In this document: piece after piece, positions 1-31,100 of the stretch
Position numbering within the stretch: the stretch's first letter is position 1
Layout of the letters: each line of letters starts with the position of its first letter
Program-made: the position numbers and the translations under genes
Notes under the pieces: generated by a model
Databases searched by the model: none
The model's input: only the letters and a program-made list of their open reading frames with translations
What the model was told of the DNA's origin: nothing
IMG/VR virus record: IMGVR_UViG_3300048883_000251
Coordinates: 1 to 31,100 of that record
DNA length: 31,100 nucleotides
Reading direction: 5' to 3' (one strand)
DNA from: a virus

Positions 1-993
1 AGTATTGGTACTCCCTGTTGTGTTGGAATATAAGGCGTTTAAACCAAAAGCGTTATTCTCAGCACCCGTAGTATTCGAGTACAACGCTTGATAACCAGAA
101 GCAGTATTGCTCGCGCCTGTGGTGTTTTGTTGGAGTGCGCTATTACCTAATGCTACGTTGCTAGAGCCTGTGTCATTGTACCTTAGCGCATTACACCCAT
201 AAGCTACATTCACATTACCCGTAGTATTAGTATTTAATGCTCTCTCGCCTGATGCAGTATTACTATAACCAGTAGTATTAGAATACAAAGCTTGATAACC
301 AGAAGCAGTGTTGTTTGCACCTGTGGTGTTAGCTTCTAAAGCACTCTTACCCATCGCTGAGTTATAGCTAGCAGTAGTGTTATTGTGGAGCGCACCCTGA
401 CCCATCGCTGAGTTATAAGCACCTGTGGTGTTGTAGTAGAGCGCGCCCTGACCCATCGCTGAGTTACGGTGACCTGTGGTGTTAAGTCTTAGAACACTCG
501 AACCAACTGCTGTGCTGTAAAAACCTGTGCTATTAGTAGCTAAAGAATCACTACCTATTGCTGTGTTTGAATAGCCTGTAGTGTTACTAACTAATGCTTC
601 AATTCCTACCCCTGTATTATCATAGCCTGTAGTGTTACCCCATAAAGCCTCCCGTCCAATGGCTACATTGCTGTGACCTGTAGTATTGGCATACAAAGCC
701 TGATAACCAGAGGCAGTATTGTTTGCGCCTGTGGTGTTGTTAGCTAAAGAGTAACTACCAAAAGCGGAGTTATAACTTGCTGTGGTATTATCCTCAAGAG
801 CGTAAGTACCAAAAGCCGCGTTCTGAGTACCCGAGACATTTTGATATAAAGCACCATATCCAAAGGCGTGATTGTACGAACCAGTAGTGTTGAATAGTAA
901 TGTTGTATAACCTACACCAGTATTGCCTGTACCTGTGGTAATCCTTGTGCCAGCAGAGTCACCCAACCCCACATTGTAATCACCCGTAGTAAT
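1..993 (-). repeat. Tandem 51-bp coding repeats (17-aa units) in the tail fibre
   Basis: About 19 consecutive units of exactly 17 residues (51 bases) can be aligned without gaps from residue 154 of the fibre to the window edge. The consensus is NTTG-xxNtAxG-xxALxx. Some units are nearly identical in DNA, for example those encoding AYNSAMGQGALHN and HRNSAMGQGALYY, or the three with SGYQALYS or SGYQALYA. This suggests recent unit duplication. The array continues past the left edge. Confidence 0.85.
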
Positions 994-1452
994 CGAATCT
1001 ACAGCACCAGAACCTAATCCGATGTTGCTTGTTGCTGTGGTTGTAATCTGTAAGCCACCAACGGTATTAGTACCAAGAGTGATATTACCTGTCATCGTGC
1101 CACCAGCTTTTGGAAGTGCCGCTCCTGCTGTGGTGGTTGTAGAAGTTAAGACCGCATCCCTTGTCGCTATATCTACACCGTCAAAGGTGCTATTGGTTGT
1201 AATAGCCCCCGTCATCGCTCCACCAGATTTATTAAGCTTGGTGTCTATCTGCGTTTGGATAGCTGAGGTAACGCCGTCGACATAATTAAGCTCGGTGTGT
1301 GTCGCAGTCACTGCTCCAGTCAAGTTAGGAAATGTGCTGGTGAGTGTTAGTTTAATCCCACGAAGATGATCGTCACCCTCTGACTTCGGATCGCTCGATG
1401 TTGGGTTCGCTGTGTTGAGACTATTTATATAGCCGAATGATTCTAATGCCAT
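1..1452 (-). CDS. Tail fibre protein with YadA-head-like repeats, 3' end outside window
   Basis: The minus-strand frame opens at the ATG at 1452 and stays open for 484 codons to the window edge, so the C-terminus is missing. The first ~75 residues carry a phage tail-fibre N-terminus (INSLN..., a GDDHLRGIK segment, an NLTGAVTATHTELNYVDGV segment), which in many phages attaches the fibre to the virion. A TMTGNITLG linker follows. From about residue 154 there are at least 19 tandem 17-residue units of the form NTTGxxNtAxGxxALxx. Such units build the left-handed parallel beta-roll of YadA-like adhesin heads, so the product is probably a trimeric host-binding fibre (inference). It is the last visible gene of the leftward virion cluster, 9 bases after the 160-aa gene. 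The missing end may hold a chaperone or receptor-binding domain. Confidence 0.85.
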   Translation of the reverse strand, partial: MALESFGYINSLNTANPTSSDPKSEGDDHLRGIKLTLTSTFPNLTGAVTATHTELNYVDGVTSAIQTQIDTKLNKSGGAMTGAITTNSTFDGVDIATRDAVLTSTTTTAGAALPKAGGTMTGNITLGTNTVGGLQITTTATSNIGLGSGAVDSITTGDYNVGLGDSAGTRITTGTGNTGVGYTTLLFNTTGSYNHAFGYGALYQNVSGTQNAAFGTYALEDNTTASYNSAFGSYSLANNTTGANNTASGYQALYANTTGHSNVAIGREALWGNTTGYDNTGVGIEALVSNTTGYSNTAIGSDSLATNSTGFYSTAVGSSVLRLNTTGHRNSAMGQGALYYNTTGAYNSAMGQGALHNNTTASYNSAMGKSALEANTTGANNTASGYQALYSNTTGYSNTASGERALNTNTTGNVNVAYGCNALRYNDTGSSNVALGNSALQQNTTGASNTASGYQALYSNTTGAENNAFGLNALYSNTTGSTNT

Positions 1453-1461
1453 TTCAGTCTC

Positions 1462-1944
1462 CTAGCTGATTGATACGGTCAGAGTGATTTGCAGCGTGTC
1501 ACCTGAGATGACATTACGCACGGTAGCAAAGTCGGCTATACCAAACAGTGTGCCTGTCGTACCCGATGTCGCACTTGCCAAAAACACCCCGGCAACCGTT
1601 GCCGTTGCGTTCAGAGCATAGTCGACGCTGCTTGAATTCGTCATAGATCCGCTGCTTGCTGCACCCTCCGTCCACTCTTTTCGCGTACCAGAGTAGCCGG
1701 TTGATTCGGCCCAGCTTGCGTGAGAGGCTAACGTGTCCGCAACCACCGCAGTTCCCGCCGCCTTCAACCCGATGTACCAGGTGGTCACGGCGGTCCCAGC
1801 GTGAAACTCAGTGTTGAGCAGATGGTTCTTACCCTCTGTAGTCACTAAATTCGGCTGCTCTTCTATCCATTTAACTTCACCATCAGCGCCGCGACAGATC
1901 ACCTTGTATAGGTTGTTAAATCCAAACTCTTCAATCAATTTCAT
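1462..1944 (-). CDS. Virion-associated (tail) protein, 160 aa
   Basis: It starts MKLIEEFGFNNLYKVICRG, and carries an NLVTTEGKNHLLNTEFHAG segment and a TWYIGLKAAGT segment. These resemble a small structural protein found in many phage tail modules just before the fibre gene, where a protein of unknown role sits. The C-terminal half is rich in Ser, Thr, Ala and Gly and looks beta-structured. There is no signal peptide or membrane segment. An AAGGAAAAT stretch before the ATG could serve as ribosome binding site. It lies between the 203-aa gene and the tail fibre on the same strand. The structural assignment rests on context and general resemblance, and the exact role is unknown. Confidence 0.7.
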   Translation of the reverse strand: MKLIEEFGFNNLYKVICRGADGEVKWIEEQPNLVTTEGKNHLLNTEFHAGTAVTTWYIGLKAAGTAVVADTLASHASWAESTGYSGTRKEWTEGAASSGSMTNSSSVDYALNATATVAGVFLASATSGTTGTLFGIADFATVRNVISGDTLQITLTVSIS

Positions 1945-1956
1945 TTCATTTTCCTT

Positions 1957-2568
1957 CTAAGGTTTTGTGTCGTCGGACTTTTCTGTCCAAGTGGTTGAGC
2001 TGTCAGACTTATCCGTCCATGTCGTCGAACTGGCGCTAGTATCTGTCCATGATGTCGTTGAGTCGGCCTCTCGTTCCCAAAATAACCGGACACTTAATGG
2101 CAGCGTTACTTCGTACTCGACCGCTGCCGTCACGCTGTATATGCCGTTAGCAACTGGAGTCATATCCGCCTCACCCGCTAGCGTTGCCTCGCCAATAGCC
2201 ACCATCACCGATGATCCGGTCACCGCTGGTGTCGCTGTGATACTTGTCGCTTCCAGCATGGTGTGGGCTGAACTGGCAGCGACCGCTGGGGTCGCACTGA
2301 TCGATGCCCCAGTGGGCATAACGTGGTTAGCGCCACCGGTGAAAGTTGTAACTGTTGAGACGGTCACCGCGCCCACTAGCCGATGTACCGCAGAAGTTGC
2401 AATTGATGATGCTACCGACAGCACATTGTAGTCCCAAACTGTAGTGTCAGAGGCCCATGTGCCTGAGTCAGAGGCCCAGTCGGTATCTTGAAATCCGACG
2501 ATAGGCGCGGTGTTCCAGTTGGTCTGGTCACTGCCCCAAGAGTTGCCGTCGATTGCCCAAGCTGTCAT
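1957..2568 (-). CDS. Putative structural protein with Trp-containing repeats, 203 aa
   Basis: I do not recognise a named family. The N-terminus is rich in Trp, Asp and Ser with short repeats (DTDWASDSGTWASDTTVW). The middle is Ala, Thr and Val rich and probably beta-structured, with two copies of an SIxATPAV element separated by SSAHTMLEATS. The C-terminus carries three 10-residue copies of a (S)TTWTDKSDS-like unit. Low-complexity repeats of this kind occur in phage tail and decoration proteins. Its start codon overlaps the stop of the adaptor gene (shared base 2568), so it belongs to the head-tail transcription unit. A sizeable open frame runs antisense (1967-2431) but looks like a shadow of this gene. 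Confidence 0.65.
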   Translation of the reverse strand: MTAWAIDGNSWGSDQTNWNTAPIVGFQDTDWASDSGTWASDTTVWDYNVLSVASSIATSAVHRLVGAVTVSTVTTFTGGANHVMPTGASISATPAVAASSAHTMLEATSITATPAVTGSSVMVAIGEATLAGEADMTPVANGIYSVTAAVEYEVTLPLSVRLFWEREADSTTSWTDTSASSTTWTDKSDSSTTWTEKSDDTKP

Positions 2569-3185
2569 CAGAAAGTCCTGTGTCTCGCTTTCAAGGTTGA
2601 GCCACCGTACAGCGCTTTCTCGCTGTCCGTCTCAAGTTCACTGACAACCATGTCATGAGCCTGGAGCCAGAGCGATGTTTCTGCGGTGTCTTTCAAATAG
2701 GGCGCTGCTTGGAGCAGAGCGCCGTAAAGATAAGAATCTGGAGCCTTGGTCAAGAGCCAGTTAGTGTCAGCATCCGCACTGAGCGCCGTCAGCTCTTTAT
2801 GGTATGTCATCTCTATTTCATAGGCAGCATCGGGTGATGGAAACACCTCAATGTTGTCGCCCATAATGGAATAGTAGACCGGTTCCCGCGCGGTATTTCC
2901 GAGTGCGCGTTCTTGGTCCATCTGTTCTGGACTGAGATATTCCAACGACTTCGGCGTGGATACATTCAGTTGAATGTTCCGCATCGATAGGAAGTTAGCG
3001 GGCAGCCTTGTGAACTGCGTCGTTACGCTGGCCGTAGAGCGCTGTATCATTTCACGCACTCTTAACCGTCTGTTCAACTTCGCATGAGCGAGGTCGATAA
3101 AGGTTGGAATCACTGAAGTCAGGTCGTCACGATTGAGCCAATCTGCGACGGCTGTTTTCAGTTCTCCATAATTAGTTATTGCCAT
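2568..3185 (-). CDS. Head-tail adaptor protein, SU10-adaptor-like
   Basis: The 205-aa product begins MAITNYGELKTAVADWLNR, then has TSVIPTFIDLAHAKLNRRLR and later an LEYLSPEQMDQE and a YYSIMGDNIEVFPSPD segment. This is the usual layout of the SU10-type phage adaptor: an N-terminal helical bundle, a beta-rich middle (PVYYSIMGDNIEVFP) and a C-terminal helical part (YLYGALLQAAPYLKD). Such adaptors form a ring under the portal and connect it to the short tail. Position fits: it follows the capsid gene and one small gene, and its ends touch both neighbours (shared bases at 2568 and 3185). Recognition is by sequence pattern from memory. Confidence 0.8.
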   Translation of the reverse strand: MAITNYGELKTAVADWLNRDDLTSVIPTFIDLAHAKLNRRLRVREMIQRSTASVTTQFTRLPANFLSMRNIQLNVSTPKSLEYLSPEQMDQERALGNTAREPVYYSIMGDNIEVFPSPDAAYEIEMTYHKELTALSADADTNWLLTKAPDSYLYGALLQAAPYLKDTAETSLWLQAHDMVVSELETDSEKALYGGSTLKARHRTF

Positions 3186-3496
3186 TAGACTCTACCTGGT
3201 CGGGTTCTAAAATAGCGGTTATCGGGATCGTTCAACCAAGCCTTCATCTTCTTCTGGTCGTTTAGAATCCCTTTCTTCTTCAAGTCGAAATAGACGTTCA
3301 TTGGGATACTTGCGACTTTCGCCATGTCGCCGTATCTCGCCCGTTCATCCGTGGCATTAAACTGTGCCTTGTTCGCCTCGATAATATCTGTGACATCTGA
3401 TGATGTCGTAATAATTGACTGATCACTCGACGCGTCATAATCGTGATACGTTTTAGTGCCGGTCGTCTTATTTTCACTTAATAGTCGTTTTGCCAT
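3185..3496 (-). CDS. Small conserved phage protein between capsid and adaptor genes
   Basis: The 103-aa product starts MAKRLLSENKTTGTKTYHDY and ends in AWLNDPDNRYFRTRPGRV. Proteins with this beginning and a final WLNDPDNR.FRT..GRV are common next to capsid genes of short-tailed phages, where their function is unknown. I chose the ATG at 3496 because this matches that pattern. A GTG at 3529 in the same frame is better placed behind an AGGAG, but it would put a strong hairpin (3508-3525) inside the gene. The stop overlaps the start of the adaptor gene by one base. Likely a virion or assembly component. Confidence 0.7.
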   Translation of the reverse strand: MAKRLLSENKTTGTKTYHDYDASSDQSIITTSSDVTDIIEANKAQFNATDERARYGDMAKVASIPMNVYFDLKKKGILNDQKKMKAWLNDPDNRYFRTRPGRV

Positions 3497-3507
3497 AATT
3501 GAAATGG

Positions 3508-3525
3508 GGTGGGGTTGCCCCCACC
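3508..3525 (-). terminator. GNRA-capped hairpin after the capsid gene
   Basis: On the minus strand a 7-bp stem (GGTGGGG with CCCCACC) closes a GCAA tetraloop 17 bases after the capsid stop codon. The following bases (CCATTTCAATT) are only moderately U-rich. This may be a weak terminator or an RNA-stabilising 3' end that keeps capsid mRNA more abundant than downstream messages. The stem is seen directly; the role is inferred. Confidence 0.5.
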
Positions 3526-3541
3526 TCACTCATCTCCTAGT

Positions 3542-4492
3542 TTACGAAGTTGATAGATCAGCGATCAAACCAAGTCCTTTCTCTTGGTCAACTTTTAATC
3601 CAACTTCACAAAGAACCATGCGTTTTTCTGCATCACCGGTCTTCGCCAATTTCACCTGTTTCATTGGACGTAACGTCGCAACGGCACAAAGATCTGGATC
3701 AAGTACAAAAGCGTCCCTGGCACGCTGGAAGCGATTTGGGACAATAGTGAGACTTCCAAAGTCAGATAAATAAATATCAGCCGCCCCTATAATGACCCCT
3801 GGTTTGACAGAATCAATATTGAAGCGTTGTTCCGCTATTCCTGCGAATCCTGAGATAACGGTTTTAACGTGTGGCCCAACCATGACCATCTTAGGTTTGC
3901 CGCCTTCATTCCACATAGACTGAACAACTGTTTTTAACATCGCCTCAGTCATGGCGCGTTGCGTACCGTCGGTACGAGCAGCAGTTGCAGACGCAGCATT
4001 GGCACCCGAAGTACCTTTGCTTACGTTGGTCGCAAGCCAAGAAGGTAGACCTCTTGTTTTCCGAGCCGCAGTCGTGGAGCCAGCCACTTGCCCTTGGTTG
4101 CTCAGTAGGTTGAATTCGACATCTCTCTTGAGCTCACTTCCAACTTTTGCGAGTTGGTACGCGATTTCAGATTTTCGCCCGGACGAGTTGATGACTTCTA
4201 AATTGTCGGCGAGGACGAAATCTTTACGCATAATTTGCGTATAGTTGCCTAAGCGAACAGAAGGTGTCACCGCCGAGAATGTTGAAATATCGTCACCATC
4301 GAGCTGGGCATTTGCAGCCGCCGCCGAAAGTTGGTCCGTCTGAAATTCAAAGTAAGTATTACTTACACTTTCAGAGCGGATGTTACTTTGAAACGGAGTG
4401 TCCTCCGGTGAGATGTTCTTTATTACATTTGCTAATTCTTCACGGATACCGATACTGCTGTATCTCGTGTAAGTGTTTGCTACGATAGCCAT
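3542..4492 (-). CDS. Major capsid protein (DUF5309-like)
   Basis: The 316-aa protein starts MAIVANTYTRYSSIGIREEL and continues with a segment typical of HK97-fold capsid proteins of the DUF5309/SU10 group: DTPFQSNIRSESVSNTYFEF, then a region on removing the background label (RLGNYTQIMRKDFVLADNLE). The later VMVGPHVKTVISGF, a PNRFQRARDAFVLDPD segment and a C-terminal KVDQEKGLGLIADL strand also fit. Length (about 300-350 aa) and position directly downstream of the scaffold gene agree. It forms the icosahedral shell. An AAGGAATT motif lies just before the start. A stable hairpin follows the stop codon, as expected for a highly expressed gene. Confidence 0.85.
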   Translation of the reverse strand: MAIVANTYTRYSSIGIREELANVIKNISPEDTPFQSNIRSESVSNTYFEFQTDQLSAAAANAQLDGDDISTFSAVTPSVRLGNYTQIMRKDFVLADNLEVINSSGRKSEIAYQLAKVGSELKRDVEFNLLSNQGQVAGSTTAARKTRGLPSWLATNVSKGTSGANAASATAARTDGTQRAMTEAMLKTVVQSMWNEGGKPKMVMVGPHVKTVISGFAGIAEQRFNIDSVKPGVIIGAADIYLSDFGSLTIVPNRFQRARDAFVLDPDLCAVATLRPMKQVKLAKTGDAEKRMVLCEVGLKVDQEKGLGLIADLSTS

Positions 4493-4504
4493 TGTTAAAT
4501 TCCT

Positions 4505-5527
4505 TTAGTCTAGGTCTAAGTTCATTAGGAGATCTGCCGCGTCGCGGTAGCTCCCGGTCTGTTGTAATTTACCGGCGGCGTTCTTCACAGCAGCACTTTG
4601 TGCGCTTGGCGTTCCAGCTTTCGAACCGGGGCGAATAGTCTTGCCCTTCTTCGATGTGGCCGGTTTACGCTTGGCCTGCACTTTTGCTTGTCCAATTCCG
4701 AACTTCCAAGCATCATGCAATAACGCAACGTGTCCAGCGTCTGCGATTTGGTTGATCTGATCTGGACTAACCCTCCCGCTTTCTACTGCCCACTTTCGCA
4801 TTGCTTCAACTTCGGTTGCTTTGACTGCTTCGTCTTTCCACGACGGGATCAGGTCAGGCAACAACTGCGCTTGCTCGGCAAGGTGTTGTTGGTATCTGGC
4901 TTGTTGACCCTGTTGGGATTCTTGCATTAGTCGTTGCTGTTCAGATTGGATCGCGTGCAGTTTCTTCGCTCTTTCCTCTTTTTGCACGCGGTACTGGCGT
5001 TCAAGCCGGCTGGCCTCAATCGGATCTGCGGCATACGCTTCATCGAAATTAGGCTCCGGCATATTGTCTGCCTGTAGCTGTTGTGCTAATTTTGGAAGGA
5101 GTTCAGCGTACTGCTGCTCCATCTGCTGTGTTTTCTGGAATTGCGATTGAGCCTCTTGGATCTGTTTCTCAACAGCTCTTCGTTGCTCTGCCACTTCCTG
5201 AGTCTTCCGTCGGTAATCAGATTCCCTAGAGTAACCCTTCGTCAGCTCATCGAACGTGACCTCAACATCTTCACCGTTCACACGAACGGTATAAATGTCG
5301 GGTTGCTCTTCTTCTGCCGAAAGCTCTTGTTCTTGTTCCTCTGTCTCGACTGATTCTTCACTCGCTTCATAAGCCAGTTCCTCATCAGTCACGGATGCTT
5401 CTGCCACCGCTTCAGCTTGCTCTTCTGGGGTGTCCATTTCTGGGTCCATTAAGCCAGCCAAGTTAGATATTTGTTCGACTCCGTCGTACAATCCAATTCC
5501 AGAATCTGGGATGTTGGGTGTTGTCAT
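4505..5527 (-). CDS. Scaffolding protein
   Basis: The 340-aa product is strongly acidic in its N-terminal third (many E and D, for example an EEQEQELSAEEEQPDIYTVR segment). A Gln- and Glu-rich coiled coil follows at about residues 125-220 (QKTQQMEQQYAELLPKL and many QQ pairs). The end is basic (KRKPATSKKGKT...) with a short C-terminal helix. Acidic N-terminus, long coiled coil and a basic capsid-binding C-terminus immediately upstream of the capsid gene are the hallmarks of phage scaffold proteins, which guide procapsid assembly and then leave. Its ATG overlaps the stop of the 79-aa gene (ATGA, 5524-5527), so translation is probably coupled. No protease domain is apparent. Confidence 0.8.
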   Translation of the reverse strand: MTTPNIPDSGIGLYDGVEQISNLAGLMDPEMDTPEEQAEAVAEASVTDEELAYEASEESVETEEQEQELSAEEEQPDIYTVRVNGEDVEVTFDELTKGYSRESDYRRKTQEVAEQRRAVEKQIQEAQSQFQKTQQMEQQYAELLPKLAQQLQADNMPEPNFDEAYAADPIEASRLERQYRVQKEERAKKLHAIQSEQQRLMQESQQGQQARYQQHLAEQAQLLPDLIPSWKDEAVKATEVEAMRKWAVESGRVSPDQINQIADAGHVALLHDAWKFGIGQAKVQAKRKPATSKKGKTIRPGSKAGTPSAQSAAVKNAAGKLQQTGSYRDAADLLMNLDLD

Positions 5528-5763
5528 TGGGTGTTCCTTTCTATAGTTAAATTATCTGCTTTCGCGCGTAGTCTCGTTAGGATGACTTCCATCGAGATGG
5601 CGAGTCCGTGCAGGGCTTCTCTTTCCTTGATGTCTTCTGTCCTCATCCACTCATGGAATAGATCATGCTTCACCTCTTCCACGATTGTGTTAAAGATCTC
5701 ATCATCGACGATAGTCATTGCCTTCTGTCCTTCGTCGCGGATTTGTTGTTTTGATTTACTCAT
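5524..5763 (-). CDS. Small hypothetical protein before scaffold, 79 aa
   Basis: A helical, charged protein (MSKSKQQIRDEGQKAMTIVD...) with a central VKHDLFHEWMRT segment. Small helical proteins of about this size are frequent between portal and scaffold genes in podovirus-like genomes; their function is not known to me. It overlaps the scaffold gene by 4 bases. Just upstream on the minus strand lies a CCCAG-CCG-CTGGG hairpin (5773-5785). The hairpin, rather than a clear Shine-Dalgarno site, precedes the ATG. Confidence 0.65.
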   Translation of the reverse strand: MSKSKQQIRDEGQKAMTIVDDEIFNTIVEEVKHDLFHEWMRTEDIKEREALHGLAISMEVILTRLRAKADNLTIERNTQ

Positions 5764-5867
5764 TGCAATACCCCAGCGGCTGGGTGTATCATTAACTTAT
5801 CGCCTGATTTACTTACTACTTGCAGAGGCGATCTCAAATATCTGCTAAAACGTAAAGGAGATTTACC

Positions 5868-6218
5868 ATGTACGAAACTGGTAGCACTCAAGAGGAACTC
5901 GCAGAAACTTATGATCTGGAGAATCCTGTCATTGAGCATACAGAAACCAAGAACTTCTTTGACCACACCGGTCTTTTCCATAAGGGTCTTAATCGGGCCT
6001 TGACGGAACACGAACTCGACGAAACCCTTATTCCTGATGATTGGTGGGAGCCATTTATTGATGCCGAGCACCATGCCTATACCGGCAAATGGTTGGTTGG
6101 TCCCAATGGTAATCGTCTCTGGGACGGAGAGGGTAACCCGCCTGGCGTGACCGATGAAGATGTCATCAACAGAAGCGCTGGAGTCGTTGGCACTTTTGGA
6201 TATCGGAAGGCTAGATAA
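5868..6218 (+). CDS. Hypothetical protein on the opposite strand inside the virion gene block, 116 aa
   Basis: This frame has a very good ribosome binding site (AAAGGAG, 5852-5858) nine bases before its ATG. It encodes an acidic, Trp-rich protein (ETKNFFDHTGLFHKGLNRAL, then DDWWEPF, GKWLVGPNGNRLWDGEG) with no membrane segment. All neighbours run leftward. Its end overlaps the converging 709-aa gene by 8 bases. I do not recognise the family. The antisense frame at 5760-6227 is longer but has unusual composition and a poor start, so this strand is preferred. Being a single gene in opposite orientation it resembles a moron (an independently expressed insertion), but I see no convincing own promoter or terminator. 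Confidence 0.65.
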   Translation: MYETGSTQEELAETYDLENPVIEHTETKNFFDHTGLFHKGLNRALTEHELDETLIPDDWWEPFIDAEHHAYTGKWLVGPNGNRLWDGEGNPPGVTDEDVINRSAGVVGTFGYRKAR

Positions 6219-8340
6219 GTCCATCATCTTGCGCTCCTGGCATTCCGTCTATCATTAGCATGACTGCTGGGAGCGCAATGGCTCCATCCTTTAATGCCTT
6301 CATTATCCGGCTATAGGTTTCTTTTCCAGAGCCTGGTTCACCCATCAATTTGCGTAGGTTTTGAATATCATCGCGGGTAACGTCGCCGGTCTTCTTGGCC
6401 CATTTCTCATCACGACTAATCTTATTCAATATCTCTTGCTTAACCCTCGGACTACCTAACGCGTTCTCTGCTGCCGGTCTAACCTTGGATAGTTTTGACA
6501 TCATGTCTCGCGTCGCCTGTCCTTTGCCCTGATTGTTTAATGCGTCAGAATAATCAAGATACCAAGATTCGTGCGCTACTCGACCTCTATCAAACTTATC
6601 TCTAACTTTATCTAGCGCTGCTCCAAGTGGTTTATTGGATTTCAATTGTTTTCCGAGTAAACCCCCACCTTTCACTAATCGCTCTTTACCTAAATCACTG
6701 TATGGATCATTGATAAAAGACACTGTGCCGGTGCCTCGGTCTGCTGTGAAGAAACCATTATCAGAAGCAATCCGAGATAACTGCTCAAACTCTTCTTGGG
6801 TAGCTGGCTTGCCGCTCTTCGTTGTGACATCCACGCCCAACTGGGCACCGGCCTTCATTGGGCTAATGGTTGCATTTGCTGCCGCCCCCTCCTGAAAGTC
6901 CATCAACCCTCGTATTGCCAAGTCTGCTTCAACCAAATCCGAAGAGGCTTTAGTTACTCGCTTAGTTCCTGTTGGGACTGGTGTTTTCCCTTTTTTATCA
7001 AAAGCCTTAACCCCTTTTGGTAGAGGGCCATAATCCATTTTATTTATCGAATCAAACCCGATCAGCGATTGACTAGCCACCCCAGGGTTAAATTGCATCA
7101 GCCCTTCCGCATCCAAAAAACCTCCATGGTAAGGCGTAGGTGTTCCGGTTAACCTACGAAATCCATCCATCAACACATCCTTGCCGGTGGTTGGGTCGAT
7201 CCAGTTAGCCTCAGAGCTATAGGCCGCTCGATCTGCCGCAGACTGCTCGGCCATCAAACCTAAATGGCCCCCTTTATGCATAGGTATTTGTTCTTGTGTG
7301 GTATATGCCTTGTATGGGTTGGCGAAATCGCCATAGCTTTTAGCCTCATTACCCATCGGCACTTTAGGGTCGCGCTTTCTAACCCCTGTCCAACCGGCGG
7401 CCTGTAAATTCTTGGTATCCCAATCATTAAATCCTCCAGCGTTTTCTCTATTCAATTTATTTAAGATATTCTGAGTATTATCATCCATGAACTTATGCTG
7501 TTGGTCAGTAAACCCAGCGTCCCAGACAGACCCGTCGGCGTTTTCGTAACCGAAAGCGCGACCTTGCCAAATATCATTCACCGGGCGCTTCGAGTCAAAC
7601 TCACTCAGTAGATTCGTTGCGTACGTCCCTACTTTGGGCTGGGTAGTTAGAACACCCATCTCACCATCTAACATCCGCTGGGCTTTAGGCATCATATCGC
7701 CTGGGAACCCCCCAGCTCTTAATGGAGGGTTAGTAAAAGGGGTCATACCCACGTTGTGCTGGTCTATTGCCTTGATCGCGTGACCTAGATTTGACCCTAC
7801 AGGAGTGCGGGCCGACGTTACCGCTAATACCTCTGCCATTTGTCTTGGTGTTAAATCTGATGGAACAGCGCCCCTAATAAACTCATTCGTCTGGTCGTAC
7901 CAGTTGCGCCCCTCAACCCCCTCCATGACTAGGTCGGTATAGTCTCGTCTGACCTTGGCTAGTGACTGTGGTGAGTTGACCCAGTTCGGCGCCCCCACAT
8001 ACTTCCCTGTTGTACTGACACGCTTAGGTTTTGGTATTTTGGGACCACCACCGGCGTATAAAAGACCAAGCTGGGGATTAAGCATTTGATCAAAGGTCGT
8101 TTTTCCGAACTGCGCCCCACCCATATTGATCATCTTCTCCATGACCTTATCTGGAGAGTCATGCTGAGATGGAATGATGCGATCAAATAGTCCTTCAGCG
8201 GTTTGCACGTTATCACTGATTAACCCTTGGAGTGCTTGCCCCAGAGATGGAACATTCCGTTGATCATAAATTCGCGGATCTGGAAATGGCGTGTCCTCTA
8301 AGACATATCCCCCAACCGCGTCACTCCATACTTGTCTCAT
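6211..8340 (-). CDS. Large virion-associated or internal protein of unknown function, 709 aa
   Basis: The gene begins at an ATG right after the portal stop codon and ends overlapping the opposite-strand 116-aa gene. The protein is soluble and mixed helical, and has a compact central region at about residues 130-330 (EGRNWYDQTNEFIRG, TPRQMAEVLAVTSARTPVGS, NDIWQGRAFGYENADG, FMDDNTQNILNKLN). That looks like an enzymatic domain with many conserved-looking Trp, Asp and Asn residues. The C-terminus ends in a short hydrophobic stretch (ALPAVMLMI). Its position directly after the portal would fit a minor head or ejected protein. I cannot assign a reaction. Confidence 0.7.
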   Translation of the reverse strand: MRQVWSDAVGGYVLEDTPFPDPRIYDQRNVPSLGQALQGLISDNVQTAEGLFDRIIPSQHDSPDKVMEKMINMGGAQFGKTTFDQMLNPQLGLLYAGGGPKIPKPKRVSTTGKYVGAPNWVNSPQSLAKVRRDYTDLVMEGVEGRNWYDQTNEFIRGAVPSDLTPRQMAEVLAVTSARTPVGSNLGHAIKAIDQHNVGMTPFTNPPLRAGGFPGDMMPKAQRMLDGEMGVLTTQPKVGTYATNLLSEFDSKRPVNDIWQGRAFGYENADGSVWDAGFTDQQHKFMDDNTQNILNKLNRENAGGFNDWDTKNLQAAGWTGVRKRDPKVPMGNEAKSYGDFANPYKAYTTQEQIPMHKGGHLGLMAEQSAADRAAYSSEANWIDPTTGKDVLMDGFRRLTGTPTPYHGGFLDAEGLMQFNPGVASQSLIGFDSINKMDYGPLPKGVKAFDKKGKTPVPTGTKRVTKASSDLVEADLAIRGLMDFQEGAAANATISPMKAGAQLGVDVTTKSGKPATQEEFEQLSRIASDNGFFTADRGTGTVSFINDPYSDLGKERLVKGGGLLGKQLKSNKPLGAALDKVRDKFDRGRVAHESWYLDYSDALNNQGKGQATRDMMSKLSKVRPAAENALGSPRVKQEILNKISRDEKWAKKTGDVTRDDIQNLRKLMGEPGSGKETYSRIMKALKDGAIALPAVMLMIDGMPGAQDDGLI

Positions 8341-10458
8341 CTACCGCACACCCTGTCCGGCTTGAATACCTTTGATCATCTCTCGATCACGATCTACGTC
8401 AGCGCGGATCTGTGCGACGTTGACGGTAGCGCCGTTCTTGCTCTCGATCTCAGCCGCTCTCATGTGGATATCCACGTCGAGCTTGTCACGCTCCAGGTCA
8501 TCTTTACGCATCATCTCGTCACGCTTCAAATCCAACTCAGCGGCTTTCTTCTGTATATCCGCTTGGATGCTCTGCGCTTGAACTTCAGCCAGTAATTCTT
8601 CTGGTGTTTTCCTCTTGTTCTGCGACACTTCCGGTGGCACTAACGGTTGACCTTCTTGCAGCACATTGATAAATAGTGATGGGTCTTTAAATCCTGATAG
8701 CTCGACGATCTTAGCTAGCGTGTGGCTGTATTGTTTGGGCGACACCAACGCGTTCACCGGCCCCAACAATTTCATAATCTCTTCTTGCTTGCCAGCGATT
8801 TGCGCTAGGGCAGCTATGCGTTCGGTTTCTGTGCCGCGACCTAATGCCACATTACTAACAACATCCATGTCGGCGTTCCACGACCTCGGATCGACCGGTA
8901 CAAACTGGTTGTTAAGTCTTGTCATCCGCTCTTCATCTTGGTGATTAATGGTCAGCTTCAAGATCCCTTTGAATAGTTGCTTCATCCCTGTCTCGGCAAA
9001 GATACGCGCTATCATTTCGATGTGCTGTTGAGCTTGGCTGACCGTTGCGTTGACTGCCGACGCTGTGCTTGATTGAAGTGCTGCTGCATCGAGTCCAGCG
9101 GCTGCTTTAGAAATACCGGTGCGGTTTTCTTTCAGTTCATCTAAATACTGCATCATTGGAAATGCTTCTTTGCCGACGAACGGCATGGCGAAAGGGGTGA
9201 CCATCCCCGCACTTCTTTGCCGAATTATGCTTCCAACCTCGGTATTTAAAACATCGTCCAGGTTAACTTGCCCCTCCACAATCGCAGTACGCGGGTGGAT
9301 ACTCATCGCCAAGCTGTCGAGCATATTCCGTAACACGGTAGATTTAGTCTTTTGGATATCCATGACGCTATCTGCCACAGACATTCCAAAGAACGTATGG
9401 GGTTCGGGATCAGGACAGAATGTTGCAAATGGGATATCAGCAACTGGCTCCCAATAAAGAACCTTATTAGATGGGCCAATGGAGCAAACTTTGATTAATT
9501 CGGCAATTCCATCGCCATCCATGTCGGCTTTTACATACGATTCGGTGTAGTGAACTTCACGCGCCGCATCGTCTGATCTTGTCGCTTGGCCGTAGCTCTG
9601 ACTCTCTTGCCGTGCGGCGAGTTCGTCGCTCCAGTTGAGTACGTCAGAGTCGCCAGCGTGTTCCAGTATCTCTTCTTCGTCGTAACCTCTAGCCACCAAG
9701 TCGCTGACAGTAAGCATCGTCCGGTGAGCAACAATCGTTGCATCTTCCAAGGTCTTAGCATCTCGGTCGATCAGGAACTCTTCGGGTGGGACCGCTTCAA
9801 CCCTGACCCGACCTTTGTCTACCCGGCGCGTCACTGTCGCTTCGATTGATGGCATTCCTATTGGATTGCCAAACTCGTCCATCTCGACTGCTATTTCTTG
9901 GGAAGTGACCTCAACCTGGGGATCAGAGGCAAGATACTGAAGTGCCTCTGGGTTGAGGCCACTAAAATGTTCGGTGGTGACTTCAACATCTTCACTCCAC
10001 CAGTATTTGATTATTCCAACCTTACGAACCAGAGCATCTTTGAAGGCCGACTGTAAAGTCAGGAACCCAGGGTTATCCTGAGTGAATATATAATTGATAT
10101 AGTTTGTGGCTGATTCAGCTTTCTCGACATCTGATGCGTCTCGAGGTACGAACTCCACCACCTTGTCGGTCGAGAAGAAGATTCGCATTAAGGATGGCAT
10201 GATTGCCGATACAGTATCCGAAACATCACGCGAGACGATCTGAGAGCGACCATCTTCCTCGTTACCAAAGCGCTCACCTTTATAATACTTGGTAGCTTTT
10301 GCGCGTTCTGGGCCGATAGTGTTGTCGATAAAATCGACGGCTGAACTTATTTCGGAGGTAATGATGGACTGAAGGTCGTCTTCTGAGAGTGATTTATCAT
10401 CATTTTCGATGACTTCCAGCTCTTCGACTTCACCTTCGGTGGTGGCGTTTTCGTACAT
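8341..10458 (-). CDS. Portal protein (P22/SU10-like)
   Basis: The 705-aa length and sequence fit large portal proteins of short-tailed phages. Seen are an acidic N-terminus, then SDTVSAIMPSLMRIFFSTDK, a PRDASDVEKAESATNYINYI segment, VRKVGIIKYWWSED, EAVPPEEFLIDRDAKTLEDA, the stem-helix region NRTGISKAAAGLDAAAL, and a long C-terminal coiled coil (LAEVQAQSIQADIQKKAAEL). The protein forms the dodecameric ring through which DNA enters and leaves and binds the terminase and adaptor. It follows the large terminase gene after a 243-base gap that contains a likely promoter, so it may begin the late structural transcript. The Shine-Dalgarno site is weak. Confidence 0.9.
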   Translation of the reverse strand: MYENATTEGEVEELEVIENDDKSLSEDDLQSIITSEISSAVDFIDNTIGPERAKATKYYKGERFGNEEDGRSQIVSRDVSDTVSAIMPSLMRIFFSTDKVVEFVPRDASDVEKAESATNYINYIFTQDNPGFLTLQSAFKDALVRKVGIIKYWWSEDVEVTTEHFSGLNPEALQYLASDPQVEVTSQEIAVEMDEFGNPIGMPSIEATVTRRVDKGRVRVEAVPPEEFLIDRDAKTLEDATIVAHRTMLTVSDLVARGYDEEEILEHAGDSDVLNWSDELAARQESQSYGQATRSDDAAREVHYTESYVKADMDGDGIAELIKVCSIGPSNKVLYWEPVADIPFATFCPDPEPHTFFGMSVADSVMDIQKTKSTVLRNMLDSLAMSIHPRTAIVEGQVNLDDVLNTEVGSIIRQRSAGMVTPFAMPFVGKEAFPMMQYLDELKENRTGISKAAAGLDAAALQSSTASAVNATVSQAQQHIEMIARIFAETGMKQLFKGILKLTINHQDEERMTRLNNQFVPVDPRSWNADMDVVSNVALGRGTETERIAALAQIAGKQEEIMKLLGPVNALVSPKQYSHTLAKIVELSGFKDPSLFINVLQEGQPLVPPEVSQNKRKTPEELLAEVQAQSIQADIQKKAAELDLKRDEMMRKDDLERDKLDVDIHMRAAEIESKNGATVNVAQIRADVDRDREMIKGIQAGQGVR

Positions 10459-10491
10459 ATGTCTGCACCCAAAATAGACTGTGGTGGCTAC

Positions 10492-10520
10492 ATTATACGC
10501 TTATAGGGGTGTTTTTACTA
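10492..10520 (-). promoter_or_regulatory. Candidate promoter for the portal-to-fibre transcript
   Basis: On the minus strand a perfect TATAAT box (10497-10492) stands about 34 bases before the portal ATG. The -35 region (around 10515-10520) is poor compared with TTGACA, so an activator might be needed. It is the only clear -10 box in this gap. Confidence 0.4.
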
Positions 10521-10524
10521 TGAA

Positions 10525-10587
10525 AGTGGGGAGCTGTCCCTATTTACGCCTTATTTCTAAGTGTTTGTGGGGAGCTGTCCCTATTTA
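10525..10587 (+). repeat. Two direct copies of a 21-base GTGGGGAGCTGTCCC repeat
   Basis: The 21-base sequence beginning GTGGGGAGCTGTCCC and ending TATTTA occurs at 10526-10546 and 10567-10587, 41 bases apart (four helical turns). Each copy contains the TGTCCC core that is massively repeated at 15256-15615. Confidence 0.8.
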
Positions 10588-10651
10588 GTGGGGATAGATT
10601 AATTTTTAATTATGTCCCCACTAGGAAATGGCTAAACCCGATTTAGCCATT
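10587..10651. repeat. Two inverted repeats in the terminase-portal gap
   Basis: AGTGGGGA (10587-10594) is complementary to TCCCCACT (10615-10622), with a nested ATTAA-TTT-TTAAT in the AT-rich loop. Next, AATGGCTAAA (10627-10636) and TTTAGCCATT (10642-10651) form a perfect 10-bp stem around CCCGA. The loop side CCCGATTT (10637-10644) is also complementary to AAATCGGG at 10674-10681 of the next hairpin, so alternative pairing is possible. Confidence 0.7.
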
Positions 10652-10674
10652 CCTTACACTATTTTATGATAAGA

Positions 10675-10699
10675 AATCGGGCGCTTTTTCTGCCCGATT
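10675..10699 (-). terminator. Hairpin terminator candidate after the large terminase gene
   Basis: Two bases past the terminase stop codon a perfect 8-bp stem (AATCGGGC with GCCCGATT) closes a 9-base loop. On the minus strand it is followed by TTCTTATCATAAAA, a weak U-tract. On the plus strand ATTTAT follows. It probably marks the end of the packaging transcript. Confidence 0.55.
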
Positions 10700-10701
10700 A
10701 T

Positions 10702-12105
10702 TTATACCACTCCTTTTACCGCTCTTTTTAGTGGTTTCTTCCACTGAACACTGTGTTTTGAGCCAAAGGTGGCGGTTGCAGCATCACTAGCCAGTGTTAG
10801 ACAGATCGCGTCGGCTTTATCGGGCGAAGGAAGCCCCCGTTTACGCATCTCGTCCTTACTTTCGATTTTCATCTTGCCACTCGATGTGAACTGATACCTG
10901 GGCGACACTAACTCAGCGAATAAGGCACTATCCACTGGCAGTTTACAATCCTTTGCGGCCAACCAATCCTTCAATTTAAACCACAGCTCTGCCCGCAGAT
11001 TTAAATAAGTCCCACTCATCGAGCTTGCCTCACCGACGTTGATCCCTCTGACCGGTAGATCCAACTCTTGCAGCCGATCTACCACGCCGGCACCTAACCC
11101 TATACTATCGACCAGTATTTCAGTCGGTCGTTGGCGCGGGATAAGGTTGTTGTACCGATCCACCACCCGACCGGTTAGTTCCATCAGTGTTAGCCCCTTC
11201 CAGGATATTAACTCGGTAATGGCGTTGCCGTGACGTATAGCTAACACACTACTATCGGCACCAAACCGTGCCACATCCAAGCCCCAGATCGGTACGGTAT
11301 CAGGATCAGTTTGAATATCTCGATTCTGTGCCGACTCGATCGTGTCAGCTGGGATAACGGTGTTGTCTTCTTTTAATGGAAACTCACCTAGAACACGGAC
11401 CCTGAACTGGTTACTGTCCTCACCATATTTGACTTCCATCTCCCGAACGAACTCATCACTCACGCGTGGGGATTTAAGACACGAAACGTGCATGGTTTTC
11501 CAATCCGCTTTAACCCGGTGATGGGTGTCGTAGAACAGGCCCGATGATCGTGTGGGGTTTCCCAATAATACAGTCGTTGCCGAGTGACCCGACATGGAGC
11601 CAGACGCAGCCTCGAACACTTTCTCATCGATACCACTGGCTTCATCACAGACTAGCAACACGTTTTGTGAATGCACCCCCGCTAACGCTTCGGGCGTTTC
11701 GGCTCTTGCTGTTCTGGCACTGATAAACGCTTCTGATGGCGCTGCCTTTAAAACAACACGGTCGCTTGTCACCTCAAACAGCTCACCCACATAAGGTGGA
11801 AGGTTGCGTATCCAGCTCTTCAACTCCGCAAACAAAGCGTCGAACAACTGAGATGACGTAGGTGCAGTCACCACGATCTTACAAGGAAACCGCGTCGTCA
11901 GATACCACACCATTGCCCAGCTTGCAGCGGTGGATTTACCGGTCCCGTGACCAGACCGCACCGAGATCTTACGCTCACCGTTGGCGATGTGTTCCAGAAA
12001 CTCAGCTTGCCACTCGTCCGGCTGAACTTGTAAAACATCCTTAACGAAAAGCACCGGATTGCTCCGGTACTTGGCGATGAAATCTATGTATGGGTTTTTG
12101 TTCAT
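10702..12105 (-). CDS. terL: Terminase large subunit
   Basis: The 467-aa protein has a Walker A at residues 51-59 (SGHGTGKST), a Walker B with catalytic Glu (LLVCDE, 150-155), and the C-terminal RNase H-like nuclease. The likely acidic residues are D277 (in GLDVARFGADSSVLAI), D333 (LVDSIGLGAG) and D432 (PSPDKADAICL). It packages DNA into the procapsid by ATP hydrolysis and cuts the concatemer. The ATG overlaps the stop of the serine recombinase gene (ATGA, 12102-12105), an unusual coupling. The small subunit is found ~1.9 kb upstream rather than adjacent. A hairpin ends the gene. Confidence 0.92.
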   Translation of the reverse strand: MNKNPYIDFIAKYRSNPVLFVKDVLQVQPDEWQAEFLEHIANGERKISVRSGHGTGKSTAASWAMVWYLTTRFPCKIVVTAPTSSQLFDALFAELKSWIRNLPPYVGELFEVTSDRVVLKAAPSEAFISARTARAETPEALAGVHSQNVLLVCDEASGIDEKVFEAASGSMSGHSATTVLLGNPTRSSGLFYDTHHRVKADWKTMHVSCLKSPRVSDEFVREMEVKYGEDSNQFRVRVLGEFPLKEDNTVIPADTIESAQNRDIQTDPDTVPIWGLDVARFGADSSVLAIRHGNAITELISWKGLTLMELTGRVVDRYNNLIPRQRPTEILVDSIGLGAGVVDRLQELDLPVRGINVGEASSMSGTYLNLRAELWFKLKDWLAAKDCKLPVDSALFAELVSPRYQFTSSGKMKIESKDEMRKRGLPSPDKADAICLTLASDAATATFGSKHSVQWKKPLKRAVKGVV

Positions 12106-12776
12106 GCTGCCTCTTTTAATATAGTAGCGACGGTACTTTTCCCTATTTTACTCCAACCACAGCTATTATCATTAATACTATCGGCGATGGTGCGAAGGCC
12201 AAACCCTAGAGACTTCAACTGAATGATCTCGGCAACAGCAGAAGCTCTCCAGCTCTCTGCAACCACCGTTGACTCCTTCTCGATGCCCTCTTTACGATAA
12301 CCCCAAGGCGCCTTGCCCCCACAGAAACCACCGGATGCTTTCTTGGCGCGTTGCCCTTTAAGGACACGCTCACGGATCAGCTCACGCTCATGATTTGCAA
12401 ACGCTACTATGATATCGAACATCAACTTACCAATAGCGTTGTCCTCTGCGGTGAGTTCGCCTAAGCCATTAACGATCAATCGAACACCGTTGCGCTTCCA
12501 GACATCGATAGTCTTCTGACCATCCAAAGATGACCGGAACAGACGATCTATCGTCGCCACGATAACTACGTCACCTTCAACCAGGTTATCAAACACGGCA
12601 CCCGATGGGCGCTTCAATAAAGGAATGCTACCAGACACGCCCCTATCTTGAACGATAAGTGGTTCGGGTAGATCGTGCGTTAGGGCCAGCCCTTTAGCGA
12701 TGCGCTCCTGTGTATCTAATGATGTGCCATCGATCTGCTGGTCTGAACTGACCCTTCCATAGCCTATGACTTTCAT
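12102..12776 (-). CDS. Serine recombinase (resolvase/invertase type), 224 aa
   Basis: The N-terminal catalytic domain is clear: IGYGRVSSDQQ with nucleophile Ser10 and Arg8, a short gap, then ATIDRLFRSSLD with the catalytic arginines and NHERELIRERV leading to the long E helix. After it comes a KAPWGYRKEG segment and a C-terminal helix-turn-helix-like part (SLGFGLRTIADSINDN, then WSKIGKSTVATIL). The length fits resolvases and invertases, not the large phage integrases. The enzyme cuts and rejoins DNA at short inverted or direct sites through a Ser-DNA bond. It may resolve multimers, invert a segment or integrate the phage. It overlaps both the 62-aa gene upstream and terL downstream by 4 bases. 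Confidence 0.9.
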   Translation of the reverse strand: MKVIGYGRVSSDQQIDGTSLDTQERIAKGLALTHDLPEPLIVQDRGVSGSIPLLKRPSGAVFDNLVEGDVVIVATIDRLFRSSLDGQKTIDVWKRNGVRLIVNGLGELTAEDNAIGKLMFDIIVAFANHERELIRERVLKGQRAKKASGGFCGGKAPWGYRKEGIEKESTVVAESWRASAVAEIIQLKSLGFGLRTIADSINDNSCGWSKIGKSTVATILKEAA

Positions 12777-12961
12777 TGTTTTGCTCCAATGTCATCCCAC
12801 TTAACTATAGTTTCTAAAGTGGGTTCAACCGTATATGGATCATTTCTCCCATTCTTCCACACCTCAATCTTTAATCCCTCATCTACCTTTGTGACATCGA
12901 TCCGTATATCTCCACCCAATGTCCTCTGAATATGCCCTTCCCCTAATTTATATAGATCCAT
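12773..12961 (-). CDS. Hypothetical protein, 62 aa
   Basis: A small protein (MDLYKLGEGHIQRTLGGDIR...) with a beta-rich pattern and no membrane segment. A GGAGAGGGG stretch precedes the ATG. Its end overlaps the recombinase start (ATGA). No family recognised. The tight coupling suggests it is expressed with the recombinase and terL. Confidence 0.6.
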   Translation of the reverse strand: MDLYKLGEGHIQRTLGGDIRIDVTKVDEGLKIEVWKNGRNDPYTVEPTLETIVKWDDIGAKQ

Positions 12962-12975
12962 AACCCCTCTCCAGT

Positions 12976-13131
12976 TTACGTCTTATCGTTAACGATCTTG
13001 ATGTATTCCTTGATCTCTTCCAGCTTGCGCTCTTTCACCCAAAAGCACCTTTTTACCAGCCCTTGATCTTTCATCCTTTCACCAAACTCGCGTTGGTGGC
13101 GGGCGTTGTTTTCTGGTGTGTTTCTAGTCAT
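12976..13131 (-). CDS. Small ribbon-helix-helix-like protein, 51 aa
   Basis: I place the start at the ATG at 13131 because an AAAGGA lies 8 bases before it; the frame is open further to 13185. The product (MTRNTPENNARHQREFGERM...) has an N-terminal basic helix, then a VKRCFWVKERKLEEIKEYIK segment. The strand followed by a helix resembles the DNA-binding part of small ribbon-helix-helix proteins, and similar R.R..RM...GL.....WV......E.....I patterns occur in small phage proteins. It may be a transcription regulator (inference). It overlaps the end of the 90-aa gene by 8 bases. Confidence 0.6.
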   Translation of the reverse strand: MTRNTPENNARHQREFGERMKDQGLVKRCFWVKERKLEEIKEYIKIVNDKT

Positions 13132-13396
13132 TGGTTGGTTCCTTTCTATTCTCGATATATAGGTCGATGTGATGCTCAATGACATTCCAGTTGATTCCTA
13201 CACTTGTGTCCATATATCTATGTACGTTTTCTAAAATCTGTTTAGCATCATATTCGTTTAGTTTCCCCTCTAAGTACGCTGGTGATCGTTGACGACATGA
13301 CAACACATCCACAATAGTCCAAATGTCGGCGATAGCCTTCCCATCAATGATGTCTTGTTTGTTTAATTCAACAACTCTCCAATCTGATATGCTCAT
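13124..13396 (-). CDS. Hypothetical protein, 90 aa
   Basis: A soluble protein starting MSISDWRVVELNKQDIIDGK with two Cys or His candidates but no recognisable metal motif. It overlaps the 64-aa gene upstream (ATGA, 13393-13396) and the ribbon-helix-helix-like gene downstream, so it belongs to the same operon. No family recognised. Confidence 0.6.
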   Translation of the reverse strand: MSISDWRVVELNKQDIIDGKAIADIWTIVDVLSCRQRSPAYLEGKLNEYDAKQILENVHRYMDTSVGINWNVIEHHIDLYIENRKEPTND

Positions 13397-13587
13397 TTGA
13401 TATTCTCCCAGGCGTTGATTTCAGCACCGAACTGGATTGTGTTGACTCTTCTACGGTATGTGGACAGATAGTCAGGCGTTTGTTTTTGTGCCACCAACCC
13501 ACTAGCTGCGTCCTTCCGGGCTTGCGCTCGGTCAGCCATTTGTGTGGCGTGTTGGGCGATTAGGTTCTGCTGCTCTTGTCTAGTCAT
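13393..13587 (-). CDS. Hypothetical protein, 64 aa
   Basis: The ATG is preceded by CCGGAGAAAATC, a good ribosome binding site. The product (MTRQEQQNLIAQHATQMADR...) is helical and Gln/Ala-rich in its first half. It is the first gene after the ~400-base non-coding stretch and overlaps the next gene by 4 bases. No family recognised. Confidence 0.6.
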   Translation of the reverse strand: MTRQEQQNLIAQHATQMADRAQARKDAASGLVAQKQTPDYLSTYRRRVNTIQFGAEINAWENIK

Positions 13588-13984
13588 GATTTTCTCCGGT
13601 CGGTTGTTGTTGAACTCAAATACAGTATGTACTTATATCTAAGTATTAGCAAGGAAATAATATGATTTTTTAAATTAGGCGGTGGGGGTGTAAGAATATA
13701 GAAATTATTATTTTTACAGGTGGGGGTTCGTGTGTCTGAGGGGGTGACAATTATCATGACCCCCACGCGCTGGGCCGAAGGGGGGGTCATCGAGGCTCAT
13801 CCAGGTGGCCGGCCGGCACCCTGGGATCGCTGCATGATGTAACTTGTTGATTTATATGGGGTTTATACTGTCCTAGCACTAGAGTGCCCGGACAACCCTG
13901 TTCTTAGGTACAGGGTTCGTTGCCAGATTATGTTAAATAGCGGTACAATCGCGCGTACCCGTGGTCGCTCCGGCACGGCGCGGC
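13588..13984. other. Non-coding stretch with G-tracts and hairpins beside the small terminase gene
   Basis: About 400 bases without a credible gene. It holds four runs of 5-7 G on the plus strand (13684-13688, 13722-13726, 13740-13744, 13780-13786). A perfect 9-bp inverted repeat is formed by ATGACCCCC (13756-13764) and GGGGGTCAT (13782-13790). A GC-rich imperfect palindrome lies at 13801-13824 (CCAGGTG...CACCCTGG). A 7-bp stem is formed by AACCCTG (13894-13900) and CAGGGTT (13911-13917). A packaging start (cos or pac), a regulatory RNA or a recombination site are possible. I could not find a tRNA in it. Confidence 0.6.
13624..13652 (-). promoter_or_regulatory. Possible promoter for the 64-aa to terL operon
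   Basis: On the minus strand TTGCTA (13652-13647) and CATACT (13629-13624) are 17 bases apart, each matching 4 of 6 consensus bases of sigma70 boxes, ~37 bases before the 64-aa gene. The match is weak. Confidence 0.3.
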
Positions 13985-14458
13985 TCAGGCGTCGTTCTCG
14001 TCCCTTATCACCTCACCTTCCACCACCTCCGGTGCCGACATCTGACGCACTGCATCAAGGTGTTTCTGCGTTACATCTTCTACCTTCAGCTCTACCTGTT
14101 GCCTATCACCAAAGGTATTCCTGTCCATCATCTTAGCTTGCCACTGCCTCGACTGAAGCACCACCCTTCCAGCGTTCGGGTCTATCTTCCCATCCTCAAC
14201 CAAGTCGGTGACCCTATCCACATCCTCGAAGTATCCCCAAGCTCGCGCGTGTTTCGCGTCCTCAAGACCCTTACTCAACGCCTCATCATCCTTAATACGC
14301 GCCATCATGCGCTTGTAAGGTACGTCCCTCGTCTTTGCGTACTCCTGTATCGATAGCCCATGACTCACCCGCGTAAACAGATCCTCCCAAAAGAACGCAT
14401 TTGCCATCTTCTTGTCTGCCATCTCATTACGTCGCTTCCGCTCTGGTTTACCTGGCAT
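13985..14458 (-). CDS. terS: Terminase small subunit
   Basis: The 157-aa protein has an N-terminal helix-turn-helix-like part (LFTRVSHGLSIQEYAKTRDV, then PYKRMMARIKDDE) for DNA recognition. The segment EDVDRVTDLVEDGKIDPNAGR followed by QSRQWQAKMMDRNTFGDRQQ is the familiar oligomerisation region of Sf6-type small terminases (VDTRKW..KLxPKxYGDKxxx in relatives). The end is a charged tail. It binds the packaging site and delivers DNA to the large subunit. Unlike in most phages it is separated from terL by six features, including the 400-base non-coding stretch that could be the packaging site. Confidence 0.85.
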   Translation of the reverse strand: MPGKPERKRRNEMADKKMANAFFWEDLFTRVSHGLSIQEYAKTRDVPYKRMMARIKDDEALSKGLEDAKHARAWGYFEDVDRVTDLVEDGKIDPNAGRVVLQSRQWQAKMMDRNTFGDRQQVELKVEDVTQKHLDAVRQMSAPEVVEGEVIRDENDA

Positions 14459-14459
14459 C

Positions 14460-14651
14460 TCACTCTCCTCTTTCCCACGGCTCTTTCATAAGGCCGCTGT
14501 AAAGCGACTCACTCAACGTATCATACGCCTCGACGCATTTAGCTATCCTCAACTGAATTTCAGCCTCATCAGCAATACACTGCGTTGCTTGATAGAAACG
14601 TGCGTTAGCAGCCGTAATGTGTTTAACTAAATCCTTTATCTTGTCATTCAT
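14460..14651 (-). CDS. Small helical hypothetical protein, 63 aa
   Basis: The start at 14651 (MNDKIKDLVKHITAANARFY...) lies 6 bases after an AAAGGGAG. Another ATG two codons earlier overlaps this site. The product is entirely helical with no membrane segment. It ends one base before the terS start, so the two genes are probably translated together. No family recognised. Confidence 0.6.
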   Translation of the reverse strand: MNDKIKDLVKHITAANARFYQATQCIADEAEIQLRIAKCVEAYDTLSESLYSGLMKEPWERGE

Positions 14652-14667
14652 CTCCATCTCCCTTTCT

Positions 14668-14880
14668 TCATCTCTGATGCTTGATTTCTACACCATCGTA
14701 GAGGTCATATACTCTTCCACACTTGACCAAGTCAACGCACTGCCTATTCTTCAAACTATAAAACGTAACTAAGCCAGCACCGCACCAACATTTGTTGTCT
14801 TCCCTGTGTTTATACCCAACACCTCGATGCACACACTCGTTTACTGGCGGATTGATCCACCGGTTCAACCATTCAATCAT
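14668..14880 (-). CDS. Cys-containing hypothetical protein, 70 aa
   Basis: The product starts MIEWLNRWINPPVNECVHRG and contains Cys residues in ECVHRG, KCWCGAG, RQCVDLVKCG. This could form a small zinc site or disulfide core, but spacing does not match a zinc ribbon I know. The ATG overlaps the stop of the DUF3310 gene (ATGA, 14877-14880). No family recognised. Confidence 0.6.
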   Translation of the reverse strand: MIEWLNRWINPPVNECVHRGVGYKHREDNKCWCGAGLVTFYSLKNRQCVDLVKCGRVYDLYDGVEIKHQR

Positions 14881-15128
14881 TTCTTCTTCCCCATTCCATA
14901 ATCAGATGGCAGCTCCATCTTCCTCAATTTACCCAAATACCACTCCGCTTTTTCGATGTCCTGGAGTGGGTTTCCCTTATGCTCATATCGCCATAAATAC
15001 TTCATCACTTGCCCCTTTAAAAAGCCCTTAAATTGCACCTCATTCATCGAGGCTTCGATGGCCGAAATACACTCGATACTAGACCCGGTATAATGTGCCG
15101 GTCGGTTCACTAAATCGTCGTCACTCAC
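14877..15128 (-). CDS. DUF3310 family protein
   Basis: From the GTG at 15128 the product starts MSDDDLVNRPAHYTGSSIEC, followed by IDAIEAS-like ISAIEASMNEVQFKGFLKG and QVMKYLWRYEHKGNPLQDIE and KAEWYLGKL. This is the standard DUF3310 pattern, a short phage protein sometimes linked to nucleotide kinases and nucleotide metabolism, with no established biochemical role. The frame is open to a TTG at 15146. I chose the GTG because it gives the family's usual beginning and has AAGGGGAAGAAGG before it. It overlaps the end of the small membrane protein gene by 8 bases. Confidence 0.85.
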   Translation of the reverse strand: MSDDDLVNRPAHYTGSSIECISAIEASMNEVQFKGFLKGQVMKYLWRYEHKGNPLQDIEKAEWYLGKLRKMELPSDYGMGKKK

Positions 15129-15234
15129 CACCTTCTTCCCCTTCAAATAATCCCGTTATCACCAAAACCCCAAGACCAATCGTTATAAAAACCGGTGCCA
15201 AAATTATCCCAATCAACCATCCCACCAAACTCAT
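15121..15234 (-). CDS. Small membrane protein, 37 aa
   Basis: A perfect GGAGG ribosome binding site lies five bases before the ATG at 15234. The product, MSLVGWLIGIILAPVFITIG and onward to a GLFEGEEGGE tail, is a single membrane helix with an acidic C-terminus. The frame is open upstream to 15330, but that part runs into the repeat field and lacks a ribosome binding site. The role is unknown. Position after the repeat field and overlap with the DUF3310 gene suggest a regulated small gene. Confidence 0.6.
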   Translation of the reverse strand: MSLVGWLIGIILAPVFITIGLGVLVITGLFEGEEGGE

Positions 15235-15248
15235 CCTTACCTCCTCCG

Positions 15249-15624
15249 ATTCTTTTGTCCCCATTAAGGGGGTTCTGTCCCCATTTAAATTCTTTTGTCC
15301 CCTATTCTGTCCCCATTGATTTTCCACCAAATATCAAATTCTTTTGTCCCCTTAATTTGGTTCTGTCCCCATGCCAAAAAAAGAGAAACTCAGCTATAGC
15401 TGAAAAGTCCATTCTTTTGTCCCCTATCAGGGGGTAAGGGACAAAAGGGACAAAAGAATTAAATAGGGGGTGGTAATACATTCTTTTGTCCCTTCTGTCC
15501 CCATTCCCTAGAAAAAGTGTAGTTTTTGGTGGTAAAAATGGTTATGTCCCTTTTGTCCCTTTAATACCGTTCTGTCCCTTCTGTCCCTTTAATACCGTTC
15601 TGTCCCTTTTGTCCCCCTTTTTTA
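15249..15624. repeat. Iteron-like repeat field, 15 direct TGTCCC units
   Basis: The TGTCCC core occurs 15 times in the same orientation between 15256 and 15615, plus two inverted copies (GGGACA, 15438-15459). ATTCTTTTGTCCC(C) is found at 15249, 15289, 15338, 15411 and 15480. TTCTGTCCC(C) units alternate with these. A 28-base tandem duplication carries TTAATACCGT at 15561 and 15589. TAGAAAAAGTGTA is repeated at 15509-15521 and 15623-15635. A 14-base perfect palindrome and a CCCCT-ATC-AGGGG hairpin (15421-15433) lie inside. Arrays of direct repeats, palindromes and AT-rich tracts next to a primase gene are typical of a replication origin, so this is the best origin candidate in the window. A REP-type host element is an alternative. 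Confidence 0.75.
15390..15403. repeat. Perfect 14-base palindrome within the repeat field
   Basis: TCAGCTATAGCTGA is self-complementary over all 14 bases and follows an A-rich stretch (CAAAAAAAGAGAAAC). It could bind a dimeric initiator or regulator. Confidence 0.65.
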
Positions 15625-15639
15625 GAAAAAGTGTAAACA

Positions 15640-17577
15640 TCAGAATAATTCCTCAACAAATGAATACACCGCTGGCCTCCCCCTTTCATCCTCTAAACGC
15701 TGCATATTCCAGACCTTCTTTACCTTGGCAAAATCACCCGCATAATTAGTCAAAACGCGCAGTATCTTTTTACGATTCCAACCATCACGTTCTTTCACAA
15801 AATCGACGATCTCAGACTGCCTTGAACACCCTCCGCTGATGGCCTCATTAATGGCATCAATACCCTCTTGATCTTTAGCCTCTTGGATCAACGTGTTGGC
15901 ATCGATAAACGCATCCGCAACCGACAGCCGTCGGTCATCATCAAACTCAAAAGTGATTGGCTCAAACGCGCCACGGACTTTATCAGGGCGTGTTGAAAGT
16001 GATCTCAGCTTGGTCCCTTCGTGGAATGGCTCCAGGTAAATCATATTATCTACATCGGAACGAAGATCACCTGTCCCCTCATATATCAAGTTGTCGTCAG
16101 CGTCCTTGTACTTGTTCGTGTGGCACAAACAGATCACGGTGGCACCTTTGGAGGTCAACCGCCTTAAACTCTTATAGAGACTCTTAGATTTCCGCTTGTC
16201 GATCATATCGGTCAACTTCTTCAACGTATCAATGATAATCACGGTGTGTTTTAAATCTTCCAGTGGCGAGGCATAAAGGTCGCTCATTAGTTTATTGACG
16301 TTGGACCCTTTAAGGTCTGGAGTCACCCACGTAATTCCAGACTCCTCGGCCTGTTTCCAATGCCGTTTGCTGCCTACGCCGGAGATATCCATGTTTATAT
16401 AAACAACTAAGTTGTCGCTGGCTAACTCTCTGGCAAGTTCCATAAACAATAAGGTCTTACCGCCATTGGCTGGTGCTGGAAAAGCCGAAAGGTGACCTTT
16501 AATCACTAAATTATCGACCAGCCACACTGGATCAGAAAACTGGTCGATCTCCTCTTTAGTCAAGCGATGCTCGTCAAGCATAGTCATGAACGCGCCACTG
16601 ACGTACTCACGCTCATGGTCGAACGCCTCATCAACTGCAACTTCTTCCACTTCTTCTTCAAACTCACCGCCCCAACCGGCATCTCGCGCCATCTTCAAGA
16701 TGGTGGGGAAACCCACGTTGCCTCGGCTCGGATCATCAGTAAAAGAATTCCAACGATTAGCGTGGTTACAATTCAAATGCTCAGGGTTGTCAGATCTCGA
16801 CGACCACTCAGCCCAAAGGCGTAAACCCTCAACAGCACCGGCATAGGCGTTATGAATAGCCATACCAACCGCTATCCACTCATCATGGTGCATGGCTGGA
16901 TCTAACGCCGTTAGCGCGTCGGTGATAACGACCTTTTCCTCATCAGTGGCACATCCTATGCCCCAACCAGCTGATTCATCCTTCTCAACGCTCTCAGAGC
17001 GCTGTAGCGACGCTTTTTGCTCAGATAGTCCTAACTCAGAGGCATAAACCTCAAACTGCCTTATAACGTCCTCTGCTTGATCTGACGATAATGTGTCTAG
17101 TAGCATCATTGGCACATCACCGATGTCATTTCCGATGTAATGGTAAGGCTTGCCGGTGGTGGCGTGGTTGCCCCACACGACCGCCTGTTGGCCTTTACCT
17201 AAGATCTCGACCTGACACTTGTTGCCGTCGGCATCGATGTAGATTTTGGAGGCCAATTTAGTGAACGGTTGCTCTGTTCTGCAAATAAATAGCGTCTTTG
17301 GCGCGTTTCCGACACGTTCCAGCGATTGTGGGAACATCGGTCGTAGATAATCGACCATCAGTTTTGCTAGTTCCTCGTTGGGGATATCAACATCCACGCA
17401 CGGAGTGTTTGCGGTTAGTAAGCCAATAGAGGCCAATGGGTGGTCCTTTGCAGCCTTGAGCATCTTCTTGGTGGTGAAATTAGACCAATCGGCGTTGATT
17501 GGTGCCTTGCCGTTGGGTTTGACAGGGATAATTTCATAGCCGGAGGCTATGAGATCCCGATGATATTCAGCATACAT
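15640..17577 (-). CDS. Primase-polymerase with PriCT and RecA-like ATPase domains
   Basis: The 645-aa protein combines three parts. Residues ~5-160 match the bifunctional primase-polymerase N-terminal domain, with GYEIIPVKPNGKAP, a catalytic DVD at 62-64, and an EILGKGQQAVVWGNH segment with H138. Residues ~218-290 match the PriCT-2 domain (HHDEWIAVGMAIHNAY, LWAEWSSRS). Residues ~350-560 are an AAA_25/RepA-like RecA-fold ATPase with a Walker A-like FPAPANGGKT at 366-375 (Ala instead of the first Gly), Walker B HTVIIID at 444-450 and the sensor-like VICLCHTNKY. It probably primes and unwinds the origin. It has GGAG six bases before the ATG. It is the only replication protein encoded leftward and lies between the HTH gene and the repeat field. 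Confidence 0.88.
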   Translation of the reverse strand: MYAEYHRDLIASGYEIIPVKPNGKAPINADWSNFTTKKMLKAAKDHPLASIGLLTANTPCVDVDIPNEELAKLMVDYLRPMFPQSLERVGNAPKTLFICRTEQPFTKLASKIYIDADGNKCQVEILGKGQQAVVWGNHATTGKPYHYIGNDIGDVPMMLLDTLSSDQAEDVIRQFEVYASELGLSEQKASLQRSESVEKDESAGWGIGCATDEEKVVITDALTALDPAMHHDEWIAVGMAIHNAYAGAVEGLRLWAEWSSRSDNPEHLNCNHANRWNSFTDDPSRGNVGFPTILKMARDAGWGGEFEEEVEEVAVDEAFDHEREYVSGAFMTMLDEHRLTKEEIDQFSDPVWLVDNLVIKGHLSAFPAPANGGKTLLFMELARELASDNLVVYINMDISGVGSKRHWKQAEESGITWVTPDLKGSNVNKLMSDLYASPLEDLKHTVIIIDTLKKLTDMIDKRKSKSLYKSLRRLTSKGATVICLCHTNKYKDADDNLIYEGTGDLRSDVDNMIYLEPFHEGTKLRSLSTRPDKVRGAFEPITFEFDDDRRLSVADAFIDANTLIQEAKDQEGIDAINEAISGGCSRQSEIVDFVKERDGWNRKKILRVLTNYAGDFAKVKKVWNMQRLEDERGRPAVYSFVEELF

Positions 17578-17758
17578 CTACTTCTCCAGTTTTTAAGTTC
17601 TCCAGTTTGAATAAAAAAAGCCCCGATCGAGCATAATCGAGGCCAAAGGCCGCTTGAGCGCTTGCCGAAATAGGATGGCCGCCACCGAGGAGTAGCAGCA
17701 CAAACTGGTAAAGTGCTGCCTGAGTCGGAGTTATGGGTGGCGACCATGTATAGGTCAA
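17567..17758 (-). CDS. Possible small protein coupled to the HTH and primase genes, 63 aa
   Basis: The frame starts at a TTG overlapping the HTH stop codon (TTGA, 17755-17758) and ends 11 bases into the primase gene. Such end-to-end overlaps are the rule in this genome and favour a real gene. The product has a hydrophobic stretch (AALYQFVLLLLGGGHPI) followed by AAFGLDYARSGLFLFKLE. I do not recognise it. A terminator-like hairpin lies within the same DNA, and no Shine-Dalgarno site is seen, so the call is uncertain. Confidence 0.45.
   Translation of the reverse strand: MTYTWSPPITPTQAALYQFVLLLLGGGHPISASAQAAFGLDYARSGLFLFKLENLKTGEVDVC
17611..17643 (-). terminator. Terminator-like hairpin with a U-tract between HTH and primase genes
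   Basis: On the minus strand an 8-bp stem (GCCTCGAT with ATCGGGGC, one G-U pair) is followed directly by TTTTTTT. This is the best intrinsic terminator signal in the window. If it works, it would stop the HTH message before the primase gene. It may also be only part of the overlapping 63-aa gene. Confidence 0.5.
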
Positions 17759-17940
17759 TCGAAGATGTCAGGACGGATATCTTTCTTGGATATCTCGCCG
17801 TTGGTGAGACGCTCTATCTCGACCGCTCTTCGGATTGGAATCTTTTTATCTCTAAACCATTGGTTCACCGCTTGCGGGGTGACATCTAATGTTCTGGCTA
17901 GAGCGCGTTGGGTTGGAAAGTATGTTTTTAACAAGTTCAT
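17755..17940 (-). CDS. Cro/YdaS-like helix-turn-helix regulator, 61 aa
   Basis: From the ATG at 17940 the product MNLLKTYFPTQRALARTLDV then PQAVNQWFRDKKIPIRRAVE shows a classical helix-turn-helix. The recognition helix is TPQAVNQWFRD, and IPxRRAxEIExLTxG follows, as in Cro/YdaS-type phage regulators. These bind operators to control early or lysogeny genes. It is divergent from the early operon across a palindrome-rich region and so probably acts there. No longer CI-like repressor is seen in the window. Possible promoter boxes nearly touch the ATG, so its mRNA may have almost no leader. Confidence 0.8.
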   Translation of the reverse strand: MNLLKTYFPTQRALARTLDVTPQAVNQWFRDKKIPIRRAVEIERLTNGEISKKDIRPDIFD

Positions 17941-17948
17941 GGTGACCG

Positions 17949-17976
17949 AATATACCAAACGCCTTGAGAATATCAA
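17949..17976 (-). promoter_or_regulatory. Possible promoter of the HTH gene
   Basis: On the minus strand TTGATA (17976-17971) and TATATT (17954-17949) are 16 bases apart. Transcription would begin at about the HTH ATG. The -35 box lies inside the 15-base palindrome at 17963-17977, which could give autoregulation. Confidence 0.35.
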
Positions 17977-17977
17977 G
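17963..17977. promoter_or_regulatory. Operator-like inverted repeat I
   Basis: CTTGA-GAATA-TCAAG, 5-base arms with a 5-base centre, located 22 bases before the HTH ATG and covering its possible -35 box. Confidence 0.5.
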
Positions 17978-18002
17978 CTGTTCTTAACTTATTTTGAGAA
18001 AA

Positions 18003-18019
18003 ATGCGTATTAAACGCAT
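18003..18019. promoter_or_regulatory. Operator-like inverted repeat II (17 bp)
   Basis: ATGCGT-ATTAA-ACGCAT has perfect 6-base arms and the 17-base length of lambdoid operators. It lies midway between the divergent HTH and early genes. A smaller palindrome CGTAG-TT-CTACG follows at 18042-18053. Confidence 0.55.
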
Positions 18020-18111
18020 AAATTAAGTCCCCACAAACACCCGTAGTTCTACGAAATGCCCACTAATTCACAGTAATTCTGCAAAAACCCCAACCCCTAT
18101 TTCGGTAGTTA

Positions 18112-18128
18112 GTAAAGTAATCCTTTAC
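18112..18128. promoter_or_regulatory. Operator-like inverted repeat III over the early promoter
   Basis: GTAAAG-TAATC-CTTTAC has perfect 6-base arms and the same 6-5-6 layout as repeat II but a different sequence. Its right arm covers five bases of the -35 box of the early promoter, so a bound protein would block RNA polymerase. Confidence 0.55.
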
Positions 18129-18151
18129 ATTTAGTTTTCTTGGGATATACT
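18124..18151 (+). promoter_or_regulatory. Early promoter of the rightward operon
   Basis: TTTACA (18124-18129) and TATACT (18146-18151) are 16 bases apart, each one base from the sigma70 consensus. Transcription would start near 18158, about 30 bases before the first gene. The start of the -35 box lies in an operator-like palindrome. Confidence 0.65.
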
Positions 18152-18187
18152 CCCTCCAAAACAAAAGAAAAGTAAAGGAGAAACGCA

Positions 18188-18358
18188 GTGATCGAAAGCA
18201 TCGTAATAAACGGTATTCGTCTGGATGCCGACAAATCAAAAAGACTATTCATCTCAGCCGACGAGCGATACGTCATTCCAATGGATAAATTCGGGATTCC
18301 AACCACCGCCGAACTAATTCAAATCAATATCCCAAAAGACTACGCGGTGATGTCATGA
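18188..18358 (+). CDS. First early gene, hypothetical protein, 56 aa
   Basis: A GTG start lies 7 bases after AAAGGAG (18174-18180). The product MIESIVINGIRLDADKSKRL continues with FISADERYVIPMDKFGIP and ends DYAVMS. It is small, beta-rich and soluble. No family recognised. It is the first gene after the early promoter, and its stop overlaps the start of the next gene (ATGA). A first, strongly translated early gene is often a host-takeover or regulatory protein, but nothing in the sequence shows which. Confidence 0.6.
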   Translation: MIESIVINGIRLDADKSKRLFISADERYVIPMDKFGIPTTAELIQINIPKDYAVMS

Positions 18359-18456
18359 GGGAAGAGGAGTCATGGCTTGAGGTAGTTGCCACAGGGTTGG
18401 CAATGGTCGGTTGCCTGGTTGGTGGTTACGTTCTAATGCTAGCGGTGGTGGTATGA
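18355..18456 (+). CDS. Small single-span membrane protein, 33 aa
   Basis: The product is MREEESWLEVVATGLAMVGC followed by LVGGYVLMLAVVV. It has an acidic start and one hydrophobic helix. Both ends overlap neighbours by 4 bases (ATGA at 18355-18358 and at 18453-18456), which supports a real, translationally coupled gene despite its size. The function is unknown. Confidence 0.55.
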   Translation: MREEESWLEVVATGLAMVGCLVGGYVLMLAVVV

Positions 18457-18749
18457 GGGACATCTATAGAATAGCGAACGCTCTCGAACGTATCGCCGAC
18501 GCCCTCGCCGACAAGGCCGAGCAGAAACCAACACTAACGCTGGTGGAAACACCACCGGAACCTGAGACATTTGAAAAACCCACACTCGAAGAACTACAAA
18601 ACAGTGTCCGAAGTGGACTGATCCGCGTACACGGACGCGGTGAGGATCATGCCGCGCTCACGACCAAACTCATTGGGTTACCGTTGAAGGCTAACGAGAT
18701 GGACGAAGCGCAGTGCATCGTCATGCTCGAAGATGAGTCTATCCAATGA
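18453..18749 (+). CDS. Early hypothetical protein, 98 aa
   Basis: I place the start at the ATG at 18453, which overlaps the previous stop; the frame is open to 18411. The N-terminus MRDIYRIANALERIADALAD is an amphipathic helix, then comes a Pro/Glu-rich linker, and a helical region SVRSGLIRVHGRGEDHAALT. It overlaps the DUF2800 gene by 4 bases. No family recognised. Possibly a small DNA-metabolism accessory factor by position. Confidence 0.6.
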   Translation: MRDIYRIANALERIADALADKAEQKPTLTLVETPPEPETFEKPTLEELQNSVRSGLIRVHGRGEDHAALTTKLIGLPLKANEMDEAQCIVMLEDESIQ

Positions 18750-19840
18750 GCGAACACGCGAAGTTCTCACCAAGTAGCTTGGGCCGGACGAAAATCTGTC
18801 CGGGGTCACATCAGTTAAGCATTGGGCAACCTAACATCAGTTCACCCGCTGCCGATCTTGGCACGATGCTTCACTCACAGGCCGAACTAGCTATAAATGG
18901 TAGACCATTCAGCGAGATATTGACTGACGAGCAGAAAGCGTTGGTGCAACCTTATATAGATTACTGCCTGTCACTCAAAAAAATCAGCGATATTGCTGAG
19001 ACTGAGCGAAAAGTTGAGATCTTAGGTGAGAGATGCTGGGGAACAATAGACTTCCTCAACATAATAGGACCAAGGCTCACCATCGCTGATTATAAATCAG
19101 GGGTGATGCCGGTCGCGCCGGACTCAATCCAACTCATGGCGTATGCCCTTGGCGCGTTAAAGGAGTTCGACTTCGTTGGGATCGAGAGCGTCCATTTAGT
19201 GATCGTACAGCCTCAAATCAGCCCCGAACCACAGATCCATCGGACAACACCAGACGAGTTATGGAAGTTCGAGAAAGAGTTGGAGCAGATCATCGAGTTG
19301 GCTGAAGCTAAGAATCCAAAATTCAACACAGGCTCACACTGCCGATGGTGCAGCGCTTCGCCGGTTTGCGTTGCGGCCTTCGATGAAGCAACAGAAATGG
19401 CTACAAGCGATGTAGCCAAAATGTCGCTCGAATCTGTCGGGGTGGCGTATGCCAAGACCAAATTCATCAAGGGTTGGGTTAAGTCAGTCGAGGATCGCGC
19501 CAAATATGACCTGATGAATGGTGTTGAAGTACCAGGATTTAAATTGGTGTCAGGGAATCGTGCCAGAAATTGGCAAACAGAAGGCGTAGATATTCAATGG
19601 CGGCTCGAAGAGATCTTCGGTGAAAAGAGTTATGAGAAGAAGTACCTATCTGTCCCCCAAGCAGAGAAGTTGTTGGGTGGCAAAGCAGAATTTGCTGACT
19701 CTGAGTTATCAGAGTTTGTTGATGTTGGCGAAGGAGCGCCGACTATTGCCAGGGTTGGCGATAAGCGTCAGGCGTTAACGCTTGATGTCTTCAAAGATGA
19801 AACTAAAAAAGGAAAAGAAGATGCTATTAAAGAAAGTTAG
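18746..19840 (+). CDS. DUF2800 nuclease (PD-(D/E)XK, Cas4/AddB-like)
   Basis: The 364-aa protein has H43 and E47 in MLHSQAELA, D102 in WGTIDFL, and the D-x-K of the core nuclease at D115 and K117 (TIADYKSG). Cys18 together with C199, C202 and C208 (HCRWCSASPVC) form the iron-sulfur pattern of Cas4/AddB-type nucleases. DUF2800 proteins are found in phage replication operons directly before DUF2815 genes, as here. It probably degrades or processes DNA ends during replication or recombination (inference). The 3' end overlaps the next gene by 20 bases. Confidence 0.85.
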   Translation: MSEHAKFSPSSLGRTKICPGSHQLSIGQPNISSPAADLGTMLHSQAELAINGRPFSEILTDEQKALVQPYIDYCLSLKKISDIAETERKVEILGERCWGTIDFLNIIGPRLTIADYKSGVMPVAPDSIQLMAYALGALKEFDFVGIESVHLVIVQPQISPEPQIHRTTPDELWKFEKELEQIIELAEAKNPKFNTGSHCRWCSASPVCVAAFDEATEMATSDVAKMSLESVGVAYAKTKFIKGWVKSVEDRAKYDLMNGVEVPGFKLVSGNRARNWQTEGVDIQWRLEEIFGEKSYEKKYLSVPQAEKLLGGKAEFADSELSEFVDVGEGAPTIARVGDKRQALTLDVFKDETKKGKEDAIKES

Positions 19841-20321
19841 ATTGAGTTTCCCGGCGCTATTCACCCCGACGTCGTTTCAAGGTGAAGGTGAGAAGAAGTA
19901 CGAAGCGACGTTCTTAATTGAAAAAGGTTCAGCGAACCACAAGGCGCTCGAAGCCGAAGTTGAAAAGCTCATCGCCGATGACCTTAAAGGTATCAAGTTA
20001 TCGTCGGACAAGATCTGTTTGAAAGATGGTGATGAGAAAACCTATGACGGTTACGAAGGACATATGTTCATCAAGGCCGCGAGTAAGAAACGCATATCCA
20101 TCGTGGACCAAGACAAAACGCCTCTAACCGAAGAGGATGAGAAGATCTACGGTGGGTGTTATGTGAATGCCATCATTGATCTGTGGGCGCAGAACAACCA
20201 GTACGGCAAGCGGATCAACGCCAGCCTTCGCGGTGTTCAGTTCGATAGCCACGGCGACTCATTCAGTGGCACATCTGCGGCCAGAGATGATGAGTTCGTT
20301 GACTATGAGCCTGACTTCTAA
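19821..20321 (+). CDS. DUF2815 ssDNA-binding protein
   Basis: Start taken at 19821, behind GGAAAAGAAG, giving a 166-aa protein MLLKKVRLSFPALFTPTSFQ... with EKKYEATFLIEKGSANHKAL, a KAASKKRISIVDQD segment, IYGGCYVNAIIDLWAQNNQYG and NASLRGVQFDSHGDSF. This is the standard DUF2815 pattern, a predicted single-stranded-DNA-binding protein. The C-terminus is acidic (DDEFVDYEPDF), as in SSB proteins that recruit partners. It sits between the nuclease and polymerase genes and likely covers ssDNA during replication. Its TAA overlaps the exonuclease ATG (TAATG). Confidence 0.85.
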   Translation: MLLKKVRLSFPALFTPTSFQGEGEKKYEATFLIEKGSANHKALEAEVEKLIADDLKGIKLSSDKICLKDGDEKTYDGYEGHMFIKAASKKRISIVDQDKTPLTEEDEKIYGGCYVNAIIDLWAQNNQYGKRINASLRGVQFDSHGDSFSGTSAARDDEFVDYEPDF

Positions 20322-20863
20322 TGATGTTCGCCGACTTTGAAACATTCTCTGAATGTGACATTAAAAAGTGTGGGGGTGCCAAGTACGTTCGGCACCCTAG
20401 CACCGAGGCTTTGTTGATGAGCTACGCCTTCAATGGTGGTGAGGTTCAAACATGGGACGCAACGCAAGGTCCGATGCCCGAAGAGGTTGACGAGTACCTG
20501 GTGACTGGTGACGACATCTGCTTTCACAACTCGGCGTTTGACCGAGGCGTGTTGGAACACGTTCTTGGGTACAGACTTGAGATCTCACGGTATAAAGACA
20601 CGATGATCATGGCTTATCGGCGTGGGTACATTGGTGGCTTAAAGGATCTCGGCAAGGCGCTTGGGTTAGGTGTTGAACACCGAAAGCAAGCAGCCGATGG
20701 TTGGCGATTAATCCATAAATTCTGTGTGCCACGCAAACCCACGAAGAAAGATCCAAGCGTGAGGATTCTGCCGAGCGACGCGCCAGAGGAATGGGCGAAG
20801 TTCAAAGAGTATGCAGAGCATGATGTAATAGCCATGCGTGAATGCTACCGGAGATTGAAGTAA
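20321..20863 (+). CDS. DNA polymerase A, 3'-5' exonuclease part
   Basis: The 180-aa product is a DEDDy proofreading exonuclease. D5 and E7 are in FADFETFSE, D74 is in HNSAFDRGVLEH, and Y164 and D168 are in EYAEHDVIAMRE. In most related phages this domain is the N-terminus of a single family A polymerase of about 650 aa. Here the frame ends at 20863 and the polymerase part continues in another frame (offset by two bases), with TAATG at the junction. So either the gene is genuinely split or one base is missing in the sequence. It would proofread replication. Confidence 0.85.
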   Translation: MMFADFETFSECDIKKCGGAKYVRHPSTEALLMSYAFNGGEVQTWDATQGPMPEEVDEYLVTGDDICFHNSAFDRGVLEHVLGYRLEISRYKDTMIMAYRRGYIGGLKDLGKALGLGVEHRKQAADGWRLIHKFCVPRKPTKKDPSVRILPSDAPEEWAKFKEYAEHDVIAMRECYRRLK

Positions 20864-22239
20864 TGGAAGACATCATCTGGATGCTCGATCAGAAGATAAA
20901 TGATAAAGGTATTCCGGTGGATACTGAGGCGTTGGAAGCAACACAGATCGAGATAGACAAGGAGCTGATCAGGTTGAATGAAGTCTGCGTCAGCATCTGC
21001 GGATTCCGCGCCAGTCAACGTAACGCGATATTAGATTGGGTTAAAGCCCAAGGGGTCTATTTACCCGACCTCACCAAATTAACAGTTAAAGAAACATTGG
21101 CCGGTGATCTGCCGGGGGATGTTAGGAAAGTATTAAAGATACGGCAGATGGTTGGCAAGACCAGCACTGCAAAAGTGGGGCGCTTACTGAACTGGACTTG
21201 CGAAGATGGTCGGGTCCGTAACACGCTTCAATATTATGGCGCGTATCGGACAGGACGGTTCGCCGGGCGCGGTCCTCAAATTCAGAACTTCCCAAGAGGG
21301 AACCTGAGTGAGCAAGAAGTCGAGGACGCGTTGCGGTTGATCCGTGACGGCGAAACCTACTTAGGCATCGATGACCTTTTCGACACGGTGAGTAGTTTGC
21401 TTCGGGCGTTCATTAAAGCACCAGAGGGTAGACATTTTGTGGTCGCTGACTTGGCGGGCATCGAAGCTAGAGTTTTACCGTGGTTAGCTAGAGATGAAAA
21501 GACCTTGGACATCTTTCGTAATGGTGAGGACATCTATAAGTTCGCCGCAGCTCAGATCTATAAAAAAGAATACGAAGACATCACAAAACCTGAGAGATTC
21601 GTTGGCAAGATAGCGACATTGAGTCTTGGATATGGGGGTGGGATTTTAGCCTTCACGGGAATGGCGAAGGTCTACGGCGTTGAGATGGATGAGGCTTTCG
21701 CCGAAGACATCAAGACCCAATGGCGCGACGCTAATCCTAAGATCGTCCAGCTCTGGCGAACCGTTGAGAAGGCTGCGGTTCATGCCGTCAAACACAAGAA
21801 CCAAACAGTATCCATAGCTGGTGGGAAGTTAAAATTCATTCACGACGGTGATGATTTAAAGATCACGTTGCCATCATCGCGGGCGCTGTACTACCCGAAG
21901 TTTGACTTCACCTACAATAAGTACAAGGGGAACACACTCACATATATGGGCGGCACGGTTACTGGATGGGGTGAGGTAAGAAGCTGGGGTGCAAAACTTT
22001 GTGAAAATCTAACACAGGCCGTTTCCAGAGATGTCTTAGCGCACTCAATGCCAGAGATTGATAAATCTGGATTTGAAATTGTCTTCCACGTTCACGATGA
22101 GATTGTCGCTGAAGTTGACGACGGTGACGAGAAATTAACATCTGATTATTTAGTTGAACTTATGACCACAGGGCACCTGTGGACCAAGGGATTACCGCTG
22201 GATGCTGAAGGGGAAACCATGAAGAGGTATAGGAAATGA
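20863..22239 (+). CDS. DNA polymerase A, polymerase part
   Basis: Start taken at the ATG at 20863 in the TAATG junction; the frame is open to an ATG at 20842. The 458-aa protein begins EDIIWMLDQKINDKGIPVD, the usual segment after the exonuclease. It shows motif A ADLAGIEARVLPWL (residues 195-208), motif B FVGKIATLSLGYGGG (around 246-260) and motif C HVHDEIVAEV with the catalytic Asp and Glu. All active-site motifs are intact. It synthesises DNA, probably together with the separate exonuclease product. It overlaps the VRR-NUC gene by 4 bases. Confidence 0.88.
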   Translation: MEDIIWMLDQKINDKGIPVDTEALEATQIEIDKELIRLNEVCVSICGFRASQRNAILDWVKAQGVYLPDLTKLTVKETLAGDLPGDVRKVLKIRQMVGKTSTAKVGRLLNWTCEDGRVRNTLQYYGAYRTGRFAGRGPQIQNFPRGNLSEQEVEDALRLIRDGETYLGIDDLFDTVSSLLRAFIKAPEGRHFVVADLAGIEARVLPWLARDEKTLDIFRNGEDIYKFAAAQIYKKEYEDITKPERFVGKIATLSLGYGGGILAFTGMAKVYGVEMDEAFAEDIKTQWRDANPKIVQLWRTVEKAAVHAVKHKNQTVSIAGGKLKFIHDGDDLKITLPSSRALYYPKFDFTYNKYKGNTLTYMGGTVTGWGEVRSWGAKLCENLTQAVSRDVLAHSMPEIDKSGFEIVFHVHDEIVAEVDDGDEKLTSDYLVELMTTGHLWTKGLPLDAEGETMKRYRK

Positions 22240-22529
22240 TATTAGAAAAGGACATCGAACAGTATCTATTGAAGCGTTGCCGTGAGCGCGGTTGGTATGC
22301 CCCCAAATTCACCTCACCCGGTAGGCGCTCGGTGCCGGACAGGATGATCGTGATGCCTGGGCGAATCGCATTTGTAGAGTTGAAAGCGCCAGGTAAAAAG
22401 GCAACACCGAAACAGCTCTGGGAGCATGAGCGTTTGGACAGCTACGGTTACCCGGTGGCGATACTGGACACCAAAGAGGGTGTTGATAATTACCTCGAAG
22501 AACAGGCGAAGCTCAATGAAAAAGTCTGA
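22236..22529 (+). CDS. VRR-NUC domain nuclease
   Basis: The 97-aa protein carries the PD-(D/E)XK core of the VRR-NUC family: D35 in RSVPDRMIVM, E48 and K50 in AFVELKAPG, and Q60 in TPKQ. Stand-alone VRR-NUC proteins are common in phages next to SNF2-type helicases and are thought to cut structured DNA in recombination or replication-fork processing. The reaction here is inferred. It overlaps the polymerase gene by 4 bases and the helicase gene by 14. Confidence 0.88.
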   Translation: MILEKDIEQYLLKRCRERGWYAPKFTSPGRRSVPDRMIVMPGRIAFVELKAPGKKATPKQLWEHERLDSYGYPVAILDTKEGVDNYLEEQAKLNEKV

Positions 22530-23841
22530 TTTACACGCCTACCAATTAGCTGCCATCGACTGGGTGCTAGCGCGTAAGAACGCCGGACTCTTTTTAGATA
22601 TGGGCCTTGGGAAAACCATCACGATGCTGACCGCGTTGGTAGAGATGCTGATGTTTGGTGGCGCTCACACTATATTAATCGTCGCACCTTTGAGGGTGTG
22701 CAAAACGGTGTGGGCAGAAGAAGCAAAACGGTGGGAGCATACCGAACAGTTGACCTTCAGCAAGATCCTCGGCACCAAGGCACAGCGTGAAGCCGCTGTT
22801 GCGAAGAAGGCTGAGATCTACCTCATCAATGCCGAGAACGTGGTGTGGCTAACTAAGTATCTCGGCGGTGATGGTTGGAAATTCGATGTCGTTATCTTTG
22901 ACGAATCGAGCCTGTTCAAGAACCACGCATCGAAGCGGTTCAGAGCGGCCAAAGCCTTTATGAAGAAGGTGCAGCGGTCGTACATTTTGACCGGCACACC
23001 GGCACCGAAATCAGTACACGACCTGTGGTCACAGATCTATCTTCTCGACCAAGGGTTGCGGTTATTCCACACGGTTGGACGATTTAGAGATGCGTATTTT
23101 GATGTTGATTTCTTTGGCCATAGTTACATCCCGAAGATCGACACACAGAAGAAAATAGAAACCAAAATTGAAGACATCGTGATGTCGATGCAAGCCAAGG
23201 ACTATTTGAAAATGCCTGAGAGAATTTATAACCGAATTTATGTGGAGCTACCCCCCGCCGCCGAAGCACAGTATGAGGAGATGCGTCGGCAGTTAATGCT
23301 TACCTTAGAAGGTGATAGGGTCGAAGCAGCTAACGCCGGAGTGCTGGTGAACAAGTGCCTTCAGATAACCAACGGGTCCATCTATAAAGAGGATGGTAGT
23401 TACCAAGTGCTGCACGACGCGAAGTTTAGAGCGCTCGAAGAGATCATCGAATCGACCGGCGAGAACATCTTAGTGTTCTACCAGTACAAGTCTGACCTTG
23501 CGGAGCTGAAGAAACGCTTCAAGGGCGAAGAGCTTTTTGACGACACAGTGGAGCGTTGGAACATGAATCGAATCCCGCTCCTGTTCGCTCACCCATCGTC
23601 TGCCGGACATGGGCTGAACCTACAACACGGCGGGCACATCATGGTGTTCTTTGGGGTGAATTATAACTTAGAGACTTACCAACAATCATGCGCTCGGCTT
23701 CATCGCCAAGGGCAAACCAAACCCGTGATCATCCACCACATTTTAGCGAGGGATACTATCGATGATGTGGTTATGTGCGCTTTAGAAAATAAGGATGTGT
23801 CGCAGAGAAGTTTGATGGATCGGCTAAAGCGTAAACTTTAG
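22516..23841 (+). CDS. SNF2-type DNA helicase/translocase
   Basis: From the ATG at 22516 (GGCGAAG before it) the 441-aa protein starts MKKSDLHAYQLAAIDWVLAR. The motifs are motif I DMGLGKT (28-34), motif II DESS (129-132), motif III LTGTPAPKS, the second RecA domain with ILVFYQYKSDL, and motif VI SCARLHRQGQTKPV. Phage SNF2 proteins of this size work with VRR-NUC in DNA remodelling. A perfect 9-bp hairpin spans the stop codon. The frame is open upstream to 22426, but that part overlaps the VRR-NUC gene and is not family-like. Confidence 0.88.
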   Translation: MKKSDLHAYQLAAIDWVLARKNAGLFLDMGLGKTITMLTALVEMLMFGGAHTILIVAPLRVCKTVWAEEAKRWEHTEQLTFSKILGTKAQREAAVAKKAEIYLINAENVVWLTKYLGGDGWKFDVVIFDESSLFKNHASKRFRAAKAFMKKVQRSYILTGTPAPKSVHDLWSQIYLLDQGLRLFHTVGRFRDAYFDVDFFGHSYIPKIDTQKKIETKIEDIVMSMQAKDYLKMPERIYNRIYVELPPAAEAQYEEMRRQLMLTLEGDRVEAANAGVLVNKCLQITNGSIYKEDGSYQVLHDAKFRALEEIIESTGENILVFYQYKSDLAELKKRFKGEELFDDTVERWNMNRIPLLFAHPSSAGHGLNLQHGGHIMVFFGVNYNLETYQQSCARLHRQGQTKPVIIHHILARDTIDDVVMCALENKDVSQRSLMDRLKRKL

Positions 23842-23844
23842 CCG
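23821..23844 (+). other. Hairpin spanning the helicase stop codon
   Basis: CGGCTAAAG (23821-23829) pairs perfectly with CTTTAGCCG (23836-23844) around CGTAAA. It is not followed by a U-tract, so it is more likely a processing or stabilising element at the border of the next RNA candidate than a terminator. Confidence 0.6.
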
Positions 23845-24005
23845 CAGTGACCGGCCTCGACGGGGTGTGAGCTTCACAGACTCACGCAATCGGGGACTCC
23901 CCAGCGGTCGGTGGGAGTTGTGTAAAAAACAACCGCAGCCAGAGGCGCGATCTTCCTCCGAGGCTCAACGTGCCTTTTCGATGACACGCTGATCTGGCAC
24001 TTAAT
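23845..24005 (+). ncRNA. Candidate structured RNA in the early operon
   Basis: This is the only long gene-free stretch in an operon where all other genes touch or overlap. It can form GACCG/CGGTC (23849-23853 with 23905-23909) enclosing GTGTGAG/CTCACGC (23865-23871 with 23881-23887) and GGGG/CCCC (23892-23895 with 23899-23902). Further stems are GTTGT/ACAAC (23917-23921 with 23929-23933), GAGG/CCTC (23942-23945 with 23955-23958) and GTGCC/GGCAC (23970-23974 with 23996-24000). GCGGT (23904-23908) can instead pair with ACCGC (23932-23936), so two folds compete. I match it to no known RNA family. A cis-regulator of the downstream genes or a small RNA are options. Confidence 0.5.
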
Positions 24006-24022
24006 TTGATAGAGGTGAAGTT

Positions 24023-24346
24023 ATGGGAGTGAAGATAGACATGAGCAAGGTCAAGATGACGAAGAAGAAAAGCGGGCGACGAAAGGCGCGATCAGACAGC
24101 CAAGTGTGCGCTGATCGCTATAGCACAATCGACATCAGTCGAGTATGCACGGTGCTTGGGTTGATTCCAATTCCTGAGAACGTAACCGTGCCGGGGTTGG
24201 TAGATCTGTGGAACACCAACACGGATTATTATCTGCCCAGGGTCGAAGACAAAGAGAAAGAACTTAGGGTATTGAGTAAACCTAAATCGGAACAAGAGGA
24301 CGAGCGTGGAATGTGGGCGGGATTGCTACGGACGGATTCCAAATGA
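24023..24346 (+). CDS. Hypothetical protein, 107 aa
   Basis: It has GAGGTGAAG before the ATG. The N-terminus is very basic (KMTKKKSGRRKARSD), followed by a compact part DRYSTIDISRVCTVLGLIPI and WNTNTDYYLPRVEDKEKEL. It could be a nucleic-acid-binding protein; no family recognised. It is the first gene after the candidate RNA and overlaps the HTH gene by 4 bases. Confidence 0.65.
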   Translation: MGVKIDMSKVKMTKKKSGRRKARSDSQVCADRYSTIDISRVCTVLGLIPIPENVTVPGLVDLWNTNTDYYLPRVEDKEKELRVLSKPKSEQEDERGMWAGLLRTDSK

Positions 24347-24537
24347 CCGACAAGTTGTGGAGCATGGACAACATAGCGGAATACTTAGGCGTTGGTAAAG
24401 ATCTAGTGCGGAAGAAGTTGATCTGTAAAGGCAACTTCCCTAAAGCGATAGTGCTACCCACTGGCGGTAGTAGAGGATCACACCGCCGTTGGGTTCCGGC
24501 AGAAGTGAAGAAATGGGTTTTAAGACATAGGGGATAA
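24343..24537 (+). CDS. Excisionase/AlpA-like helix-turn-helix protein, 64 aa
   Basis: The ATG at 24343 overlaps the previous stop (ATGA). The product MTDKLWSMDNIAEYLGVGKD continues with LVRKKLICKGNFPKAI and a wing-like SHRRWVPAEVKKWVLR. This winged-helix HTH_17 pattern is shared by AlpA regulators and excisionases. In phages these bind DNA as transcription or recombination-direction factors. It may partner the serine recombinase, but they lie 11 kb apart and on opposite strands, so this is speculation. Confidence 0.75.
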   Translation: MTDKLWSMDNIAEYLGVGKDLVRKKLICKGNFPKAIVLPTGGSRGSHRRWVPAEVKKWVLRHRG

Positions 24538-24540
24538 ATT

Positions 24541-24891
24541 ATGAGTGACTACATGAGATTGAAGAAGATTATGGATTCTAAAGCGCTGTTTAGAGATCTG
24601 GCTAACAGCACTGGTGAAGGTAATTTCCGCGTATGGTTGCGAGAGCATATGGAGATCTACGACACGTTTATTCAGTATGCGAGGGAGTACAGGTCGATAG
24701 AGAACAGATCCGTATACTCGGCTAACGCGATATGGCAACGCATACGGTGGGACACTATGCTTAGTGATGACTCCGATAAAGAGTGGAGGTTAAATGCAAT
24801 CTATACCTCATTCTTCGCCCGATTAGCAATGGCTGCTGAACCTGATCTGGAGGGTATGTTTAAGCTCAGAGGGAGTAAGGGTCGAGAATGA
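24541..24891 (+). CDS. Hypothetical phage protein, 116 aa
   Basis: The core STGEGNFRVWLREHMEIYDT, followed by FIQYAREYRS, SANAIWQRIRWDT and a FFARLAMAAEPDL segment, resembles a helical protein often found in phage early regions, whose function is not known. An AGGGGATAA precedes the ATG. It overlaps the methyltransferase gene by 4 bases. Confidence 0.65.
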   Translation: MSDYMRLKKIMDSKALFRDLANSTGEGNFRVWLREHMEIYDTFIQYAREYRSIENRSVYSANAIWQRIRWDTMLSDDSDKEWRLNAIYTSFFARLAMAAEPDLEGMFKLRGSKGRE

Positions 24892-25985
24892 CAGCGTATT
24901 ACAATGAATTTGACCCAAAAGCCGCAGCATGGTTACGGCAACTAATTAAGAATGGAGATATTGCAGATGGAACCGTTGACGAAAGAAGCATCATCGAAGT
25001 CGAAGCCCCCGACCTTAAAGGATTTACTCAACATCACTTCTTTGCAGGAGTTGGCGTTTGGTCCTATGCGCTTAGAAATGCCGGATGGTCAGACGATAGA
25101 CCTGTCGCAACTGCTTCTTTACCCTGTCAGCCATTCTCCGCAGCAGGAAATCAAAAAGGAAAAGAAGACGAGCGACACCTCTTACCCCATTTCCTCGAGC
25201 TTGTTGGACAGTGCAACTTTCACACTATCTTTGGGGAACAAGTTGAAACAGCGATTAAGCATGGATGGCTCGATGATCTATACACAGAAATGGAAAACCA
25301 AGACTACTCCGTTGGGTCGGCAATTATTGGCGCACACAGCATCGGCAAACCGCACATCCGGAAAAGAATCTACTGGGTGGCCCACTCCGCAAGTGAGAGA
25401 TTCAAAAGGAGAGAGGGGTGCAGCAGCACAGGATCGAAAAGGGAATCCAGTGGATCAGCTTGGGATAGCGGCCAAGGTGAGCGGATGGCCAACCCCAATG
25501 GCTTGCGATCAGAGGGGCAGTGCCGGGGTGGGCAAGACGGAGTTGCCGAATATAGCGAAGATAGCCGGGTGGGGAACACCCAACACGATGGACACGCTAC
25601 CAGCGAGATCGGATCAAGCGATGTACAACCAAGCGAGAAACGGCGCTCGAAAGGGTCGGACATTTCCGGGGAACTTACGGGAGCAAGTGGACGAGAGAAG
25701 CCAGAAAGCGTATCAAGATGCGCTACAGGACGCGAGAGAGAACAAGACTCAATTGAGTGGCTATTCTGCCGAGATCAAAAGTACCGGCCAATTAAATCCG
25801 GCATTGAGCCGTTGGTTAATGGGCTTGCCAGAGGCGTGGTGCATAGCAGCGATTCAGTCATTGAGGCAAACGCAAGCGCAGAAGCGCGAACAATCAGGCT
25901 CAAAGGCTACGGTAACGCCATAGTCGCACCAGTGGCAGAGGAGTTTATCCGAGCCACAATGGAGGTGATCAATCAAGCCGACTAG
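24888..25985 (+). CDS. C5-cytosine DNA methyltransferase
   Basis: The 365-aa protein shows the family motifs: motif I HHFFAGVGVWSYALRNAGW, motif IV with catalytic Cys in ASLPCQPFSAAG, motif VI in IFGEQVE, motif VIII in HIRKRIYWVA, and motif X RLKGYGNAIVAPVAEEFI. Between VIII and X the variable target-recognition stretch has many Ser, Gly, Asn and Asp and repeated V(A/G)xSx-like turns, the usual look of this phage Dcm group. It transfers methyl from SAM to cytosine in a specific site, protecting phage DNA. For nearly its full length a second gene lies in another frame. It ends the rightward operon, 3 bases from the converging lysis module. Confidence 0.88.
   Translation: MTAYYNEFDPKAAAWLRQLIKNGDIADGTVDERSIIEVEAPDLKGFTQHHFFAGVGVWSYALRNAGWSDDRPVATASLPCQPFSAAGNQKGKEDERHLLPHFLELVGQCNFHTIFGEQVETAIKHGWLDDLYTEMENQDYSVGSAIIGAHSIGKPHIRKRIYWVAHSASERFKRREGCSSTGSKRESSGSAWDSGQGERMANPNGLRSEGQCRGGQDGVAEYSEDSRVGNTQHDGHATSEIGSSDVQPSEKRRSKGSDISGELTGASGREKPESVSRCATGREREQDSIEWLFCRDQKYRPIKSGIEPLVNGLARGVVHSSDSVIEANASAEARTIRLKGYGNAIVAPVAEEFIRATMEVINQAD
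24967..25923 (+). CDS. Embedded overlapping gene inside the methyltransferase gene, 318 aa
   Basis: This frame, shifted +1 relative to the methyltransferase, is open for more than 320 codons. I place its start at the ATG at 24967 because GGAG (24954-24957) precedes it by 9 bases; an earlier ATG at 24952 overlaps that site. It has three GW(P/G)TPxxxD repeats: GWPTPQVRD (25375), GWPTPMACD (25483) and GWGTPNTMD (25567). It ends with GQLNPALSRWLMGLPEAWC. I recall similar WPTP...LNPALSRWLMGLP proteins annotated in other phages, often as methyltransferase-related or hypothetical. Their function is unknown to me. Both frames look protein-like, so this is a strong dual-coding candidate. Confidence 0.7.
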   Translation: MEPLTKEASSKSKPPTLKDLLNITSLQELAFGPMRLEMPDGQTIDLSQLLLYPVSHSPQQEIKKEKKTSDTSYPISSSLLDSATFTLSLGNKLKQRLSMDGSMIYTQKWKTKTTPLGRQLLAHTASANRTSGKESTGWPTPQVRDSKGERGAAAQDRKGNPVDQLGIAAKVSGWPTPMACDQRGSAGVGKTELPNIAKIAGWGTPNTMDTLPARSDQAMYNQARNGARKGRTFPGNLREQVDERSQKAYQDALQDARENKTQLSGYSAEIKSTGQLNPALSRWLMGLPEAWCIAAIQSLRQTQAQKREQSGSKATVTP

Positions 25986-25988
25986 CAA

Positions 25989-26366
25989 TTAGCCCTTAAT
26001 CTCCCACCTCGCAGCTCGACCTGACCGACAATCGATGTGTGTAAAGGTGTTGTATTTACCAAATCCGAAACTATCGGGATACCGCTCCGTCAGATACTTG
26101 TACACGGTGTGGGAGTGGACTCCCTTTACAATCACGTCACTTGCTTTCCCCTCGAGATGTTTTGAAAAAGCGCGACCCCCTATAGCCTCATTGTGCGATT
26201 TACACCGCACACCACTGGTCACAGTAATTGGCGCGTCGAATCGACTACGCAGCTCTTCCAACATACCAATCAACTTCACATCCACAGTAGGATCTTTAGA
26301 TTGAGGACACTTACCACATTGGCAAGCGAATTCCTGTCTGTCGAAATGCGCTGATATCTTACTCAT
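25989..26366 (-). CDS. M15-family peptidoglycan endopeptidase (endolysin)
   Basis: From the ATG at 26366 the 125-aa protein has the zinc site of the peptidase M15 group: H70 and D77 in SKHLEGKASD and H110 in FTHIDCR. ITVTSGVRCKSHNEAIGG lies before it. This is the short M15_3-type domain without a separate wall-binding domain. It cuts peptide crosslinks in the host wall at the end of infection. The N-terminal CQCGKC may hold a metal. It lacks a signal peptide, so it relies on a holin. It overlaps the lipoprotein gene by 8 bases and its end faces the methyltransferase stop (3 bases apart). Confidence 0.88.
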   Translation of the reverse strand: MSKISAHFDRQEFACQCGKCPQSKDPTVDVKLIGMLEELRSRFDAPITVTSGVRCKSHNEAIGGRAFSKHLEGKASDVIVKGVHSHTVYKYLTERYPDSFGFGKYNTFTHIDCRSGRAARWEIKG

Positions 26367-26592
26367 CTGCGGCACAGGTTATGGCAACTGAATGCGGAGA
26401 CACACTCCGATTAACAGCCGTTCTGACAGCCTTGCGTCCTCCTTGTGGGATCTCACAATACTTAGACACGGCAAAACTTGCACTCTTTGAGATGACTGCA
26501 CCTGCCGAGCAGCCAGTTAGCATAGGCACAGACAACATAAGAATTAGCGTGAACACTAACCAGCGTGGCAAATAGATACTATCGTTTCTCAT
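26359..26592 (-). CDS. Small lipoprotein (possible Rz1-like o-spanin), 77 aa
   Basis: Start at the ATG at 26592, 8 bases after GGAGG. The N-terminus has a signal peptide (LPRWLVFTLILMLSVPML) ending in a lipobox LTGC. The mature part is SAGAVISKSASFAVSKYCEI followed by a Cys-containing tail. Position between DUF1353 and the endopeptidase fits an outer-membrane spanin subunit, which helps disrupt the outer membrane of Gram-negative hosts. However, it is not Pro-rich as Rz1 usually is and no inner-membrane partner is certain. The lipoprotein nature is clear; the spanin role is inferred. Confidence 0.7.
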   Translation of the reverse strand: MRNDSIYLPRWLVFTLILMLSVPMLTGCSAGAVISKSASFAVSKYCEIPQGGRKAVRTAVNRSVSPHSVAITCAADE

Positions 26593-26947
26593 AGTTCGGT
26601 CCTCCAAAAAGGCGAAGAGTAAGGTAGATGACTAGCGCTTGGGTCTTTCGCATACCAAGCCCTAGCATCGATTCAAGCAATACCTCGTCAGCTTGCTTCC
26701 GGGTAAACCCTAACTTTGCAGACGAGGCACTGTATAGATAGTCGTGGATAACGCTACCTGGTCGTATCGTCCAGTGTGAGTCGTCGATATAGAACTTAGC
26801 GAATCTCGGAACCGACGCGAAGTTCGTCTTAAACCCTTTAGGGACAATGATCTTGTCACCCAGATTAGTTATATAGGTAAACCGTGAGGTGAGGATGTAG
26901 AAATCCTCCCCTTGCACCGCCTCTATTTTCAGCTTATTCTTAAACAT
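26579..26947 (-). CDS. DUF1353 family protein
   Basis: Start at the ATG at 26947, behind GGGAG with 6 bases spacing; the frame is open to 26986. The 122-aa product has the DUF1353 signature: IIVPKGFKTNFASVPRFAKF, then a SVIHDYLYS segment and QADEVLLESMLGLGMRK, with conserved His and Asp that may bind metal. Such proteins occur in phage lysis modules and may be wall-acting or accessory enzymes, but no activity is established to my knowledge. It overlaps the lipoprotein and the 37-aa membrane protein genes. Confidence 0.8.
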   Translation of the reverse strand: MFKNKLKIEAVQGEDFYILTSRFTYITNLGDKIIVPKGFKTNFASVPRFAKFYIDDSHWTIRPGSVIHDYLYSASSAKLGFTRKQADEVLLESMLGLGMRKTQALVIYLTLRLFGGPNYEKR

Positions 26948-27053
26948 AATAGACTCCCAATATATAGTGAAGAACCCATGTAGCAACAGATGCTCCAGTG
27001 ACCGCGAGCATTACAAAAACTAGAAGCTCATAGACGATCTTGAGATAACTCAT
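26940..27053 (-). CDS. Small membrane protein of the lysis module (holin candidate), 37 aa
   Basis: The ATG overlaps the stop of the XhlA-like gene (ATGA, 27050-27053) and the end overlaps the DUF1353 start by 8 bases. The product MSYLKIVYELLVFVMLAVTG continues with ASVATWVLHYILGVYYV. It is almost entirely hydrophobic, one or two membrane helices. Tight overlap on both sides supports a real gene. Position makes it a holin or holin partner candidate, although its size is small for a holin. Confidence 0.55.
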   Translation of the reverse strand: MSYLKIVYELLVFVMLAVTGASVATWVLHYILGVYYV

Positions 27054-27238
27054 AAAGTAATAGCTTCAATAATCCCCATCTGAGTTACGATTGCATATCC
27101 CACAGCCCCATATACGCACGCCTTAATTTGTATGAGTTGTCGATTAATATCTTGAACCAGCTTCTCCATTTCATCCATCCTCGTGCGGTGAACTTTAAGT
27201 ATCGTTTCTAGCTCTGAGCATTTCTCTGCGTTGGGCAT
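27050..27238 (-). CDS. XhlA-like coiled-coil membrane protein (holin-associated), 62 aa
   Basis: The layout is that of XhlA-type haemolysin/holin-associated proteins. An N-terminal amphipathic helix (LETILKVHRTRMDEMEKLVQ) is followed by a short QLIQIKACVYGAVGYAIVTQ hydrophobic helix. AAGGA precedes the ATG by 7 bases. With its 37-aa neighbour it could form the pore that releases the M15 peptidase. Low-level similarity only, so the name is descriptive. Confidence 0.6.
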   Translation of the reverse strand: MPNAEKCSELETILKVHRTRMDEMEKLVQDINRQLIQIKACVYGAVGYAIVTQMGIIEAITL

Positions 27239-27248
27239 TTATATATCC

Positions 27249-29246
27249 TTATTTACTTATTAAATTGAGCAGCCCTTGCGACGCTGATGGGGCCATCATT
27301 CCAGCGGTATTAGCAGACAACCCAACACTGCCTGGTGTCAAAAGTTTACCCATCGGGTCCATCCAATTGTTAGCCTCAACTCCACTCAGTTGTTTGCCCA
27401 GCGCCCGCAACCCAGCGGGGTCCATAGCATCTGTGGTTAACATTCTAGCTATCTCGCTCATCTCAATGTCCTTGGCCCCTTGTCGCCACCCAGGGTTAAG
27501 GTTCTCCCGCATCCGCGCTAGTGGTTTCTGTTGGATGATGGGGAGTAGACTTTCCTTGGTAGCGAGTCTTTCCGCAGTCTGACTACCAGCCATTACTTGC
27601 GAATGTGCGCGCTTCATATCCATCTCGTCGCCGATCTTTTTCATAAAACTATTAAACTGCTTAGTACCGGACCTTCCTTTAGGGAAAGTTTCCCTGATAG
27701 ATTGAACGCCCTTATTGTTCTTCAACAGATTGTAAGTTTTATTCCCCGCCATATTCGTGACAGTGGCGCCCTCTACGAACCCTCCAAACTTATCGCGGAT
27801 CTCATTCATTGCACCCATCCGATACGCAGTCTTTTCAGATTCTGACATGGCCTTAACCATATCTCGAACGTGTTCTGGGAACTTCTCACTCAGAATAGTT
27901 CGGCCACTTTCCATAGCGTTCTCTATCGATTTATCTCCAGCGAAAATGTTACGCGCAGTTTTATAGTCTGGATTCACTTCATCCATAAGATCCAGTAACT
28001 GGTTCTTTAACTCTATGACTGCCCTAGTATTACTTGAACCGCTTTTGCCGGACGCGTGGTTAAGCATCTTTCCGATTTCGTTATCCAGTGACTTCTTAAT
28101 GAAATCTAGGTGACGCGTGTCGATGGCAACGATCCTACCACCCTGTTCTGTCACCAACTTCCCTTCATCCGTAAATCTGACTTTAGGTAAGTTCATACGC
28201 TCGTTGCCAGCTAACTTGTAACTATCTTTTAGCGCCTTTTTCCCAGCCGGTGTTCGCAGTATACTGACAAGATTATCGTTAACCGGAATCTGCTGACTAT
28301 AGGCTTTAGTGTAATGCTCGTTAGCCCTACCTTTCCTAGAAGCAATCATCGACTGCATAGTGTCGTAATAACTACCCTTACCCACTACCTCGTCAACGTC
28401 CGTATTGAGGCGACTTAGTGACATCTTGTCTCGTTGATCCAAGTAGTTGGTCACCTGAGTTCTGCCTGGACCGGGGTGATTCTTAGTGAAGTCCATTATC
28501 CCAAGTGTGTTCGGGTTTTTATCTGCCAGTGTCAGGGGTTTTTTAGATCTGATCAGGTCTTCGATATGAGCGTTGATATCAGTAACACCGTCGTTAGTTA
28601 GCGCCTGTCGAACAGCGTTCCGGCCGCTCCTCCCGCCGGTGTGTTTTGCCCACGCTTTTGGGGCTATCGCTGCGCTGAAATACTCACCGACCACCGGTGC
28701 TGCGGCACCTAGCACCTTCATTCCGGTCTGAAACGCCCCACCCAACCCGGCGCTCATTAATGCGTCCTGCACGATGTCGTCACCACCTGGCTTGCTGTGT
28801 CCCGCGCCAGCCACACCAGCTAATCCAGTTGCCGAGGCGACAGGGTTAGCTCTTACTAACTTATTGGTCCGGTTTAGTAAACTCATCCACCGGGGGATGC
28901 CCGCGATCTGACCTATAGCTGGTGCAGCGAATGAGGCAAGCACCTCCTCTCCGATGGCTTTCCCTGGGTATTTTTCTTGGTAGGCGCGGAGCTTGTTGTA
29001 TTCCTCTTCCCGACCTAGTTCTGTTGGGCTGATCCCCTTCGCCTTTGCTTTTGCGATAAGCGCATCATCGGTAAACCCTCGATAGGTTCCATAGATGTCG
29101 TCGCTAAATCCGAATGTTGGGCCTTGTAGACCCGCTCGGATTGGACCGTAAGAGTCTTCGATATTATCTAGCACGAACCCCTCTGGAGGTTCTGGGATTT
29201 TACTATCTAAGACAAACCCCTCTGGTGGCTCTGGGATTTTACTCAT
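27249..29246 (-). CDS. Internal virion/ejection-type protein, 665 aa
   Basis: The N-terminus has two tandem copies of SKIPEPPEGFVLD, a motif with variants (PPPGFVLD) found at the start of many phage internal proteins. Then come GPTFGFSDDIYGTYRGF, a hydrophobic Ala/Gly-rich part at about residues 90-195 (EEVLASFAAPAIGQIAGI, GLAGVAGAG, GAAAPVVGEYF), and a long helical body with many charged residues. Amphipathic and hydrophobic stretches in a large protein just before the lysis genes fit proteins carried inside the head and ejected with the DNA, though no transglycosylase motif is seen. GGAGGG precedes the ATG, which overlaps the 385-aa gene by 4 bases. Confidence 0.7.
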   Translation of the reverse strand: MSKIPEPPEGFVLDSKIPEPPEGFVLDNIEDSYGPIRAGLQGPTFGFSDDIYGTYRGFTDDALIAKAKAKGISPTELGREEEYNKLRAYQEKYPGKAIGEEVLASFAAPAIGQIAGIPRWMSLLNRTNKLVRANPVASATGLAGVAGAGHSKPGGDDIVQDALMSAGLGGAFQTGMKVLGAAAPVVGEYFSAAIAPKAWAKHTGGRSGRNAVRQALTNDGVTDINAHIEDLIRSKKPLTLADKNPNTLGIMDFTKNHPGPGRTQVTNYLDQRDKMSLSRLNTDVDEVVGKGSYYDTMQSMIASRKGRANEHYTKAYSQQIPVNDNLVSILRTPAGKKALKDSYKLAGNERMNLPKVRFTDEGKLVTEQGGRIVAIDTRHLDFIKKSLDNEIGKMLNHASGKSGSSNTRAVIELKNQLLDLMDEVNPDYKTARNIFAGDKSIENAMESGRTILSEKFPEHVRDMVKAMSESEKTAYRMGAMNEIRDKFGGFVEGATVTNMAGNKTYNLLKNNKGVQSIRETFPKGRSGTKQFNSFMKKIGDEMDMKRAHSQVMAGSQTAERLATKESLLPIIQQKPLARMRENLNPGWRQGAKDIEMSEIARMLTTDAMDPAGLRALGKQLSGVEANNWMDPMGKLLTPGSVGLSANTAGMMAPSASQGLLNLISK

Positions 29247-30400
29247 TGACCACCCTCCTTAGTAATATTCCATTTAGTGCCATCCCACACAGCCGTTGCT
29301 CCCGTGATTGGGTTGCGTGATGTGGGTTGGCCGGTAGCAGCGTTGCCGCCCTTGATCGCCTGATTTCTTTTAACTTCAGCAGCAGCAGCACTACGCAACG
29401 AACTTATAGCCTCACTGAATGGTTTATTGCTAAACGCTCTTCTAACTTTGTTCTGCGCTGCTAGGAAAGCGCCAGGGGTTTGAAAGGTAAGACCTTCAGT
29501 TTCAAACCAATTCTCCATGTGGTCTTGCATTGCAATAGCCCGCTGCTTGGAAATCTGTAATGCTTTCAGCATCAACCTATTACCCTCGCGAGATTTAGAC
29601 AGCTCTGGAGTTCCTTTCACGATGAATGTTAAATCTTTGTCTGTTGGATTCGTTCCCAGCAGTTTAACTTCTGGGAGAATAAGTTTATTGGATAAACCAA
29701 CGAACATTTCACCTTTAGCAATAGCCTCGGCATCAACATCAACGCCAAGAGTTTGAATCATTTTTTGTACATTTAATATTTGTTCTGCCCCCATTCCTGT
29801 AGACACGCCCGACTCAAGAAGATCAATCATTGTGTTGATAGTTGGGAGCGTCTGCCTCGCATTGCCACCAGCCTCTGATTGGGCCTCCAGCGCTTCCTTA
29901 ATTTGCCCGCCCCAGACATCGTCTAGCTGGTTTTTAGGGAAGTTGTTAATAGACATACCAGCCCCACCCTTAACGTCGTACTGCCCTGTTCTAGTGTTCA
30001 ACTGTAGCAACTGGCCTGGTCTTACCTTCAATCCTAGTGCGTCTATCTCCGCTTGCGTCGCTGGTCGGAAGCTATCCCGATTCATGTTGGCTATCATTCC
30101 TTGAGCAACCGCTTGAGGGTAGCTTTGACCTAATGCTTGCATAGCTGGGGACGCCCCAGACAAAGCATTAGAAATGCTATCTCTTTGCTGCTGTTGCAGC
30201 CTCAACTTCCTCGCGTTCTCGACCAGTGGCATAGCCGTCTGCATGGCATTAACGTCCTTGCCCATGACGTTTCCCACGATGTCAGCCAGCATTGCCATTT
30301 GTAGGTTAGTTTGATTCTGTGGGGAGTACGCATCGAACATCCCCCCACCGGTTGGCGTTGGTGTGGCGTCACTGCCACCGAACATATCGAGTAGTCCCAT
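29243..30400 (-). CDS. Internal virion protein candidate, 385 aa
   Basis: The N-terminus is Gly/Pro-rich (MGLLDMFGGSDATPTPTGGG), followed by a helical QTNLQMAMLADIVGNVMG, then MPLVENARKLRLQQQQRDSI. After an ATQAEIDALGLKVRPGQLLQ segment and a helical core (PTINTMIDLLESGVSTGMGA) it ends in the short motif NPITGATAVWDGTKWNITKE. Proteins of this plan lie between the tail and lysis genes in podovirus-like phages and are counted as internal virion or ejection proteins; function is inferred from that. AAGGAG stands 8 bases before the ATG in a TAATG junction. Confidence 0.7.
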   Translation of the reverse strand: MGLLDMFGGSDATPTPTGGGMFDAYSPQNQTNLQMAMLADIVGNVMGKDVNAMQTAMPLVENARKLRLQQQQRDSISNALSGASPAMQALGQSYPQAVAQGMIANMNRDSFRPATQAEIDALGLKVRPGQLLQLNTRTGQYDVKGGAGMSINNFPKNQLDDVWGGQIKEALEAQSEAGGNARQTLPTINTMIDLLESGVSTGMGAEQILNVQKMIQTLGVDVDAEAIAKGEMFVGLSNKLILPEVKLLGTNPTDKDLTFIVKGTPELSKSREGNRLMLKALQISKQRAIAMQDHMENWFETEGLTFQTPGAFLAAQNKVRRAFSNKPFSEAISSLRSAAAAEVKRNQAIKGGNAATGQPTSRNPITGATAVWDGTKWNITKEGGQ

Positions 30401-31100
30401 TAGCTATAACTCCTTGAACCTAGCGATCCTCTTTGTCCACCACCCATGAAGGCTCCACCGGGTTGACCGCCTCGGCGAGATAAATGCATCGGCGCTCCCA
30501 TCTTGGTAACAGGTCCTAACCGAGCCGTCTGTGGTGTCCACTCTTTTTTAGGATCTTGTTTCGTCATGCCCTTGAAAATCTGCGATCCGAGAAGACCTTT
30601 CATCATAGTGTCGTTGGAGGGCATCATTCCTCCGAAAGTATTCGACAACCCACTACCCGAAAAGAAATTAGGGTTGAGTCCTCCAGTAGCCGTTAACATA
30701 CTTGGGTTTAGAGCTTCCGCAGCCGATAAAAGTGTTGGTGACTGACTCAAAGTACTTGGTGCAGCCCCCATAATTGAACTCAAAGGTGACGCTCCTGGTG
30801 TTGCACCGGTGAATATACTGTAATCAGTAATAGGCATGGCCGCCCCAGGCACGATTGGACTACTTGGAAGTGCCACGGCGCTCCCGCCAGGAGACAGCAA
30901 TCCACCAACACCACCACCCGCTGGAGAGAACATTCCCATGCCGCCACCAATGCCCCCAGTTAACCCACCGGCAAGCATACCTTTCCACCAACCGTCGTCA
31001 CTGAATCCATCTTCACTGGTGAGCGCGCCTATACCCGCGCCACCGGCTGCACCGATTGCCGCTGGAATTAATATTGGTGCTGCTGCTGTTAACGCTGCCA
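30400..31100 (-). CDS. Internal virion/DNA-transfer-type protein, 5' end outside window
   Basis: The frame is open to the right edge, so the beginning is missing. An ATG at 30978 is internal, since 40 more codons precede it. The visible part starts LTAAAPILIPAAIGAAGGAG, contains a GWWKGMLAGGLTGGIGGG segment, and is extremely Gly, Ala, Met and Ser rich with repeated SP.GG and GGM elements. It ends in a MHLSRRGGQPGGAFMGGGQR tail. Gly-rich, hydrophobic proteins of this kind in the tail-to-lysis interval resemble DNA-transfer proteins that enter the host envelope. The assignment rests on composition and position. It shares one base with the 385-aa gene (TAATG). Confidence 0.65.
   Translation of the reverse strand, partial: AALTAAAPILIPAAIGAAGGAGIGALTSEDGFSDDGWWKGMLAGGLTGGIGGGMGMFSPAGGGVGGLLSPGGSAVALPSSPIVPGAAMPITDYSIFTGATPGASPLSSIMGAAPSTLSQSPTLLSAAEALNPSMLTATGGLNPNFFSGSGLSNTFGGMMPSNDTMMKGLLGSQIFKGMTKQDPKKEWTPQTARLGPVTKMGAPMHLSRRGGQPGGAFMGGGQRGSLGSRSYS

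Follow-up and report, generated by a model that had tools for sequence, protein, structure and literature searches.

A frame nested in a phage C5-cytosine methyltransferase gene probably encodes the recognition subunit of a two-polypeptide enzyme

Introduction

Whether a single stretch of phage DNA can encode both parts of one DNA-methylating enzyme is the question raised by a locus in a viral sequence of 31,100 nucleotides (IMG/VR record IMGVR_UViG_3300048883_000251, positions 1 to 31,100), referred to here as the window. A gene for a C5-methyltransferase large-domain polypeptide of 365 residues, alpha (24888..25985, + strand), contains within it a +1-frame open reading frame of 318 residues, beta (24967..25923, + strand). 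In canonical C5-methyltransferases, the small, target-recognising domain is composed of a variable region and motif IX, which reads R-x-L-T-P-R-E-x-A-R-L-M/Q-G-F-P-D-x-F. A two-part DNA-methylating enzyme of the sort considered here, which is a rare one, is known in E. coli. An initial annotation of the window, made from the letters alone, had described the two frames as jointly open on the same strand, which they are, and had taken beta for a partner or specificity factor made from the DNA of its own enzyme; this idea now appears the most likely one, through the resemblance of the beta tail to motif IX.

The catalytic chain

Alpha is assigned to the C5-methyltransferases by its matches to PF00145 (1.7e-15, 57.8 bits against a cut-off of 22) and phrog_363 (2e-67), and it carries the PCQ and ENV/EQV catalytic motifs. 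Motifs I to VIII and X are present, and those already read in the long frame by the initial annotation are all in place, namely motif I (FAGVG, 25041..25055), motif IV (SLPCQ, with the catalytic cysteine, 25116..25130), motif VI (GEQV, 25233..25244) and motif VIII (PHIRKR, 25350..25367), each recognised by sequence and conservation, as well as motif X (YGNAIV, 25908..25925), all on the + strand. The canonical pattern of motif IX was found in none of 107 alpha sequences. In the structural model, the catalytic fold is predicted with confidence and has M.HhaI as its best match in the PDB (Z 15.7, rmsd 2.7, 171 aligned residues), and residues 173–286 (25404..25745, +) are predicted to be disordered (pLDDT < 50) and are poorly conserved; the DNA of this stretch holds two of the three GWPTP modules of beta. 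Alpha has its catalytic fold and motifs in common with single-chain enzymes of the M.HhaI/Dcm type, which differ in that a single chain unites the catalytic motifs with motif IX and the recognition domain.

Immediately upstream, a gene at 24541-24891 (+), whose product has no Pfam match, ends in an ATGA that overlaps the alpha start at 24888, which suggests translational coupling. Elsewhere in the window, a Family A DNA polymerase is spread over two open reading frames (20321-20863 and 20842-22239, +) that overlap by 22 nt, with an exonuclease-like part that matches PF01612 weakly (0.0011) and a polymerase part that matches PF00476 (1.6e-22); a natural split, a frameshift or a sequence error may be responsible. 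A serine recombinase/resolvase gene (12102-12776, −; PF00239, 3.9e-24) adjoins the large terminase gene, and a long tail-fibre-like open reading frame with NTTG...N repeats (1-1452, −) runs off the end of the window.

The probable start site of beta

The ATG of beta at 24967 is preceded at a distance of 9 nt by GGAG (24954..24957, +), a Shine-Dalgarno-like sequence to which the initial annotation had correctly pointed; an alternative upstream ATG at 24952 would give a product of 323 residues with the same stop at 25923. When a start site was defined as a +1-frame ATG accompanied by four or more matching Shine-Dalgarno bases, and synonymous shuffling was taken as the null, such sites were present in the beta frame of 85 of 107 homologues (null mean 25.9, maximum 44), and none was found in the +2 frame among the same 107. 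The internal start is conserved; it typically reads GAAAGGAGTATTGAAG-ATG at alpha nucleotide 109, and members of the clade to which the window belongs have AATGGAGATATTGCAG-ATG at alpha nucleotide 79.

This excess favours independent initiation over frameshifting, by which the N-terminus of alpha would be fused to the C-terminus of beta, motifs I to VIII and IX would come to lie in one chain, and one gene would yield enzymes with two recognition regions. The common strand, the +1 register and the long, jointly open stretch would suit such a fusion, as would locus L277 and Gordonia phage Gmala1, where the alpha frame has motifs I to VIII only and the +1 frame then supplies both IX and X. However, the beta frame is open for 60–80 codons upstream of its conserved core, and since beta ends ahead of motif X in most members, the fusion would be without this motif there; given also the Shine-Dalgarno sequence and ATG kept in the beta frame, frameshifting is considered improbable.

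The beta tail and motif IX

The database search that the initial annotation had proposed for the 318-residue product of the +1 frame returned phrog_1008 (4e-24) and no match in Pfam, NCBIfam, PADLOC or the PDB. A search of a viral library gave mainly phage relatives at significant E-values. Over its full length, the model of beta is of low quality (pLDDT 61, pTM 0.27), and no convincing match came from the structural search (best Z 3.6); a helix followed by a β-hairpin (residues 82–127, 25210..25347, +) is among the best-predicted segments. Downstream of it, at the positions described before, lie the three modules GWPTPQVRD (25375..25401, +), GWPTPMACD (25483..25509, +) and GWGTPNTMD (25567..25593, +), the number of which varies between beta proteins. 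The suggestion that one short repeat shapes both proteins holds in so far as the same DNA encodes both, but the "turns" of the methyltransferase look like by-products, since the repeat region is somewhat better conserved in the +1 frame and the methyltransferase frame is variable and predicted to be disordered there.

The tail of beta, LNPALSRWLMGLPEAW (25792..25839, +), had likewise been placed correctly, and its identity had been missed. When the profile of the beta family was compared with that of canonical enzymes, the tail alone aligned, and it did so exactly on motif IX (LTPRECARLMGFPDSF). Tails from more distant phage relatives fall in the same register, with an E-value of 0.0035 and no score as high among 100 column shuffles; the match extends over 16–20 residues, and the test consisted of a single predicted comparison. 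Beta therefore contains a segment like motif IX, which alpha lacks. On one viral contig, L203, motifs I to VIII, the same tail and motif X follow one another in a single frame, and residues 204–282 match phrog_1008 (profile 224–317) with an E-value of 2.9e-28. In this contig and its source record, phrog_1008 matches twice, with profile positions 40–174 off the methyltransferase frame and 224–318 in it, which looks like a natural case of alpha having acquired the beta tail.

From the match of the tail to motif IX, the absence of this motif from alpha and the one-frame arrangement of L203, beta is best read as a putative small-domain subunit that provides recognition in a methyltransferase of two polypeptides and whose gene lies within that of its partner. 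Combined with the fold and the disorder predicted for alpha, the motif IX evidence leads to a reading in which alpha corresponds to the large domain of one enzyme and beta to the small one, and the recognition region would then reside in beta and not in alpha. Alternatively, beta could be a real but separate protein, such as an anti-restriction protein, a regulator or a nuclease, which is overprinted on the alpha gene and has no role in methylation. Its variable number of modules, its poor model and its lack of relatives in Pfam, the PDB and PADLOC would agree with this, but in the sets examined (the bacterial loci and the viral loci listed, contig-end fragments aside) beta was not found away from a methyltransferase, and a separate protein would leave aside the motif IX match, the one-frame relative that matches the beta profile and the missing motif in alpha, so that it is given little chance.

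Selection on both frames

In the window, the +1 frame is open over 325 codons, a run equalled in none of 200 synonymous-codon permutations, the longest of which reached 286; the +2 frame of the alpha gene has 22 stops. The initial annotation had expected WLMGLP-type relatives in other phages and a conserved overlap, and both expectations were borne out. A tblastn search with the +1 protein returned 216 phage records, and in the records compared its positions coincide with those of the alpha matches. Among 55 homologues picked through alpha alone, without use of the +1 frame, this frame is open for about 220–395 codons, with a mean of 19 stops in the +2 frame. In 53 of the 55, the beta frame has no interruption between alpha codon 100 and the end of the tail motif, the exceptions being L024, where the pattern of the tail motif was not found, and L039.

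The comparison of synonymous sites across homologues, an approach already suggested for this locus, revealed frozen sites and an inverted pattern in the tail; neither frequent stops nor an absence of purifying selection, the outcomes regarded beforehand as fatal to dual coding, was found. Between close pairs, four-fold sites of the methyltransferase gene differ at 3–15%, and those of neighbouring genes in the same pairs typically at about 30–67%, although the proteins of the neighbours are often more conserved than the methyltransferase. In the L024/L029 pair, alpha is 88% identical with 5 of 168 four-fold sites changed, and the neighbours are 96–97% identical with 30% changed; in a few pairs (L033/L034, L040/L046), the neighbour-gene controls are low as well. 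Synonymous constraint becomes strong at the helix and hairpin segment of beta, holds from about codon 106 to about codon 338 of alpha and weakens where beta ends, fading at motif X of alpha, within which the beta stop falls. In codons 311–325, differences affect first positions in 55% of comparisons and third positions in 15%, and amino acid identity is 0.72 for beta versus 0.39 for alpha; from the inverted rates, the +1 frame is the one that is kept there. The constraint is not uniform along beta and is weak in its first ~80 residues when distant relatives are compared.

When the codon pairs of two homologues were shuffled jointly, the mean Z was 2.2 for the +1 frame versus 0.25 for the +2 frame; this test is weak because third-position conservation is retained. 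That the second frame is untranslated, and open through base composition, codon use or constraint at the DNA or RNA level, has next to no probability, for although many homologues are GC-rich, permutation p-values for single homologue genes are modest in some cases (0.005–0.09) and most pairwise beta similarity in the joint shuffling is already expected from alpha similarity, the four-fold freeze relative to neighbouring genes, the inverted codon-position rates, the excess of start sites and a frame that is open in AT-richer genomes as well stand against it. Dual coding at 24967–25923 is real and far beyond chance, and both frames are under selection. Together, the frame open in 53 of 55 homologues, the frozen synonymous sites, the inverted substitution pattern around the tail and the start-site excess make it very likely that beta is a separately translated, selected gene.

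Distribution and annotation

When bacterial genomes were scanned with the beta profile, 219 places were found, and each of the 80 loci retained also has a methyltransferase in the −1 frame. When viral contigs were searched with a variant of the beta tail that had been designed independently of the overlap, at least 80 loci were obtained; among those listed, nearly all have a methyltransferase-like −1 frame, except for L203, L277, L246 (tail in shifted frame) and a few contig-end fragments. Within the Enterobacterales, 4 of 296 genomes have a match, a scarcity that is as expected for prophage genes. Stops suspected within the beta hits of these genomes were rejected, as they lie outside the open reading frames and the frames read open, and actinophage methyltransferases were rejected as beta-less examples after a reading of their frames revealed the overlap there too.

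The nested frame is common among phages and prophages and is almost never annotated. The overlap occurs in phages that infect proteobacteria, mycobacteria or Paenibacillus, and the model phages epsilon15 and N15, a coliphage in which gene 58 is the one concerned, are members of the family. In most records alpha alone is annotated. Both frames are annotated in Paenibacillus phage Leyra, and the same overlap is unannotated in Mycobacterium phage Zerg. Both are also annotated in K1ind2 and K1H, where beta is called "DNA methyltransferase" or "Mte8-like", a GenBank name for which no explanatory paper was found in the literature. Some loci depart from the usual layout: in L185 (Krischvirus LF73P4, 1486-2344), the alpha frame stops after motif VIII and the beta frame continues into the usual C-terminus of alpha with motif X, as if the two frames had been exchanged by a single indel, and in L045, L056 and L062 a stop interrupts the alpha frame while the beta frame is still open, which may reflect sequence errors or a real loss of alpha.

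Comparison with known split methyltransferases

M.AquI (CYCGRG) is a split C5-methyltransferase in which the break lies in the variable region and the small chain contains motifs IX and X. The window locus resembles it in its two predicted polypeptides, the break in the variable region and the position of motif IX in the small chain, and differs from it in that motif X stays in alpha; L277 and Gmala1 are nearer to the M.AquI layout, and motifs IX and X share the small chain in L277 and L195. A closer likeness, judged by published motif layout, is to M.EcoHK31I; its small gene is reportedly nested in the large gene in another frame, as beta is in alpha.

In a published account of M.EcoHK31I (YGGCCR), motifs I to VIII and X are located in the larger polypeptide and motif IX in the smaller, the two proteins are described as needed in vitro according to work cited there, and it is the large subunit, rather than the small, that is credited with the predicted recognition domain (PMC3404938). 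Judged from sequence, the window locus likewise has a large chain with motifs I to VIII and X but without IX, and a small chain with IX. It differs in that the counterpart of the recognition domain in alpha is predicted to be disordered and beta, with its 318 residues, has the GWPTP modules, and in that it is phage-borne, with no partner nuclease recognised. By motif layout, the window locus would be a much wider-spread case of the M.EcoHK31I kind. The view of the initial annotation that the arrangement is new is not supported, since the two-polypeptide split had already been published (PMC3404938); what is new is its extent and the near-total lack of annotation. In phrog_363 and phrog_1008 ("DNA methyltransferase"), alpha and beta belong to separate families, and the search output gives no hint of two frames in one locus. 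A search of the open literature, with subscription journals and REBASE outside it, yielded no previous account of an overlap that extends across phages.

Proposed enzyme and implications

The preferred reading, in which we have good confidence, is that a single stretch of DNA at this locus specifies both chains of a two-polypeptide C5-cytosine DNA methyltransferase, with beta nested in alpha. Alpha would be the catalytic large domain with motifs I to VIII and X, and beta, translated on its own from the internal Shine-Dalgarno sequence and ATG in the +1 frame, would supply motif IX and the variable GWPTP-module region as the target-recognising small domain. Together they would make up a single methylating enzyme for phage DNA, and this methylation probably guards against host restriction. 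We infer that beta is made, binds alpha and is needed for activity, and that the methylation is protective.

A broader reading, put forward tentatively and at somewhat less than even chances, is that, in a large share of the C5-methyltransferases of phages and prophages, the enzyme depends strictly on a second, recognition subunit that is nested and mostly unannotated, and that sequence specificity would shift through the tandem gain and loss of GWPTP modules in this subunit. Alpha would be only a tolerant, disordered linker at that place, which would allow a single DNA segment to encode the two proteins in phages from several bacterial phyla.

A same-strand overlap of about 320 codons that is selected in both frames is a clear case of its kind. 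If beta is required, tests of activity or specificity that use alpha alone, for example with codon-optimised genes, would wrongly make the enzyme look inactive, and many genome annotations would be without half of an enzyme. With a disordered stretch of one protein lying over conserved modules of the other, the locus also offers a tractable case of one DNA segment that encodes two proteins.
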